Assembly: GCA_016930375.1 (NCBI GenBank) | Contig: JAFGGU010000060.1 | Location: 1-64,000 of the forward strand | DNA length: 64,000 nucleotides | Reading direction: 5' to 3' | From: Bacteroidales bacterium | GTDB lineage: Bacteria > Bacteroidota > Bacteroidia > Bacteroidales > UBA10428 | Shown here: positions 1-64,000 of the stretch, one piece after another | Layout of the letters: every line of letters starts with the position of its first letter | Numbering within the stretch: the stretch's first letter is position 1 | Translations under genes and position numbers: made by a program | Notes under the pieces: generated by a model | Database searches by the model: none | What the model was told of the DNA's origin: nothing | What the model saw: only the letters and a program-made list of their open reading frames with translations

Positions 1-29
1 AAAGGATGACCTGGTGAAACTTACGGAAT

Positions 30-1253
30 TCATTTCGGCTTTATAAACACAATGCAGGCATACAGCAGGGCAACTGCAAGCAACAGGATGATCACAACAG
101 TTCTTTCTCCTGAAAGACGCTGGTTATCAAGTAAAAATGATAACATATCGGCCTTGATTTCCCCGGCATCGGGAACATCAGTATGATTCCACTTTGCCAG
201 TATGGTGCCTTTGAGAAGGACGAGAAGTCCGGGATTTGCCCTGATTATGGTTTTTAATGTGGTTTCGTCAGCTGTGCATACATTAAAAGCAGGCTGAAAG
301 GACGATTTGAACTGCATGATCCTGTCGTTTGTGGATGAAGTAAGGCAGTAAGCCTGGAAACCCAGGTCTTTGGCTCTCAGGGCCAAATCATTCATACGAT
401 GCATTCCTTTATCGGAGGCCTTTTCGAGAAACGGGGCAATAATCAGAAATACATAACCATCGTTGGTCAGCACCAGGTCCGTAATATCATTGCCTGCTTC
501 ATCCGTAATTGTAAAATCATGAATTGGCGGTTCATACCCTTTTGAAATCAGGTTTTGTTTTGTTTCCACCCATTTCCAGGTTGTATCCTGCCAGGGGAAA
601 TTACTTTCGGTAAATTCCTGACTGATTCCGTTTTTCTCATACACCAGGATGGTTTCAAACACATCTGCGGGTGCGCCTTCGGGTATGATCATTTTTTCAG
701 GTATATTGGTGCCGGAAGCATAGGGCCTGAAATCAAGCAAGGGCTCGTGCCTGATGCCATACCAAGAAATAAGCACAGCTATCAGGAAGTTCATTCCACT
801 CATCATCCATTCAAAAGTACAGCGGGAGAAGGGAGGAAATTTTTTACGGTACAGAAATATCGCCAGGGAAGGAACAAAAAGAACAATATTCTTCCAGAAT
901 GTTTGCCAGTTGGTTAATTTCACGGCATCACCGAAGCAGCCACAATCGCTTACCGGATTGGTAAGTGCCAGAACAAATGTCAGCAGGGTGAAGAATGACA
1001 TGAATATCAGCAACAGCCAGGCGGTTACCTTCATCCGTAAACCTGTCAGCAGGTTCAGACCGATCATGAGTTCGGCAGCACAGATGATGATGGCAAGCGG
1101 CAAGGCAGCGAAGACCAGAAAATCAAGGTGAAATGCTATGAAATACTCCTCGAATTTGATAGCAAATCCGACGGGATCAACGGCTTTTACAAACCCGCTA
1201 AAGATGAATACAAGACCTGTAAAAATTCTGGAAATGAGTATGATAGCCCTCAT
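30..1253 (-). CDS. MauE/DoxX-type membrane protein with C-terminal thioredoxin-like region (BT_3928 family)
   Basis: A 407-residue membrane protein. The N-terminal part has about four hydrophobic segments of the MauE/DoxX type and a CGCFGD motif near the third, typical of MauE/DoxX proteins. A soluble part follows that looks like a thioredoxin fold without a CxxC pair, and a final membrane helix lies near the C-terminus. The open frame continues upstream through the tmk coding region to 1469, but the segment starting MRAIILISRIF at 1253 is where family-like sequence begins, so I start there. It follows tmk by 13 bp on the same strand, so the two are probably co-transcribed. Family members are often annotated as BT_3928-like; the biochemical role is not established. 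A redox or quinone-linked membrane role is a guess from the MauE/DoxX relationship. Confidence 0.8.
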   Translation of the reverse strand: MRAIILISRIFTGLVFIFSGFVKAVDPVGFAIKFEEYFIAFHLDFLVFAALPLAIIICAAELMIGLNLLTGLRMKVTAWLLLIFMSFFTLLTFVLALTNPVSDCGCFGDAVKLTNWQTFWKNIVLFVPSLAIFLYRKKFPPFSRCTFEWMMSGMNFLIAVLISWYGIRHEPLLDFRPYASGTNIPEKMIIPEGAPADVFETILVYEKNGISQEFTESNFPWQDTTWKWVETKQNLISKGYEPPIHDFTITDEAGNDITDLVLTNDGYVFLIIAPFLEKASDKGMHRMNDLALRAKDLGFQAYCLTSSTNDRIMQFKSSFQPAFNVCTADETTLKTIIRANPGLLVLLKGTILAKWNHTDVPDAGEIKADMLSFLLDNQRLSGERTVVIILLLAVALLYACIVFIKPK

Positions 1254-1266
1254 GGTAATTATTTGA

Positions 1267-1941
1267 TTATAAATTGGTTGTCTGCAGAATTTCTGAAAAA
1301 ATGGTTTCAGGAGCATGCATTTCGCCCTGATCATTGCAACAATTGATGATTTTGAGATCTTCACAGGTTTTTGCCTGCCAGAGATAGGTGTCCCGCACAC
1401 GGCGCTGAAAATCCAGGTCGTCCTCATGAATATCACGTTGTCCCTGAAGATAATCCCGTTCCCTTCCATCCCTGGAACCGGTCAGTTTGCTTTTCGTGAA
1501 TGAAAAGGGCACATCCAGCAAAATATTCAGATCGGGCCTGGGAATCAGGTTAAAAGTATATTCCAGTTCCAGTATCCAGTCTCTGAGTTTCTTCTGTTGT
1601 TCACGCTGATCAAGTTTGGCACACTGAAAGGCAATATTGGAATAAACATACCGGTCGAGTAAAACCAGGCTACCCTCAGCCAGCCATTCACTGATCATGC
1701 GGGATGCATCCTTTCTGTCCCCTGCGTACAAAAGAGCAACCAGGTAAGGATCAACAGAATTCAGATTGCCGAAATCGCCCCGCAGGAATCTGGCAATCAG
1801 CTCTCCATACACCGGCGAATCTGTCCGGGGGAAATGTAAATAATGATAAGGAATCCTTTTCTCAGCAAGGTATTTCATAATCAGTTTGATCTGTGTTGAT
1901 TTCCCTGATCCGTCAATACCTTCAACGACCAAAAACTTCAT
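1267..1941 (-). CDS. tmk: thymidylate kinase
   Basis: Phosphorylates dTMP to dTDP with ATP in the cytoplasm, a required step of dTTP synthesis. The protein has 224 residues. The P-loop EGIDGSGKST is at residues 7-16, a DRY motif at 96-98 and an arginine-rich lid around 156-175 (SRDGRERD). The ATG at 1941 places the P-loop at the usual distance from the N-terminus. It is divergent from folP, with only 27 bp between the two starts, so the promoters must overlap or sit inside the genes. The MauE/DoxX gene follows 13 bp downstream. Its C-terminus is slightly longer than in many bacterial enzymes. Assignment is secure. Confidence 0.95.
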   Translation of the reverse strand: MKFLVVEGIDGSGKSTQIKLIMKYLAEKRIPYHYLHFPRTDSPVYGELIARFLRGDFGNLNSVDPYLVALLYAGDRKDASRMISEWLAEGSLVLLDRYVYSNIAFQCAKLDQREQQKKLRDWILELEYTFNLIPRPDLNILLDVPFSFTKSKLTGSRDGRERDYLQGQRDIHEDDLDFQRRVRDTYLWQAKTCEDLKIINCCNDQGEMHAPETIFSEILQTTNL

Positions 1942-1968
1942 GCCGATCTTTTTAGTATTTTTATCAAA

Positions 1969-2850
1969 ATGTTATTCAGAATGAGCTCTAAAGATACATT
2001 ATTTTCAACAAAACAGACCATCAACTGCAGGGGCCGGGTGGTTGATTTTTCAAAACCCCGGATTATGGGAATCCTGAATGTGACTCCGGATTCTTTTTAT
2101 GACGGAGGCAGGTACCAGACGGAACAAGAAATCCTGAAGAGAGCCGAGGCGATTCTGAATGAAGGTGCCGATATCATTGATGTGGGTGCATATTCCTCAA
2201 GGCCCGGAGCAGTGGACATAACAGCTGAAAGGGAAAAGGAGCGCCTGGTTTTGGCGTTCAGCATTATCCGAAAGGTTTTTCCTGATGCGCTGCTTTCGGT
2301 GGACACTTTCAGGGCCGGGATTGCTGAGTTTATGGTAAATGAATTCGGTGTTTCCATGATCAATGATATCTCGGCAGGAATGATGGATGATCATATGCTG
2401 GTAACCCTGGGAAGGTTGAAAGTCCCTTACATCATGATGCACATGCAGGGAACACCGCAAAACATGCAGAAATACCCCAGATACGATGATGTCACCAGGG
2501 ATTTGCTTGCGTTCTTCACACAGCGCATAGCACTGGCAAGAGAGGCCGGTATTGAGGACATCATCATTGATCCGGGTTTTGGATTTGGTAAAACCCAGGA
2601 TCATAACTTTCTGCTCTTGCGTGAGCTTGATCTTTTTGGCATGCTGGATTGCGTCATCATGGTGGGATTATCACGTAAATCAATGATATACAAATCGTTG
2701 AACATTACTTCCGATCAGGCATTGAATGGTACCACCGTGTTGCATACCCTGGCACTGCAAAACGGGGCTAAGCTTTTAAGGGTGCATGACGTAAAAGAAG
2801 CCCTGGAGACCGTCAGGCTTTTTACATTATACAGGAATGCTTCTGCGTAA
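1969..2850 (+). CDS. folP: dihydropteroate synthase
   Basis: Condenses p-aminobenzoate with 6-hydroxymethyl-dihydropterin pyrophosphate in folate synthesis; this is the sulfonamide target. The 293-residue TIM-barrel protein carries the pterin-binding signature NVTPDSFYDGG at residues 37-47, DPGFGFGK near residue 202 and an SRKS loop near 235. Two starts are possible, ATG at 1969 or at 1981 (MSSKDTLF); the shorter one may be real because the upstream gap to tmk is very small. It lies next to tmk and cdaA, a neighbourhood common in Bacteroidota. folE, which acts earlier in pterin synthesis, lies far away at 58.8 kb. Confidence 0.95.
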   Translation: MLFRMSSKDTLFSTKQTINCRGRVVDFSKPRIMGILNVTPDSFYDGGRYQTEQEILKRAEAILNEGADIIDVGAYSSRPGAVDITAEREKERLVLAFSIIRKVFPDALLSVDTFRAGIAEFMVNEFGVSMINDISAGMMDDHMLVTLGRLKVPYIMMHMQGTPQNMQKYPRYDDVTRDLLAFFTQRIALAREAGIEDIIIDPGFGFGKTQDHNFLLLRELDLFGMLDCVIMVGLSRKSMIYKSLNITSDQALNGTTVLHTLALQNGAKLLRVHDVKEALETVRLFTLYRNASA

Positions 2851-2874
2851 TTCAGATAAAATGTTGTATTTTTG
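2842..2874 (+). promoter_or_regulatory. predicted promoter of cdaA
   Basis: TATTTTTG at 2867-2874 fits the Bacteroidota -7 element TAnnTTTG exactly. TCTG at 2842-2845 lies 21 nt upstream, where TTTG is expected. The site is in the 49-bp gap after folP, so cdaA may have its own transcript as well as read-through from folP. This is consensus matching only. Confidence 0.45.
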
Positions 2875-2899
2875 ATCTCTGCCTGAAATACAGTTTGTT

Positions 2900-3682
2900 A
2901 TGATGACCGCTTTTATTCATATCAGGATTATTGATGTTATTGATGTTTTGCTGGTGGCTTTCCTGATGTATCAGATCTATATGCTCATCAAGGGTACCAT
3001 CGCCACCTATATTTTCGTCACCATCATAACCTTTTATGTAGTGTGGTTGCTGGTGAAAGACAACATGCTTTTACTCGGCGGCATTCTTGGACAGATCATA
3101 GGAGTCGGAGCCATTGCAATTATTGTGGTTTTCCAGCAGGAATTACGGCGGTTCCTGATCTTGTTCAGCGCACGGTATCTGCCCAAAGCAGGGATATCCA
3201 TTGATAATTTCTTTTCAAAAATAGGAACCGGTCTGCCCGACATGAACGTCAACGGTATTATCAAAGCCTGCGTAAGCATGTCGAAAGATCGCGTTGGTGC
3301 GCTCATTGTACTCCAGCGGAATTCTTTACTCGATACCTATGTCGGTACCGGGGATCTTCTCGACGCCAGAACGACAAGTCGTTTGATCGAATCCATTTTC
3401 AATAAAACAGGTCCTCTCCATGACGGAGCCGTAATAATCAACCAGGATAAAATACGTGCTGCCTGCTGTATACTGCCTGTTTCTGATAACTTTGAGATCC
3501 CTGAATACTACGGCTTGAGGCACAGGGCGGGAGTGGGACTCTCTGAACAGACTGATGCGCTGGTAATCATTGTTTCCGAAGAAACGGGAGGCATTTCACT
3601 GGCCGAAGCCGGCAAATTAACGCCGGTGGACATTAAAGCGCTACATAAAAAGCTTGAGGAAGAATTTCTGGACAGGAAATAA
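2900..3682 (+). CDS. cdaA: diadenylate cyclase (c-di-AMP synthase), CdaA type
   Basis: Makes the second messenger c-di-AMP from two ATP at the inner membrane. The 260-residue protein has three hydrophobic segments within about residues 10-85, then a DAC domain. The two DAC signatures are present: DGA at 175-177 (within PLHDGAVII) and RHR at 207-209 (within GLRHRAGVG), followed by SEQTDA. Length and order fit the membrane-bound CdaA/DacA class rather than DisA. ATG codons at 2900 and 2903 are both possible. In Firmicutes the cognate gene is usually next to cdaR and glmM; here it follows folP. No c-di-AMP phosphodiesterase or recognised target lies in this window. It converges on plsY with a 2-bp gap. 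Confidence 0.93.
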   Translation: MMTAFIHIRIIDVIDVLLVAFLMYQIYMLIKGTIATYIFVTIITFYVVWLLVKDNMLLLGGILGQIIGVGAIAIIVVFQQELRRFLILFSARYLPKAGISIDNFFSKIGTGLPDMNVNGIIKACVSMSKDRVGALIVLQRNSLLDTYVGTGDLLDARTTSRLIESIFNKTGPLHDGAVIINQDKIRAACCILPVSDNFEIPEYYGLRHRAGVGLSEQTDALVIIVSEETGGISLAEAGKLTPVDIKALHKKLEEEFLDRK

Positions 3683-3684
3683 TA

Positions 3685-4353
3685 TCAGGCGGATTGTTTC
3701 AGCCTTTCAAGTTCCCTACGGCGTTTGCTCATCAGGAACAGGGCTTTCTTTTCTTCCTTTCTGAGCAGTCTCTCAATGTTTTTCTGGTGGGTAAAGAGGA
3801 GAAGCAATGCAATGATCAGGGAGAACAAAACCAGAGATGGCGTGGTTGTCTTGAAAACAAAAATGACCATGGCGGGAAAAGTAAACCCGGCGATCATGGA
3901 GCTTAATGAAACGTATTTGGTAACAACAAGGGTAATGAGAAAAACTCCGATACAGATCAGTGTGGGTTCGGGATGTATGGCCAGAACAAGGCCAAACAAG
4001 GTTGCAACTCCTTTGCCCCCGCGGAAACCAACATAAACCGGAAAAATATGACCGAGAATGGCAGCAATACCCAAAAGCAACTGAAATTCAATAAAGTCAC
4101 CGGTCTGAGGAATATAAAAATTGGTGATATGGATGAGATTAACAGCCACCCATCCTTTCAGGACATCCACGACCAGAACGGCCAGTCCTGCTTTCCAGCC
4201 CAATATTCGCATGGCATTTGTTGCCCCTGCATTTTTGCTACCGTGTTCCCTGACATCAATTCCAAAAAACGATTTACCAATCCATACGGAGGTTGGAATT
4301 GATCCAATCAAATAGGCAAATACAAGAATGCCAATATTATAGACTATCTGCAT
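3685..4353 (-). CDS. plsY: acyl-phosphate:glycerol-3-phosphate acyltransferase
   Basis: Transfers the acyl group from acyl-phosphate to glycerol-3-phosphate, the first committed step of phospholipid synthesis, in the inner membrane. The 222-residue protein has several membrane segments. Family motifs visible are GSIP near residue 17, GSKNAGATN near 38-46 (the GSGNxGATN type) and GFRGGKGVAT near 108-117. The tail after the last helix is basic and slightly longer than usual. It converges with cdaA and has a predicted promoter just upstream at 4379-4409. Assignment is secure. Confidence 0.94.
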   Translation of the reverse strand: MQIVYNIGILVFAYLIGSIPTSVWIGKSFFGIDVREHGSKNAGATNAMRILGWKAGLAVLVVDVLKGWVAVNLIHITNFYIPQTGDFIEFQLLLGIAAILGHIFPVYVGFRGGKGVATLFGLVLAIHPEPTLICIGVFLITLVVTKYVSLSSMIAGFTFPAMVIFVFKTTTPSLVLFSLIIALLLLFTHQKNIERLLRKEEKKALFLMSKRRRELERLKQSA

Positions 4354-4378
4354 TAAAGAACTTTATGATACAGGGGTG

Positions 4379-4409
4379 CAAATATAAATATTATTATTTA
4401 TATGACAAG
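4379..4409 (-). promoter_or_regulatory. predicted promoter of plsY
   Basis: On the minus strand, CTTG (4409-4406), a 19-nt spacer and TATATTTG (4386-4379) match the Bacteroidota pattern TTTG-N19-21-TAnnTTTG with one mismatch in the -33 element. The predicted start of transcription lies about 20 nt upstream of the plsY ATG. Confidence 0.55.
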
Positions 4410-4603
4410 GGTATTTATACCTATTTTATCGTAATGTAAAGAGTAATAATTTGTATTACAGAGCTTTATAAACCTGAACTCAAGGGTTAAAAAAGAGGAA
4501 TAAAAGATTTTAAACTTTCACGTCTTTTAAGGGATTACTTTTTTTTATTTCTGGTATTAAGTAAAAAATTGCCAGCAAATGCCAGGCTGTTGTCGATTAT
4601 TAA

Positions 4604-4831
4604 GCCACGAAGTGGCTAAATATGAATAACCGTGGGTGCAACCCACGGTATGTATGAAGACATAATGCAAGCAGCGAAGTGGCTAAATATGAATAACCGT
4701 GCGCGGTATGTATGAAGACATAATGCAAGCCACGAAGTGGCTAAATATGAATAACCGTGCGCGGTATGTATGAAGACATAATGCAAGCCACGAAGTGGCT
4801 AAATATGAATAACCGTGGGTGCAACCCACGG
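4604..4831 (+). repeat. REP-like palindrome array, left side of the RAYT island
   Basis: Four head-to-tail units start at 4604, 4671, 4729 and 4787. Each has a small hairpin (gccac-GAA-gtggc; the second unit is altered), the spacer aaatatgaataa and a second palindrome. In units 1 and 4 the second palindrome is the full 19-nt ccgtgggt-gca-acccacgg (4630-4648 and 4813-4831). In units 2 and 3 it is shortened to ccgtgcgcgg, a loss of 9 nt, which explains unit lengths of 67 against 58 nt. Another GAA-loop hairpin (ctcc-GAA-ggag) follows at 4855-4867, just before the transposase gene. The rest of the gene-free stretch 4410-4603 is AT-rich; I see no gene in it. Confidence 0.85.
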
Positions 4832-4886
4832 TAAGGATAAACTGTAACCCTTCAGCTCCGAAGGAGTTGAACTAAATAAAGTCAAC

Positions 4887-5333
4887 ATGTCAAGTTATCG
4901 TCAAATCCTTTACCACATCATTTTCCGCACCAAAGAAGGAAAGAATACCCTTATCCAAGGAAACATAAAAGAATTATACGCCTATATTCATGGCATCATC
5001 AAAAATAAAAACTGTATACTATACAGTATAAATGGCATGGAAGACCATATTCATTTTCTCTCTGATTTACACCCTTCAATTGCTTTAGCTGATTACATGC
5101 GCGATATAAAAGCTTCCACTTCATTTTGGATTAAGAAAGAAAACAAACTTCCCCATTTTGAGGGATGGGCAGAGGGATATGCAGCTCTAACTTATGCTTG
5201 GCGCGATAAGGAGATGATTAAACAATATATAATAGGTCAACAAGACCATCATAAAAAAGAGACATTCATGCTGGAATACAGAAGACTTTTGGAAGAACAT
5301 GGGATTATTATTGATGAACGGTTCTTCCCATAA
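4887..5333 (+). CDS. REP-associated tyrosine transposase (RAYT; IS200/TnpA-like Y1 HUH family)
   Basis: A 148-residue single-domain HUH nuclease that would cut and rejoin single-stranded DNA at hairpins. The metal-binding H-x-H is H54-I-H56 (EDHIHFL). The likely nucleophile is Y114 in KQYIIGQQDHH, with Q118 placed as in TnpA helix D. WAEGYAA before it matches the RAYT/Y1 pattern. The frame is intact from ATG to stop, so the enzyme may be active. The gene lies between palindromes in opposite orientation: GAA-loop hairpins and ccgtgggt palindromes on the left, and their reverse complements with TTC loops on the right (5340-5424). That arrangement is typical of RAYTs, which are thought to maintain REP elements. 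A standard IS200 element would lack this array. Confidence 0.9.
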   Translation: MSSYRQILYHIIFRTKEGKNTLIQGNIKELYAYIHGIIKNKNCILYSINGMEDHIHFLSDLHPSIALADYMRDIKASTSFWIKKENKLPHFEGWAEGYAALTYAWRDKEMIKQYIIGQQDHHKKETFMLEYRRLLEEHGIIIDERFFP

Positions 5334-5339
5334 GAAATT

Positions 5340-5424
5340 CGGCCCTTTCAGGGCCGAGATATCCGTTGTTCATTCACGTCCGTGGGTTGCACCCACGGTT
5401 ATTCATTTATAATCCCTTCGGGAT
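5340..5424 (-). repeat. REP-like palindromes, right side of the RAYT island (inverted)
   Basis: Three hairpins follow the transposase stop: ggccct-TTC-agggcc at about 5341-5355, the 19-nt palindrome ccgtgggttgcacccacgg at 5380-5398, and atccc-TTC-gggat at 5412-5424. The palindrome with its flank ttattcat (to 5406) is the exact reverse complement of the left-side atgaataa + palindrome. Loops read GAA on the left and TTC on the right, so the whole right side is inverted relative to the left. These hairpins also lie just 3' of pckA and could end its transcript. Confidence 0.82.
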
Positions 5425-5458
5425 AAATAATTGAAATAACGGTCTGTCGATTCTCGCA

Positions 5459-7060
5459 TCAAATCTGCGGACCTGCCGGAATCAGAGCCTTTCCCTCGGG
5501 GGTGTCGGCATACTGGTTGAAATACTTGATATACCTCGCTGACAGGTCTTTTGCCTTCTTTTCCCATACGGTTTTATCGGCATATGTATCACGCGGGTCA
5601 AGTATACCTTCTGATACATTGGGCAACCGGGCAGGTATGGTCAGGTTCAGCAGGGGAATGTGCACGGTTTGTGATTTTTCGATGGACCCGTCGAGGATTG
5701 CATCAATGATGGCCCTTGTTTCTTTGATCGATATTCTTTTTCCTGTGCCATTCCAGCCTGTGTTCACCAGGTAAGCTTTGGCCTTGTGCTGATCCATTTT
5801 TTTTACGAGCTCGGTGGCATAATAGGTAGGATGCAGGGTAAGAAATGCCTCGCCAAAAGCCGGTGAAAATGAAGGAACCGGTTCGGTTATTCCGCGTTCG
5901 GTGCCGGCAAGTTTGGAGGTATATCCGCACAGAAAATGATACTGCGCCTGGTCCCTGTCAAGTATGGAAACAGGCGGCAGAACGCCAAAGGCATCCGCTG
6001 AAAGATAAATGATCTTGGTGGCGTGCCCGGCTTTGGAAGGTAACACGATTTTGTTGATATAATAAATGGGGTAGGATACCCTGGTGTTTTCCGTAATGGA
6101 GCCGTCTGCAAAATCAATGCTTCCATCTTCCTTCACGGTAACATTCTCGAGCAGGGCATCACGCCTGATAGCCCTGTAAATATCTGGTTCATTTTCCTTG
6201 CTCAGGTTGATGGTTTTGGCATAACAGCCTCCTTCGAAATTGAAAATTCCCTGTTCGTCCCATCCGTGTTCATCGTCTCCGATAAGGTACCGTTTAGGAT
6301 CGGCAGACAGGGTGGTTTTCCCGGTTCCGGACAGGCCAAAAAATAATGCCACATCGCCCTTTTCGCCGACATTGGCTGAACAATGCATGGATGCCATGCC
6401 TTGCAAAGGCAAGTAATAATTCATCAGGCTGAATATCCCTTTTTTCATTTCACCACCATACCATGAACCTCCAACAACCGCCACTTTTTCAGTAAGGTTA
6501 AAAAGAACAAAGACCTCAGAGTGTAGTCCCTGTTCCTTCCATTTTGAATTGGTGATTTTTGAACCTGTGAAGAAAACAAAATCGGGTTCTCCATAATGGG
6601 CGAGTTCATAATGCGAAGGACGGATGAACATATTAGTCACAAAGTGCGCCTGCCAGGCCACCTCCAGGATGAAGCGCACTTTCATGCGGCTGTTCGCATT
6701 GGTTCCGCAAAAAGTATCAACAACAAACAATCTTTTTTTATTCGAAAGCTGATGGATGACAAGACCTTTGCAATGCGACCATACATCCTGGTTAATCGGA
6801 CGGTTGATGACACCGTCCCACCAGATGGTGTTTTCTGAAACGGAATCTTTGACAAAATACTTGTCTTTGGGTGAACGGCCTGTGAAGATCCCTGTTTTTA
6901 CTGCCACAGCGCCTGTATTGGTCAGTACTCCTTTTTCAAATCCTTCCAGCGAGGGGTCCATTTCATAATTGTAAAGATCCTGATACGAAGGATTGTAAAT
7001 CACTTCGCTTACGTTGCTGATGCCATACTTGGCCAATTCATTCGGGCTGATGAAGCTCAT
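5459..7060 (-). CDS. pckA: phosphoenolpyruvate carboxykinase (ATP)
   Basis: Interconverts oxaloacetate + ATP and PEP + CO2 + ADP in the cytoplasm; in Bacteroidota it often runs toward oxaloacetate during fermentation. The 533-residue protein has the ATP-type signature: the P-loop GLSGTGKTT at 242-250, the metal/phosphate motif GDDEHGWDE at 261-269, TGRSPKDK near 60-67 for oxaloacetate binding, and YGGEMKKG at 201-208. The length is normal for ATP-dependent enzymes and rules out the GTP family. ppdK lies upstream on the same strand but is separated by a strong terminator, so pckA is probably transcribed alone. Together with ppdK and pyk it forms a PEP/pyruvate cluster. Confidence 0.96.
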
Positions 7061-7123
7061 TTGGTCAATTGTTTAATGGTTTTTACTATAATTTAAGAAT
7101 CGGGTAAAGATACTTTATTTACC

Positions 7124-7160
7124 AAAAAAATGCCGTTTGTTATTAAAATAACAAACGGCA
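7124..7160 (-). terminator. intrinsic terminator of ppdK
   Basis: A perfect inverted repeat with 12-bp arms (tgccgtttgtta at 7131-7142 and its complement at 7149-7160) encloses a 6-nt loop. On the minus strand the hairpin is followed directly by seven T (7130-7124). It lies 23 bp after the ppdK stop and separates ppdK from pckA. Confidence 0.9.
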
Positions 7161-7183
7161 GGCTGATTCATTCATGAACCAGT

Positions 7184-9910
7184 TTATTTAGCGGCCTTGA
7201 TGGCAGCCTGGGCTGCTGCAAGACGTGCGATAGGAACCCGGAAGGGCGAGCAGCTTACATAGGTAAGTCCGGTTTTGTAACAGAATTCCACGGAAGCGGG
7301 GTCGCCGCCCTGTTCACCACAGATACCTACCTTCAGATTGGCGCGTTTTCCACGTCCCTTTTCCACTGCCATTTTGATCAGCTGACCAACGCCATCCTGG
7401 TCAATGGTCTGGAAAGGATCGGCCGATAACATCTTATAATCGAGGTAATGATGCAGGAAACCTCCGATATCATCACGGCTGAATCCAAAGGTCATCTGGG
7501 TAAGGTCATTGGTTCCGAATGAGAAGAACTCGGCTGATTTGGCCATTTGGTCGGCGAGCAGACAGGCACGTGGTATTTCAATCATGGTGCCGTACTTGTA
7601 TTCGATCGATTTCAGGCCAAATTTCTTGCAGATCTCATCATACACCGCGTCGGTGATTTTTTTGGTGAAATCAAGTTCGGACACATCGCAGGTCACCGGA
7701 ACCATAATTTCGGGAATGGGATCTTTGCCTTCTTTCTTCAATTCAGCGGTAGCTTCAAAAATAGCCCGGATTTGCATCTCAGAAACTTCGGGATAGGTAA
7801 CGCCCAGTCGAACACCACGGTGTCCCATCATGGGATTGGATTCATGCAATGCTTCGCCGCGTTTAGCAATAGCTTCGGCAGTAATTCCGAGAGCCTTGGC
7901 AAGTTCAGCCTGTTTATCAGCGGCTTGGGGAACAAATTCATGAAGCGGGGGGTCAAGTAACCGGAAAGTGACCGGAAGTCCGTTCATGGCTTCGAGTGTG
8001 CCCTTGATGCTTTTCTTTACAAAAGGATATAGTTCGTTCAGGGCCTGTTTGCGTTCTTCGAGGGTATGGCTGAGGATCATTTTCCGGAGCAGGAATAATG
8101 GCTGATCGGAGCCTTCGCCATAAAACATGTGTTCGGTGCGGAACAAACCAATACCTTCAGCGCCATAGTCCCTGGCGATTTTTGCGTCTGCCGGCGTATC
8201 TGCATTGGTGCGCACACCCATGGTACGATGGTTGTCAACCAGTTTCATGAAATGCCTGAACCTCGGATTTTCTGTAGCATCCATGAGCGCAATAGCGCCA
8301 AGGTATACGTTTCCTTTTGTTCCGTTCAGGGTAACCAGGTCACCTTCTTTCAGAACCACATCTGAACCAGTTACTTTGACCTTTTTACCGGCAACGTCCA
8401 CATGAAGCTGACCGGCACCAACAATACAGCACTTGCCCCATCCCCGCGCAACAAGAGCAGCATGTGAGGTCATACCGCCACGGGCAGTTAAGATACCCTC
8501 TGCGGCACGCATGCCTTCAACGTCCTCGGGATTTGTCTCCTCACGCAAAAGAATCACCTTTTCTCCTTTGCGATGCCAGGCAACTGCGTCCTCTGCGGTG
8601 AATACTATTTTACCAACAGCCGCGCCGGGACCGGCAGGAAGTCCTTTTACCAAAGGATCTACTTTCTTTTCGGCAGCCGGATCGCAAATCGGGTGAAGGA
8701 GTTCGTCGAGTTGGGCAGGATCTACTCGGAGAACGGCTGTTTTTTCATCGATCAGTCTTTCCTCCAGCATATCCATTGCCATGTTCAGCGCAGCAGTACC
8801 GGTACGCTTTCCGGCACGGCACTGGAGCATATACAACACGCCTTCCTGAATGGTAAATTCAATATCGAGCATATCCTTGAAAGAGGTTTCTAGTATGTCA
8901 CGGATATCGCAAAGCTCCTTATAGGTCTTGGACATAGCTTCCTGCATGCTCTGGAGGTGCTTATTCTGCTCATTCCTGGTGTCATTATTCAATGGGTTGG
9001 GAGTGCGGATACCTGCAACGACATCTTCTCCCTGCGCATTGATAAGCCATTCGCCGTAGAACAGGTTTTCTCCGGTAGCCGGATTGCGGGTAAACGCCAC
9101 ACCGGTTGCGGAAGAATCACCCATATTACCGAATACCATGGCCTGTACATTCACAGCAGTGCCCCAATCATCGGGTATACCTTCTATACGACGATAGGAA
9201 ACAGCTTTTTTCCCGTTCCAGCTTTTGAATACTGCCTTGATCCCACCTTCAAGCTGTGCCCTGGCATCATCCGGAAATTCCTGACCCAAAGAAGATTTAA
9301 CGCGCTTTTTAAAATCCTCAGCAAGTTGTTTTAAATCGTCGGCACTGAGATCGGTATCGGATTTGTATCCCTTCTTATGTTTTAAATCATCCAGCATATC
9401 GTCCAGCTGTTTACGGATGCCCCTGCCATCAGATGGTTCGAGACCTTCGGATTTTTCCATGACTACGTCGGCATACATCATGATGAGACGACGGTAGGAG
9501 TCCCAGACAAAACGCGGATTGTTTGTCTTCTTTATAAAGCCGGGAATAGTAGCCGAACAAAGACCGATGTTCAACACGGTGTCCATCATCCCGGGCATCG
9601 ATTTACGTGCTCCTGAACGGCACGAAACCAAAAGGGCGTTTTCCGGGTCACCATATTTCATACCCATGATATCTTCGGTTTTCTTCATGGCTTCCCATAC
9701 TGCAGGCATTAGTTCGGCCGGCAGCTGATGATTGTTTTCATAGTATTCTGTACATACTTCAGTAGTGATCGTAAATCCTGCAGGAACAGGTAATCCTAAC
9801 AAACACATTTCGGCAAGGTTAGCCCCCTTACCGCCTAGCAAATTCTTCATTTCTGCCTTACCTTCGGCTTTCTTAGCCCCGAATGTATAAACGCGCTTAA
9901 TGTTCGACAT
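7184..9910 (-). CDS. ppdK: pyruvate, phosphate dikinase
   Basis: Reversibly converts pyruvate + ATP + Pi to PEP + AMP + PPi in the cytoplasm. The 908-residue protein shows the three-part layout: an N-terminal ATP-grasp domain (GGKGANLAEM near residue 27), a central phosphohistidine domain with GGMTSHAALVARG around residue 480 (the His is the carrier), and a C-terminal PEP/pyruvate TIM barrel with GLFRTEHMF and the catalytic-Cys motif GICGEQGGDP close to the end. The start at 9910 gives the usual N-terminus. TAAATTTG on the minus strand (9961-9954) fits a -7 promoter element, though no -33 element is clear. It ends in a strong terminator. With pyk and pckA nearby, it suggests PPi-linked, reversible glycolysis. 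Confidence 0.96.
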   Translation of the reverse strand: MSNIKRVYTFGAKKAEGKAEMKNLLGGKGANLAEMCLLGLPVPAGFTITTEVCTEYYENNHQLPAELMPAVWEAMKKTEDIMGMKYGDPENALLVSCRSGARKSMPGMMDTVLNIGLCSATIPGFIKKTNNPRFVWDSYRRLIMMYADVVMEKSEGLEPSDGRGIRKQLDDMLDDLKHKKGYKSDTDLSADDLKQLAEDFKKRVKSSLGQEFPDDARAQLEGGIKAVFKSWNGKKAVSYRRIEGIPDDWGTAVNVQAMVFGNMGDSSATGVAFTRNPATGENLFYGEWLINAQGEDVVAGIRTPNPLNNDTRNEQNKHLQSMQEAMSKTYKELCDIRDILETSFKDMLDIEFTIQEGVLYMLQCRAGKRTGTAALNMAMDMLEERLIDEKTAVLRVDPAQLDELLHPICDPAAEKKVDPLVKGLPAGPGAAVGKIVFTAEDAVAWHRKGEKVILLREETNPEDVEGMRAAEGILTARGGMTSHAALVARGWGKCCIVGAGQLHVDVAGKKVKVTGSDVVLKEGDLVTLNGTKGNVYLGAIALMDATENPRFRHFMKLVDNHRTMGVRTNADTPADAKIARDYGAEGIGLFRTEHMFYGEGSDQPLFLLRKMILSHTLEERKQALNELYPFVKKSIKGTLEAMNGLPVTFRLLDPPLHEFVPQAADKQAELAKALGITAEAIAKRGEALHESNPMMGHRGVRLGVTYPEVSEMQIRAIFEATAELKKEGKDPIPEIMVPVTCDVSELDFTKKITDAVYDEICKKFGLKSIEYKYGTMIEIPRACLLADQMAKSAEFFSFGTNDLTQMTFGFSRDDIGGFLHHYLDYKMLSADPFQTIDQDGVGQLIKMAVEKGRGKRANLKVGICGEQGGDPASVEFCYKTGLTYVSCSPFRVPIARLAAAQAAIKAAK

Positions 9911-10219
9911 TGTATTATTTATTTAGTTTTCAATTTGTTAATTATAATCAACCCAAATTTAAAAAGCACAAACTTAATAAAAAAATTGGCCGGTAAGGAA
10001 GTTATCAGGTAAAAATATGTGGAACTGATTGAGCCATAATAAGACGACATTACTTGCACAGAATTGCCCGTTTTCGTACACATTTTGTACGTTATGCGAC
10101 ACTTTGATGTAAATAAAAGAACATTAAAAAAGCTGTAAATATCATAGAATTAATAATATAGACTGATTGGCACAGCAATTGAAGCTATATAGCAACAGTA
10201 ATCCCTAAAACTCTTCATT
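9911..10219. other. divergent intergenic region ppdK / TonB-domain gene
   Basis: 309 bp of AT-rich DNA without a supportable gene. It must hold the promoters of both flanking genes. The clearest element is CAAATTTA at 9954-9961 (TAAATTTG on the minus strand) toward ppdK. I found no convincing hairpin, operator or small ORF with family-like sequence. Confidence 0.6.
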
Positions 10220-10717
10220 ATGAAAACACGTGTGTTCAAAGTGACGCCAATCGTCGCACTCGTTCTGCTTCTCCCGCTAACTCTAAACCTGGCTCAAAAT
10301 GATGACAGACTGGCGCAGCAGTCGGTTGATTTTGTAGCCTCTGATTTGCTGGTAACTGATGATCTAATATCATTGGCAAATTCTGCGATGTATGGTAAAA
10401 ATACTTTTAAGAATGTGGAAACCTATCCGGTTCCTGAAAATGGAGTTGAATTGGGTACTGCAGTTAATGGCCTGATCACTTATCCCAAATGTGCAATTGA
10501 TCAGGGAATCGAGGGTGTTGTAAGAGTATTGTGCATGGTAGCCAAGGACGGCTCAGTCTCATCGGTGGTAGTCCTCCAGGACATCGGGGGCAATTGTGCC
10601 GAGGAGGTTTGCAAAGCCGTGAAAACGATCAGGTTCAAGCCTGCCATGCAGAATGGTTATCCCAGAAGGTGCAATCTCGTTATTCCTGTCGTTTTTGATC
10701 TGACAGATTACAAGTAA
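10220..10717 (+). CDS. exported TonB C-terminal-domain protein without membrane anchor
   Basis: 165 residues. An N-terminal hydrophobic stretch (about residues 9-26, ending LNLAQ) looks like a cleavable signal peptide rather than a retained anchor, although either is possible. The rest is close to a single TonB C-terminal domain: YPKCAIDQGIEGVVRV, a DGSV turn, IGGNCAEEV and FKPAMQNG, ending in a beta strand with IPVVFDL. The proline-rich spacer of normal TonB is missing. Such proteins are common in Bacteroidota; whether they energise transport is not known. The gene stands alone between ppdK and a terminator. C95-like, C113-like and two later cysteines could form disulfides in the periplasm, which is inference. 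Confidence 0.75.
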   Translation: MKTRVFKVTPIVALVLLLPLTLNLAQNDDRLAQQSVDFVASDLLVTDDLISLANSAMYGKNTFKNVETYPVPENGVELGTAVNGLITYPKCAIDQGIEGVVRVLCMVAKDGSVSSVVVLQDIGGNCAEEVCKAVKTIRFKPAMQNGYPRRCNLVIPVVFDLTDYK

Positions 10718-10740
10718 TCACGTTAAAATTCTGAATGAAT

Positions 10741-10781
10741 ATCCGGCTTGTCTTCACCTTATGATGAGCCGGATTTTTTTT
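10741..10781 (+). terminator. intrinsic terminator of the TonB-domain gene
   Basis: atccggct at 10741-10748 pairs with agccggat at 10767-10774, and seven to eight T follow. The 3' arm and the T tract lie inside the last codons of the convergent xerD gene, so one sequence serves as coding DNA on one strand and terminator on the other. Confidence 0.8.
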
Positions 10782-11694
10782 GCGCTTTCTTTTGAAAAGA
10801 TCTTGGATGATACCTGATGATGATATCTCTTAAATACTCCCGGTTCAAATGGGTGTAGATTTCTGTTGTGAGGATGGACTCATGACCCAGCATTTCCTGC
10901 ACAGCTCTCAGATCAGCTCCTCCTTCAACCAGGTGGGTGGCAAATGAGTGCCGGAAGGTATGGGGACTGATCCGTTTTTTTATACCCGCCTTCAGGGCCA
11001 GATTCTTTACAATGGTGAAAATCATTACCCTTGTAAGTTTATGCCCACGCCGGTTCAGGAAAACAACATTTTCAGCGCCCTTCAGAGGCGCAAGGTTGTT
11101 TCTGAATTGCAAAAGGTAGTTCTCAATTTCACGGATAGCTTTTTTGCTTATGGGTATCAGCCTTTCCTTGTTGCCCTTTCCCAGCACTTTAATAAATCCC
11201 TGGCTGAAAAAAAGGTTGGTAATCCGAAGATCAATCAACTCAGAAACCCGCAATCCACAGCTGTACATGGTTTCAATAAGGGCTTTGTTCCGGTGCCCCT
11301 CATTCTTGCTCAGATCAATAGCGGCAATGAGACGATCAATCTCATCCACACTGAGCACAACGGGTAATTTCCTTCCCGATTTTGGTGATTCCAGCAGTTC
11401 GGCAGGATTCAGCATTATCTTTTCATCGATTAACAGGTACCTGAAGAATGATTTTATGCCTGATACCAATCTCGACTGGCTGCGCGGACTCATTCCCAGT
11501 TCACCTGACCATGCCAGGAACTCATTCAACAGGACAGAGGTAACCTCTTCAGGTTTAATATCCAATCCTTTCAGTTCAAGAAAGGCCAGCAGTTTATCCA
11601 GGTCATTGAGATACGCAGTTACGGAATTGCCGGAAAGTGATTTCTCAATTTTGAGAAACGCCTTGTAACCTGCCGTATATATTGCCCAGTCCAA
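10759..11694 (-). CDS. xerD: tyrosine recombinase, XerC/XerD type
   Basis: Site-specific recombinase of 311 residues, the normal length for the Xer proteins that resolve chromosome dimers at dif. An N-terminal SAM-like DNA-binding domain (about 1-90) precedes the catalytic domain. The catalytic set is complete: R149 (CGLRVSEL), K173, H245 and R248 (HTFRHSFATHL), H271 (LGHES) and Y280 (TEIYTHL). The start is a TTG at 11694; no ATG is available before residue 68 and the N-terminal domain needs this start. It is divergent from pyk. The basic, lysine-rich tail overlaps the terminator of the opposing gene. Nothing nearby suggests an integron or prophage, so a housekeeping Xer is the best reading. 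XerC and XerD cannot be separated by eye. Confidence 0.88.
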   Translation of the reverse strand: MDWAIYTAGYKAFLKIEKSLSGNSVTAYLNDLDKLLAFLELKGLDIKPEEVTSVLLNEFLAWSGELGMSPRSQSRLVSGIKSFFRYLLIDEKIMLNPAELLESPKSGRKLPVVLSVDEIDRLIAAIDLSKNEGHRNKALIETMYSCGLRVSELIDLRITNLFFSQGFIKVLGKGNKERLIPISKKAIREIENYLLQFRNNLAPLKGAENVVFLNRRGHKLTRVMIFTIVKNLALKAGIKKRISPHTFRHSFATHLVEGGADLRAVQEMLGHESILTTEIYTHLNREYLRDIIIRYHPRSFQKKAQKKSGSS

Positions 11695-11776
11695 TAGTTA
11701 AAGATTAATTGATGGTGAAATTAAATTATTTGCGGTTAATTAATACTTTTGCACGGCTTTATTCAAATATCAGTTT

Positions 11777-13198
11777 ATGTTAAAGAAAACAAAAATTGTA
11801 GCTACCATATCCGATTTGCATTGTGATGTTGAATTTGTCCGGCAATTGTTTGAGGGCGGAATGAATGCAGTGCGCTTGAATACAGCCCATCAGACGCCTG
11901 AGGATACCTTAAAAGTGATCCGGAATGTAAGAGAGGTTTCCGATAAGATTCCGTTTATTCTTGACACCAAAGGTCCTGAAATTCGTACAACACCCTCGGA
12001 TTATAAAGTAGCTGTAAAAAAAGGCGATAGAATCCGAATCATGGGCGATGCCTTGAAAAGCACAACTCCGGATTGCATTTATGTGAATTACAACAATTTT
12101 GTGAAAGAGTTGGAACCGGGCGTGAAGATACTCATTGATGATGGAGATATTGAATTTGAAGTAATTGAAAAATCGGGTGGTGCCCTGATTTGCATGGCCA
12201 CCAACGATGGGAGTGTTAAAGGTAAAAAAAGCGTGAATGTACCGGGTGTGAAATTCAACCTCCCGGCTTTGAACCCCAAAGACATTGATTATATCCGCCT
12301 GGCCATGGAACAGGATATTGACTTCATAGCACATTCTTTTGTCAGGAATAAGGAGGATGTTCTGGCCATTCAACACATCCTCGACAATGAAAAGTCACGC
12401 ATAAAAATCATTGCCAAAATAGAAAACCAGGAGGGTGTTGATAATCTCGATGAAATTCTGCAGCATGTTTATGGAGTAATGGTGGCCAGGGGTGATTTGG
12501 CCATTGAGATACCCTATGAAAAAATACCCGGTATTCAGAAGATGATCATTAAAAAGTGCATTGATGCAAGGAAGCCGGTTATTGTTGCAACCCAGATGCT
12601 GCATTCCATGATAGAGAATCCACGGCCCACCCGCGCTGAGGTTTCCGATATCGCCAATGCAATATATTCCAAGGCAGATGCAATTATGCTGAGCGGCGAG
12701 ACAGCCTATGGAAATTACCCGGTTGAAGCGGTCAATACAATGGCGCGTATTGCGCTTGAGGTTGAAAAAAGTCGCAGTGATTTGCATATCACTCCCATGC
12801 TGGTGATGAGCACCAAAACTTCAGCCTATTTATGCAAATCAGCGGTGGAGGCATCTTTGGAACTTGACTGTAAGGCAATTATTGCCGATACATCCACAGG
12901 CAGAACAATCAGGAATATCGCCTGCTACCGGGGCCGGAAAGTGGTATTTGCCCAATGCTATGATGAACGTGTTGTCCGTGAACTGGCCCTGTCATTTGGT
13001 GTATATGCCGATCTTATGCCGGAAGGAACTACGCACAACTTCATCGTACATGCCCTTAATTCACTGATTAAAAGAAATTTACTTTATAAATCCGATAAAG
13101 TGGTGATCCTGGGTGGTAATTTTGAGTGGACACAAAGTGCTTCCTTCATTGAAATCAGCACAGTGGGCAATATGCTGGAGCTCCTGCACAAGAGCTAA
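11777..13198 (+). CDS. pyk: pyruvate kinase
   Basis: Transfers phosphate from PEP to ADP, giving pyruvate and ATP. The 473-residue protein begins with the beta-strand KTKIVATISDL and contains NTAH (the substrate-binding arginine region), DTKGPEIRT, the active-site strand KIIAKIENQEG near residue 213, VMVARGDLAIEIP near 235-247 and the signature MLHSMIENPRPTRAEVSDIANAI (read across about residues 275-297). There is no extra PEP-utiliser domain at the C-terminus. Upstream, TACTTTTG at 11744-11751 fits a -7 promoter element, but the -33 element is weak. It is divergent from xerD. It opposes ppdK and pckA in flux direction, so allosteric or transcriptional control would be expected. Confidence 0.95.
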   Translation: MLKKTKIVATISDLHCDVEFVRQLFEGGMNAVRLNTAHQTPEDTLKVIRNVREVSDKIPFILDTKGPEIRTTPSDYKVAVKKGDRIRIMGDALKSTTPDCIYVNYNNFVKELEPGVKILIDDGDIEFEVIEKSGGALICMATNDGSVKGKKSVNVPGVKFNLPALNPKDIDYIRLAMEQDIDFIAHSFVRNKEDVLAIQHILDNEKSRIKIIAKIENQEGVDNLDEILQHVYGVMVARGDLAIEIPYEKIPGIQKMIIKKCIDARKPVIVATQMLHSMIENPRPTRAEVSDIANAIYSKADAIMLSGETAYGNYPVEAVNTMARIALEVEKSRSDLHITPMLVMSTKTSAYLCKSAVEASLELDCKAIIADTSTGRTIRNIACYRGRKVVFAQCYDERVVRELALSFGVYADLMPEGTTHNFIVHALNSLIKRNLLYKSDKVVILGGNFEWTQSASFIEISTVGNMLELLHKS

Positions 13199-13294
13199 AT
13201 CATCCCGTCAACTGGTTTTCTGTTGGATCTTTTTTACTTTCCACCGTATTTTGCAGTGGTTTTTTTCCTATTTTTAAGGATCAGTAGTTGCTTC

Positions 13295-13978
13295 ATGAAT
13301 ATTTTTTCAAAAATGGGCCCGGGTCCTGATTTAATGCAGAAATACTGCCTCCTGCCCCTGGATGTGGAGGAGATCAGGCGTAATACGCAGGTGGCTTCTT
13401 TCCAGCGCAGGGAAGTCATCTTTCGCCAGAATACTCCGAAATCACATTTCATGTTTATCATTTCCGGCATGGTTAAAATATACAAGGAAGGAAAAAACCG
13501 GCGTACATTCATACTGAAACTGTCTACGCCGGGCGATTGTATAGGGCTGATGTCCGATTTCAGTCATGCAACCCATCAGTATTCTGCATCAGCTGTAGAA
13601 AAGGTCGAGATTGGCTACATCGACAGGCAGGTCTTTGATGAAGTGCTATCCAACAATCCTAAATTGGCTCTGAGTTTGATCCGGAAGCTCAGCGAGGATG
13701 GATTGTTTATTTTTGACAGGCTTATTGCGCGTTCCCACAAACAATTGCCCGGACGTATTGCGGATGTTATCCTGTATTTCTCAGACGTGATTTATAATAA
13801 GGAAGAATTTGAGTTTCCGCTGACCAGGCGTGAACTCGCCGAGTTGGCGGGTACAACGAAAGAAAGTTTTATCAGAACGCTCATGGAATTTAAAAATGAT
13901 AAAATCATTAGCCTTGACGGTTCCAGTGTGAAAATTAACAGCATGAAAATTGTAAGAACATTAAGCGAGCTGGGGTAG
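13295..13978 (+). CDS. Crp/Fnr-family transcription regulator
   Basis: 227 residues from the ATG at 13295 (MNIFSKMGPG). The frame stays open to a TTG at 13223, but that extension is hydrophobic and unlike the family. Residues about 25-135 form a cyclic-nucleotide-type beta-roll (RREVIFRQNTPKSHFMFIIS, then STPGDCIGLMS). A C-terminal winged helix-turn-helix (LTRRELAELAGTTKESFIRTL) binds DNA. No FNR-type cysteine cluster is seen, so it is not an oxygen-sensing Fe-S regulator; the ligand is unknown. It follows pyk by about 100 bp. A 7-nt repeat array begins 6 nt after its stop codon. Confidence 0.85.
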   Translation: MNIFSKMGPGPDLMQKYCLLPLDVEEIRRNTQVASFQRREVIFRQNTPKSHFMFIISGMVKIYKEGKNRRTFILKLSTPGDCIGLMSDFSHATHQYSASAVEKVEIGYIDRQVFDEVLSNNPKLALSLIRKLSEDGLFIFDRLIARSHKQLPGRIADVILYFSDVIYNKEEFEFPLTRRELAELAGTTKESFIRTLMEFKNDKIISLDGSSVKINSMKIVRTLSELG

Positions 13979-13983
13979 GGGAT

Positions 13984-14053
13984 GTGAATGGTGAATGGTG
14001 AATAGTGAATAGTGAATAGTGAATAGTGAATAGTGAATAGTGAATAGTGAATG
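13984..14053 (+). repeat. heptamer tandem array GTGAATR x10
   Basis: Ten contiguous 7-nt units, of which the seven central ones are exactly GTGAATA and the outer ones GTGAATG. GAA recurs every 7 nt from 13986 to 14049. It starts 6 nt after the crp stop codon and ends 22 nt before the ATG of the receiver gene. It has no inverted second half, unlike the other three heptad loci in this window. Confidence 0.95.
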
Positions 14054-14075
14054 GTGGTGTGAATAAACTATTGTG

Positions 14076-14447
14076 ATGAAGATTATTGTAGCTGATGATT
14101 ATAAAAGCAACCGGCTCCTGGTTTTGGAAATTCTCTGGAGTCTTGGTCATGACTGCATTGAAGCTGAGAACGGGCGCCAGGCCCTGGAGGCACTTGAGAA
14201 AAACAACGATGTTGATCTTGTGCTGATGGATATTGAAATGCCTGTCATGAGTGGGTTCGAAGCCATGAAATACATCCGTGAAAAACTGGTATACCCGAAA
14301 AACAACATACCCATAGTTGCACTTACTGCCCATAATCCCGGCATGTTCATTGAGGAATGTTCGGAAGCCGGCTTCAACCAGATGCTGGTCAAGCCTTACT
14401 CCATTGACAAGATTGCAGAATTACTTGAAATGTATAAAAAATCCTGA
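14076..14447 (+). CDS. stand-alone response-regulator receiver domain
   Basis: 123 residues forming one CheY-like receiver domain and nothing else. Acidic residues are seen in VADDYKSN near the N-terminus, the phospho-acceptor Asp lies in LVLMDIEMPVMSG around residue 51, the conserved Thr in VALTAHN and the Lys in LVKPYS. The frame can begin at a GTG at 14073, but the ATG at 14076 gives the normal start (MKIIVADD). No histidine kinase lies beside it; the partner must be elsewhere. A heptamer array occupies most of its 5' flank. It converges with msrC. Such orphan receivers act in phosphorelays or by protein contacts. Confidence 0.85.
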   Translation: MKIIVADDYKSNRLLVLEILWSLGHDCIEAENGRQALEALEKNNDVDLVLMDIEMPVMSGFEAMKYIREKLVYPKNNIPIVALTAHNPGMFIEECSEAGFNQMLVKPYSIDKIAELLEMYKKS

Positions 14448-14458
14448 TCATTTACAGG

Positions 14459-14914
14459 TTATTCAAGAAGAAGTGCAACCAGATTTTCAAGCTGTTCGGT
14501 ATCGGTATTATCGAAATTGTTTTTGAGCTTGCTGTCAATATCCAGAACACCGATGATTTTTCCGTTGTGATCCCGCACCGGTATGACAATTTCCGATTGC
14601 GAACGCGAATCGCATGCAATATGCCCGGGAAATTCATGAACATCAGGTACCACAACAGATTTGCCGAGATTAATTCCTTCCCAGCACACACCTTGATTCT
14701 TTGGTAATTCAAGACAGGCTACCGGTCCCTGATAGGGCCCTACCAGCAATTTGCCAGCTTTCAGCAGATAAAATCCTACCCAGAAAAAACCATCCATTTT
14801 ATGGTACAATATAGAATTGATTGTTGCCATCCGTGAGATGAGGTCATCGCTTTTCTGAAGCAGCTCTCTCAACTGGGTTTGAATCCTAATGTACCTGCCA
14901 AGTTTTTTTTCCAT
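14459..14914 (-). CDS. msrC: free methionine-(R)-sulfoxide reductase (GAF domain, fRMsr)
   Basis: Reduces free L-methionine-(R)-sulfoxide using cysteines inside a GAF domain. With the ATG at 14914 it has 151 residues; the longer frame begins with a TTG at 14929 that would overlap arfB. The three family cysteines are present: C67 (VACLELP), C77 (GVCWEG) and C101 (HIACDS), together with PDVHEFPGH and SEIVIPV. These exact motifs separate fRMsr from ordinary GAF sensors. It lies 4 bp after arfB, so the two are probably co-transcribed with the lactonase gene upstream. Confidence 0.88.
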   Translation of the reverse strand: MEKKLGRYIRIQTQLRELLQKSDDLISRMATINSILYHKMDGFFWVGFYLLKAGKLLVGPYQGPVACLELPKNQGVCWEGINLGKSVVVPDVHEFPGHIACDSRSQSEIVIPVRDHNGKIIGVLDIDSKLKNNFDNTDTEQLENLVALLLE

Positions 14915-14918
14915 CTGT

Positions 14919-15341
14919 CTAATAGTCAATATCAGGTTTTCTTCGCGTCTTTTTCTCGGACTGTATATGCTTTGACTCCAATCTTTTAATTCTGGAAGTC
15001 ACGGTAGGCCTCGTCGGCCTTCGAACTTTCACCGGGGCAAGGGCTTTCTCAATCAGTTTATGGAATTTCTCGACAGCTTTCCTTTTGTTGTCGATTTGTG
15101 AACGTTCTGACTGGGAAACAAGTATCAGGATTCCCTCTTTGCTGATCCGCTTAGCCAGTTTACAGAAAAGGGCCTTTTTTTCCTCTTCCAGCAGGAGACC
15201 GGATGACTGGACATCAAACCGCAATTCAATTTTTGTGCTTACTTTGTTAACATGCTGGCCCCCCGGGCCACTGCTGCGGGTAGCATTGAAAATCAATTCC
15301 GGGGTGAAATCCCTTTCACTTATTTCAGGAACTTCAGGCAT
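14919..15341 (-). CDS. arfB: alternative ribosome-rescue factor ArfB (class I RF-like peptidyl-tRNA hydrolase)
   Basis: Releases peptides from ribosomes stalled at the ends of truncated mRNAs. The 140-residue protein has the GGQ motif at 27-29 (GPGGQHVNKV) and a lysine/arginine-rich tail (about 105-140) that in ArfB enters the empty mRNA channel. It lacks the codon-recognition domains of RF1/RF2. The start at 15341 overlaps the 3' end of the upstream lactonase-family gene by 22 bp, which suggests translational coupling. msrC follows after 4 bp. Confidence 0.92.
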   Translation of the reverse strand: MPEVPEISERDFTPELIFNATRSSGPGGQHVNKVSTKIELRFDVQSSGLLLEEEKKALFCKLAKRISKEGILILVSQSERSQIDNKRKAVEKFHKLIEKALAPVKVRRPTRPTVTSRIKRLESKHIQSEKKTRRKPDIDY

Positions 15342-16513
15342 ACGGGAGAAGGTATTTTTATTTCTGAACCCATATCGATCAGTTTACCCGTTTCAGCATC
15401 AATTCTGAAAGTGACCACGTTATCCGAATTCTGATTGGCTACGAGCATATAATTACCCGCAGGTTCAATGATAAAATTCCGCGGTGTTCTGCCTTTAACT
15501 TCCTGGTGTCCGATAAGTGTCAATTCGCCGGTAAGGGCGTCTACAGAAAACATGGCAATGTTGTTGTAATTGCCACGGTTGGATGCATAGAGGTAATTAC
15601 CGTCCGGACTGACATGAATATCAGCACATGCTGCTTCCTCACCCTTTCCGTCCGACACGGTGGATACAACCTGAAACCGGCTCAGGGCTCCGTTCAGCGT
15701 ATCAACCTGCATGCATTCAATGGTGCCGTTCAACTCATTGACAACATATGCCAGGTTTTTGAAAGGATGGAAGGTCATATGCCTTGGTCCGGCTCCCGGT
15801 TGAGTATGGTAATTGTATTCAGCGGGTAGCAGTTTGCCCTGATTGGTATCCAGGCGGTATATATAAATTATGTCAGTTCCAAGATCGCACGAATAGGCAA
15901 AGCGATTGTCCTTTGAACAGATGATCATATGCGCATGTGCAGATTCCTGTCTGGCTGTATGTCCCATACCTGTATGGTGATCAACGGAGACCGCATTGCC
16001 CAGGGTGCCATCGGCCTTGATGGGCAGCAATGCCACAGTACCGCTGCCATAATTCGCCGTCAGGACATATTTACCCGTTCCATCAACCTGGACGAAGCAT
16101 GGGTAATCGCCTTCGGATGAAATGGCATTCAAAAATTCCAGGGTTTTGCCGTTGTCAGTCAATCTGAATGCACTGATGGCACCAGTTGACCCGCCTGGTT
16201 TCCCGGTTTCATTCACCGTGTAAAACCATTTGCCCGAGGGATGGACATCAACATAAGACGGATTTGTGGTGGCCGGAGAGGCTCCAATGTAACTTAATTC
16301 GCCGGTAATCCTATCCATACTGTAAATGTAAACTCCGGTTGATTTGCCGGCATCACGGGTTTCATTTTCAGTGTATGTGCCAATGTAGAGGATCATGACA
16401 GCCGTGTCTGCGGATTCTGAAACAGGCTGATTTTTCACGTTCTTCCCTCTGCAATTAACTGTCAGTAAAATAATTGACAGTATGGTGAACAGGAAAATAA
16501 AGGTTGTACGCAT
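15320..16513 (-). CDS. lactonase-family seven-bladed beta-propeller, probable lipoprotein
   Basis: 397 residues. The N-terminus is a hydrophobic export signal followed by a cysteine at about 21 (LTVNCRGKN), so it may be a lipoprotein, although Asn before the Cys is not typical. The rest is made of repeating propeller blades of the 6-phosphogluconolactonase/Pgl type: YIGTYTENETRDAG, HPSGKWFYTVNE, DGTGKYVLTANYGSG, HPFKNLAYVVNEL, SPDGNYLYASNRG, EPAGNYMLVANQNSDN. Cytoplasmic Pgl acts in the pentose phosphate pathway; an exported copy more likely acts on other lactones or sugars. The substrate is unknown. It overlaps arfB by 22 bp on the same strand. Confidence 0.82.
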   Translation of the reverse strand: MRTTFIFLFTILSIILLTVNCRGKNVKNQPVSESADTAVMILYIGTYTENETRDAGKSTGVYIYSMDRITGELSYIGASPATTNPSYVDVHPSGKWFYTVNETGKPGGSTGAISAFRLTDNGKTLEFLNAISSEGDYPCFVQVDGTGKYVLTANYGSGTVALLPIKADGTLGNAVSVDHHTGMGHTARQESAHAHMIICSKDNRFAYSCDLGTDIIYIYRLDTNQGKLLPAEYNYHTQPGAGPRHMTFHPFKNLAYVVNELNGTIECMQVDTLNGALSRFQVVSTVSDGKGEEAACADIHVSPDGNYLYASNRGNYNNIAMFSVDALTGELTLIGHQEVKGRTPRNFIIEPAGNYMLVANQNSDNVVTFRIDAETGKLIDMGSEIKIPSPVCLKFLK

Positions 16514-16641
16514 GGCTGTATTTTTAACAGAATAGCAAAGATAGTATTCGTGAAATTATCAAAAAATTATTCTTGTTCTTGCGCATACTATTATTTAACC
16601 TGATTTTTGTAGCTTTGTTACCCCGGAAATTTCACACTGAA

Positions 16642-17199
16642 TTGGATAACCAGGATAAGAAAATCATATTTCCAACCGGATCAGCCAGTATAGCTGCGTT
16701 TGAAGATCTCTTTAAACAATATTACGCGCAGCTGGTCGTATATGCCTGTAAATATGTTTCAGATACAGATATCGCCCGTGAAATTGTCCAGGATTTTTTT
16801 GTAAGACTTTTTGAAAAACGTCAGACCCTGTCGATAGACGTTTCGGTAAAATCCTATTTGTACAGATCAGTTTACAACTGCTGCATTAACTACATCAACC
16901 AGCGAAATATACAGGAAAAACACCTGAAAAACATTGATCTTGAGAGGGATGAAGAAGAGAATCTTGAAAGTGAGATCAATATGGTTGAACTGCAGAAAAG
17001 GATTTTTGACGTTATTGATGGTCTGCCTGCCAAATGTCAGTTGATTTTTAAAATGAACCGATTACAAGGACTTAAGAATGAAGAGATTGCCACACAGTTA
17101 AACCTTTCAAAGCGTACCGTGGAGACACAAATCAGCAAAGCATTGAAAATATTGCGTCATAAGCTTTCTGCGGACATTCCGGTTCATTTAAAAACGTAA
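16642..17199 (+). CDS. ECF RNA polymerase sigma factor (Bacteroidetes FecI-like)
   Basis: An alternative sigma factor with region 2 (FEDLFKQYYAQLVVYACKYV, then AREIVQDFFVRLFEKR) and region 4 (LPAKCQLIFKMNRLQGLKNEEIA, then LSKRTVETQI), separated by a short linker. I take the TTG at 16642 (LDNQDKK, 185 residues). An upstream TTG at 16573 would add a hydrophobic segment foreign to sigma factors, and TAGCTTTG at 16610-16617 fits a -7 promoter element just before the shorter start. It is followed by fecR, an STN protein and an MG2/plug protein on the same strand. FecR would hold it inactive until a surface signal arrives. Confidence 0.88.
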   Translation: MDNQDKKIIFPTGSASIAAFEDLFKQYYAQLVVYACKYVSDTDIAREIVQDFFVRLFEKRQTLSIDVSVKSYLYRSVYNCCINYINQRNIQEKHLKNIDLERDEEENLESEINMVELQKRIFDVIDGLPAKCQLIFKMNRLQGLKNEEIATQLNLSKRTVETQISKALKILRHKLSADIPVHLKT

Positions 17200-17297
17200 T
17201 TCATGAACTGATCTATTATTAATATATTGAATATTAATATGATAATATTTTAAACTGGCATTTGTGATGAAAAGAATAAGTGAATTTTTCTATATAA

Positions 17298-18305
17298 ATG
17301 TCTTATAAAAGATTTAGTATGGATTTAATTAAAATGCCTATTAAACTTTTCGTAAAAAAACTTACCAGTACAGCGGATTCCCGTGATGAGCAGGAATTCG
17401 AACATCGTATCGCCGAAGATCCACGTGTTTTAAAGGAGTACCAGCTAATACAAAAGATTTGGAACGAAGCCGGTAATACCGGTGTCTTTGAACACATTGA
17501 CACGGATTCGGACTGGAAGCGGGTAAGTGCTCAAATCGGCCTTACAGTGCCCACCGGTTACCGGAGGATATCCTGGCAGGGTTATTTTTTACGGATTGCA
17601 GCTTTGGTCGTGCTGACCTTTGGACTGTCCTACAGCCTGTATCATATCATTACCTCCCAGAAAAAAGCAGGTTCTGAGTTTATTGACTTATTGGCAGATA
17701 ATACTGTAAGGGAAGTTGTCCTGCCCGATGGATCTTCCGTATCTCTGAATTCAGGATCAAAGCTTGTCTACCGTGATGATTTTGGTGAAGTTACACGGGA
17801 CGTAATTCTCGAGGGAGAAGCCCTTTTTACCGTTGTCCCGGATAAGAGCCATCCGTTCAGGGTTTTTATTAACGAATCCATGGTTGAAGTTACCGGAACC
17901 AGGTTTTCTGTTCGTGACGAAAACGGCGTCATCAAGGTATCCGTGTTGTCGGGCACCGTATTATTATCAGCCAAGGACATAGGTACCCAAAAAGTAAGCA
18001 TTGAAGCCAATCAGTCAGGTTATCTTCTTGCAAGCAGCAATGAAATTGGGGTTGAAGAAGGCATACCGGTGAACAATCTGTCATGGAAAACGGGTCACCT
18101 GGTTTTTGAAGAGACACCCATTGATTCGGCACTTCTCGATATCGCTCACCATTTCAGGAAAGAACTGTCATTTGAGTCCTCTGTCAAGGAAGAAATTACG
18201 GCAGAATTTCAGGACCAGCCACTTCACGAGATTTTAAAAGAGCTTGAACTGGTTGCAGGCCTGCACTTCGACACTACCCGTACAACACTCATTGTAAGGA
18301 AGTAA
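17298..18305 (+). CDS. FecR-family anti-sigma factor with DUF4974-like tail
   Basis: 335 residues. The cytoplasmic N-terminal part (1-92) would bind the sigma factor. One membrane helix lies at about 96-117. The periplasmic FecR domain covers about 125-240 (VREVVLPDGSSVSLNSGSKL, then GEALFTVVPDKSHPFRV and VTGTRFSVR). The C-terminal domain from about 255 (LSWKTGHLVFEETPIDSAL) matches the DUF4974/STN-like tail seen in Bacteroidota FecR. It lies 98 bp after the sigma gene and 12 bp before the STN protein gene. In the usual system the partner is a TonB-dependent receptor; here the STN domain is on a barrel-less protein. Confidence 0.9.
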   Translation: MSYKRFSMDLIKMPIKLFVKKLTSTADSRDEQEFEHRIAEDPRVLKEYQLIQKIWNEAGNTGVFEHIDTDSDWKRVSAQIGLTVPTGYRRISWQGYFLRIAALVVLTFGLSYSLYHIITSQKKAGSEFIDLLADNTVREVVLPDGSSVSLNSGSKLVYRDDFGEVTRDVILEGEALFTVVPDKSHPFRVFINESMVEVTGTRFSVRDENGVIKVSVLSGTVLLSAKDIGTQKVSIEANQSGYLLASSNEIGVEEGIPVNNLSWKTGHLVFEETPIDSALLDIAHHFRKELSFESSVKEEITAEFQDQPLHEILKELELVAGLHFDTTRTTLIVRK

Positions 18306-18317
18306 AATAAAACTACA

Positions 18318-19952
18318 ATGAGGTTGCGGGAAAAATACCAAAGCTGTTTTCCCGTAATTTTCTTCCTTTTTCTATTAAATACGGGAATCACATCCATCGC
18401 CCAGGAAAATATTCTGGAGCGTGAGGTTAATTTGTCCCGCACCACCGGTGAAATCGTTGAATTCTTAAAAGAAATCGGCCGGAAAGGAAATTTCTCATTT
18501 ACCTATACTTCACAGATACCGGTTCACAGGATGGCTTCAGTAATGCAAAAGAAGCAACAGGTTAAAAATCACCTTGCGGATATTTTCAAATACGACAGCA
18601 TACAGATCCTGGAACAAAACAATAAAGTTCTGCTCATTCCGCTTCGCAAAAAAAATCCTCCCGTTTTTAACTTCCGGCTCATTAAAGGCCTGGTGATCGA
18701 CAGCAAATCAAGGAAACCACTTTCCTATTCCAATGTAATTCTTATGAACAGAAGTACGGGAACTGTAACCAACGCTCATGGCCGGTTTGAACTTAAAGTA
18801 TCTCCTGAAAACCTGTCCGATACCCTGGGAGTTTCTTATATTGGTTATAAAATGTCCGCCATTCCTCTGGCTAACATGGATACCTCACTTCTTGTGGTGC
18901 GGATGTCGGTAGAAAAAGTCCAGATCAGGGAAATTGTAGTAAGGCCTTTGGACCCGATTTACATACTTACCAAAGCCATTGAAAAAATTCCGGACAATTA
19001 CGACAGGAAACCTTCCATTTATACCGGATTTTTCAGAGAATCAACACTGCAGGATAATAAGAATATTTCTCTTTCAGAAGCTGTCATCAATGTATATAAG
19101 GAATCCTATACTTCCCAGCGGGATGACCAGATCAGAATATTCAAGGGAAGAAAAGGAAGCAACACCGATGAAAAGGAATTTGTGGAATTTGTCGTTCAGG
19201 GAGGGCTCTATAACACCCTTAAGCTCGATATTGCCAAGAATCTTCCTACTTTCCTGGATGCGGAATATTTCCCGCTTTATCAGTATAGTATCGAACGAAT
19301 CATCAATCATTTTGAGAGACCTACTTATGCCATAGCTTTCGATCAGCGTGAGGGCGTTAAATACCCCTGTTATCGCGGCAGGGTCTATATCGATTGTGAA
19401 ACTTTCGCCATTGTGGGGGCATCTTTTGAGCTGAGCGACAAAGGAATGAATTTTGCGTCCGGGATCTACATCAAGAAATTTCCCAGACGGGTTGGTGTTA
19501 AACCCATTAACGCCTACTATCAGGTTTTCTACCGGCCATTTTCCGGTAAATGGAACCTCAGCAATGTGAGAAGTGAGGTGTTGATCCGTGTTAAGAGAAG
19601 GAAGACCCAACAACAAGACAGGTTTAATTCCTTGTTTTCGTCGACTTCTGAATTTGTCATTACCGGAAAGGATACCACCAACATCATACGGTTTAAAACG
19701 GATGAAGTATCGAGGCCGAAAGATATTTTGGAGGAACAGATCGGAGAGACCGACAATGAATTCTGGGGTGAGGAGAACATCATCATTCCGGGTGAACCGA
19801 TTGAAAAGGCCATAACCAGACTGGGCCGGAGAAATGCATCCTTTTCTGACCAGGAAATCGCGGCCATTAAAATTGAGGAGGAAAAGGAAGCCAGGAAATT
19901 ATCCGATGATCCGGAGGATGAAAAGACAAATAATGATCCTGATGAAGATTAG
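18318..19952 (+). CDS. exported STN + carboxypeptidase-regulatory-like protein
   Basis: 544 residues. The signal peptide covers residues 1-28 (ending SIAQ). An STN-like domain lies at about 35-110 (EIVEFLKEIGRKGNFSFTYT, then VKNHLADIFKYDSIQI). A CarboxypepD_reg-like beta-sandwich lies at about 122-205 (KGLVIDSKSRKPLSYSNVIL, then TNAHGRFELKV). A long region of unknown function follows, with KAIEKIPDNYDRKPSIYTG near 220-240 as in DUF5686-related proteins. The tail is acidic. I see no TonB-dependent plug or 22-strand barrel. STN domains normally receive signals in receptors that talk to FecR, so this protein may be the sensor for the upstream pair. That role is inference. Confidence 0.8.
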   Translation: MRLREKYQSCFPVIFFLFLLNTGITSIAQENILEREVNLSRTTGEIVEFLKEIGRKGNFSFTYTSQIPVHRMASVMQKKQQVKNHLADIFKYDSIQILEQNNKVLLIPLRKKNPPVFNFRLIKGLVIDSKSRKPLSYSNVILMNRSTGTVTNAHGRFELKVSPENLSDTLGVSYIGYKMSAIPLANMDTSLLVVRMSVEKVQIREIVVRPLDPIYILTKAIEKIPDNYDRKPSIYTGFFRESTLQDNKNISLSEAVINVYKESYTSQRDDQIRIFKGRKGSNTDEKEFVEFVVQGGLYNTLKLDIAKNLPTFLDAEYFPLYQYSIERIINHFERPTYAIAFDQREGVKYPCYRGRVYIDCETFAIVGASFELSDKGMNFASGIYIKKFPRRVGVKPINAYYQVFYRPFSGKWNLSNVRSEVLIRVKRRKTQQQDRFNSLFSSTSEFVITGKDTTNIIRFKTDEVSRPKDILEEQIGETDNEFWGEENIIIPGEPIEKAITRLGRRNASFSDQEIAAIKIEEEKEARKLSDDPEDEKTNNDPDED

Positions 19953-19974
19953 TCCTGAAAAATATATCATCACT

Positions 19975-22554
19975 ATGACAAAAACTCAAACAAGCATGAC
20001 ACTTAGGATTTTGACCGGGGCATTGGTTGTTTTGTTGTCAGGTTCCCGCAGTCAAACGGATGATCCGTTTATCGATCAGCTGAAGAACAGTTTACAAAAA
20101 TATGCTGTCGATTATCGAGTGGAAAGGGCTTACATTATGAGTGACCGTTTTGTATATAGGCCAGGTGAAAATTTATGGTTCAAAGGATTTGTTGTATCTT
20201 CGGGAGAGGAACCCAATAAGCCGAAAAGTCAAGATTTTTTCATTAAATTGTTGAACAGTAAAGGAGAAGAGATCATATCCCGGAGATATCCTGTAATGGG
20301 GAATCAGACATCCGGACGATTGCTCATTCCCAGATCGTTCATACCGGGCAGATACTGGTTAGTCGCTTACACGGGATGGATGAAAAACCAATGTGCTTAT
20401 GATGCATTCCGCAAAGAGATCTTAATAAGTAAGTACTATGATAAACGGTTTCTGGTTGAACCGTTCTATGACAAAGATACATACCATGCAGGTGATACGC
20501 TCAAAGTGCGGATCAGAATACTGGATCAGACCGGAAAGCCGATTCCTGAAGCCGATTTTGAATATACCGTCGGATCATTTGAGCGCAGGGAAATAAAAGG
20601 ATCCGGAAATACAGACACGGAAGGATTTTCTGCAATCAGTTGCGTAATTCCTGAATCGGAACAAATACTGATGTTGACGGTGGATATTAAAAGCCGTAAA
20701 CTATCCGGGGACTACACATTGATCATCCCTGCGGTTACTGCGAAACCGGAAATTGCATTTTACCCGGAGGGGGGGAAGTTGGTAAAGGGTTTAAAGAATT
20801 TAATGTCATTCAGGGCTTTCAGTGCATTTGGCCAACCAACCCCGGTGACCGGGGATATTATAGATCGTGAAGGGAACGTAATGCAGTCCGTTATGACGAA
20901 TGAAAATGGCATCGGGCTGTTTGACTATACTCCCCCGGATGATACCTGTTATTTAAGCATTACCAGTCCATCCGGCATTTTGCAGCAATTTCCTTTGCCT
21001 GTGGCAGAGAACAAGGGATGGATATTACATCGCGAAGAACAGGATAGTGATTCAGTTTGTTTCAGGATTACCGCATCCGATGACAGTCCATCCGTATCTT
21101 ACTGGGTAGCATCCATGGATCATAGAATTGTATGGAGTGATGTTATTCCCTTTAGCCGTTCGGCCAGGGTCAGGGTTCCTGTGAGAAACCTTCCGGAAGG
21201 AATATTGCAGGTTTCTGTGTTCAATCAGGAACACGAATTGGACGTCGAGAGACTAATCAGGATTTTGCATCCAACGGAAAAGTTCAATGTAAAAACCGAT
21301 CACAAGACCTATCATAACCGTCAGCGTGTGCATCTTTCGCTTGAATACACCGGTAAGGAAAACACACTTGACCTCGCGATCTCGGTGTCTCTAATGAACC
21401 TTTCGACCAATCCTTTAATGACAAGTTTATACGACGGCATTTACAGTGTTCCCTGTGACTCCATTGAGAACAGGAGACTAAAACTGGCGCCTGTTTCTGA
21501 TCTTGACCTGATTACAACTGATTATCGCACCATTTACTGGAAAGAGGTGCTTAAAAAAACAACAGCGGATCAGATTTTCAAACTGCAGAATGGCATTAGC
21601 GGTAAGGTATTTGACAAGAAAGAAAACCTTTCACAACACGCAAAAGTAAGGGTCACGCATATGCCCAATTACAGGTCGTATGAGACACAAACTGATGAGA
21701 CCGGGACTTTCAGGGTGGTCTTCGGTGCAGATATCATCGACTTTAATTTTCTGAATGTGGATGCTTATGATGCAATGGGTAAGGTCAATCTTACTGCATC
21801 CATTGATCAGAATTACGTTGAAAACCTTAAAAACACGCTCATCAGTGAAGGTGAAAGCAGTGATTTGCAGAAAGCCATTGATGTATTTGCCTACGGTGAA
21901 CCCGAACTGATTTATGCACTCAGGTATGGACCGGGTAAATTCAGAAAATCGGTTCCGGATACCAGAAGGAAATACGATCCCAATCAGTATGCCGGGTATA
22001 ACAGCGTGCTGGATATCATCCAGGACATGAAACCCTATAGACTGGTTGACAATACCATTGTATTTACCGGTGAGGATGAAATTCTTCCGCGTCTGATAAC
22101 CCAGACAGGAAACATTGTGGTTATCAATGGAGCTCTGAAAGGCAGCAAAATAGATATTCTGCAGAATCTTCTTCCTTCGGATATTACCAATATAAATATC
22201 TCAAATTCCCTGCTGGATGTTCACAAATATACCCCGATAAACTTTCAGGGCGTCATTGAGATCACTACCATTCAGGGCATTTACAAGAACAGGCAACCAA
22301 CCGTTCAGTTGGGAATGGATATAATGAACACAAACAGGACATTCTATATGCCGGATTATTCCATTGAAAGTCCGACTTCGGGTGATAACCGTAAAACTTT
22401 ATACTGGAATCCCAGTTTTCGGCTGCGGTCGGGAGAAATGAGATTGCTTTCTTTTTTTACTTCCGATATTAAAGGTACTTACCATGGTATTGTTGAAGGT
22501 GTTGATAAACAAGGAAATCCCGTTAAGGCTTCCTTTTCGTTTGTTGTGGAATAA
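19975..22554 (+). CDS. exported MG2-like (alpha-2-macroglobulin fold) protein with TonB plug-like domain
   Basis: 859 residues from the ATG at 19975. The open frame extends to 19834 inside the previous gene, but that part is basic and out of character. A signal peptide (about 1-28) leads into an MG2-like domain (RAYIMSDRFVYRPGENLWFK, residues about 43-62), further beta-sandwich repeats and a carboxypeptidase-regulatory-like segment near 540. At about residues 685-770 a plug-like domain is seen (NIVVINGAL, LPSDITNINI, GVIEITTIQG), as in TonB-dependent receptors but without a barrel. It lies 22 bp after the STN gene, so all four genes from 16642 likely form one operon. Function unknown; surface handling of a protein or peptide is possible. 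Confidence 0.78.
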   Translation: MTKTQTSMTLRILTGALVVLLSGSRSQTDDPFIDQLKNSLQKYAVDYRVERAYIMSDRFVYRPGENLWFKGFVVSSGEEPNKPKSQDFFIKLLNSKGEEIISRRYPVMGNQTSGRLLIPRSFIPGRYWLVAYTGWMKNQCAYDAFRKEILISKYYDKRFLVEPFYDKDTYHAGDTLKVRIRILDQTGKPIPEADFEYTVGSFERREIKGSGNTDTEGFSAISCVIPESEQILMLTVDIKSRKLSGDYTLIIPAVTAKPEIAFYPEGGKLVKGLKNLMSFRAFSAFGQPTPVTGDIIDREGNVMQSVMTNENGIGLFDYTPPDDTCYLSITSPSGILQQFPLPVAENKGWILHREEQDSDSVCFRITASDDSPSVSYWVASMDHRIVWSDVIPFSRSARVRVPVRNLPEGILQVSVFNQEHELDVERLIRILHPTEKFNVKTDHKTYHNRQRVHLSLEYTGKENTLDLAISVSLMNLSTNPLMTSLYDGIYSVPCDSIENRRLKLAPVSDLDLITTDYRTIYWKEVLKKTTADQIFKLQNGISGKVFDKKENLSQHAKVRVTHMPNYRSYETQTDETGTFRVVFGADIIDFNFLNVDAYDAMGKVNLTASIDQNYVENLKNTLISEGESSDLQKAIDVFAYGEPELIYALRYGPGKFRKSVPDTRRKYDPNQYAGYNSVLDIIQDMKPYRLVDNTIVFTGEDEILPRLITQTGNIVVINGALKGSKIDILQNLLPSDITNINISNSLLDVHKYTPINFQGVIEITTIQGIYKNRQPTVQLGMDIMNTNRTFYMPDYSIESPTSGDNRKTLYWNPSFRLRSGEMRLLSFFTSDIKGTYHGIVEGVDKQGNPVKASFSFVVE

Positions 22555-22565
22555 CTGAAGTGGAC

Positions 22566-23612
22566 TTACTCAACCGGAACAGCATCAGCAACTTTCGGCG
22601 GATCTTTCCTGGGCTTATTGATCATCGGAATGATCAGCAAAGCGAGCATTCCAAGGAAAAGATAGATCAGATTGGTCGAAGCATGTGCAATAAGGGCAAA
22701 CACCTTACCATCGGCTTTGTCGATTCCATAAATGAATAATGTCTCATATACCATGAAATGCCAGGGTCCGATACCTCCCTGAACCGGGGCCAGCATGGCC
22801 AGGCCTCCCATCAAAAAAGTAATCATGCCCACCTGCAGTGAAAGATGTGCTGTGGGTTCATAGGCCAGGAAAATGACATATAGCATGAACAGCCACATAA
22901 TGAATATGAAGACCGTATGTCCGATAAACAGCCATTTATTCTCGAGTTGGCCAATGGATTTAATTCCGGAAATAAAATTCTTCCTGATGATCCTGATCTT
23001 TTTTATAAAAGTATTGCCCTTTTCTAATTTTTTCCTGTTGAAATACCGGTTAAACATAAAGAATAACAGCGCGATCAGAACAACGACGGCTGTTACCAGG
23101 ATCATATTCCGTGTCGAGAACAGCTGAAGAAGATTGGCCTTGACCTCCGGATGGGTGTTGAAAAAAGAAATGAAGACTCCAAACTGGCTCAAAAGAATAA
23201 CCACTGCGAGCAACATCAGGGTGATCAGATCCGCCATACGCTCAACAAGCACTGTGCCGGCAAGTTTGGCAAACGGGATCTTCTCATGGCGGCTTAAAAT
23301 CGTGCACCGGAATACCTCTCCTGCCCGGGGCAATAATAAATTCACAAAGTAGAGAATCAGAACAGACAGGTAGGTGTTGTAAAGCCTGGGGTTATATCCC
23401 AGTGGTTTGATGAGCATATTCCAGCGGATAGCCCGGCTGATCTGCGAAAGAACACTGAAAACGAGGGAGAGGATGATCCAGAAATAATTCAGGTCAGCAA
23501 ATGCCGATTTGTATTTTGTGAGTGGCTCATCTTTGTAAACCCACCAGAAAACGAAAACTCCAACGGCCAGGAATACAAAATACTTGGAAACACTCAATAT
23601 CTTCTTAAACAT
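22566..23612 (-). CDS. flippase-like inner-membrane protein (LPG synthase TM / YbhN superfamily)
   Basis: 348 residues with about eight membrane helices. Sequence features of the lysylphosphatidylglycerol-synthase membrane domain family are present: SQISRAIRWNMLIKPLG, then NLLLPRAGEVFRCTILSRH and GTVLVERMADLITLML, and a late segment LAMLAPVQGGIGPWHFMVYE. The catalytic aminoacyl-transferase domain of MprF is absent. Members of this family are thought to move lipids across the membrane; the cargo here cannot be told. It converges on the MG2/plug gene with an 11-bp gap. TATTTTTG on the minus strand (23658-23651) is a good -7 promoter element for it. Confidence 0.85.
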   Translation of the reverse strand: MFKKILSVSKYFVFLAVGVFVFWWVYKDEPLTKYKSAFADLNYFWIILSLVFSVLSQISRAIRWNMLIKPLGYNPRLYNTYLSVLILYFVNLLLPRAGEVFRCTILSRHEKIPFAKLAGTVLVERMADLITLMLLAVVILLSQFGVFISFFNTHPEVKANLLQLFSTRNMILVTAVVVLIALLFFMFNRYFNRKKLEKGNTFIKKIRIIRKNFISGIKSIGQLENKWLFIGHTVFIFIMWLFMLYVIFLAYEPTAHLSLQVGMITFLMGGLAMLAPVQGGIGPWHFMVYETLFIYGIDKADGKVFALIAHASTNLIYLFLGMLALLIIPMINKPRKDPPKVADAVPVE

Positions 23613-23786
23613 AATTCAGCTGATAAGGATTATGCTGGTGATAATCGACACAAAAATAGCGAAATCTGCCAAACCGATCACAAGCCTTTCCAAATTTTAC
23701 CTGAATAAATATATGGTATGGGCAAATGGTAAAAATATTACTTTTGCTCGAGGTTTCTTTGTTAACTCTGTCCAACCTGCCGAACT

Positions 23787-25691
23787 ATGTACGGTAATTG
23801 TCTGAAGCTGGTCATCGCCTTTCTTGTTTCTATGAATTTGCAGCTTTTACAGGCGCAGGACATACCTGTTGATTCCACCGGGGCAGTCAGGGGGCCAGAA
23901 AATGAAGAGGATACCCTGACAGCAGATACAGTTAATAATTACAGTACATGGGACATCCTTCAGCAGATACCGATTGACAGCGTTTTGACCAGGCAGCAAA
24001 ACACCCGCTTCGGAAGGGGACTTTATCAGTTCCTTATCAGGCAGAATGCGTATGGTACAGTGAGGCAAAAAACGCCTGTAAGTAATTCAAAACTGGCTTC
24101 AAAAGATGGCATGATCATCCGGAAGATTGAATTCCGGAATATGGACATTTTTGCTCCCTCAGTGGAGGATACTATGTATGTGTCGTCTTACGGACTCCCG
24201 AAAACGCTGAATGCATTGCATAAGGATACTCGCAGGCAGATCCTTATGCGACATCTGCTGCTCCGCGAGGGTGAACCCCTGGATGTTTTTCTGGCTGCTG
24301 AAAATGAAAGAATCTTAAGAGAACTGCCTTATATCAACGATGCCAGGTTTCTAGTAAAGCCACTTTCCGAAAGTCCTGATTCGATCGACCTGGTGCTTGT
24401 AACTCAGGATTTGTTCCCGGTTGGTTTTGATGCTGATATCAGCAGTTCGAATTCAGGAAGTATGGGTTTATGGAATCAAAACGTATTAGGATATGGTCTC
24501 CAATCCGCCTTGACATTGTACTGGGATGGCGATCACAAACCCTGGATGGGTTATGGCTTAACGGTTGGTACATCAATCCTTGCCAGGAGTTTTGCTGACG
24601 CCAAACTGGAATATATCAACCGCTGGAACCTGAATTCCGTCTCCCTGGATATTTCCAGGAACTTCAAAAGCACCCGATTCATATACGCAGGTGGTGCGTT
24701 GCTTGAATATGTAACCGCTATAAAGAACATTGAGTTGCTCGACACGGTTCTGTCGGATGTGAACCTGAAGTATACCAATGCAGACCTCTGGGCCGGCCGG
24801 ATGTTCAGATTGAATGGTCATTCATCGCGGGTTAGCCGGGGACTATACTTTACAGGTCGGGTAAACCTCTATGAAAAATTAAAGGGACCGGAAACATCCG
24901 AGAATTACCTGTATCAATACCAGGACAGGTCTTTTTACCTGGCTTCGGTTGGCTTGTCAGAAAGGGGATACAAAACGGACAATATGATTTACACTTTTGG
25001 CAGGACCGAAGATGTTCCATTGGGTTACAAACTCGAACTTAGTGCCGGACTGGAAGGGGGACAGTATGATATCCGGTATTATTTATCCGGCAATGCCTCC
25101 ATCGCTAAGTATTATAACCGGGCAGGGTATATCTATGCTTCGGCCAGCTATGGTACATTCCTGAACCATGGAATTTCCGAACAGGGAACTCTGCAGTTCA
25201 GGATTCAGTACTATACAAAATTATTCAGCTACCGCCGCTATCAATGCCGGAATTTTATCAGTCTGAATTATGTGAACGGCATTAACCGGTATGAAGGTGA
25301 GTTTGTAAGCCTTGAAAACAAGGCTGGCATTCAGGGACTCAGGAGCAGCGCATTGCGTGGAATCGATAAAATCTCTTTAAGTTATGAATCGGTCGTATTC
25401 AGTCCCTTTAAAATTCTCGGATTTCGTTTTGCCTTTTATGGATTGATTGATCTGGGCATGATATCACCGGATAATTTCTTGTTTAAAGACCCGAAATTCT
25501 ATTCTGGCCTGGGTGTCGGAGTGAGGATCAGAAACGATCAGCTGGTATTCAACACCTTTGAAGTCAGCTTTTCGGTATATCCCGGTATGCCTGCAGATGC
25601 GCGGGGTGAGTATATCAGGATAGGAAGCCTGACAAGAATACGTTTGCAGGATTTTTTTCCGCAAAAACCGGATATAGTTCGTTATCAGTAA
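23787..25691 (+). CDS. Omp85/BamA-like outer-membrane protein
   Basis: 634 residues. A signal peptide (1-24, ending LLQAQ) is followed by a low-complexity acidic stretch and then a POTRA-like region around residues 105-210 (GMIIRKIEFRNMDIFAP, then REGEPLDVFLAAENERILRE and DSIDLVLVTQDL). From about 215 to the end, alternating amphipathic strands rich in aromatic residues form a probable outer-membrane barrel, with RGEYIRIGSLTRIRLQDFF at the end. This is the TamA/BamA-type layout with few POTRA domains, typical of surface-antigen-like proteins in Bacteroidota, and is not the main BamA. TACTTTTG at 23739-23746 fits a -7 promoter element. A heptad repeat array begins at its stop codon. Confidence 0.8.
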   Translation: MYGNCLKLVIAFLVSMNLQLLQAQDIPVDSTGAVRGPENEEDTLTADTVNNYSTWDILQQIPIDSVLTRQQNTRFGRGLYQFLIRQNAYGTVRQKTPVSNSKLASKDGMIIRKIEFRNMDIFAPSVEDTMYVSSYGLPKTLNALHKDTRRQILMRHLLLREGEPLDVFLAAENERILRELPYINDARFLVKPLSESPDSIDLVLVTQDLFPVGFDADISSSNSGSMGLWNQNVLGYGLQSALTLYWDGDHKPWMGYGLTVGTSILARSFADAKLEYINRWNLNSVSLDISRNFKSTRFIYAGGALLEYVTAIKNIELLDTVLSDVNLKYTNADLWAGRMFRLNGHSSRVSRGLYFTGRVNLYEKLKGPETSENYLYQYQDRSFYLASVGLSERGYKTDNMIYTFGRTEDVPLGYKLELSAGLEGGQYDIRYYLSGNASIAKYYNRAGYIYASASYGTFLNHGISEQGTLQFRIQYYTKLFSYRRYQCRNFISLNYVNGINRYEGEFVSLENKAGIQGLRSSALRGIDKISLSYESVVFSPFKILGFRFAFYGLIDLGMISPDNFLFKDPKFYSGLGVGVRIRNDQLVFNTFEVSFSVYPGMPADARGEYIRIGSLTRIRLQDFFPQKPDIVRYQ

Positions 25692-25774
25692 ACAGTGAAC
25701 GGTGAGCAGCCGGTTAACAGTATTCACTCTTCACTGTTTACTTTTCACTTTTCACTTTTCACTGTTCACTGTCT
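25688..25774 (+). repeat. heptad-phased inverted array
   Basis: The whole gap between the convergent Omp85-like and GLPGLI-type genes. The left half has three heptads (gtaaaca, gtgaacg, gtgagca; 25688-25708). The right half has seven heptads of the form NTTCACT (25722-25770), with TTC at 25723, 25730, 25744, 25751, 25758 and 25765. cagtgaac on the left pairs with gttcactg on the right. It may also act as a bidirectional terminator, although no clear T tract follows. Confidence 0.9.
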
Positions 25775-26464
25775 TTACTGCTCCTCCATCATCTTATTCA
25801 ATATCTGTGTCATCTGCTCACGGGTGATATGCCTTACGTTTTCAGGCAGCTTGGCGATCTGGCTTTCTGAACCCGGAGTCATGTATTTCTCAGCGGAAAA
25901 TCTCATCCTCAGGTACAGCATATTCAATTCAAACTCCATCAGCACACCATCCACTTTTTTATAGGGATTGTTGGCATTGGGATGCCTGAGATCTATTTCA
26001 TCCGTATAATAAATTACGAATGAATTACCGGTTGACGGAAGATGTACCATTGCTTTTTTACAGGTAAATCCGGCAATTTCTTTGGTTTCTCGGGTTTCCG
26101 TTATTTCCATGTCATCCATGGTATCAAAACAGCACATCAACTCGTCGCGTTTTCCCTTGAACAAATAGTTTTTATCAAGGATTTTGAGGAGTGTGGAACA
26201 TTTGCGGGTATTCAGATCGGTAATGGCATTCAGTTTATAAAAACCCAGGAAACCTTCAATATGATTTGCTGCCTGCTTCTCGTTGAAAATAAGTTTCATT
26301 TTCCTGGGCAGCAATTCCAAAGTTTTTTTATCCAGATCAGTATTCAGATAGGTGATTTTATAATCGATTCTTCCGGAAGTGACCTGATCCCTGTAATCGG
26401 TATTTTTACATGAAGACACCAGGATGAAAACAAAGAATAGAAGAAGGACATAAGGTTGTCTCAT
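25775..26464 (-). CDS. GLPGLI/DUF4412-type lipoprotein
   Basis: 229 residues. The signal sequence ends in a lipobox, LVSSC, with the Cys near 19, so it is a lipoprotein. The body carries patterns of the Bacteroidota GLPGLI/DUF4412 group: GRIDYKITYLN near the N-terminus, TKEIAGFTCKKAMV in the middle and FVIYYTDEIDLRHP afterwards. The name-giving GLPGLI motif is not present; KKVDGVLMEFEL stands in its place. The function of the family is unknown. It has a near-perfect predicted promoter at 26556-26586 and converges on the Omp85-like gene across a heptad array. Confidence 0.75.
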   Translation of the reverse strand: MRQPYVLLLFFVFILVSSCKNTDYRDQVTSGRIDYKITYLNTDLDKKTLELLPRKMKLIFNEKQAANHIEGFLGFYKLNAITDLNTRKCSTLLKILDKNYLFKGKRDELMCCFDTMDDMEITETRETKEIAGFTCKKAMVHLPSTGNSFVIYYTDEIDLRHPNANNPYKKVDGVLMEFELNMLYLRMRFSAEKYMTPGSESQIAKLPENVRHITREQMTQILNKMMEEQ

Positions 26465-26555
26465 GTAAAGTTGTGAATTAATAATTTAAATTTTCTACGT
26501 AAATAATAGGCTGCAGTTAGGATTTGGGGTGTTGTTTTGATAAAACACGGAAAGG

Positions 26556-26586
26556 CAAAGATAAATACCTTGCGGGGCTTGACAAA
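26556..26586 (-). promoter_or_regulatory. predicted promoter of the GLPGLI-type gene
   Basis: On the minus strand, TTTG (26586-26583), a 19-nt spacer and TATCTTTG (26563-26556) give an exact match to the Bacteroidota consensus. Transcription would start about 85 nt upstream of the ATG, leaving a rather long leader. The plus-strand promoter of argF must lie in the same 160-bp gap. Confidence 0.62.
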
Positions 26587-26624
26587 TTTTTCCGCCGGTT
26601 TTCTTATTTTAGCCGGAAAAAATT

Positions 26625-27626
26625 ATGCCATTCAATTTACGCAATCGCAGTTTTTTAAAACTTCTTGATTTTACACCCGCTGAGATCAAATTCCTGCTCG
26701 ATCTTTCATTTGACCTGAAGAAAGCCAAATACACAGGAACGGAACAACCCCGGTTAACCGGCAAAAACATTGCATTGATCTTTGAAAAGACCTCCACGCG
26801 AACCCGTTGTGCCTTTGAAGTTGCGACCCATGATCAGGGCGCTCATGTTACGTATCTTGATCCTGTGAGTTCCCAGATCGGCCACAAGGAATCTGTCAAA
26901 GACACCGCCCGCGTTCTGGGCCGGATGTTTGACGCCATCGAATACAGGGGATATGGTCAGCAGGTTGTTGAAGACCTGGCCAGATACTCAGGAGTGCCTG
27001 TTTGGAACGGCCTGACCAATGAATATCATCCCACCCAGGTACTGGCGGATCTGATGACCATGATTGAACATTCAGAAAAACCATTGAATAAAATCAGATT
27101 CTGTTACCTGGGCGATGCACGGAACAACATGGGCAATTCCCTGATGGCAGGATGTGCCAAAATGGGTATTGATTTCAGGGCAGCTGCTCCTACGGCATGT
27201 CAGCCGGCATCCGACCTGGTTCAGATCTGCAGGGAAATCGCCCGCGATACCGGCGCAAAAATTACCATAACCGATAAGATTGAGACTGCAGCCAGGGAAG
27301 CTGATTTCCTGTACACCGATGTTTGGGTGTCCATGGGAGAACCCGCCACCGTGTGGGAAGAACGTGTAAAGCTGCTGCATCCTTTCCAGATCAACCGCAA
27401 AGTTTTGGAACTCACCGGAAATGAAAAGGTCAAGTTTCTGCACTGCCTGCCGGCTTTTCATAACCGCGAAACCAAGATGGGCGAAGAGATCTTCAAAAAG
27501 TTCGGCCTCGATTCCATGGAGGTCACCGATGAAGTATTTGAATCACCCGCGTCCATAGTCTTTGACCAGGCAGAAAACAGGGTGCATACGATCAAGGCTG
27601 TGATGGTAGCCACCTTGGGTGATTAA
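26625..27626 (+). CDS. argF: ornithine carbamoyltransferase
   Basis: Joins carbamoyl phosphate and ornithine to citrulline. The 333-residue protein has the carbamoyl-phosphate motif STRTR at 57-61, HPTQ near 136 and the ornithine-site HCLP near 275. WVSMGE and the HNRETKMG stretch after HCLP fit a true ornithine enzyme, in contrast to the N-acetyl- or N-succinylornithine variants typical of many Bacteroidota, which have altered versions of these motifs. The catabolic name arcB cannot be excluded by sequence, but no arcA or arcC is nearby. It is divergent from the GLPGLI-type gene and is followed by nhaD. TATTTTAG before the start is a poor -7 match. Confidence 0.9.
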
Positions 27627-27636
27627 GCCCGAAAAT

Positions 27637-27667
27637 TTTGGGTTTTAATTCAGGAGTGCTATCTTTG
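27637..27667 (+). promoter_or_regulatory. predicted promoter of nhaD
   Basis: TTTG (27637-27640), a 19-nt spacer and TATCTTTG (27660-27667) match the Bacteroidota consensus exactly. It lies 44 nt before the nhaD ATG. The -33 box overlaps a weak hairpin (cccgaaaattttggg) just after the argF stop. Confidence 0.65.
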
Positions 27668-27711
27668 CCGCTTTTCTGATCGCAAATACTTATCTTAATC
27701 ACCGATTTATA

Positions 27712-29022
27712 ATGATTGTTAAAAAACTCAGAGTTTTCCTGCTGACAGGTTTGCTGTTGCTGGTTGGTCAGTCGCTTATGGCTGCTGACGGAATGATGCC
27801 TGCCATTCTCGGGATACGGATTGAATTTATTATTTTCGCCCTCACCCTGATCGGTGTCGCGATTTTTCACCATAAGACGATGTATGTCGCCCTTACCGGC
27901 CTGGCCATCGTGCTCATTTTTAAATACATTTTCACTGATTTTTCCCTTGCAGAACATATTATAGGCACGGAAGCCCATGAAGGGGAGTGGAGGATCCTGC
28001 TGAATCTTCTCGGTTTGCTGTTTGGTTTCGCTATCCTTGCCGAGATATTCAAGGAATCCAGGTTTCCTGAAATCTTGCCTCATTATCTCCCCGATGACTG
28101 GAAAGGCGGATTTGTTCTTCTGGTTTTCATCTTTATTTTATCGTCTTTTCTCGATAACATAGCGGCCGCCATGATCGGAGGTACGATTGCCCTTGTGGTT
28201 TTCAAAGGTAAGGTGCACCTGGGATTTCTGGCTGCCATTATAGCCGCAGCCAACGCCGGGGGTGCCGGCAGCGTGGTCGGTGATACCACCACCACCCTCA
28301 TGTGGATCGATGGTGTAGGTCCTTTGGATGTTACGCATGCCTTTGTAGCTTCGTTTGCCGCCCTGTTAATTTTTGGGGTTGTGGGTTCCATGCAACAGGA
28401 TAAATTCAACCGGATTATCAGTGAATCTTCCGCCAGGGTCAAGGTGGACTGGGGAAGGATTGCCATTGTATTCATGATCCTGGTATGCGCCATCATTACC
28501 AACTGGACCCTTGATTTTCCGGCTTTGGGCGTGTGGATCGGCCTTCTGATCGGCGCATTCTTCAGAAAAATGCCCTGGCATGAGATGAAAAAAGCCTGGA
28601 TGGGAACGGTTTTCCTGATGTCGCTGGTTACCATTGCCTCATTGATGCCGGTGGATGAACTGCCGCCCGCTTCAGCATGGACAGCCTTTGCGCTGGGATT
28701 CATTTCCGCGGTATTTGATAACATTCCGCTTACCAAGCTGTGTTTGGAGCAGGGAGGCTATGACTGGGGTGTTTTAGCCTACGCTGTTGGTTTTGGAGGA
28801 TCGATGATCTGGTTCGGTTCATCCGCAGGTGTTGCACTTTCCAACCTCTATCCCGAGACGAAAAATACGGTGAATTACCTGAAAAATGGCTGGCACGTGG
28901 CAGTTGCCTACGTCTTCGGATTTTTCGTCATGTTTTATACCGTTGGCTGGCATCCGCACGCTCCGCATAAGGAAAAGCACATACAGCAGCAAGAGCAAGT
29001 AATAATTCAGGAAAAGGACTGA
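27712..29022 (+). CDS. nhaD: NhaD-type Na+/H+ antiporter (ArsB/NhaD, ion-transporter superfamily)
   Basis: 436 residues with about 11-13 membrane segments. The conserved helix-break motifs of the NhaD/ArsB group are seen: LSSFLDNIAAAMIGGTIAL (the DN pair lies in a half-helix), NAGGAGSVVGDTTTTLMW and a second inverted copy FISAVFDNIPLTKLCL, then GGSMIWFGSSAGVALSN. The two DN motifs and the GDTTTT stretch are typical of NhaD. It would expel Na+ in exchange for H+ at the inner membrane. The first segment could also be a signal peptide. It has its own strong predicted promoter. A heptad array starts directly after the stop codon. Confidence 0.86.
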   Translation: MIVKKLRVFLLTGLLLLVGQSLMAADGMMPAILGIRIEFIIFALTLIGVAIFHHKTMYVALTGLAIVLIFKYIFTDFSLAEHIIGTEAHEGEWRILLNLLGLLFGFAILAEIFKESRFPEILPHYLPDDWKGGFVLLVFIFILSSFLDNIAAAMIGGTIALVVFKGKVHLGFLAAIIAAANAGGAGSVVGDTTTTLMWIDGVGPLDVTHAFVASFAALLIFGVVGSMQQDKFNRIISESSARVKVDWGRIAIVFMILVCAIITNWTLDFPALGVWIGLLIGAFFRKMPWHEMKKAWMGTVFLMSLVTIASLMPVDELPPASAWTAFALGFISAVFDNIPLTKLCLEQGGYDWGVLAYAVGFGGSMIWFGSSAGVALSNLYPETKNTVNYLKNGWHVAVAYVFGFFVMFYTVGWHPHAPHKEKHIQQQEQVIIQEKD

Positions 29023-29118
29023 GAGAATTCAACATCGAACAAGGAACTTCGATTTTTGAATTTCGAAGTATATCATTAACTTCGTTATTCATCATTCGGT
29101 GTTCCTTGTTCATTATTT
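29023..29118 (+). repeat. heptad-phased inverted array
   Basis: GAA at 29037, 29044, 29058 and 29065 (GAT at 29051, GAG at 29023) and then TTC at 29081, 29088, 29095, 29102 and 29109, all in steps of 7. The arms gaacaaggaac (29037-29047) and gttccttgttc (29101-29111) are perfect complements, and acttcga/tcgaagt makes a smaller inner hairpin. It fills the gap between nhaD and the DUF456 gene. Confidence 0.9.
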
Positions 29119-29134
29119 GCCTAATCATCCTAAA

Positions 29135-29653
29135 ATGGATTACCTCCTCATCATACTCGGTGCCATCTGTATCCTCGTTGGCGTAATCGGCAGCATCCTC
29201 CCCGGTTTGCCCGGACCGCCGGTCAGCTACCTCGGATTGCTTCTCATCCACTGGACACGATTTGCCCAGTATTCAACAAAAATGCTTGTCATCTGGGCGG
29301 TTATTGTGCTGATTGTGGCTGTGCTGGATTACGTGGTACCGGTTTGGGGCACTAAGAAATACGGGGGAACCAAAGCGGGTGTGCGCGGCAGTACAATCGG
29401 ACTGATTGTAGGTGTTATTCTCCTGCCGATGCTGGGCATTGTGCTTGGACCATTCGGACTGTTTGGCATTCTGGGCGGTCCGTTTATCGGCGCATGGATC
29501 GGGGAACGTCAGTCCGGACAAAATTCTGATAAGGCTTTGCGGGCTGCATTCGGTTCATTTATCGGTTTTCTCGCAGGCACTTTCATGAAACTTGCCGTTT
29601 CCATTGTCCTGGCATTTTATTTCATTAGATCAATGCTGCAGGCGATTTTTTAA
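29135..29653 (+). CDS. DUF456 family membrane protein
   Basis: 172 residues from the ATG at 29135 (MDYLLIILG). A GTG at 29099 lies inside the repeat array and is rejected as the start. Four to five hydrophobic segments are glycine-rich: GVIGSILPGLPGPPVSYLGL near the start, WGTKKYGGTKAGVRGSTIGL in the middle, then GPFGLFGILGGPFIGAWIGE. This pattern is the DUF456 family, whose function is not known; small membrane segments with glycine zipper spacing suggest oligomer formation. It follows nhaD on the same strand, separated by the heptad array. It converges with the response regulator gene. Confidence 0.85.
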   Translation: MDYLLIILGAICILVGVIGSILPGLPGPPVSYLGLLLIHWTRFAQYSTKMLVIWAVIVLIVAVLDYVVPVWGTKKYGGTKAGVRGSTIGLIVGVILLPMLGIVLGPFGLFGILGGPFIGAWIGERQSGQNSDKALRAAFGSFIGFLAGTFMKLAVSIVLAFYFIRSMLQAIF

Positions 29654-29675
29654 GGATTGAATCCGGTACCACCCT

Positions 29676-30314
29676 TTACTGCATATCCACTAGATTATTT
29701 CTTAAGGCATAAATGACAAGGGACAGGGAATTTCTGCAACCGGTCTTATCCAACAGACTGGCACGGTGATTTTCAACCGTTCTTTCACTTAAAAAGAGTT
29801 TGGATGCTATTTCCGAAGTACTGAGTCCTTCACAGATCAATGCCAGGATCTCCTTCTCACGGACGGTTAAGGCAATCAGGCTATTCGTCTGCCGGTTCCG
29901 GATAAGCTTTAATAACAATTCCTGCGAAAAATAAGTTTTGCCATTCAGGATCAGCTTCACAGCAGTCCTGAGCTCGGAATTATCGGCATCTTTCAGTATG
30001 AAACCCTTGACACCATTTTCAATGACACTGTTGTAGTACTGCTCGTCACCGTACATGGATACGACAAGTATCTTGCGATCGGGATTTTCATGCAATAGTA
30101 TCCGGCTGGCTTCAATGCCGTTTATCAACGGCATATTAATATCCATGATAATGAGATCGGGTTTTATAAAGCCTGCAATGTCAATCAACTCCTTCCCGTT
30201 GGCAACATCCGCAACAACTTCAATATTCTCAATCTCCTCAAGGATCATCTTGAGACCCTGCCTGAACAGGGTATGGTCATCTGCTATAATAACCTTATAC
30301 CGGTTGTTTGTCAT
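29676..30314 (-). CDS. NarL/FixJ-family response regulator
   Basis: 212 residues from the ATG at 30314. The frame runs on to 30362 inside the kinase gene, but YKVIIADDH marks the normal start. The receiver domain has the phospho-Asp in LIIMDINMPLING (about residue 55), Ser in VVSMYG and Lys in ILKDAD. The C-terminal LuxR-type helix-turn-helix reads LTVREKEILALICEGLSTSEIA followed by LSERTVENHR. It lies 1 bp after its kinase on the same strand, so the two are a matched pair translated together. Its target genes are not evident. Confidence 0.92.
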   Translation of the reverse strand: MTNNRYKVIIADDHTLFRQGLKMILEEIENIEVVADVANGKELIDIAGFIKPDLIIMDINMPLINGIEASRILLHENPDRKILVVSMYGDEQYYNSVIENGVKGFILKDADNSELRTAVKLILNGKTYFSQELLLKLIRNRQTNSLIALTVREKEILALICEGLSTSEIASKLFLSERTVENHRASLLDKTGCRNSLSLVIYALRNNLVDMQ

Positions 30315-30315
30315 T

Positions 30316-31791
30316 TTATCCAAGTGGTGAAGTGCGTAAGATAATGTTAATCTCAAAACCATTGCCGGGACTGGCTGTTATAGTATAACTTCCTCCCAGG
30401 GATCTTATCCTTGAAATAATATTATTGAATCCCATGCCTTGCCCTGGCACTTGCTGCGGATCCTTCATTTCAAATCCAATTCCGTCATCACGGTAATTAC
30501 AGGAAAGTTCCGGGTTTGCATATCCGAGGCGGATGTATATATTGGCTGCCTGCGCGTGTTTGACCGTGTTATTGATAAGTTCCTTAATAATCCGATAGAC
30601 TACTGACTCCACCGTGCCGGGGAATCTCAAATTGCTGATGTTGGACTGCCGGTGAATTTTAAGATTCCTGGAGAATAAATTTACGATGTTCTGCAGGGCT
30701 GCATTCAAACCAAAGTTGACCAGCACATGAGGACTCATATCGTTGGAGATTTCCTTGATGGAATCGATAACATCCCGGATAATTACTCCCATTTGCGAGG
30801 CAAGCTTATCTTTTCTTTCAGTATCCTTACTTTCGATGAACGATGTGGTATACATTTTCAATGCTGATAATAAAGGACCGGTTTCATCATGCAAGTCCCT
30901 GGCGATTCTTGATCTTTCTTCTTCTTCTGTCAGAATAATGGTTTCAAAAAGCTTTCGTGCAAGGAATTTACGTTCTGTTATGTCTCGCATAATGGTTAGT
31001 ATCGCATTCTGATGGTTGAACATAATGGGAACGGTGTTAAATTCATAGGGTATGGTCTGGCGGGTTAAGGGTGCTATTATTTCAATTTCCATATCCTGTG
31101 TGGACAGTCCCTTTTTCAATGATTGCAGCCGTTCAAAAATGACACCATGGTAGGCAGGTGAAAGAAAGTCAATGAGAGCCCTTGATGCCAGGAATTCCTT
31201 GGTTACGCCAAAACGGTTTAAAAGGGTGGTGTTGGCTTCAATAAAGTTAAAATCAAAGTCGGTGATCACTAAACCATCGCTGGTATGATCAAAAATATAC
31301 CTGAAATTTGCCTCGCTTTCCAGCAGGTGCAAATACATATCCGTTAATTCTGTAGTTCTTTCCCGCACCAGGCTCTCCAATCGTGTCCTGTAATTGTCAA
31401 GCTCCTCACGTTGCTTTTTTAGTTCAATGGATCTGCCAATGGCTATGGGCAATAACTTTAAGTAATTCAGGTCTGAGTCTCTGACCAGGTAATCATCTGC
31501 GAATGATTTCATGGCGCTCAGCGTGGCGTCAATGTTTTCCGGATCAGTCAGAATAATCAGGGAAGAATTATCCAGATGTGGCCTGAGGTCCGTGATCTTG
31601 CCGTCACCCAGGTAAAAATCCGATAAAACAGCCTTAAACTGCCATTCTTTAAGAAGTTTTTGTGCCTCCTTAATTGATGTGACAATACTCAGGGAATAAG
31701 GATACTGGGGATTCCTTGCTTCCTGCTCCAGTGATCTTTTATCGTCAGGATTACCCAGGATAAACAATATTCGTTCGTTGCGGCTTTTCAT
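30316..31791 (-). CDS. PAS-domain histidine kinase, HisKA_3 type
   Basis: 491 residues without membrane helices, so a cytoplasmic sensor. The N-terminal 125 residues look like a receiver domain (Asp in AVLSDFYLGDG near 58; the usual Lys is replaced by Arg in DDYLVRD). A coiled coil at about 125-150 leads to a PAS domain (FRYIFDHTSDGLVITDFDFN, about 165-280). The phospho-His is in SRIARDLHDETGPLLSAL near 297, followed by the HATPase domain (ELINNTVKHAQA, then DDGIGF and GMGFNNI). It pairs with the NarL-type regulator 1 bp downstream. The receiver-like front end suggests input from another kinase. Confidence 0.9.
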   Translation of the reverse strand: MKSRNERILFILGNPDDKRSLEQEARNPQYPYSLSIVTSIKEAQKLLKEWQFKAVLSDFYLGDGKITDLRPHLDNSSLIILTDPENIDATLSAMKSFADDYLVRDSDLNYLKLLPIAIGRSIELKKQREELDNYRTRLESLVRERTTELTDMYLHLLESEANFRYIFDHTSDGLVITDFDFNFIEANTTLLNRFGVTKEFLASRALIDFLSPAYHGVIFERLQSLKKGLSTQDMEIEIIAPLTRQTIPYEFNTVPIMFNHQNAILTIMRDITERKFLARKLFETIILTEEEERSRIARDLHDETGPLLSALKMYTTSFIESKDTERKDKLASQMGVIIRDVIDSIKEISNDMSPHVLVNFGLNAALQNIVNLFSRNLKIHRQSNISNLRFPGTVESVVYRIIKELINNTVKHAQAANIYIRLGYANPELSCNYRDDGIGFEMKDPQQVPGQGMGFNNIISRIRSLGGSYTITASPGNGFEINIILRTSPLG

Positions 31792-31981
31792 GATTTTCCA
31801 AAGGGTAAATCCTGGCTGACCAGGTCGGTTGAATATTAAAAAGGCAAAAGGATAGTTATATGTATAAACAATATCTTGCGTAAATTGATTAAAAAATTCC
31901 AGAAATTCAAAATTTTAGAAACATGAAACGGTATTTCTTTGTTAATCAATAATGTAATTTTACAAAACCAACACGAATGAC

Positions 31982-32683
31982 ATGTTAAAATTCAAAACAG
32001 GCCTGCAGGCATGGTTGATTCTTTCAACGTTATGCCATCCCGTTTCAGCGCAAACCAGGATCCGGGATCATTACGCGGAGACTGATCTTTCAGGGTTCAG
32101 AAACTATGCTCTATTCAACGAAGTGATTGATTTGGATCATATTGATAATGCCCGAATGAATGCGGTCATTTTCTTTCTCACCAATGAAATAAGGGCTAAC
32201 AATCATCTGGCACCCCTTGACTACGCTCCTCAACTGGAAAAGTCAGCAACAATGCATGCCCGGGATATGGTACAGGGGAATTTCTTCAGTCATATTAATC
32301 CCAATAATAAGGAAAAGAAAACCCCCAATGACCGCGCCAGACTTTGTCAGATCTCCAATCCCTACCTGGCTGAGAATATTATTGAAGGTTACGCATTGCA
32401 GTATGTCTCAAACGAAACAGTTTACCTCAGAGGGAAGGGCCGGTTCAGCTCATCTCCCGATGGAGAGTTACTCAAACCGCACACTTATCTGTCTTTGGGT
32501 GAATCATTTGTCCAACGCTGGATGAATTCAAAAGATCACCGAAAGAACATACTGGCTAAGGAAGCCCTGCAGATGGGATGTGGGATTGCCAATTATTTGG
32601 ATGGAGAATTCAATGACATGCCCTCCCTGAAAGCAGTCCAGAATTTCCAGTGGTTTAAGCCTGTAATTCCGGTAAAGCAATGA
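31982..32683 (+). CDS. exported CAP/SCP-domain protein
   Basis: 233 residues with a signal peptide (about 1-23, ending VSAQ). The CAP fold motifs are present: LTNEIRANNHLAPLDYAPQL, then MVQGNFFSHINP, AENII and WMNSKDHRKNILA, the last two contributing the conserved Glu and His residues. A 30-residue insert (about 140-170) follows the AENI motif. Bacterial CAP proteins are secreted and of mostly unknown function; lipid binding or peptidase-like roles are proposed for relatives. It is probably monocistronic. The ECF sigma gene starts 86 bp downstream on the same strand. Confidence 0.88.
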   Translation: MLKFKTGLQAWLILSTLCHPVSAQTRIRDHYAETDLSGFRNYALFNEVIDLDHIDNARMNAVIFFLTNEIRANNHLAPLDYAPQLEKSATMHARDMVQGNFFSHINPNNKEKKTPNDRARLCQISNPYLAENIIEGYALQYVSNETVYLRGKGRFSSSPDGELLKPHTYLSLGESFVQRWMNSKDHRKNILAKEALQMGCGIANYLDGEFNDMPSLKAVQNFQWFKPVIPVKQ

Positions 32684-32769
32684 TACATCTTACGGATTCG
32701 CTGAAATTTATTATTTTTCGGGAAAATTTGCAGCATTCCTAAACTAATATCGTCTTTAAGTTTGAGTTG

Positions 32770-33345
32770 ATGATTGAACAGAAAGGTTTCAACATTCATC
32801 AGGATCTAATAGACCGCTGTATAGATAATGATAAACTGGCGCAGAGTGAATTATACAGGCTGTATTACAAGGCTATGTATAATACCTGTTACAGGATGTT
32901 GAATGATAGGGTTGAAGCTGAGGATGTTATGCAGGAAGCATTTCTGGCAGCATTTCTGAAGATGAAATCCTATCGGGGTGAAATGAGCTTTGGTTCCTGG
33001 CTTAAAAGGATCGTGATCAATAAAACGATCGATGTTCTGAGATCAAGAAAAGTCAGGTTTGATGAATTGAATGAAAAGATAAGCCTCCCGGATGAGTCTG
33101 ACTGGAATGATCTGGAAAAAAAGGAGGATGATATCAAAAGGGTGGCAAAAATCAGGGAAGCGGTAAGCAAACTTCCTGATGGTTTTAGGGTAGTTCTCTC
33201 ACTTGCCTTGTTTGAAGGTTATGATCATGAAGAAATTGCCCTGATACTGAAGATTACAGAATCCACCTCCCGATCCCAACTGGCACGGGCAAAGAAGAAA
33301 TTGATTGAATATTTAAATAGCAATAAAGATGGAACCTTTGGATGA
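32770..33345 (+). CDS. ECF RNA polymerase sigma factor
   Basis: 191 residues from the ATG at 32770; the TTG one codon earlier is not needed. Region 2 is SELYRLYYKAMYNTCYRML followed by EAEDVMQEAFLAAFLKM and GSFGSWLKR-like sequence; region 4 is LPDGFRVVLSLALFEGYDHE followed by ESTSRSQLARAKKKL. It is of the group often next to membrane anti-sigma factors without FecR. Its 3' end overlaps the next gene by 17 bp, which suggests coupled translation. TTTG at 32727-32730 is present, but no good -7 box is seen. Confidence 0.9.
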   Translation: MIEQKGFNIHQDLIDRCIDNDKLAQSELYRLYYKAMYNTCYRMLNDRVEAEDVMQEAFLAAFLKMKSYRGEMSFGSWLKRIVINKTIDVLRSRKVRFDELNEKISLPDESDWNDLEKKEDDIKRVAKIREAVSKLPDGFRVVLSLALFEGYDHEEIALILKITESTSRSQLARAKKKLIEYLNSNKDGTFG

Positions 33346-33862
33346 TTATATAAGAGGCAATAAGGATCGGTTCAATTCCGAGGAGCCCCTGGTTGGTCAC
33401 TTCGAACGGTTTGACGGGAAGCTGAAGCAGATGGGGAGGAGAAGGATCGCGCAGCCATGGACTGTTTTATTGAAAATGGCTGCGGTTCTAATCCTGGGAT
33501 TGATCATTTCCTACGCAGCTTTTCATGAATTCAATATACTCAAGAAAAGCACGCTAAGCTCCATATCCGGATCTGCGGGCCCCGAATTAAATGAAGCGGT
33601 ACAATATTATTCCACGCAGCTCAACATCTCCTATAATAAAATTCAGAGTCTCAGATTCAATGATGATCAGAATGAAAAAAGGCAGGTTCTCGAGGAACTA
33701 TCTGAGATGGATAAACAGGTGCAGGCATTGGAAAAAGATCTGAAACAAAATCCTGATGACGAGAGGATCGTTCACGCCATTATTAATTTTTACCAGGTAA
33801 AGATTGAAATGATGGACATGATCATTGCCCGTACCGAACCATTTTCCCATTCAATTCTTTAA
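33329..33862 (+). CDS. probable single-pass membrane anti-sigma factor
   Basis: 177 residues with no family I can name. Residues 1-45 are charged and would be cytoplasmic; one membrane helix lies at about 46-66 (LLKMAAVLILGLIISYAAF); the remaining 110 residues are helical and charged with a coiled-coil pattern (QVLEELSEMDKQVQALEKDL). The gene overlaps the sigma factor gene by 17 bp and is followed 10 bp later by an exported beta-helix-like protein. Position and topology make it the likely anti-sigma factor, with the periplasmic coiled coil as the sensor part. A zinc-binding HxxxCxxC motif is absent. Confidence 0.65.
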   Translation: MEPLDDYIRGNKDRFNSEEPLVGHFERFDGKLKQMGRRRIAQPWTVLLKMAAVLILGLIISYAAFHEFNILKKSTLSSISGSAGPELNEAVQYYSTQLNISYNKIQSLRFNDDQNEKRQVLEELSEMDKQVQALEKDLKQNPDDERIVHAIINFYQVKIEMMDMIIARTEPFSHSIL

Positions 33863-33872
33863 AATTACAGTT

Positions 33873-34958
33873 ATGAAAACACGAATATCAAAACCAAAAA
33901 CAAGCGTATTGCTGTTAGCATTGACAATTTCTGTGGGTATGCTGGCGCAGGAGCCCTTTGCCAAAGTGATTAAGAAGGAATTTGCGGTGAATCCCAATAC
34001 GCGACTGGAAATTATGAATAAGTACGGCAATGTGGATGTTGTTAATCGGGCTGATGCCGCGCTTACCATCGATGTTACGGTCAAGGTCAACATACGGGAT
34101 CAGCAAAGGGCAGAAGAATTGCTCCGCATGGTACAGGTCAGTATTTCGCAGGAAGGTGATCTGATCAAAGCCATCACGGATATAGATGAAGACTTTGGCA
34201 GGCATTTCAGGGGATTCACAACAAATAACGGTGGCCTGGAGATCAACTATAAAATTTCGATGCCCAAAACAGTTCCGGTAAACCTGTCCAATAAATATGG
34301 CAATGTATTCATCGATGAACTCCAGTCTACTTCGACGATCGATGTGAAGTACGGTAAGCTCACAGCCAATAAGATTCTGCATGATGGCAAGGAACCCCTT
34401 TCCAAAATATACCTGTCCTATTCGAATGGGTCCATCCAGGAAGTACGCTGGATCGAAATTGACATAAAGTATGCAAAAATCAATATTACTGATAGCAAAG
34501 CCCTGGCCATTTTAAGCAAATATTCCAAAGTTTATGTCACCAATGCCAGTTCAATAGTCTGCGAATCAAAATACGATACTTATGAAATTGGAAAACTGAA
34601 TAATTTCGTTACCACTGCCGCTTACGGTCATTTCTCCATCGGCAGTCTGTCCGGTAAATTGCAAACCGAAACCAAGTATTCCGATGTGATGGTTGACCGG
34701 ATTTCGGCAGGTTTCGAGGGAATCAAAATAAACAACAGCTATGGCACTTATAAACTGGGTATTGATCCGGCAGCTTCTTACAAACTGAATGGCTATTCCA
34801 AGTATTGCACCATCGAATATCCCGAGAGCAAAGCCAGTGTGAACCGGTTTAATGAAAACAATGAAATGAAGGTGAATGGTACCATCGGTAGCGCACAAAA
34901 TGCAAAAGCCGAGGTTTCGGTGAAATCGCATTACGGAAACATCAGGTTAATACTGTAG
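33873..34958 (+). CDS. exported beta-helix-like repeat protein (DUF4097-like)
   Basis: 361 residues from the ATG at 33873; the frame extends to 33825 within the preceding gene without family support. A signal peptide (1-26, ending GMLAQ) precedes about a dozen short beta repeats with the core [YF]-[GS]-x-hydrophobic-x-hydrophobic: YGNVDV, YGNVFI, YGKLTA, YSNGSI, YAKINI, YSKVYV, YGHFSI, YSDVMV, YGTYKL, YGNIRL. Such runs form a right-handed helix of strands, as in DUF4097-type putative adhesins. It lies 10 bp after the anti-sigma gene, so it is probably the third member of the operon and may be the regulon's sensor or output. A heptad repeat array starts at its stop codon. Confidence 0.8.
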   Translation: MKTRISKPKTSVLLLALTISVGMLAQEPFAKVIKKEFAVNPNTRLEIMNKYGNVDVVNRADAALTIDVTVKVNIRDQQRAEELLRMVQVSISQEGDLIKAITDIDEDFGRHFRGFTTNNGGLEINYKISMPKTVPVNLSNKYGNVFIDELQSTSTIDVKYGKLTANKILHDGKEPLSKIYLSYSNGSIQEVRWIEIDIKYAKINITDSKALAILSKYSKVYVTNASSIVCESKYDTYEIGKLNNFVTTAAYGHFSIGSLSGKLQTETKYSDVMVDRISAGFEGIKINNSYGTYKLGIDPAASYKLNGYSKYCTIEYPESKASVNRFNENNEMKVNGTIGSAQNAKAEVSVKSHYGNIRLIL

Positions 34959-35092
34959 TAATGAGTAATGAGTAATGAGTAATAAGTAATGAGTAATGAG
35001 TGAAGAGCGGGATATGGGTGTTGGGTGCTGGACACACTCAATACCCCAAACCCGAACCCCACTGGTTACTCATTACGCTTCACTCATCACTA
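34959..35092 (+). repeat. heptad-phased inverted array with GGG/CCC core
   Basis: GAG (once AAG) recurs every 7 nt at 34963, 34970, 34977, 34984, 34991, 34998 and 35005. Then GGG follows at 35016 and 35023, CCC at 35044, 35051 and 35058, and CTC or CGC at 35069, 35076 and 35083. Left and right parts are complementary around a centre near 35037. The region from 35093 to dnaX holds TATCTTTG at 35131-35138, a -7 promoter element. Confidence 0.9.
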
Positions 35093-35156
35093 TATTTATC
35101 AACAATACTCTTCGGAAAGTCTTTATTCAATATCTTTGCTGGGAATATAATCCCGC

Positions 35157-36902
35157 ATGAGTGACTTTATTGTATCTGCCAGAAAATACAGGCCGGATCA
35201 TTTTGATACAGTTGTTGGACAGTTAAATGTAACCAACACGCTGAAAAGCGCCATCAAGAATCATCAGACCGCGCACGCATACCTTTTCTGTGGTCCCAGG
35301 GGGGTAGGCAAGACTACCTGCGCACGGATTTTCGCCAAAACTTTGAATTGTTTTAACTTGTCAGAGAATACCGAGGCTTGTGATAACTGCGAGTCCTGCA
35401 AATCATTTAATGAATCCAGATCATTCAATATTCATGAATTGGATGCCGCATCCAACAATTCAGTAGATGATATCAGAAATCTGATTGACAAGGTCAGGAT
35501 TCTTCCGCAGGTTGGAAAATACAGCATCTATATTATCGATGAGGTGCATATGCTTTCGCAATCCGCTTTCAATGCATTTCTGAAAACACTGGAAGAGCCC
35601 CCTGCGCATGCAATTTTTATTCTGGCCACCACAGAAAAGCATAAGATTATTCCAACAATACTGTCCCGTTGCCAGATATTCGATTTTCACCGGATAAGGG
35701 TGGAGGATATTGTCGGGTATCTTGCGCAGGTTGCGCGACTGGAGAAAATCGCCTTTGAAGAAGAGGCCCTGAACGTCATTGCTTTGAAAGCAGATGGTGC
35801 CATGCGTGATGCGCTATCCATCTTTGACCAGGTGGCCAGTTTCTCAGGCCGGAATATCACTTACCGAGAGGTGCTTGACAACCTGAATGTACTGGATTAT
35901 GAGTATTATTTCCGGATAACGGAAGCATTCCTGGAAACTTCGGTTCCGAAAGCTTTGATGATTTACAATGAAATCCTGCAGCGGGGATTTGACGGGCAGA
36001 ATTTCATAGGTGGTCTCGCATCGCATTTCCGCGATCTTTTGGTTTGTCATGATGAATCTACGCTTCCCCTGCTGGAAGTTAGTGAAGCCCTTAGAATTAG
36101 GTATAAGAATCAGGCAGCCGTTTGTTCGGATGATTTTCTGTTTTCTGCGCTCGACATCTGCAATCAGTGTGAACTGACTTTTAAAGCCAGCCGGAATCAA
36201 AGGCTCCATGTAGAACTGGCGCTGATAAGATTATCCGGAATAATGCACGAAAAAAAAAACTTAGCCGGTGATCGGGAAGCACTCGTGCTTCCTGAGATAT
36301 CAAAACAGGGTGGACGAAAAAAAGCTGAACCGGCACCTGTTATCCCTGAAAAACAAGAGGTTGAGAAAGCTTCCCTCATCAGGGAAACCGAACACGATTA
36401 CAGCTCCGTTTCAAGAATATCCATAAAGGATGCGCTCAAAGCCGCAGAAAGTAAACCGGACGAAGATGACAAACTGACCTCTGAAAATACAGGGGATGGA
36501 AAACCGGGGGCTTTGGAGAATCCGGATATCAAACCTTTGTCAGAGGATTACCTGGTGGTTTGCTGGAACGCATTTGCGGATCAGATCCGTGAAAATAGAC
36601 CAAGGATGGGGGTGACGCTTAAAAGTGTCCGGCCCAAAATTAAGGAGAATTTCACCCTGGTAATTGAGCTGAATAACAGGTCCCAACTTGAGGATTTCAA
36701 TCGTACCACCCGTTCTGAACTTGAACAGTTCCTGCGCCGTGAAATGCAAAACAGCGGGATCCGGGTTGAAGCAAATCTCATCGAATCCACTGAATCCGAA
36801 CAGGTTAAACTGTACACGAATGAAGAGAAATTCCGTTACCTGAGTCAGAAAAATCCTTCCCTTTCGACCTTCCGGCAGAAACTGAATCTTGAATTAGAAT
36901 AA
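35157..36902 (+). CDS. dnaX: DNA polymerase III subunit tau/gamma
   Basis: Clamp-loader ATPase and organiser of the replisome. The 581-residue protein has the Walker A GPRGVGKT at 46-53, four zinc ligands C65, C75, C78 and C81, the DEVH box at 128-131 and the sensor-1/SRC stretch [19 protein letters not shown] near 155-175. The AAA+ and collar domains end near residue 365. A run of ten A (36250-36259) lies exactly there, and either one-base slip leads to an early stop, so a gamma-like product of 368-371 residues is possible. The remaining tau part has a variable acidic linker (about 375-460) and a polymerase-binding-type domain. TATCTTTG at 35131-35138 fits the -7 promoter element. Confidence 0.96.
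36249..36275 (+). other. candidate slippage site in dnaX (A10 tract)
   Basis: In frame the tract reads GAA-AAA-AAA-AAC (E365-K-K-N). One extra A gives E-K-K-K-L-S-R then TGA, a product of 371 residues. One A less gives E-K-K-T then TAG, a product of 368 residues. Both alternative frames therefore stop within seven codons, at the end of the clamp-loader core. Confidence 0.6.
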
Positions 36903-36918
36903 ACTTACAATTATTACT

Positions 36919-38145
36919 ATGAACGGACAGAAAATTACTTTCAGCAACCGGGTTCTTAGAGTGCCTGATGATCCGATGATTCCTTTTATCGAAGGAGACG
37001 GAACAGGACCCGATATCTGGGCTTCTTCGGTTAAAGTTTTTAATGCTGCAGTTGAGAAAGCCTATCAGGGTAAAAAAAAGATTTTTTGGCGGGAAGTTCT
37101 GGCTGGTGAAAAGGCCTATGACAAAACCGGGAACTGGTTACCTGATGAAACTTTACAAACCATCCGGGATTGCCTGGTGGCCATCAAAGGGCCGCTTACA
37201 ACACCCGTCGGAGGCGGTATACGCTCCCTGAATGTAGCCCTAAGGCAGCAACTGGATTTATATGTCTGTCTCCGGCCTGTACGCTATTACCAGGGTGTGC
37301 CATCGCCTGTAAAGGATCCTTCTACAACCAACATGGTAATTTTCAGGGAAAATGCTGAAGACATCTATGCCGGTATTGAATGGATGGACGGATCTCCCGA
37401 GGTAAAGAAATTGATTACATTTTTAGAAACGGAGATGAATGTAAAAAAGATCAGGTTTCCGGGATCTTCATCCATCGGAATTAAACCGGTATCCAAAGAA
37501 GGTTCAGAACGACTGATCAGGGCTGCCTTACGATATGCCATTCAGCATAACCTTCCGTCGGTTACCCTGGTGCATAAGGGCAACATCATGAAATACACCG
37601 AGGGAGCTTTCCGCGACTGGGGATACCAGTTGGTAAAAGCTGAATTCGGCGCGTCTGAGGTTGCCGGCGGTCCCTGGTGCTCCTTCACCAATCCAAATAC
37701 CGGCAAGAGCATTATTGTCAAGGATGTTATTGCCGATGCCTTTTTGCAGCAAATACTTACGCGTCCGGCTGAGTATTCCGTGATCGCCACCTTAAACCTT
37801 AACGGTGACTATATATCCGACGCCCTGGCTGCCATCGTGGGCGGAATAGGCATTGCCCCGGGAGCCAATATCAATTACGACACCGGTCATGCAGTATTCG
37901 AAGCTACCCATGGAACAGCTCCCAAATATGCCGGTAAGGATATGGTGAATCCGGGTTCTGTTATTCTTTCAGGAGCCATGATGTTGGAATACATGGGGTG
38001 GCATGAAGCTGCAGGCCTAATCTCGAAGGGTTTGCAGGCGGCCATCCTGTCGAAAAGGGTTACCTACGATTTCGAAAGGCTTATGGAAGGGGCCACTAAA
38101 TTGAAATGTTCTGAATTTGGAGATGAGATCATCAAAAACATGTGA
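36919..38145 (+). CDS. icd: isocitrate dehydrogenase (NADP-type)
   Basis: Oxidative decarboxylation of isocitrate to 2-oxoglutarate in the TCA cycle. The 408-residue protein is close in length to the E. coli homodimeric enzyme. The phosphate/substrate loop [13 protein letters not shown] (Ser near residue 103) matches the E. coli S113 region, and [28 protein letters not shown] and the C-terminal [16 protein letters not shown] (NADP pocket) are present. It lies 16 bp after dnaX, so read-through is likely. It feeds 2-oxoglutarate to the sucAB complex encoded at 52.8-56.8 kb. Cofactor choice is inferred from similarity and not proven. Confidence 0.94.
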
Positions 38146-38155
38146 TCAGGCAACA

Positions 38156-38187
38156 ATTGCGGTTAACAGTTTATTTTCCTAATTTTG
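38156..38187 (+). promoter_or_regulatory. predicted promoter of the ferritin gene
   Basis: ATTG (38156-38159), a 20-nt spacer and TAATTTTG (38180-38187) fit the Bacteroidota consensus with one mismatch. The start of transcription would lie about 35-40 nt before the ATG. No Fur-type palindrome is evident. Confidence 0.55.
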
Positions 38188-38230
38188 TTACCTTATTTCT
38201 ACTTATAACCAACATAAAAAATAGTAAGCT

Positions 38231-38746
38231 ATGATAAATAAGAAAATTGAAAAAGCCCTGAATGAACAGGTTGAAAAGGAAGGTTATTCTTCCTCTCTCT
38301 ACCTTGCCATGGCCTCCTGGGCCGAAACAAAGGGGATGGCCGGAGTGGCACAATGGCTGTATGTCCAGTCTGATGAAGAAAGAATGCACATGCTGAAATT
38401 CATCAAATATATCAATGAACGTGGCGGGAAAGCCATCGTGCCTGCTTTCAAACAACCCGGCAAAGAGAATGCTTCTGTGAAGAAAATGTTCGAAGATGTT
38501 TTGAAACACGAGCAGTTTATTTCCTCGTCCATCAACGAAATTGTGGCACTTTGCACGACAGAAAAGGATTATACAACGCTGAACTGGATTCAATGGTTTG
38601 TAAATGAACAAGTTGAAGAAGAAACAAATGCGACTCAGATCCTGGATAAGTTAAACCTGTTGGGGGAAAAAAATCTCTACATGTTCGACCGCGATATCAT
38701 GTCACTTCGTGGTAAAGCAGCTGCAGGGACAGCGGATGCAACCTAA
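38231..38746 (+). CDS. non-heme ferritin
   Basis: Stores iron in a 24-subunit shell with ferroxidase activity. The 171-residue four-helix protein has the ferroxidase ligands in the usual places: EKEGYSSSLYLAMASW (E and Y of helix A), DEERMHMLKFIKYINERGG (E, E and H of helix B) and then NWIQWFVNEQVEEE in helix D. The order and length fit bacterial FtnA and not bacterioferritin, as no heme-binding Met pattern is seen. The C-terminal tail is rich in Ala and Gly. It has its own predicted promoter and lies 42 bp before secA. Confidence 0.93.
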   Translation: MINKKIEKALNEQVEKEGYSSSLYLAMASWAETKGMAGVAQWLYVQSDEERMHMLKFIKYINERGGKAIVPAFKQPGKENASVKKMFEDVLKHEQFISSSINEIVALCTTEKDYTTLNWIQWFVNEQVEEETNATQILDKLNLLGEKNLYMFDRDIMSLRGKAAAGTADAT

Positions 38747-38788
38747 AGATCAGCTGTATTCTCTATTATTTAAAAGAAAGATGATTCC

Positions 38789-41700
38789 ATGGCCAGTGTA
38801 AATTTTTTTAAAAAGTTCTTTGGTAGTAAATCGCAGCGCGATATTAAAGAGATATTACCATTACTCAATAAGATTCGTGAAACCTACAAAGTTATTGAAC
38901 AGCTCAGCAATGATGGTCTCAGAGCCAAGACCCTTGAGATAAAGGAGTTGATCAGGGATTCCGTGAAGGACAAAGAGGCGGTTATCCAAGACCTCAGGCA
39001 ACAGGTTGAAGCCGGGACCCTGGATATCGAAAAGGTCGAGGATGTTTACCGGGAAATAGACAAAATTGAAAAAGAGATCATTGAAACGATTGAGAAAGCC
39101 CTGCTGGAGGTGCTTCCCGCTGCCTTTGGAATTGTAAAGGAAACAGCCCGCAGGTTTAAGGAAAATGAGTTTATTGAGGTCACAGCCACTGACATGGATA
39201 AAGACCTGGCTGCACAGCGTAACAGCGTTGAGATACACGGTGAGAAGGCCAGGTTTATGCATACCTGGCTGGCCGGAGGGAATCCGATTACCTGGGATAT
39301 GGTTCATTATGACGAACAGCTTATCGGAGGTGTTGTTTTGCACCAGGGCAAGATATCGGAAATGGCAACCGGTGAAGGTAAAACGCTGGTCGCCACACTC
39401 CCGGTTTTTCTCAATTCTCTTGCCGGTCGAGGTGTTCATATTGTTACTGTCAATGATTATCTTTCCAAACGCGACTCGGAATGGATGGGTCCGATTTTTG
39501 AGTTTCATGGATTGAAAGTAGATTGCATTGATAAGCATCAACCCAACTCAGAGAGCAGAAGAAAAGCTTATCTGGCTGATATAACTTACGGCACCAACAA
39601 TGAATTCGGCTTTGACTATCTGCGCGATAACATGGCCATCAGTCCGGCTGACCTGGTGCAAAGAAAACACCATTACGCCATCGTTGATGAGGTGGATTCC
39701 GTGCTCATTGATGATGCCCGGACACCGCTGATCATTTCAGGACCCGTGCCGAGAGGCGAAGATCAGTCATTTGAGGAGTTCAAACCCCAGGTGGAAAAGC
39801 TGGTATCCATTCAGCGAACCCTGGTCACAAACATGCTTGCCGAGGCCAAAAAACTGATTGCAGAAGGCAAAACGGAAGAAGGCGGATTCAAGCTTTTACA
39901 ATCCTTTAAAGGTCTTCCGAAGAATAAACCTCTGATTAAGTTTTTGAGTGAACAGGGCAATAAAGCCCTGTTATTGAAGACTGAAAATTACTATATGCAG
40001 GAAAACAACAAAAACATGCATATCGTAACAGATGACCTGTATTTTATCATTGAGGAAAAGCTGAATTCGGTTGAACTTACTGAAAAAGGACTGGACGTTA
40101 TTACGGGATCTGCCTCTGATCCGGGTTTTTTCATCATGCCTGACATAGGTTCGGAAATTGCAGAACTAGAAAAATCGAACATCACCGCGGAAGAAAAGCT
40201 GCTACAAAAGGACAAGATCCTGCAGGATTATGCCGTAAAGTCCGACCGCATTCATACGGTGAACCAGTTGCTGAAAGCCTATACCATGTTCGAACTGGAT
40301 GTGGACTATGTGGTTATGGACAACAAGGTCAAGATCGTTGATGAGCAGACCGGTCGTATTCTCGAAGGCAGAAGATACTCCGAAGGACTTCACCAGGCCA
40401 TTGAAGCAAAGGAAAGGGTAAAGGTAGAGGCAGCTACGCAAACATTTGCTACCATTACCCTGCAGAATTACTTCAGGATGTATCATAAACTGGCTGGCAT
40501 GACAGGGACCGCAGAAACCGAAGCCGCCGAATTATGGAATATTTATAAACTCGATGTGGTTGTAATTCCCACGCACAGGCCGGTGGTTCGCAATGACCGC
40601 GAAGACCTTATTTACCGTACAAAGCGGGAAAAATACAATGCAGTTATCGATGAAATTGTCAATCTGCATGACAACGGACGTCCTTCCCTGGTTGGAACAA
40701 CCTCTGTTGAGATCTCCGAATTGCTAAGCCGGATGCTGAAATTGAAAGGCATTAAGCACAATGTTCTGAATGCCAAATTGCACCAGCGTGAAGCCGAAAT
40801 CGTGGCAGAGGCTGGACAAACAGGTACGGTGACCATTGCCACCAACATGGCGGGCAGGGGCACGGATATCAAATTAAGTCCTGATGTCCGCGGAGCAGGT
40901 GGTTTGGCTATTATCGGAACTGAACGTCACGAGTCGAGGCGGGTTGACAGGCAGTTGCGGGGACGCGCAGGCCGTCAGGGTGACCCCGGTTCCTCTCAAT
41001 TCTATGTTTCGCTTGAGGATGATCTCATGCGGTTGTTTGCTTCGGACCGGATAGCAGGATGGATGGCTAAGATGGGATGGAACGAAAACGAACCCATCCA
41101 GGCCAAACTTATCACGCAGTCTATCGAACGAGCCCAGAAAAAGGTGGAGGAAAATAACTTCGGCATCCGTAAACGCTTGCTTGAGTACGATGATGTGATG
41201 AACTCTCAGCGCGAGGTTATTTATACAAAACGGAAACATGCTTTGTATGGCGAGCGCATTCAGCTGGATGTCGCCAACATGATGTATGACGTTTGCGAAA
41301 GTATTGTTAACCAACTTCATGGCCAGGTTGAGTTTGAGGAATTCAAATTTGACGTACTCCGTCTTCTTTCAATTGATCCTGCATTTTCTGCCAAGGAATA
41401 TGTGAAATGGTCTTCCAATGAAGTCATTGAAAGCATTTATAAAACGCTTCGGGAAACTTACCTCAGAAAACAGGGGATGATTTCCAAGCAGGCTTTTCCG
41501 GTTATCAAGGATGTGTTTGAAAAGCAGGGAAAACTGTATGAGAATATTGTGGTTCCCATTACCGATGGTAGCCGGGTGTACCACATACTTACCAACCTGG
41601 AAAAGGCATATCGGACGAACGGTGAGGAACTGGTGAGATCGTATGAAAAATCGATTATGCTAACCAGCATCGATGAAGCCTGGAAAGAGCACCTCCGTGA

Positions 41701-42091
41701 ACTGGATGACCTGAGGCAATCTGTGCAGACTGCCACCTATGAACAGAAGGACCCATTGCTGATTTACAAATTCGAATCCTTCGAGTTGTTCAGGACCATG
41801 ATCGATAAGATTAACCGGGAAGTAGTCGGTATTCTTATCAAAGGTCAGATACCCATTCGCGACGCAAGCAGTGTTCAGCGTGCACAGGCTCCCAAACGGA
41901 CTGATTTCAGCCAGATGGAAGCCAATAAAAAGGAGTTTCAGCCGGACAGTAGCAAACCGGGCCAGAAAAAAGATGAGCACGTTCAGCCTGTCAGAGTCGA
42001 GAAAAAAGTAGGAAGAAACGATCCCTGTCCCTGTGGAAGCGGTAAAAAATACAAACACTGCCACGGAACACAGGTTTCGATCAACAATTAG
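38789..42091 (+). CDS. secA: preprotein translocase ATPase SecA
   Basis: Drives proteins through SecYEG. The protein has 1100 residues, longer than the 900 of E. coli, partly owing to inserts typical of Bacteroidota (a helical stretch at about 325-400 between the first motor segments). Walker A is in [14 protein letters not shown] near 192-205, the DEVD box in [20 protein letters not shown] near 298, and [21 protein letters not shown] and [16 protein letters not shown] of the second motor domain are clear. The C-terminal zinc site [14 protein letters not shown] lies at about 1080-1093 and would bind ribosomes or SecB-like partners. Its stop codon overlaps that of dapA by 4 nt. Confidence 0.97.
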
Positions 42092-42969
42092 CAGTTTTTC
42101 AGCAATCCTTCAATCTTCTTGTGTAAGGTTTCACTAACCCGAACAAGGGGCAGGCGTAAATTATTCTGCGTTACCCTGAGAATTTCCAGGGCGGCTTTAA
42201 CCCCCGATGGATTGCCCTCCTCAAAAAGGGCATTCATCAGGTCAAAAAGCTTGTAGTGCAGCGATGCTGCTTTAACATAATTGCCCTGCAAGGCATGACT
42301 GACCATTTCGGAAAAGGTTTTCGGACAGGCATTGGCGATCACGGATATCACCCCTGATCCACCCAGTGAAAGAATGGGCAGGGTCAAGGCATCATCACCC
42401 GAAATAACCAGGAAATTTTTAGGCTTGTTTTTAACAATGCTCATCACCTGTGAAAGGTTTCCGGAAGCTTCTTTGACTGCGATTATGTTCTTAAAATCCC
42501 TGGCAAGTTTCACGGTGGTTTCTGCCGTCATGTTGCTGCCTGTCCTTCCCGGAACATTATACAGGATAACAGGCAGCGGACTGGTCTCGGCTATCGACTT
42601 GAAATGCATATATAATCCCTGCTGGGAGGGCTTATTGTAATAAGGTGAAACGGACAGAATGGCATCAACCCCGCAGTGATCGTTATGGCTTATGGTATCA
42701 ATGATCTCCTGCGTATTGTTGCCACCAATACCAACCACAACAGGGATTCTGCCACTGACAGTATCAGATACGAAGCTCAACACGGCTTTCTTTTCATCTT
42801 TTGACAGTGTCACGGATTCACCGGTAGTTCCCAGGGCTACGATATAATTCACGCCGCCTTTGATAACATGCTCCACCAGTTTGCCAAGCGATTTGAAATC
42901 GATACTGCCGTCAGTTCTGAATGGTGTAACTATGGCAACTCCCGTGCCTGTGAACTTCTTTTGTTCCAT
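42088..42969 (-). CDS. dapA: 4-hydroxy-tetrahydrodipicolinate synthase
   Basis: Condenses pyruvate and aspartate semialdehyde in the lysine/diaminopimelate pathway. The 293-residue TIM barrel has the GTTGE loop at 47-51, Y111 from the neighbouring subunit (SPYYNKP), the catalytic Y137 (YNVPGRTG) and the Schiff-base K166 (AVKEASGN). All are in the spacing of DapA, so N-acetylneuraminate lyase is less likely. It converges with secA with a 4-nt overlap of the two stop codons, and follows the DUF6913 gene by 6 bp on the same strand. Confidence 0.94.
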
Positions 42970-42975
42970 AAAAAT

Positions 42976-43623
42976 TTATTTTTTTAAAATGGAAAGGTAA
43001 TGTAACAATTGGTTGATGAGGAAACTGATCTGAAGCTCCGTTTCGGTCTTTTTATCCAGATCGGCCTTTATTTCATGATTTTCAGGTTTATGATCAGTTT
43101 CTGTCATGATTTCCTTTTGCAGATCTTTCATGATTAGCTTCTCCTTTTCGATATCAATCATGAGATCGAGGTATATGTCATCGGGGGAGAACCTTCCGGT
43201 TTTGAATCTGGCCGGAGAAAGCGCGGTTATGTAACGGATCGGAAAATAATCTTCCAGGCTCAGGTTGATCAGAAGGTCAAATGGTTCTTTAATAAACTGT
43301 TCGACAACCGGGGATATGGGCCTGGAATACCAGTTCAACTCATTCTTTGAAAAAAAGTCAAAGCCTTTTCTGTACAAATAATGATCAATCAGCTTCTTAC
43401 TGTCGACATACCCCAGAACCGCCACCTTTCTTTCATCCTGAGAAAGTTCCTTTACCAGATTCCTGATAATTTCAAAACTGACATATTCGGTGGCATTATA
43501 AATAATTCCAATACTTTTTGCATCACTGATATTGCAGAGAACAGGCACCCGGGTTTGATGCCTGTATTTACCGGCCAATACTCTGGCGCCTATCTTAACT
43601 TTTATATTGTCTATCAAGTTCAT
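42976..43623 (-). CDS. DUF6913-type protein
   Basis: 215 residues with no signal peptide or membrane helix. The N-terminal 40 residues are basic; the central part has alternating strand/helix pattern with SIGIIYNATEYVSFEIIRNL, then LGYVDSKKLIDHYLYRKG and PFDLLINLSLEDYFPIRYIT, reminiscent of a Rossmann-like fold. The C-terminal 50 residues are charged and helical. The resemblance to the Bacteroidota DUF6913 group and the neighbour dapA fit, but the function is not known. It precedes dapA by 6 bp, so the two are an operon. The 209 bp upstream (43624-43832) hold the divergent promoters; TAAAATTG near 43630 is a weak -7 match. Confidence 0.7.
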   Translation of the reverse strand: MNLIDNIKVKIGARVLAGKYRHQTRVPVLCNISDAKSIGIIYNATEYVSFEIIRNLVKELSQDERKVAVLGYVDSKKLIDHYLYRKGFDFFSKNELNWYSRPISPVVEQFIKEPFDLLINLSLEDYFPIRYITALSPARFKTGRFSPDDIYLDLMIDIEKEKLIMKDLQKEIMTETDHKPENHEIKADLDKKTETELQISFLINQLLHYLSILKK

Positions 43624-43832
43624 CTTACAATTTTAAGAAAAATATTGTGATAATAGGTATAAAACTAGATGGATAATAAGTTTGCAGGGAAATTTATGTG
43701 CAAGAGGATTCAGCGGGCAGGCGTTGATATATAAAATCTCCTGATTTATCTATAAATAAGGGATATACTTCTATTGTGTTAAACGGTTTTCATTTTTGCG
43801 CGTACTTTTAGTACCAAATTAAAATTAATGTT

Positions 43833-45173
43833 ATGAATCCTAAAATTTTTCTTCTCTGTTTAAGCATTCTTTGGTCCGGATCAGGGATTAAAGCACAGCA
43901 GGACAGCATCTGGACGCTCCAGGAATGCATTGCCTATGCGCTGGAACAGAATATTCAGGTGAGGAAAAGCGGTTTGTCCAATCAGTCTCTGGTATACCAG
44001 GCTGAACAAACAAAAGCCCAGCGTTTTCCTTCGGTAAGCGGTTCCGTCAGTCAGAATTTCAACTGGTACAAATCCTCCTCAATGGACGGATTCGGTAATA
44101 CGGTATATGGTAATGGCTTGGACGGGAGCAATGGTACCACCTATTCAATTAATTCAGGAGTTACGGTTTTTAATGCCAATAAGCTGTCCAACCAGATAAA
44201 GCAGGCCAACCTGGATATTGAAGGCGGAAAGTACAATCTGGAGACCACTAAAGAATCCATCAGTTTAAGCATCCTAGATGCATTTCTCCAGGTTTTATAC
44301 GCTGAAGAGCAGGTCAAGAACAGTGAAAAACAGATCGAATCAACCTCCGGGCAGCTCAACCTGGCCTCTGAACGACTGGCATTGCAGGTAATCTCACAAG
44401 CTGATTATTCGCAGGTTAAATCACAGCTGGCCAGTGAAAAACTCAATCTTGCTAACGCTGTCACACAGTTTGCCATAGCCAGGGTTAATCTGATGCAGCT
44501 GATGGAATTACCTGTAGCAGATAACTTTGCCATTGCACATCCCAACCTGGAAGAGTCTTTAAACCAGGACAGGACGCCAGAGGTTCAGAAGGTTTTTGCA
44601 ACGGCGCTCTCCATAAAACCACAGATTAAAAATGCCGCTATCAATAAAGAGATAGCTGCGCTTGATGAAAAAATCGCCAGGGCGGGGTATTTTCCTACCT
44701 TGTCAGCCAGCGCCGGTGCAAGTACACGCTTCTCCAGTGATTCCGATGACGAGTATTTTAGCCAGCTGGATAACGGTTTCTCACCATCGGTTGGTTTTTC
44801 ACTGGCCATTCCCATCTATCAGAAGAAACAGGTTAAGACCAGTGTTGAACTGGCGAAGATCGGATACCAGAATGCCGAATTGAGTGAGACTGATACCAGA
44901 AACCAGCTGAGAAAAAGCATTGAACAGGCTTGCCTGGATGTCACTTCATCGCAGATACAATACGAGGCAAGCCAGGAAAATTTCCAGGCAACCCAGGAAT
45001 CCGCAGCTCTTTCTGATGAGAAATTCACGCAGGGCATTATCAATTCAGTGGATTACCTGGTTTCCAAAACCAATCTCATTGTGGCTGAAAGCCAGTTACT
45101 TCAATCAAAATACAATTTAATTTTCCGTTATAAAATCCTGGATTTCTACCTGGGAATTCCATTAAGTCTGTAA
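43833..45173 (+). CDS. TolC-family outer-membrane efflux protein
   Basis: 446 residues with a signal peptide (1-22, ending IKAQ). Two repeats of long helices follow: WTLQECIAYALEQNIQVRKS near the N-terminus starts the first half, and the second half starts near 250 (ALSIKPQIKNAAINKEIAAL). Coiled coils with Q/N/A-rich heptads and short strand regions match TolC-type trimers that form a channel through the outer membrane and periplasm. It is the first gene of a six-gene operon with a MacA-like adaptor and MacB-like ABC exporter, so it is the exit duct of that pump. Confidence 0.92.
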   Translation: MNPKIFLLCLSILWSGSGIKAQQDSIWTLQECIAYALEQNIQVRKSGLSNQSLVYQAEQTKAQRFPSVSGSVSQNFNWYKSSSMDGFGNTVYGNGLDGSNGTTYSINSGVTVFNANKLSNQIKQANLDIEGGKYNLETTKESISLSILDAFLQVLYAEEQVKNSEKQIESTSGQLNLASERLALQVISQADYSQVKSQLASEKLNLANAVTQFAIARVNLMQLMELPVADNFAIAHPNLEESLNQDRTPEVQKVFATALSIKPQIKNAAINKEIAALDEKIARAGYFPTLSASAGASTRFSSDSDDEYFSQLDNGFSPSVGFSLAIPIYQKKQVKTSVELAKIGYQNAELSETDTRNQLRKSIEQACLDVTSSQIQYEASQENFQATQESAALSDEKFTQGIINSVDYLVSKTNLIVAESQLLQSKYNLIFRYKILDFYLGIPLSL

Positions 45174-45204
45174 AATAATCTCTTAAAATATAAAAAGTAA
45201 AACT

Positions 45205-46527
45205 ATGAAAAAGAAAGTGTTCATAATTGCCGGAGTGGTTATTGCTGCTGCAATTGCTTTGCTGATTATAAAACCTTTTGGCAAAAAGAAAGCCGAAGTA
45301 TCCTTTGGTACCGTGAAAGTGGAAAAGGGCAATATTACCAATACGGTTACCGCAACCGGCACTATTGAAGCCGTTACATCAGTTGATATAGGTACGCAGG
45401 TGTCGGGAATTATTGATAATATTTATGTCGATTTTAACGACAGGGTAAAAAAGGGACAGCTGCTCGCCATGATCGACAAGAAACAGCTTACTGCCCAGTT
45501 GGAACAGAGCCAGGCAACGTTGAACCAGGCACAGGCCCAACTGACATACCAGGAAGCGACCTATAACCGTTTAAAAGTCCTCTATGAAAAAAAGTTGATT
45601 GCCCAGTCCGATTATGACCAGGCTCTTTACAACTATGATAATGCCAGGGCTTCTTTGAAAAATGCGAAATCGAGCTACGACAGGAACCTGGTAAACCTGA
45701 ACTATTGCACCATTACATCACCCATTGACGGTGTGGTGCTTAACCGGGCAATTGAAGAAGGCCAGACAGTAGCAGCCAGTTTTAACACGCCAACCCTTTT
45801 CACCATTGTGAACGACCTTACGCAGATGGAAGTCGAGACCAGCGTTGATGAGGCTGACATTGGAAAAGTAAAGGAAGGGCAACGGGTTGAGTTTACTGTA
45901 GATGCTTATTCCGATCTGAAGTTTGAAGGTAAGGTATCCGAGGTCAGATTGCAGCCAACCACCACCAACAATGTGGTTACCTATTCGGTAATTCTGACCG
46001 CTCCCAATCCCGATGAAAAGCTTATGCCCGGTATGACAGCCAGCGCTACCATCTTTGTTGATGAAAAGCAGAATACACTGATTCTTTCCGGCAAAGCCAT
46101 GCGTTTCACCCCGGATCAGGAATACATGCAAGCACAATTTGAAAAGATGATGAAGGATATGCCGGCGGGTGCCATGCCACAGGGTACTCCTCCGGCGGGT
46201 GCAGCAAGACCAGGCGCAACAACAGCTGCCGCCAATGCCACTCAGTCTGGTGCAGGCCAAACTGCTGCATCCGGCACAATGCCGGCAATGCCTCAGGGAG
46301 GTTTCGGAAGCTTCGGTGCTCCCGATGGTTCCAAGATGGTATGGGTGAAGGACGACAAAGGAGGCATACGGCCAAACCGTGTTAAGATTGGCATTGATAA
46401 TGGAACCACTGTTGAGATTCTTGAAGGACTCAAGGAAGGCGATGAGGTGGTCATATCCATGAGTAGCGGAGATGCCGCCGAATCCTCGAGCCAGAATCAG
46501 GGTCCCCGTGGTCCTTTCCCATTCTAA
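45205..46527 (+). CDS. MacA-like periplasmic adaptor (HlyD/RND membrane-fusion protein)
   Basis: 440 residues. An N-terminal anchor helix (about 5-22) leads to a lipoyl half (VTATGTIEAVTSVDIGTQVS), a helical hairpin (about 90-155, rich in Gln/Ala/Tyr), the second lipoyl half (CTITSPIDGVVLNRAIEEGQ) and a beta-barrel domain. Residues about 313-371 form an insert rich in Pro, Ala, Gly, Met and Thr, which most MacA proteins lack. The membrane-proximal domain follows (WVKDDKGGIRPNRVKIG). It bridges the TolC-like protein encoded 31 bp upstream and the ABC exporter encoded downstream. Confidence 0.92.
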   Translation: MKKKVFIIAGVVIAAAIALLIIKPFGKKKAEVSFGTVKVEKGNITNTVTATGTIEAVTSVDIGTQVSGIIDNIYVDFNDRVKKGQLLAMIDKKQLTAQLEQSQATLNQAQAQLTYQEATYNRLKVLYEKKLIAQSDYDQALYNYDNARASLKNAKSSYDRNLVNLNYCTITSPIDGVVLNRAIEEGQTVAASFNTPTLFTIVNDLTQMEVETSVDEADIGKVKEGQRVEFTVDAYSDLKFEGKVSEVRLQPTTTNNVVTYSVILTAPNPDEKLMPGMTASATIFVDEKQNTLILSGKAMRFTPDQEYMQAQFEKMMKDMPAGAMPQGTPPAGAARPGATTAAANATQSGAGQTAASGTMPAMPQGGFGSFGAPDGSKMVWVKDDKGGIRPNRVKIGIDNGTTVEILEGLKEGDEVVISMSSGDAAESSSQNQGPRGPFPF

Positions 46528-46561
46528 ATTATCCTAAAATGTTCATCGTAAAACCAAGATT

Positions 46562-47320
46562 ATGACCAAAACGATTATAGAGATCAGGGGCCTCAGAAAA
46601 GACTACCATATAGGTGAGGTTACCGTTCATGCACTGCGGGGAATTGATATGAAAATAGAGGCAGGAGAATTTGTGGCCGTGATGGGCGCAAGCGGTTCGG
46701 GAAAATCCACCATGCTGAATATCCTGGGTTGCCTTGATATTCCGACCAAAGGAGATTATTTGCTGGATGGCGTTGACATAAGCACCCTTTCAAAAGATGA
46801 GCTGGCCCGGTTGCGCAACCAGAAGCTGGGATTTGTTTTTCAGGCATACAACCTTTTGCCCAGGACAACAGCCCTGGAGAATGTCGAACTCCCGCTTTTT
46901 TATGACCCAAAAGTAAAATCGAAAGAGAGAATGGAACGTGCCATCAAGGCACTCGATGCAGTAGGGCTTACTGACCGCATGCATCATATGCCCAATCAGC
47001 TTTCGGGCGGTCAGCAGCAGCGGGTCGCCATTGCACGATCCCTGGTGAACGACCCTGTGATGATCCTGGCCGATGAGCCCACCGGAAACCTCGATACACG
47101 CACCTCATTCGAGATCATGGAACTGTTCCAGGATTTGAATGAACGGGGCAGGACTATTGTATACGTCACCCATGAACCGGATATCGCCAGGTTTGCCACG
47201 CGCAATGTGGTGTTCCGCGACGGGCTGATCCAACGGGAGAACATGGTAACCGATAGGACTTTTGCCAAAGAAGTCCTGAAAACGTTGCCGGTAGAGATTA
47301 TTGAAGAATTTGATTCATAA
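46562..47320 (+). CDS. MacB-like ABC transporter ATP-binding protein
   Basis: 252 residues of a LolD/MacB-type ATPase. Walker A is GASGSGKST near residues 43-51, the Q-loop is FQAYNLLPR, the signature is [15 protein letters not shown], Walker B is MILADEPTG followed by NLD, and the switch His is in YVTHEPD. The tail is slightly longer than in LolD. It lies 34 bp after the adaptor gene and 15 bp before the permease gene; the nucleotide-binding and membrane parts of MacB are split into two genes here. Confidence 0.95.
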
Positions 47321-47335
47321 AATAAATCATACAAT

Positions 47336-48559
47336 ATGAGTTTTTCGAATCTAATAAGAATCGCCGTCAGAGCCCTGGTAAGAAACCGGTTAAGGGCTAT
47401 TCTGACGATGCTGGGAATAATTATCGGTGTGGCATCGGTTATCGCCATGCTTGCACTGGGTGAGGGCTCCAAAAGAAGCATGCGTGAAGAAATGTCAGCC
47501 ATGGGTACCAATATGATCATGGTGATGCCCAATTTCCAGCGGCGGGGAGGTGTGAACCTGGGAAGCGGCAGTTCCATGACACTTAAGATATCGGATGTCA
47601 ACACGCTGCGCAATGAAGCAGTTTATGTAGCCGCCGTATCACCTGAAATACGTTCGAGCGGTGGACAGGTCATTTACGGCAATAAAAATGCGCAAACTTC
47701 TGTTTATGGTGCCAGTGAGGAATACCTCGGAATCAGAAAGTTTTCGATCAAGAGTGGCAGGGTATTTACCGAAGCTGAGGAAAAGAGCATGGCAAAAGTT
47801 TGTCTTGTAGGACAAACAGTGGTGGATAACCTTTTTGACGAAGGCACGGACCCTGTCGGATTGTCCATCAGGATCAAGAATATTCCATTTCTGATCATCG
47901 GCCTGTTGGAGGAAAAGGGTGAGAGCGGAATGGGACAGGACCAGGATGATCTGATCATTGCGCCCTGGACAACTGTCCAGAGACGTCTGGCTGCCATTGA
48001 TTATATAAATGGTATATATGCATCCGCTGTAAGTGAAGAGAAAAGCGATGCTGCCAAGGCGGAAATAGAGGAGATCCTTCGCAGAACACATAAGCTGAAG
48101 GATTCCGATGAGAACGATTTCAGGATCATGTCACAATCGGAGCTGATGGAAACACTGACCTCCATGATGAGCATCATGACTTATCTTCTTGGGGCCATTG
48201 CTGCCATATCCCTGCTGGTCGGCGGAATTGGCATTATGAATATCATGTTTGTCTCGGTTACAGAGCGTACGCGTGAAATCGGACTACGTATGTCCATTGG
48301 CGGTCGCAGCCAGGATATTCTCAAGCAGTTCCTGGTAGAATCCATCATTCTGAGTATTCTTGGAGGAGTCTTCGGTGTTATTTTAGGCTATATCATTGCA
48401 AAAGGTGCAGGTTCGCTTATGGATACCGAGGCTTATGTTCAGACACAATCTGTTGTACTTGCATTTGCAGTGTGTTTCGTCATTGGCGTGTTTTTTGGCT
48501 GGTATCCGGCCAAAAAAGCGGCCAGTCTGAATCCGATCGATGCGCTGCGATACGAGTAG
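47336..48559 (+). CDS. MacB-like ABC transporter permease (FtsX fold)
   Basis: 407 residues. The N-terminal helix (residues about 15-40, RNRLRAILTMLGIIIGVASV) is followed by a large periplasmic MacB core domain (about 45-270) and then three membrane helices of the FtsX type, with GGIGIMNIMFVSVTERTREIGLRMSIG near 300-325. This four-helix plan is that of MacB-type exporters, which pump peptides, toxins or antibiotics out of the periplasm through TolC without moving them across the inner membrane. The substrate is unknown. Confidence 0.94.
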   Translation: MSFSNLIRIAVRALVRNRLRAILTMLGIIIGVASVIAMLALGEGSKRSMREEMSAMGTNMIMVMPNFQRRGGVNLGSGSSMTLKISDVNTLRNEAVYVAAVSPEIRSSGGQVIYGNKNAQTSVYGASEEYLGIRKFSIKSGRVFTEAEEKSMAKVCLVGQTVVDNLFDEGTDPVGLSIRIKNIPFLIIGLLEEKGESGMGQDQDDLIIAPWTTVQRRLAAIDYINGIYASAVSEEKSDAAKAEIEEILRRTHKLKDSDENDFRIMSQSELMETLTSMMSIMTYLLGAIAAISLLVGGIGIMNIMFVSVTERTREIGLRMSIGGRSQDILKQFLVESIILSILGGVFGVILGYIIAKGAGSLMDTEAYVQTQSVVLAFAVCFVIGVFFGWYPAKKAASLNPIDALRYE

Positions 48560-48577
48560 TTTGACAAAAACGTACTT

Positions 48578-49687
48578 ATGAAATCACCAAGATTACACGG
48601 AAAGAAAATGCAGATCTTGTTACATATTGCTGCCTGGTGTATTTTACTGGGTCTGCCTTTATATAACATTAACCGTTGGAATGTTCCTAAAGAATTTTTA
48701 TGGGTTTATTATATAAATGCGGCAATCTATGGCATCATCTTTTACGGCAACTATCTTGTATTAATTCCCCGGTATTTTTTCAGCAACAGAAGGGCCAAAT
48801 ATTACCTGTCGGCAACCATATTGGCTATCTGCATGTTTTTTGTAACATTTTTCAGTTTTTCATATATATTCAGTCGCGAAACCCGCAATGAGCCTCCGGA
48901 TCAGATGAACAGAAGACCGATCGAAATCCGTGAGGAACCCAGACCACCGAGAGACCGGCGTGTTTTCCGGCCTTTTGGCCCGATGCACTTATACAATTTC
49001 ACCTTTACTGCCCTTGTTATTACGGTTTTTGCCTTTGGCCTGAGGAGCCTGGAGCGTCATGCCCACATCGAAAAAAAACAGAAGGAACTGGAAAAAGAGA
49101 AACTGAATTCAGAACTCGCTTTTCTGAAGAATCAGATAAGCCCGCATTTCTTCTTCAATACGCTGAACAATATCTATGTATTGATAGGCATCAATACTGA
49201 GGATTCACAGAATGCAGTTCTTAAACTGTCCCGAATGATGAGGTACCTCTTGTATGAATCAGACAGCGGAGAAACACAGCTCAGCCAGGAGATTGATTTC
49301 ATGAATAACTATATCGATCTGATGAGGCTCAGAATGAGCGATAAAGTAAAATTAAGTGTTACGTTTCCATCGAAGTATGAGAATACCGCAATTCCCCCTC
49401 TTCTGTTCATTACAATTATTGAAAATGCCTTCAAACACGGCATCAGTTATCGCGAGAAATCTTTCATTGATATTGCCATGGAAGTGTCAAAAGAAATTAT
49501 TACCTTCAGATGTGCCAACAGTATTGTAAACGGCGGCGATGAAACCGAAGACAGGCATACCGGCATCGGTCTCGAGAATATCAGCAAGCGGCTGAATCTT
49601 CTTTACCCGGGCAGACATGAATTAAAGATAGACCAAACCGGTTCAGTCTTCAATGTATTGGTAAAAATTTCCTTAGGTAAAGGCTGA
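48578..49687 (+). CDS. LytS/YehU-type sensor histidine kinase
   Basis: 369 residues with four membrane helices: about 10-27, 43-63, 72-95 and 140-160. The third and fourth are separated by a charged Pro/Arg-rich loop (about 103-140). A coiled coil leads to the His_kinase domain with H190 in NQISPHFFFNTLNNI, then the ATPase part with PLLFITIIENAFKHGISY and GIGLENISKRL. This is the LytS class that pairs with LytTR regulators; the partner gene starts 4 bp downstream. It sits 18 bp after the MacB-like permease, so the kinase likely reports on pump function or substrate. Confidence 0.93.
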   Translation: MKSPRLHGKKMQILLHIAAWCILLGLPLYNINRWNVPKEFLWVYYINAAIYGIIFYGNYLVLIPRYFFSNRRAKYYLSATILAICMFFVTFFSFSYIFSRETRNEPPDQMNRRPIEIREEPRPPRDRRVFRPFGPMHLYNFTFTALVITVFAFGLRSLERHAHIEKKQKELEKEKLNSELAFLKNQISPHFFFNTLNNIYVLIGINTEDSQNAVLKLSRMMRYLLYESDSGETQLSQEIDFMNNYIDLMRLRMSDKVKLSVTFPSKYENTAIPPLLFITIIENAFKHGISYREKSFIDIAMEVSKEIITFRCANSIVNGGDETEDRHTGIGLENISKRLNLLYPGRHELKIDQTGSVFNVLVKISLGKG

Positions 49688-49691
49688 TCGC

Positions 49692-50408
49692 ATGATAAAT
49701 ACAATTGCCATTGACGACGAACCTCTTGCTCTGCAGTTGGTGGCTGGTTATATTGAGAAGACCCCCGGCCTGAATCTCGTTGGGAAGTTCGACAATCCGC
49801 TGGATGCCGTAGACTTTATGGCTGATCAGACGGTCGATTTGATATTTGTGGATATTCAGATGCCCGATCTCACGGGGATTGAATTTACCCGGGCCATGGC
49901 AAAGGGTCCCAGGGTTATTTTCACCACGGCATACGAAAAATATGCACTTGAGGGTTTCAGGCTCGATGTGGTTGATTACCTTCTGAAACCTTTCAGTTAC
50001 GAGGAGTTTTTCAAAGCCGTGCAAAAAGCGCTCCGGCTTATCCGGCTTGAGCAGAAAGCAGAAATGAATCAGGTGGATGCCAATAGTGAATTTCTTTTTC
50101 TGAAATCGGAATATAAGATCAGAAGAATTAACTTCAATGATATCCTGTACATAGAGGGTCTCAAAGATTATGTCAAGGTTTATACGAAAAATGACCCCAA
50201 GCCTGTTTTATCCCTGACCTCACTTAAATTACTTGAATCGAAACTTCCCGAATCAACCTTTATGCGGATCCACCGGTCCTTTATCGTCAATCTCGAAAAA
50301 ATTGAAACGATCGAACGCAGCCGGATTGTTTTCGGTAAAGTGTATATTCCCGTAAGTGATCAGTACAAGGAAAAGTTCCAGGAATTTGTCAATAAAAACT
50401 TTCTTTAG
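49692..50408 (+). CDS. LytTR-family response regulator
   Basis: 238 residues. The receiver domain starts TIAIDDEPLALQL, with the phospho-Asp in LIFVDIQMPDLTG (about residue 55), Thr in VIFTTAYEKYALEGF and Lys in YLLKPFSYEEF. The LytTR DNA-binding domain starts around 135 (FLKSEYKIRRINFNDILYIE) and ends LPESTFMRIHRSFIVNLEKI with the typical beta pattern. Gene order and 4-bp spacing make it the partner of the LytS-type kinase, and it closes the six-gene export operon. It may control its own operon. It converges on galT with a 3-bp gap. Confidence 0.94.
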   Translation: MINTIAIDDEPLALQLVAGYIEKTPGLNLVGKFDNPLDAVDFMADQTVDLIFVDIQMPDLTGIEFTRAMAKGPRVIFTTAYEKYALEGFRLDVVDYLLKPFSYEEFFKAVQKALRLIRLEQKAEMNQVDANSEFLFLKSEYKIRRINFNDILYIEGLKDYVKVYTKNDPKPVLSLTSLKLLESKLPESTFMRIHRSFIVNLEKIETIERSRIVFGKVYIPVSDQYKEKFQEFVNKNFL

Positions 50409-50411
50409 TTT

Positions 50412-51446
50412 CTAATCCCTGCTGTAATGCTTATCCGGTAATTCTCTCAGAATGGCTGCGCTCGTTTCTGCGGTAATATCGCGCTGGGGATTGGCCAGCA
50501 ATTCATAACCAACCATGAATTTCTTAATGGTGGCCGATCGCAGCAAAGGCGGGTAGAAATGCATGTGCATCTGCCATTCATCATGTTCCAGCCCGTCAGT
50601 CGGAGCCTGGTGGATCCCTGCGGAATAGGGGAATGATACCCGGAACAGGTTGTCATACTTGATGGTGATAACCTGGATGGCCCTGGCCAGATTGCGGATA
50701 TCCCCGGAATCAAACTGCAGGATATGCCGGATTTCTCTTTTGGGAAGTATCATGCTCTCATAGGGCCACACCGCCCAGAAAGGCACAAGCACGACAAACC
50801 CTTCATTTTCGTATATGATCCTTTCCTTTTTATTCAATTCAAGCTGCAGATAATCAAGTAGCATCGAAGCACGGTGATCATTCCTGTATTTGAGCTGATG
50901 GTCTTGTTCCCTGGCGGGTTCAACAGGGATCGTTTCCTGCGCCCATATCTGGCCGTGGGGATGCGGATTGCTGCACCCCATGATTTCCCCTTTGTTCTCA
51001 AATATCTGAACATAATTGATAAACGGATGCGATCCAAGGGTTCTGTATTCCTCCTGCCAGGTATGTATTACGGTTTCAATCCCGGGTACATCCATTTCTG
51101 CCAGGGTCAGATCATGACGGGGTGAAAAACATATCACCTTGCATATGCCGCGTTCGGAATACGCCGTCAACAGATCTGATTCCTGAACGCCGAAAACGGG
51201 AACGTCTTCAATCAGGGCACTGAAATCATTCACGAAGGAATATGTGGAGGTATAGGCCGGATTTGTGATTCCGTTTGCCCTTGTATTACCGGGACAAAGA
51301 TAACAGGCCGGATCGTGCTGCAAAGCGTTTTTTATGGCCTTCCCTTCTTCATGTCCCTGCCAGGGTCTTTTGGTCCTGTGTGGAGCCACCAAAACCCATT
51401 CCCCGGTGAGAATATTCAATCTGCGATGACTAAATTGTTGAATCAT
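50412..51446 (-). CDS. galT: UDP-glucose-hexose-1-phosphate uridylyltransferase
   Basis: Swaps uridylyl between UDP-glucose and galactose-1-phosphate in the Leloir pathway. The 344-residue HIT-superfamily enzyme has zinc ligands C48 and C51 (CYLCPGN), the catalytic HPHGQIW at 162-168 with H164 as nucleophile, and a C-terminal HMHFYPP motif near 300. Length and motifs match class I GalT. It lies 13 bp after a lipase-like lipoprotein gene on the same strand. No galK or galE lies beside it; the FucP-type sugar transporter at 60.9 kb may supply galactose or glucose, which is inference. Confidence 0.93.
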   Translation of the reverse strand: MIQQFSHRRLNILTGEWVLVAPHRTKRPWQGHEEGKAIKNALQHDPACYLCPGNTRANGITNPAYTSTYSFVNDFSALIEDVPVFGVQESDLLTAYSERGICKVICFSPRHDLTLAEMDVPGIETVIHTWQEEYRTLGSHPFINYVQIFENKGEIMGCSNPHPHGQIWAQETIPVEPAREQDHQLKYRNDHRASMLLDYLQLELNKKERIIYENEGFVVLVPFWAVWPYESMILPKREIRHILQFDSGDIRNLARAIQVITIKYDNLFRVSFPYSAGIHQAPTDGLEHDEWQMHMHFYPPLLRSATIKKFMVGYELLANPQRDITAETSAAILRELPDKHYSRD

Positions 51447-51459
51447 AGAAAGATATTAA

Positions 51460-52716
51460 TCAGTTGTTATCTCTTAATTCATTAAACCAGCTCAAGGTTG
51501 AAATGCCCCAGGGTATAAGACCGGTGGTATGATCCAATCCGTTCAATTCGAAAAACTGAACCGTCTCAGAATCAGTGCCTGCGTTGATAAAGCTTTGGTA
51601 TATGGCTGAAGATTGTGCGGAGGGTACCGTAAGATCAGCCGAGCCGTGGTAAAATTGTATCCTGACATTTGAATTCCAGGCACTCACGCTATTTTCCTGA
51701 AGAAGTTGCCGCAATTGGCTGAAATACTGACCTGCCGCAAAATTGTCAATCAGGTCTTCGGTTAACAGATCGGTGATCTGATCGGTTAACTCGCTGTTTA
51801 CTTCACCATTGGTATAGGAGCCATCGAATAACCGTGGAATTTTCTCAAAATAGGGAGACTTAAAATACTTTTCAAGCGGATCCGTAAGCAATCCCATATC
51901 TATCTGTGAATATAAAAAATAAGGCAGGTACAGAGGTCCGGGGTAATTGCCAACATCAAAAATGTAATTCGCCATGGTCATTAAATTGTATGCACCTGCA
52001 CCGCAGGAGGCAGCTGTAATGTCAAAATCTGTCGCTTCACCGTTCTCGATTTCATCGAGGACTGACAGGGTGGCCCAACCACCCTGTGAATAGCCCATCA
52101 GGAAAGTACTGTCGTTGCTTTCCGCAAGTACATCATCTTTAAGCTGCATTTCCTTTAAGGCATGCAACAAATCGATAACGGCATTATTGGTGTTGACGCG
52201 ATGGTAATATGGATGTAATATACTTTCGGAAGATCCAAACCCGATGTAGTCGGGAATAAGAATGATGTACCCGTTGCTTGCCAAAAACTGGAGCAAAACG
52301 AATGCTTCATTTAATGGAGCTTTGGTGGGTGCATCATCGTGCGCCGTATTTGTCCCGTTCTGAAAGCTGATGACCGGGAATTTTGAATCCGCCACGGGCA
52401 TGCTAACCAAACCGGAAACCGTTATCACCGAATCGAGATAATGGGTTTCATATTCGATGGAATAAACCTGCACGCCATACCGGGCATGGTCAATAATATC
52501 AGCAATTTCGGGGTATTCGCCAACCCGGCTGGACAGGGATGATTTAACGAGATCAACAGGCCAAAGACCGATTGAGGAATAATCAAGGAGGAAAATATCA
52601 TCATTGTTCTGGTTATCATCCTCCTTATTACAGGAAACAGCCATAAAAATTAACAGTAACAACAGGAAACCATACATTGAGATGATGGATCCTTTGGATC
52701 TTACATGATTTTCCAT
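51460..52716 (-). CDS. secreted alpha/beta-hydrolase (lipase-like) lipoprotein
   Basis: 418 residues. The signal ends in the lipobox MAVSC with C29, so the protein is lipid-anchored; the following 10 residues are Asp/Asn-rich, like the export signals that place lipoproteins on the surface in Bacteroidota. The catalytic serine lies in MGYSQGGWA near residue 210, Asp in FYHGSADLTVP near 365 and His in LNGLDHTTG near 398. The pattern resembles secretory lipases of the LIP type. Substrate unknown; triglycerides or esters are likely. It precedes galT by 13 bp. Confidence 0.85.
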   Translation of the reverse strand: MENHVRSKGSIISMYGFLLLLLIFMAVSCNKEDDNQNNDDIFLLDYSSIGLWPVDLVKSSLSSRVGEYPEIADIIDHARYGVQVYSIEYETHYLDSVITVSGLVSMPVADSKFPVISFQNGTNTAHDDAPTKAPLNEAFVLLQFLASNGYIILIPDYIGFGSSESILHPYYHRVNTNNAVIDLLHALKEMQLKDDVLAESNDSTFLMGYSQGGWATLSVLDEIENGEATDFDITAASCGAGAYNLMTMANYIFDVGNYPGPLYLPYFLYSQIDMGLLTDPLEKYFKSPYFEKIPRLFDGSYTNGEVNSELTDQITDLLTEDLIDNFAAGQYFSQLRQLLQENSVSAWNSNVRIQFYHGSADLTVPSAQSSAIYQSFINAGTDSETVQFFELNGLDHTTGLIPWGISTLSWFNELRDNN

Positions 52717-52768
52717 TTTTTATTATGTTTAAAGCCCCGTCTAATTTATTAAAAAGAACACAGTCAGA

Positions 52769-54001
52769 CTATAAATCCAGCAATAATTTCTCGCCTTCCT
52801 CACCTTCCTTCAACATTTTGAGCGGTGATTCGATGAACTCTTTCACCTTAACCAGAAAGCTTACGGAGTCACGGCCGTCGATCAACCTGTGATCGTAAGA
52901 TAAGGCAAGATACATCATAGGCCTTACCACGATGTTCCCGCTGATAACCACCGGGCGCTCCGTGATATTGTGCATACCCAGAATGGCGGATTGGGGAGGA
53001 TTCAAAATCGGTGTTGAAAGCATGGAACCAAACACGCCGCCGTTTGTGATTGTAAATGTTCCCCCTGTCATTTCTTCAATGGAAAGTCGGGCGATCCTTG
53101 CCTTTTGCGCCAGTTCGGCAATGGCAATCTCAAGCCGGGAAATGCTGAGATGCTGCACATCGCGTATAACCGGCACCATCAGGCCTTTATCAGTTTGGAC
53201 GGCGATGGCGATATCAATAAAACCGGGCGTGAGAATGTCGTCTCCGTCGATCATGGAGTTAACCCTGGGAAACAGTGCCAGCGCTTCGGCGCATGCCTTT
53301 GTGAAAAAAGACACCAGGCCCAGTTTCTGTCCGTGTTTTTCCTGGAACAGCGATTGGTATTTCCTCCGCAGATCCATAACAGCGCTCATGTCAACCTCAT
53401 TAAAGGTGGTGAGCATAGCGGTCTCATTTTTGACCGATACCAACCGCTTGCTGAGTTTCCGTCGGAGGGGAGACATGGGCGTTCGGGTGATATCACGGCC
53501 GGAGGTGAATACAGCGGGTAAGGCGGGTACCCCGGACTGATTGCTTATTACCATTTCAACCTCCTGCCGGGTGATCTTTCTTAAACCCCGGATGATGGCA
53601 TCGATGTCGAGATTGTGCTGCTGCATGATGTTTTTCGCCAGGGGAGTCGCTTTTATTGTGGGCTTGGGGGTAACTTCTTCTACTGCTGCTACTGCTGCCG
53701 CTGCAACTGCTACTTGTTTTTTTTCTTCAACTGCTACTGCTCCTGCCGCTGCCACTTTTCCTCCTCCTTCCGTATCAATCGTACATGCCACATCACCTAC
53801 CTGTACCTTATCGCCGGCTTTAACGAGGATATTCAATTGTCCTGATTCCGGCGCAATCAAAGGCAGTGTTGCTTTATCGGTTTCGACTTCGGCTATTTCC
53901 TGATCTTTTTCAACCCGGCTGCCATGGTCTGCAAGCCAGTTCCCAATGGCAACCTCAGTTATTGATTCACCTGCGCCGGGTATTCTAATCTCAATGATCA
54001 T
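52769..54001 (-). CDS. sucB: dihydrolipoyl succinyltransferase (2-oxoglutarate dehydrogenase E2)
   Basis: Core of the 2-oxoglutarate dehydrogenase complex; passes the succinyl group to CoA. The 410-residue protein has one lipoyl domain with K43 (ETDKATL), an Ala/Val/Lys-rich linker at about 80-115 written by runs of gct/gca codons, a peripheral subunit-binding domain ([18 protein letters not shown]) and the catalytic domain ending [12 protein letters not shown], with the active-site His near residue 380. It follows sucA by 15 bp on the same strand. The E3 subunit gene is not in the window. Confidence 0.95.
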
Positions 54002-54016
54002 ATACAGTGTATCGGA

Positions 54017-56830
54017 TTATGTTTTCTCGGGAAAATAACTGTACTGTTTCAGAATGTTCTGTCTGATGCTGCCGTCGGAACATTGCAGACCGCAATACTT
54101 TCTTTTCAGGTCACACTCACATTTCCGGAATACCTTCCCGATGATCTCTTCCTGGCTCAGCTGATGTAGCTTGAGCAGTCCGGTTGCAGGACTGCCGCTG
54201 GGTTGCCTGTAAACCGGGATGATCTCACCGTTCCGGAACTCATGGTGAATATGTCGCCAGGGTCCCATATTGCCCGGTTCTTCCTGAACCCATAACTTGA
54301 TCAGCACATTGGGATATTTCCGGATGATGTGATCTACCTGTTGGGTAGGGAAGGGGTGCAATTGTTCCAACCGAACCAGGGCAACATCACGCGCATTGAA
54401 TTCGAACTTGCGCGCGAGAAGGTCATAATATATTTTACCCGAACAAAAAACAAGGCGCCTCACCTCTTTTACATCTACGTCGGGATCATCAATGACCTCT
54501 CTGAATCTGTCACCGGTGAGTTCTTCCAGTTTTGAAACACATTGCGGATGACGCAACAGGCTTTTGGGAGTAAAGATGATGATGGGTACCCTGAAATTTC
54601 TGTAAATGCTTTGCCGGAGCAGGTGGAATAAATTGGCTGGCGTTGTAGGATTTACGATTTGCATATTATTCCTGGCGGCCAGAAGAAGAAAACGTTCGAT
54701 TCGGGCACTTGAATGTTCAGGCCCCTGGCCTTCAAATCCGTGCGGAAGATACAGCACAAGTCCGTTCATCAATCCCCATTTCTCTTCTGCCGAGCTGATA
54801 TATTGATCCACGATCACCTGGGCAACGTTGGCGAAATCGCCGAATTGGGCCTCCCATATCGTCATTCCCTGAGGATTGGCAAGGGCATAACCGTATTCAA
54901 ATCCCAGTACCCCGTACTCATTGAGCGGGGAATTGAGAACTGTGAAAGAGGCCTGGTTTTGTGATATTTGCTTAAGAGGTACAAAGATTGAGTCACTGTC
55001 TTCAATGACGTGCGCGGCATGGCGGTGGGCGAAGGTTCCGCGAACAGAGTCCTGCCCGCTCAGCCGGACTGGATGTCCGTCATAAACCAGGCTTCCGTAT
55101 GCCAGCAATTCTGCCAGCGCCCAGTCAATTTTGCCTTCTGTCATCATCCTGCGACGCTCATCGACCAACCTGACGGTTTTATCAATGAATTTTTCCGAAG
55201 GAGGCAGGAAGTTGACTTTTTCGCCTATGAATTTCAGCAATTCAGCAGACAGCTCATTGGGGTAGTGTTTGTCAAAGTCAGCACGCGCAGCATGTTTATA
55301 TCCCTTCCAGTCGTTGTGCAGGAAGCGCTGAATATGCACCTTGCCCAATTCTTTGGATATCTTTAGTTTTTCTTCGAGGAATATATCAAAATCCTTTTGC
55401 TGACGCTGAATTTCTTCATGGGTGTAAATACCCTGTGATATAAGGATTTCCGCATAGATATCCCGGGGATTCGGGTGTGTGGCGATGGCTTTGTAGAGGG
55501 TAGGCTGTGTATAACGGGGTTCGTCACCTTCGTTATGACCGTATTTCCTGTATGACAAAATATCGATGAAAACATCAGAGGCGAAGGCATGCCTGTATTC
55601 CATCGCCATAATCATGGTGTGAACCAAAGCTTCCACATCATCACCGTTTACATGAAAAATGGGTGCTTTGGTAACTTTGCCAATATCGGTGCAATAGGTA
55701 CTGGTACGGGCATCCAGGTAGTTTGTTGTAAAACCAACCTGGTTATTGATCACAATATGAATGGTTCCTCCTGTTTTATATCCGGGGAGATCCGCCATCT
55801 GAACAACCTCATACACCACGCCCTGTCCTGCAATTGCTGCATCACCATGAATAAGAACGGGCAATACCCTGGAAAACTCTCCCTTGTATTTATTATCGAT
55901 CCTCGATCGTGCAATTCCTTCAGCAACCGGTGAAGCGGATTCAAGGTGAGAAGGATTGGGAACCAGGTTCAGTGTTACCGTTCTTTCGTTATCCAGTTTG
56001 ATATCGTTGCAATAGCCGAGATGATACTTGACATCTCCAAGTGCTATCGCATCTTCATATTCCTCTGCCACAAATTCCTGGAATACATTCTCATAGGGCT
56101 TTTCGATGATATTGGCCAGCACATTGAGCCGTCCCCTGTGCGCCATGCCGATGATGTACTCCTCAATTCCGAATGAAGATCCCTTGTCGATCAGAAAATA
56201 CAGGGCAGGAATGAGTGCTTCGGTACCCTCGAGGGAGAAACGCTTTTGACCAACAAACCGGCGGTGTATAAAACTTTCAAAGCCTACAGCTTTTTTCAGG
56301 TGATGAAAAATCTGTTTTTTAATGTCCGCAGGGAACGAAGTTGTGTTGCGGCTGCCTTCGATGTGTTTTTGCAACCATTCAATTTTTTCAGGCGTTCTGA
56401 TGAACATATACTCTGCTCCGATAGACCGGCAATAGGTTTGTTGCATGTGATCAACAATGTCCCGGAGTGTGGCATCGCCAAGTCCTATCTCGGTTCCGGC
56501 ATGGAAAATCGTATTCAGATCACCGGCAGATAGCCCGAAATTTTCAAGATCAAGGGTGGGGAAGTACTGTCGCCTGGTTCTTACCGGATTTGTCTGGGTG
56601 AATAAATGCCCTCTTTTTCTGAAGGCATCAATGAAATTCAGAACCCTGAATTCTTTGTCCAGATGCTCGTTCCCAACTTGCGAAGAAGATTGAAACCTTC
56701 TGGCGAAATCAAAACCTGAGAAAAAGGTCCTCCAGCTTTCATCGAGTGATTCCGGATTTTCCAAAAACTGGCTGTAAAGCCGGTCAATAGATTCAATTTC
56801 ACTGTTTCCCAAGAATGAAAACCCGTCCAT
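54017..56830 (-). CDS. sucA: 2-oxoglutarate dehydrogenase E1 with unusual Cys-rich tail
   Basis: Thiamine-dependent decarboxylase of the TCA cycle. From the ATG at 56830 (MDGFSFLGN) it has 937 residues; the frame extends 8 codons to a TTG at 56854. The N-terminal SucB-contact segment, MAHRGRLNVLANI (with a key His) near 245, the TPP site HGDAAIAGQGVVYE and GGTIHIVINNQVG, and the beta-half HGFEGQGPEHSSARIERFL are present. The last 34 residues, from KCECDLKRKYCGLQC on, hold four cysteines and are not part of the SucA pattern I know. It is transcribed before sucB. Confidence 0.95.
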   Translation of the reverse strand: MDGFSFLGNSEIESIDRLYSQFLENPESLDESWRTFFSGFDFARRFQSSSQVGNEHLDKEFRVLNFIDAFRKRGHLFTQTNPVRTRRQYFPTLDLENFGLSAGDLNTIFHAGTEIGLGDATLRDIVDHMQQTYCRSIGAEYMFIRTPEKIEWLQKHIEGSRNTTSFPADIKKQIFHHLKKAVGFESFIHRRFVGQKRFSLEGTEALIPALYFLIDKGSSFGIEEYIIGMAHRGRLNVLANIIEKPYENVFQEFVAEEYEDAIALGDVKYHLGYCNDIKLDNERTVTLNLVPNPSHLESASPVAEGIARSRIDNKYKGEFSRVLPVLIHGDAAIAGQGVVYEVVQMADLPGYKTGGTIHIVINNQVGFTTNYLDARTSTYCTDIGKVTKAPIFHVNGDDVEALVHTMIMAMEYRHAFASDVFIDILSYRKYGHNEGDEPRYTQPTLYKAIATHPNPRDIYAEILISQGIYTHEEIQRQQKDFDIFLEEKLKISKELGKVHIQRFLHNDWKGYKHAARADFDKHYPNELSAELLKFIGEKVNFLPPSEKFIDKTVRLVDERRRMMTEGKIDWALAELLAYGSLVYDGHPVRLSGQDSVRGTFAHRHAAHVIEDSDSIFVPLKQISQNQASFTVLNSPLNEYGVLGFEYGYALANPQGMTIWEAQFGDFANVAQVIVDQYISSAEEKWGLMNGLVLYLPHGFEGQGPEHSSARIERFLLLAARNNMQIVNPTTPANLFHLLRQSIYRNFRVPIIIFTPKSLLRHPQCVSKLEELTGDRFREVIDDPDVDVKEVRRLVFCSGKIYYDLLARKFEFNARDVALVRLEQLHPFPTQQVDHIIRKYPNVLIKLWVQEEPGNMGPWRHIHHEFRNGEIIPVYRQPSGSPATGLLKLHQLSQEEIIGKVFRKCECDLKRKYCGLQCSDGSIRQNILKQYSYFPEKT

Positions 56831-56958
56831 TAAAATGAGGTTAGATTGATACAATGCTGAGCCATATGTTCAAATTTAATAAACTTTCAGGGAAAAATCA
56901 GGCAGTCTGATACCTCCAAAGTCTAATAAATAACAAGCATGTGCAGGAAATGTTGCAG

Positions 56959-57924
56959 TTAATAATAGCTGTTTACCAGTAAATAATTGCGGACATAATC
57001 CTCCACACCTGCTTCAAGCGATTGAAATTCCCCGGCATAACCGGCACTGCGAAGCTTTTCCATCCGGGCTTCGGTAAAATACTGGTATTTATCCCGGATA
57101 TCCAGGGGTGTATCGATATATTCAATGGCGGGTTCAAGGTGCATGGCATTGAATGTGGCCCGGGTAAGATCAAGAAATGTGCGGGCTTTGCCGGTTCCCA
57201 GATTATAAATGCCTGAAGGCGCCGGATGCGTGAAGAGCCAGAAAATAACATCCACCACATCTTTAACGTAAATGAAATCCCGTGCCTGTCCACCGTCCGG
57301 AATGCCTGGTTTGTGAGAACGGAACAATTTCATCCCCCCGGTTTGCCTGATCTGATGAAAGGCATGGAATACAACCGAAGCCATCCGTCCTTTATGGTAC
57401 TCATTGGGACCGTATACATTGAAGAATTTTAAACCTGACCAGAAGGGTGGTGTCTCACGCTGAGCCAGCACCCATTTGTCAAAATCATTTTTCGACTCAC
57501 CGTAAGGATTTAATGGTTTCAAGTCCCGGATGATCTCATGATCATCGCGATAACCCCATTCCCCGTTTCCGTAAGTGGCGGCGGATGATGCATATATCAG
57601 GGGTATAGCATATTTCGAACAGGCAGTCCAGATTTTCCTGGAGTAACCCAGGTTAAGCCTGTCAAAAACCGATTTATCAAACTCGGCGGTATCGGTCCTT
57701 GCGCCCAGATGAATGATATACCTGACTTTGCTGCTGTTTTGATCGAGCCAGGAGGGGAATTCATCCCGGTGTATCCTTATGTTGCATGTTTTACCGGTTA
57801 AATTCCCACTTTTTTTAGCATTATCAAAGGCGTCCACAAGACCAAGGTTCAGGTACCCCTGAGCATTCATGTAGCCAGTGAGATTACTTCCTATAAAACC
57901 TGCTGCGCCGGTGATTATGATCAT
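56959..57924 (-). CDS. rfaD: ADP-L-glycero-D-manno-heptose 6-epimerase
   Basis: Makes ADP-L-glycero-D-manno-heptose for the LPS inner core. The ATG at 57924 gives 321 residues beginning MIIITGAAGFIGSN; the frame is open to 57960, but that extension would break the usual N-terminal strand. The Rossmann motif TGAAGFIGS is at 5-13, Y and K of the catalytic YxxxK are in NPYGESKNDFD near 140, and FFNVYGPNEYHKG and ARDFIYVKDVVDV match the epimerase family. It lies between sucA and mqnB on the same strand and is probably transcribed alone or with mqnB. Confidence 0.92.
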   Translation of the reverse strand: MIIITGAAGFIGSNLTGYMNAQGYLNLGLVDAFDNAKKSGNLTGKTCNIRIHRDEFPSWLDQNSSKVRYIIHLGARTDTAEFDKSVFDRLNLGYSRKIWTACSKYAIPLIYASSAATYGNGEWGYRDDHEIIRDLKPLNPYGESKNDFDKWVLAQRETPPFWSGLKFFNVYGPNEYHKGRMASVVFHAFHQIRQTGGMKLFRSHKPGIPDGGQARDFIYVKDVVDVIFWLFTHPAPSGIYNLGTGKARTFLDLTRATFNAMHLEPAIEYIDTPLDIRDKYQYFTEARMEKLRSAGYAGEFQSLEAGVEDYVRNYLLVNSYY

Positions 57925-57986
57925 AAGCTTCCAAAATTGAATTCCAGGCAAAGAAAACAAATTTACGTTTCATTTCAGCAATCCCA

Positions 57987-58676
57987 TTAATCTGCCCGAA
58001 GTTCCTCGAGTATTTCCAAAACAGTGGCTGTAAGATTACCTAGGGCCAGGGGCAAGTTCCAGTTATCCACTTTTCGGATCTCAATAAAGTAGGAAACAGC
58101 TCTGATCTGCAGAAATGGTATTTTTTCCATGAGGCAGACGTAAAAGAAAGCGGCGCCTGCCATGGTTTCAATTTCACACTTAAAGCGACTTTTGACTTTT
58201 TGAATGTTTTCCTGCGTGCCATGGAGGGTGTTAACCGTAATGGCCTTAACGGGTATCAGGGATTCAACAACGTCGATCTCAAAATTCCCGAGACTGCGTA
58301 ATATTTCTCCCGTAAAGGGGAAGGAATCCTCATTGAGCAATTCCTTTTCACCCAATGTAAAAAACGCGTCCTTTTCTTCAAAACCAAGGTCAGCAAACTG
58401 ATCCTGGGTGACATTCACAACAAATCCCATTTCCAGGAAGTAATCAAAGCTGCCTGCAATGCCCAGGTTGATGGCAAGGTCATAGCTGTACAACTGCAGG
58501 ATTTTTGTGAGATGGTGCGCCATAAATACGCTTCCGTGACCGGTAATCAGGATATCAATGTCCAGTGTCCCCAGCCTGTAGTTATGGAGATTATAATTCA
58601 ATCTTGCGACGAATGTCAATTTGTCACGCAAAGGCTTGACCTCACTGTTCGAAGATGCCACAAGAAGGATTTTCAT
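57987..58676 (-). CDS. mqnB: futalosine hydrolase
   Basis: Cleaves futalosine to dehypoxanthine futalosine in the alternative menaquinone pathway. The 229-residue nucleoside-phosphorylase-like protein has LITGHGSVFMAHHLTKIL, LAINLGIAGSFD and IETMAGAAFFYVCLMEKIPF with the catalytic Glu/Asp region, then LQIRAVSYFIEIRKVDNW, which is typical of MqnB and unlike MTA/SAH nucleosidase (whose tail carries a different S-x-D motif). It shows that the organism uses the futalosine route rather than the MenFDHCEB route. It is divergent from folE. Other mqn genes are not in the window. Confidence 0.87.
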   Translation of the reverse strand: MKILLVASSNSEVKPLRDKLTFVARLNYNLHNYRLGTLDIDILITGHGSVFMAHHLTKILQLYSYDLAINLGIAGSFDYFLEMGFVVNVTQDQFADLGFEEKDAFFTLGEKELLNEDSFPFTGEILRSLGNFEIDVVESLIPVKAITVNTLHGTQENIQKVKSRFKCEIETMAGAAFFYVCLMEKIPFLQIRAVSYFIEIRKVDNWNLPLALGNLTATVLEILEELRAD

Positions 58677-58691
58677 AGCAAAATCAATTTT

Positions 58692-58723
58692 TCTGACAGC
58701 ATATCAAAAAGTTTCTAATTTTG
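58692..58723 (+). promoter_or_regulatory. predicted promoter of folE
   Basis: TCTG (58692-58695), a 20-nt spacer and TAATTTTG (58716-58723) resemble the Bacteroidota promoter, with an exact -7 box and one mismatch at -33. It lies in the 125-bp gap between mqnB and folE, about 75 nt before the folE ATG. Confidence 0.48.
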
Positions 58724-58801
58724 TCATCTGCCAAGATGTTTTAAAGATAAAACATTTTAATAAGCGCCCGAATAAATTTTTTATTGTACAATTTTTAATA
58801 A

Positions 58802-59449
58802 ATGATTATCATGGAGGAAAAGAAACCAGTTATCGAAGGAATTTATGAAGCCGGTTTTGAACGGTTGGATAAATTCAACGGGCGCAAGACAAAATCTCTT
58901 GCTTCTCTTTACCGCAAGGTCCTGACAAACCTCGGTGAAGATCCCTGCCGTGAAGGACTTATTGACACGCCTGAGCGGGTAGCCAAAGCCATGCAGTATT
59001 TTACACATGGTTATTTTCTTAAACCTGAAGAAATACTGGGAGCTTCCCGTTTTCATGAAGAGTACCAGGAGATGGTTATTGTCAAGGATATTGAATTGTA
59101 TTCTCTGTGTGAACATCACCTCGTTCCTTTTTTTGGCAAGGCCCATGTGGCCTATATCCCTAATGAATATATCACCGGTTTGAGTAAAATTGCCAGGGTC
59201 GTCGAGGCTTATGCCCGGAGGCTGCAGGTTCAGGAACGGTTGACCATGCAAATCCGTGATTGCATCCAGGAAGTGTTAAATCCCCTGGGTGTTGCGGTGG
59301 TTATTGAAGCAAAGCACCTGTGCATGGTAATGCGGGGTATTCAGAAGCAGAATTCGGTTACTACAACTTCGGCCTTTACGGGATGTTTTTTGAAGGACAA
59401 CCGCACACGCGAGGAATTCGTTCACATGATCGGCATAAAGCTGCACTGA
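58802..59449 (+). CDS. folE: GTP cyclohydrolase I
   Basis: Converts GTP to 7,8-dihydroneopterin triphosphate, the first step of pterin and folate synthesis. The 215-residue protein has the zinc ligands in [12 protein letters not shown] (Cys, His) and in [10 protein letters not shown] (Cys), and the family strings [30 protein letters not shown] and [12 protein letters not shown] codons at 58802 and 58811 (MEEKKPV) are both possible; the second looks more likely because MII adds nothing to the fold. Its stop overlaps the start of the VTT gene (TGATG), so the two are translated together. folP, acting later, is at 2 kb. Confidence 0.95.
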
Positions 59450-60024
59450 TGGATTCCGGAGAAAAGAAGTCCACATTTTTTTACCACAATCTGCTAAAGG
59501 GACTGGCATGGCTCGCCATAATCGTTACCCTGTTCGTATTTGCCAAACACAATGTTGACAGGGAGCTGATACAGCGTTTTGAGCCGTTATTTGAAAAAAC
59601 AGGTTTAATCCTGCTCATTTTCTCACTTTCTGAATTATTTATCGGAATCATTCCGCCTGAGTTATTTATCATCTGGTCTTTGCGTACAGGAATACTGAGT
59701 GACTATCTATTCTGGGTCGGAATACTATCCGTAATCTCTTATTTTGCCGGTCTTGCTGCCTATTTTTTTGGCCGTTACCTGCATAATACCCGGTTGTATC
59801 GTTATTTGAGGGAGCGGTATTTACAAAAATCCGAAATCCTGCTCCAGGAATATGGCTTATATTTAATCCTCGTAGCTTCACTTACGCCGATACCTTTCTC
59901 AGGAGTGGCAATGCTCGTTGGCTCGGTGCATTATCCTGTAAAAAACTACATTTACTTGTCCCTGTTCCGTTTTATCAAGTTTGCAGTCTCAGCCTATGTA
60001 TTATGGGAGGCCAATATGATCTAA
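59449..60024 (+). CDS. VTT/DedA-like small membrane protein
   Basis: 191 residues from the ATG at 59449, which shares a base with the folE stop codon; the longer frame to 59320 lies inside folE and is a shadow. Four to five membrane segments are seen. LFIGIIPPELFIIWSLRTG near 65-83, GLAAYFFGRYL and the late VASLTPIPFSGVAMLVGS with its proline-rich re-entrant loop fit the VTT (DedA/YqaA) superfamily, which handles membrane lipid movement. Coupling to folE has no obvious metabolic logic. A weak hairpin with a short T run (60051-60069) follows and may end the transcript. Confidence 0.8.
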   Translation: MDSGEKKSTFFYHNLLKGLAWLAIIVTLFVFAKHNVDRELIQRFEPLFEKTGLILLIFSLSELFIGIIPPELFIIWSLRTGILSDYLFWVGILSVISYFAGLAAYFFGRYLHNTRLYRYLRERYLQKSEILLQEYGLYLILVASLTPIPFSGVAMLVGSVHYPVKNYIYLSLFRFIKFAVSAYVLWEANMI

Positions 60025-60050
60025 TTAACCTGTGAACCTTTTTTGTTTTT

Positions 60051-60069
60051 AGGTTGTTATAACCTTTTT
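60051..60069 (+). terminator. weak candidate terminator after the folE operon
   Basis: aggtt at 60051-60055 pairs with aacct at 60061-60065 across a 5-nt loop and five T follow. The stem is short and AT-rich, so support is low. Confidence 0.35.
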
Positions 60070-60157
60070 GGAGAAATGTCGTAAAACATCGAACTGTTCT
60101 TATTTTAACAGGGGAAGCCGAAAACCATAGAGTAGGCGCTTATAAAATCAACTAACT

Positions 60158-60802
60158 ATGAAAAATTTAAGCAAAGTATTGTTGTTTAGTTTGTTAACAG
60201 TGATCAGCATGTCGACTTTTGCACAGAAAATCGGCGTGCAGGGGGGTATTAACCTGGCCAATATGCTGATGAAAGATGACGAGGATACGTATAGTGATGA
60301 TTTTAAGATGAACCTTGGATTCAATGCAGGAGCAACGGTCGAGATCGGATTGGGTAGCCTTTTATCCCTGGAGGCCGGAGTTATGGCCGATACCAAAGGT
60401 TTCAAACTGGAAGAAGACTACATGGGTGAGACCTATTCAGTTAAGGCAAACGCATTGTATATTGACGTGCCTGTTCTGGTAAAAGTCGGTCCAACACTCG
60501 GCCCTGTTAAAGTTTTTGTTGCTGCAGGTCCCTACGTTGGATTCGGTATTGCCGGAAAATATACAGTTGAAATGGCCGGTGAGAAAGAAAGCGAAGATAT
60601 CCAATGGGGAAGTGGTGATGATGATGATGTAAAACCGCTTGATTACGGCGCAAAATTCGGAGTTGGTGCCGAAGCCATGGGTTTTACCTTTGGTGCCTAT
60701 TACTCCCTGGGTTTGGCAAATATTGCTATTGATACTGACGGTGGCTATAAGGAAAGCAACAGGGTTATCAGCCTTTCAGTCGGCTATAAATTCGGAAAGT
60801 AA
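60158..60802 (+). CDS. small outer-membrane beta-barrel protein
   Basis: 214 residues with a signal peptide (1-21, ending TFAQ). KIGVQGGINLANML starts a barrel of about eight strands with alternating aromatic and glycine residues, e.g. FNAGATVEIGLGSLLSLEAG, VKVFVAAGPYVGFGI, GAKFGVGAEAMGFTFGAYYS, ending in VISLSVGYKFGK with a penultimate aromatic-type end, as in OMP_b-brl_2/OmpA-like porins of Bacteroidota. Two acidic loops (MKDDEDTYSDD and SGDDDDVK) may bind cations. A strong bidirectional terminator follows. It is probably monocistronic. Function unknown. Confidence 0.88.
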   Translation: MKNLSKVLLFSLLTVISMSTFAQKIGVQGGINLANMLMKDDEDTYSDDFKMNLGFNAGATVEIGLGSLLSLEAGVMADTKGFKLEEDYMGETYSVKANALYIDVPVLVKVGPTLGPVKVFVAAGPYVGFGIAGKYTVEMAGEKESEDIQWGSGDDDDVKPLDYGAKFGVGAEAMGFTFGAYYSLGLANIAIDTDGGYKESNRVISLSVGYKFGK

Positions 60803-60825
60803 TTGATATTTAACGTGATAAAATA

Positions 60826-60858
60826 AAAAAACCTGGCCAACTGGTCAGGTTTTTTTTT
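60826..60858. terminator. bidirectional terminator between the beta-barrel and transporter genes
   Basis: acctggcc at 60831-60838 pairs with ggtcaggt at 60843-60850 (one G-T pair). Eight to nine T follow on the plus strand and a run of A precedes, so both strands give a hairpin plus T tract. It ends both convergent genes. Confidence 0.9.
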
Positions 60859-60875
60859 ATTGTAAAAATAATGAG

Positions 60876-62225
60876 TTATTTATGCTTGCTTCCGACAAGT
60901 GCGAAGTAGGCAATGTAAGCATAGCATATGATCGGGAGGATGAAGGCGAATTTAACGCCAAATCCGTCGGCGACTTTACCCATCAATACGGGTATTACGG
61001 CGCCACCCACGATCAGCGTATTGATAATTCCCGAAGCAGTGCTCAGTTCTCCTTTGTCCAGACCGTCCACGCCAAGTGCAAAAATATTCGGGAACATGAC
61101 CGAATTGAAGAAACCGATGGAACAGCCTACCCAAAGGATCATGTTGGCCGGAACCGACATGGTTGCCAGGGCAAGAAGCGCAGCAATCACGGCAAAAACT
61201 GCAAGGGTCTTGTTTGCTTTGCCTTGTCCCAATTGCATGGCAAGATAGTTGACAAGAGCAACGCCGACAAAGATAAGGCCATCCGTTACTTCACGCCTGA
61301 TGTACCAGCCTACAACAAATGCGAGTGCAAGTACCAATATGGTATACAGGTATTTCTTGGATTTCTCGGTATTCGACAACATGAAAGAAGCATAAAAACG
61401 GCCAACCATGGCGCCACCCCAGTAAAGAGCGATCATTTTGGCTGCCTCGGTCCGGGTAAAGTCACCGGCCTCCTGCAGATAACGCTGTATCATGGCAGCA
61501 CTTCCCACTTCAGCGCCAACATAGAAGAATATACCCAGGGCGCCCAGTATAACATGCGGATATTTCCAAACGCTTTTTCCTTCTACTCCTGTAGTTGAGA
61601 TGGTAGGCAGTTTCAGGAAATAGATAACCACGGCAATGATCAGCACCAGGATGCCAATGATGATGAAGGGCATGGGAACCGTTTGGGCAGCCTGCTCGGG
61701 CGTAAGCACTGCATCGAGAGCGCCTTCAGCAGCTTCCTTGAATACAAAAATACTGGCCAGGATGGGGGCAATGGTTGTTGCGATCGAATTCAGGGCCTGG
61801 GTGAGATTCAACCGGCCTGATGCAGTTTCGGAAGGTCCAAGTGCAGTAACATATGGATTGGCAGCAACCTGCAGAAAAACTACACCGCATGCCATAACAA
61901 AAATGGCAAACAGGAAGAACGGAAATGATAGCGCCTTGGCAGCAGGAAAGAACAGGAAACTGCCGGCGGCGACCAATACAAGACCAAGAATCACACCTGA
62001 CTTATACCCGATTTTTTTAATGATACTGCCACTGGCAAAGGAAAGCACAAAATAGGTAAAGAAAAATGCACCATTTACCAACTGAGCCTGGAAATTGGAC
62101 AGATCAAATACGGCCTTAAACTTGTCTGCAAGGGTGATGTTAAATGTTGTAACAAATCCGAAGATGAAAAAGATCATCCCCATAAAGGCCATACCGACGG
62201 CCTGTGTATTTTTCTGTTGTGTCAT
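60876..62225 (-). CDS. FucP-type sugar:H+ symporter (MFS)
   Basis: 449 residues with 12 membrane helices. FFIFGFVTTFNITLADKFK at the start of the first helix, NGAFFFTYFVLSFASG, VFLQVAANPYVTALGP near residue 110-125 and LNLTQALNSIATTIAPILAS are typical of the FucP/GluP/GlcP group that moves fucose, glucose or galactose with protons. The N-terminal acid and Asn of FucP can be placed in the first two motifs, but the sugar cannot be fixed from sequence. No sugar-kinase gene is nearby. It shares a bidirectional terminator with the convergent small outer-membrane gene. Confidence 0.88.
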   Translation of the reverse strand: MTQQKNTQAVGMAFMGMIFFIFGFVTTFNITLADKFKAVFDLSNFQAQLVNGAFFFTYFVLSFASGSIIKKIGYKSGVILGLVLVAAGSFLFFPAAKALSFPFFLFAIFVMACGVVFLQVAANPYVTALGPSETASGRLNLTQALNSIATTIAPILASIFVFKEAAEGALDAVLTPEQAAQTVPMPFIIIGILVLIIAVVIYFLKLPTISTTGVEGKSVWKYPHVILGALGIFFYVGAEVGSAAMIQRYLQEAGDFTRTEAAKMIALYWGGAMVGRFYASFMLSNTEKSKKYLYTILVLALAFVVGWYIRREVTDGLIFVGVALVNYLAMQLGQGKANKTLAVFAVIAALLALATMSVPANMILWVGCSIGFFNSVMFPNIFALGVDGLDKGELSTASGIINTLIVGGAVIPVLMGKVADGFGVKFAFILPIICYAYIAYFALVGSKHK

Positions 62226-62295
62226 AGTGTAATTTTTAGGTTAAACATTCGAGTTAAAAGTGGCATAAGTTTACAAATTTCTGTTGAATAACCGT

Positions 62296-63192
62296 TCATA
62301 AAATAGAAATATTTGCTCTTGTCCTTACCTTGCTTGGCAGGGATTCAAAGACTTCAACTGCAGCTCTCGATTTGTTCAGCGTATAAAAGTGAATGCCGGG
62401 AGCTCCCTTCTCCAGCAGATCAATGCATTGCTTGATGGCATGATCAACCCCGATTTGATAAACCTTGTCGGCATCATCCCGGTACGTTTCCAGCTTTTCA
62501 AGCAGGTCAGGCGGGAATGAAGTAGCGGTCATATCAACAAACCTCTGGATCTGTTTATAAGCGGTAATGGGTATGATCCCGGGTATAATCCTGCAGGTTA
62601 TCCCGTTTTGCCTGGCCTGTTCCATAAAGTTGAAATAGGCCTGGTTATTGAAGAACAATTGGGTGACCATAAAATGGGCTCCTGCATCGTATTTTACCTT
62701 CAGGTTTTTCAGGTAAGTTTTCATATCGGGAGACTCGGGGTGCATTTCGGGGTTGGCTGCTGCACCGATCGAGAATGTAAACTGATTACTTACGAAAGCG
62801 ATCAGGTCACTGGCATACCTGAATCCGTTCACCGGAGCCCTAAAAACCTCGCTCCCTTTAGGGGGGTCGCCCCGCAGTAACATTAAATTCTCGATTCCGA
62901 TCTGGTGCAGGTATTGCATATCGGCGGCGATCTTGTCTCTCGAAGAACCCACGCAGGTATAATGGGCCATGGTATTCAGCCCGATCTTGTTCTGCAGGTA
63001 ATCCACCAGCGTAAATGTACGTTCCTGGCTGGATCCCCCGGCACCATAGGTAACCGATACAAAGGAAGGATCCAGCTTGAGAAGTTGACCTACATTGATC
63101 CCGAAATCAACGGCAGATATCTCGTCCTTGGGCGGGAAAAACTCGAATGAGAACGTGCGGTCGGAAGCGCTAAAAATTTCGGTAATTTTCAT
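62296..63192 (-). CDS. metF: 5,10-methylenetetrahydrofolate reductase
   Basis: Reduces methylene-THF to methyl-THF, the methyl donor for methionine synthase. The 298-residue TIM barrel has FSFEFFPPKDE near residue 14-24 (catalytic Glu), FVSVTYGAGGSSQERT, LRGDPPKG near 105 for FAD/NAD contact, and AHFMVTQLFFNNQAYF near 170. It is the length of the bacterial single-domain enzyme. It lies 10 bp downstream of metH on the same strand, so the methyl-THF producer and user are in one operon. Confidence 0.95.
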   Translation of the reverse strand: MKITEIFSASDRTFSFEFFPPKDEISAVDFGINVGQLLKLDPSFVSVTYGAGGSSQERTFTLVDYLQNKIGLNTMAHYTCVGSSRDKIAADMQYLHQIGIENLMLLRGDPPKGSEVFRAPVNGFRYASDLIAFVSNQFTFSIGAAANPEMHPESPDMKTYLKNLKVKYDAGAHFMVTQLFFNNQAYFNFMEQARQNGITCRIIPGIIPITAYKQIQRFVDMTATSFPPDLLEKLETYRDDADKVYQIGVDHAIKQCIDLLEKGAPGIHFYTLNKSRAAVEVFESLPSKVRTRANISIL

Positions 63193-63202
63193 GCAATTTT
63201 TG

Positions 63203-64000
63203 TTACTTGTAATTCAGGTTAGATGCCAGCAGGGATTCAACCAATGGCACGGCCATGTTTTTTCTTTTGGCATAATCGCTGACCTGATCCGGAGAAATAT
63301 TCCCGACAAAGAAATAGCGTGATTGCGGATTTGCGAATACCAGCCCGCTCACCGACGCAGCAGGTGTCATGGAATAGCTTTCGGTCAATGTAATTCCGGT
63401 ATTTGCCTCTGCCTGCAATAAGCGGAACAGCGTTTCTTTTTCAGAATGATCCGGACAAGCCGGATAACCATGCGCAGGCCGGATACCCTGGTATTTTTCC
63501 AGCAGCAGGTCATGGAGTGGGAGGGATTCATCCGGAGCGTACCCCCAGAATTCCTTTCTTATTTTCAGGTGGACAAGCTCGGTGAATGCCTCAGCAAGCC
63601 TGTCAGCCAGTGCCTTTACCATAATGCCGTGATAGTCGTCGAGGTTATGCACAAACTGATCCACCATTTTCTGTATTCCCAAACCGGCAGTTACGGCAAA
63701 AGCACCCACATAATCGATTTTCCCTGAACTGAGGGGCGCTATGAAGTCAGATAAACAAAGATTAGGAGCGTTTTCGGTCTTGTGTTCCTGGTTCCTGAGG
63801 TTGCAGAACTTCGCGATTACTTGTTTCCGTGACGGATCGCTGTATACTTCAATATCATCATCAACGGCATTGGCCGGGAATATGCCAATAACACCATTGG
63901 CTGTCAGGGATCTGTTATCTATTATGCTATCGAGCATCCGGTTGGCATCTGAAAAAAGTTTTCGGGCTTCTTCTCCCTGGCGCGGGTCATCGAGAATATC
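63203..64000 (-). CDS. metH: cobalamin-dependent methionine synthase, C-terminal part (5'-truncated by window edge)
   Basis: The frame is open through the window end at 64000; at least 265 residues are present. The upstream part, beyond the ATG at 63937, reads DILDDPRQGEEARKLFSDAN, which joins MLDSIIDNRSLTANGVIGIFPANA as in MetH. The visible part is the activation (AdoMet-binding) domain: KIDYVGAFAVTAGLGIQ, LADRLAEAFTELVH, RPAHGYPACPDH (the AdoMet-site motif RxxxGYxxxP) and SMTPAASVSGLVFANPQSRYF. So reactivation by reductive methylation is expected, with B12 as cofactor. The ATG at 63937 is internal and not the true start. metF follows 10 bp later. Confidence 0.95.
   Translation of the reverse strand, partial: DILDDPRQGEEARKLFSDANRMLDSIIDNRSLTANGVIGIFPANAVDDDIEVYSDPSRKQVIAKFCNLRNQEHKTENAPNLCLSDFIAPLSSGKIDYVGAFAVTAGLGIQKMVDQFVHNLDDYHGIMVKALADRLAEAFTELVHLKIRKEFWGYAPDESLPLHDLLLEKYQGIRPAHGYPACPDHSEKETLFRLLQAEANTGITLTESYSMTPAASVSGLVFANPQSRYFFVGNISPDQVSDYAKRKNMAVPLVESLLASNLNYK

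Follow-up and report, generated by a model that had tools for sequence, protein, structure and literature searches.

The locus analysed here poses the question of whether a short gene for a Y1/HUH enzyme and the palindromes crowded around it form a single element, and if so of which kind. Gene and palindromes lie in the window, a 64,000-nt stretch of DNA from a Bacteroidales bacterium, and their coordinates are collected in Table 1. A preliminary description had reported an intact enzyme of 148 residues with H54-x-H56 and Y114, and the open reading frame at 4887-5333 is indeed uninterrupted over 148 aa, matching Pfam Y1_Tnp with an E-value of 5.5e-23. The motif residues D53-H54-I-H56, W94 and Y114 were all found in the protein. 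H54, H56, W94 and Y114 were invariant in 27 relatives, as were the Y, the Q and both H of the Y-motif YIIGQQDHH, but D53 was not.

The palindromes around the gene were also as described, with four units on the left and the reverse complement on the right. Each left unit carries a small hairpin, the second copy being imperfect (AGCAGCGAAGTGGCT), and 12 nt past it the palindrome CCGTGGGTGCAACCCACGG, which is complete in units 1 and 4 and tip-deleted in the other two. One more small hairpin, the fifth, AGCTCC-GAA-GGAGTT, adjoins the ATG. The right side mirrors the left with GGCCCT-TTC-AGGGCC, the palindrome at 5380-5398 and ATCCC-TTC-GGGAT, and its module was matched by the module model at 5380-5425 on the minus strand (E 2.9e-14). 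Every small hairpin near the gene has a GAA loop on the left or a TTC loop on the right. The palindrome was observed three times in the window compared to an expectation of 0.15, a count reached in none of 100 shuffles. The layout in the window is one three-hairpin module with inverted copies on either side of the gene, and not merely a set of loose palindromes. In the two tip-deleted palindromes, at 4697-4706 and 4755-4764, an identical 9-nt stretch is missing from the hairpin tip (CCGTGCGCGG); it looks as though this tip had been excised once and the product then copied within the 58-bp repeat.

Table 1. Features of the gene and its flanking modules, with tandem arrays at two related loci.
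Feature	Position	Strand	Remarks
Small hairpin H1, unit 1	4603..4617	+	AGCCAC-GAA-GTGGCT
Spacer between H1 and H2, 12 nt	4618..4629	+	AAATATGAATAA; TAA end 18 nt past H1 loop
Large palindrome H2, unit 1	4630..4648	+	CCGTGGGT-GCA-ACCCACGG
Three 58-bp direct repeats	4646..4819	+	
H1 of units 2 and 3, inside the 58-bp repeats	4670-4684, 4728-4742	+	first copy imperfect
Tip-deleted palindromes of units 2 and 3, after H1	4697-4706, 4755-4764	+	CCGTGCGCGG
Unit 4, gene-proximal full module	4786..4831	+	H1 4786-4800, spacer, H2 4813-4831
Small hairpin H3, beside ATG	4853..4869	+	CAGCTCC-GAA-GGAGTTG
TnpA_Y1 (HUH, Y1) gene, 148 aa	4887..5333	+	H54-x-H56, W94, Y114, YIIGQQDHH; subclass 1.2-like
Small hairpin H3', directly past stop codon	5339..5357	-	TCGGCCCT-TTC-AGGGCCGA; GAA loop on minus strand
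Large palindrome H2' of inverted right module	5380..5398	-	
Small hairpin H1', outer end of right module	5412..5424	-	ATCCC-TTC-GGGAT
Tandem arrays beside gene, L167 (Mariniphaga MAG)	923-1448, 2109-2294		
Tandem array beside gene, L047	1966-2200		

Analysis of the flanks of ~30 orthologues in other genera of the order revealed the module order H1, a 12-nt spacer ending in AATAA or AATAG, H2, ~22 nt, H3 and the ATG, with the mirror image of the module past the stop codon. In the clade of the window protein, H1 is a small hairpin with a 3-nt loop, mostly GAA, and the 12-nt spacer ends in TGAATAA. Across H1 and H2 of the aligned modules 98.5% of cells were paired, with many double changes, and the varied stem pairs were Watson-Crick with hardly any G-U, in sequences chosen partly for pairing. 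Because of this choice, we relied instead on an independent test with a covariance model, R1 (46 nt, built from 21 sequences), which was applied to 80 named loci retrieved through the similarity of their proteins. Almost all of these loci are from Bacteroidota, and six overlap the training loci. Full-length sense matches lay at most 200 nt upstream at 65 of 78 loci and antisense matches lay downstream at 67 of 76, with both present at 58; without the six overlapping loci, the corresponding counts were 60/72, 61/70 and 53. The module occurred in the wrong orientation alone at only 2+2 loci. The commonest distance from the stop codon to the downstream module at these 80 loci was 52 nt, and module density dropped from 5.3 to 0.04 per kb moving away from the gene. 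An Rfam search with the hairpins returned sub-threshold chance matches only, with no family reaching threshold. Tandem arrays of the module (~70-bp period) or of the palindrome only (~23-bp period) were also seen beside the gene (Table 1).

Comparison of these modules distinguished the features that are kept from those that vary. Anchoring the count on the end of the spacer, and not on the loop itself, yielded 94 distinct H1 hairpins from 63 loci, of which 68 had a GAA loop and 88 an A as third loop base, compared to 9% GAA loops in background hairpins; the same hairpins had 34 different 5-bp stems. The letters of the stem change with compensation, and loop, spacer and spacing stay. The earlier proposal that what persists is the loop and the geometry, and not the stem, is supported by these hairpins, but the loop is not the sole kept feature: TGAATAA in the spacer is conserved just as strictly, as are the distances, and the 12-nt spacer with its TAA or TAG end is at least as constant. 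The loop may, as was also proposed, serve as a guide or cleavage feature.

The protein tree resolved two main clades, with the window protein in clade A. Clade A hairpins are followed by the spacer TGAATAA and the large palindrome, and those of the sister clade B are single and small, followed by ATTATGGTAG, with loops that are mainly GTA, so that GAA itself is no universal rule. Hairpin and spacer type required only two changes on the protein tree compared to a mean of 14 after shuffling, and none of 500 shuffles did as well. In 36 hairpins of clade A and 42 of clade B, a TA[AG] end lies exactly 18 nt past the 3-nt loop, and TA[AG] ending at neighbouring positions was found mostly in 1-9 hairpins, the exception being 15 clade A hairpins at 17 nt. 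This constant spacing between loop and TA[AG] suggests a ruler for recognition or cleavage. Among the candidate features that the enzyme may read, the shared 18-nt ruler stands first, ahead of the letters GAA alone.

The modules are not confined to the gene. The window genome contains 38 hairpin-spacer-palindrome core modules at E<2e-7, including nine gene-less inverted pairs with modules 150-157 bp apart, and 25 of 27 checked modules lie outside ORFs, although the DNA next to them is 86% coding, bearing out the claim that the palindromes are dispersed and mostly intergenic. The palindromes had further been expected to go with the gene, and within the family of the window genome (23 genomes) at least seven modules were found in 4/4 carriers of the close gene versus 1/19 genomes without it. 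The palindromes are thus neither unique to this locus nor, at family level, equally common where the gene is missing. At the level of the order (295 genomes), modules were present in 39 of 43 genomes with the close gene, in 61 of 114 with only the sister, more distant gene and in 22 of 138 with none. One congener lacks the close gene yet has 29 modules, and ~35 genomes of the order have at least five modules and no close gene. The sister genes in module-rich genomes of this kind were unflanked by the clade A module where checked, except at one locus in G035, and no other Y1 gene was found within 1.5 kb of sampled modules in gene-poor genomes. Modules without the close gene may reflect gene loss, incomplete MAGs or mobilisation by something else.

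To which family the enzyme belongs was decided by sequence and fold. The preliminary description had called it a RAYT, but the protein scored 24.1 bits against the NCBIfam RAYT model NF047646 (cut-off 80) and 67.8 bits against the NCBIfam IS200/IS605 model (cut-off 55), thus failing the former and passing the latter. Its Y motif is Y...Q..HH and not the Y..NP (Y-I/V-x-x-N-P) of RAYTs, and the RAYT hairpin foot GT[AG]G is absent here, the foot of H2 in clade A being AATAA or AATAG. RAYTs are active as monomers and cut their REPs strand-specifically. RAYT is the wrong family name here, although the arrangement is RAYT-like. In an AlphaFold2 model (pLDDT 89), the nearest fold neighbours were the ISDra2 and IS608 transposases (VIA Z 12-13; ISDra2 13.0), and the fold of RAYT 4er8 was more distant (VIA Z 10.2), so that by both sequence and fold the nearest relatives are IS200/IS605 enzymes. 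Cleavage 3' of and beyond the hairpin in IS200/IS605 provides a fair analogy for the window system, but here the ends are mirror-image modules, the gene is mostly single copy and gene-less copies far outnumber it. The subclass 1.1 members of IS200/IS605 also differ in having several near-identical copies, whereas the window gene is single copy in its own genome.

Among published groups, the closest match is subclass 1.2 of TnpA_Y1, whose members average ~148 aa, have low copy number, occur in Bacteroidetes and Cyanobacteria and share D/N-H-[VIL]-H and Y---Q--HH motifs (Quentin et al. 2018; PMC6006769). The window protein resembles them in length, DHIH, W94, Y...Q..HH, low copy number and occurrence in Bacteroidota. 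Subclass 1.2 was published with no REP listed and generally without IS200 hairpins (PMC6006769), whereas the window gene is flanked by inverted three-hairpin modules that also have dispersed copies. The published absence of REPs is a search result and not a defining property of the subclass, and the clade of the window protein, within subclass 1.2, does have REP-like hairpins. Class 3 TnpA_Y1, found in Planctomycetes, Acidobacteria and Proteobacteria, with a foot CnGA, ~178 aa and Y----Q without HH, likewise combines a class 1-like Y motif with REP-like flanks and dispersed copies (PMC6006769). The RAYT/TnpA_REP enzymes of class 2 share with the window a single-copy HUH-Y1 gene, inverted palindromes and many intergenic copies (PMC2817692, PMC3116915), and the gene-less inverted pairs of the window genome (150-157 bp) resemble REPINs (PMC3116915). 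Distinct from RAYTs are the three-hairpin module with its 18-nt ruler from loop to TA[AG] and, in clade B, a GTAG that sits 3' of the hairpin at +18 and not at its 5' foot. The RAYT of S. maltophilia requires one particular base of the loop but tolerates changes in the stem (PMC8266576). We found no earlier report of such repeats in the accessible literature that was searched.

Comparison with relatives also provided information on mobility. The distance between plsY and pckA is ~90-200 bp in three congeners (76-80% identity) versus ~1.1 kb in the window. From this comparison, the gene unit would have arrived by insertion or have been lost multiple times elsewhere, and insertion needs fewer events; the intergenic DNA of the congeners is too diverged, and G247 copies and several in the window genome are too deeply set in larger repeats, to place the exact insertion point or a target-site duplication, and no target-site logic emerged. 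The congener G247 has two gene copies with 89% aa identity, and on the left the two resemble each other only as far out as the outer small hairpin. The two copies in G192 (L340 and L341, 96% aa) have the left module in common and right palindromes that are unrelated but identical in layout and spacing, indicating that module ends have been exchanged and the architecture kept. G195 has two copies with 95% aa identity; in all, a few genomes apart from that of the window have 2-3 copies at 76-96%. Nearly all relatives of the window protein are from Bacteroidota; no match was found in the plasmids or viral contigs searched, and a phage search gave weak matches of 28-30% only. The window genome itself has one copy of the gene and one Y1 paralogue with 36% identity. 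The flanks of this paralogue (L017; G000:C11:1874-2296) hold another module that is comparable in layout and consists of GGCCT-GTA-AGGCC, a stretch of 12 nt (GCTGCGTAAAAG) and then CACAGGGC-GCA-GCCCTGTG.

We propose, with a probability of roughly 0.7, that the locus is a REPtron-like element centred on a subclass 1.2 TnpA_Y1, with the modules as its substrate and the gene-less pairs as a REPIN-like non-autonomous form. The enzyme would bind the single-stranded module through the small hairpin, its 3-nt loop ending in A and the TA[AG] 18 nt 3' of the loop, probably reading the loop and the geometry and not the sequence of the stem. Judging from right-end geometry in IS200/IS605 elements, Y114 would probably nick and rejoin near the conserved TAA or TAG. 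The gene unit would comprise module, gene and inverted module, mostly in single copy, and the gene-less inverted pairs of ~200 bp would spread as the non-autonomous form, mobilised in trans. We lean slightly towards a broader proposal, that subclass 1.2 constitutes a separate Bacteroidota REP system defined by the loop with its last base A and the 18-nt TA[AG] ruler, with nearly free stems and a clade-specific spacer.

The resemblance of the protein to IS200/IS605 transposases in sequence and fold would be expected of a plain insertion sequence with unusual inverted ends, in which a 640-bp unit moves and the gene-less pairs are deleted MITEs, with no REP-like domestication. Duplication of whole units within genomes (96% aa in G192, 95% in G195 and 89% in G247) and the empty site in congeners agree with this view. 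It is nonetheless unlikely, given a single gene copy in the window genome against ~38 modules, the only other Y1 gene being 36% identical, and given right ends that were swapped for unrelated palindromes in the same layout; moreover, the ends of IS608-type elements are not inverted repeats, whereas those seen here are.

Two further explanations would leave the enzyme without a part in dispersal. The hairpins lie near the ATG and the stop codon and are intergenic, as RNA or regulatory elements such as terminators or attenuators spreading passively would be, and the Rfam result, with no family at threshold, may be listed on the same side. Such a role without the enzyme is very improbable in view of ~38 copies away from the gene, inverted pairs at constant spacing, a module presence that tracks the gene within the family, a spacer type that tracks the protein clade and varied pairs that are Watson-Crick with hardly any G-U, albeit in sequences pre-chosen for pairing. 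Slightly less probable still is carriage by another mobile element, either the larger repeats flanked by TGATGCRTTAA or the CGTC-type repeats, which would make the dispersal only apparent. Several pairs in the window genome do have common flanks beyond the module, and eleven copies in G247 belong, for the most part, to a larger composite that ends in CGTCATTGCGAG, but flanks are unrelated at many other copies, and dozens of unrelated genomes have modules bracketing the gene at a fixed distance.

The locus looks like a REP/transposase system of a type not recognised before, REPtron- and REPIN-like and operated by an enzyme of class 1. A gap in the literature is filled, in that a widespread, domesticated-looking subclass without a known substrate gains a candidate substrate with exact coordinates and a testable recognition rule. 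The system also suggests an origin of REP partnerships among class 1 (IS200-like) enzymes, separate from that in class 2 RAYTs. With stems that differ and a loop and ruler that do not, the modules amount to a natural SELEX experiment on recognition by the enzyme, and the two protein clades with their two spacer types, TGAATAA and ATTATGGTAG, provide a swap test.

Larger repeats enclose some of the module pairs. In the window genome, the gene-less pairs L053, L056, L058, L062, L063, L066 and L068 lie inside a larger repeat and have flanks in common, with a TGATGCRTTAA-like sequence at both outer ends of the repeat, which may be a separate MITE that has captured modules. Copies embedded in this manner may have spread along with the larger repeats. 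In G247, eleven module-pair copies (L107-L117) have common flanks, most of them within a larger composite that ends in CGTCATTGCGAG and CGACGAAGCAATCTGCC and resembles CGTC-type REPs.
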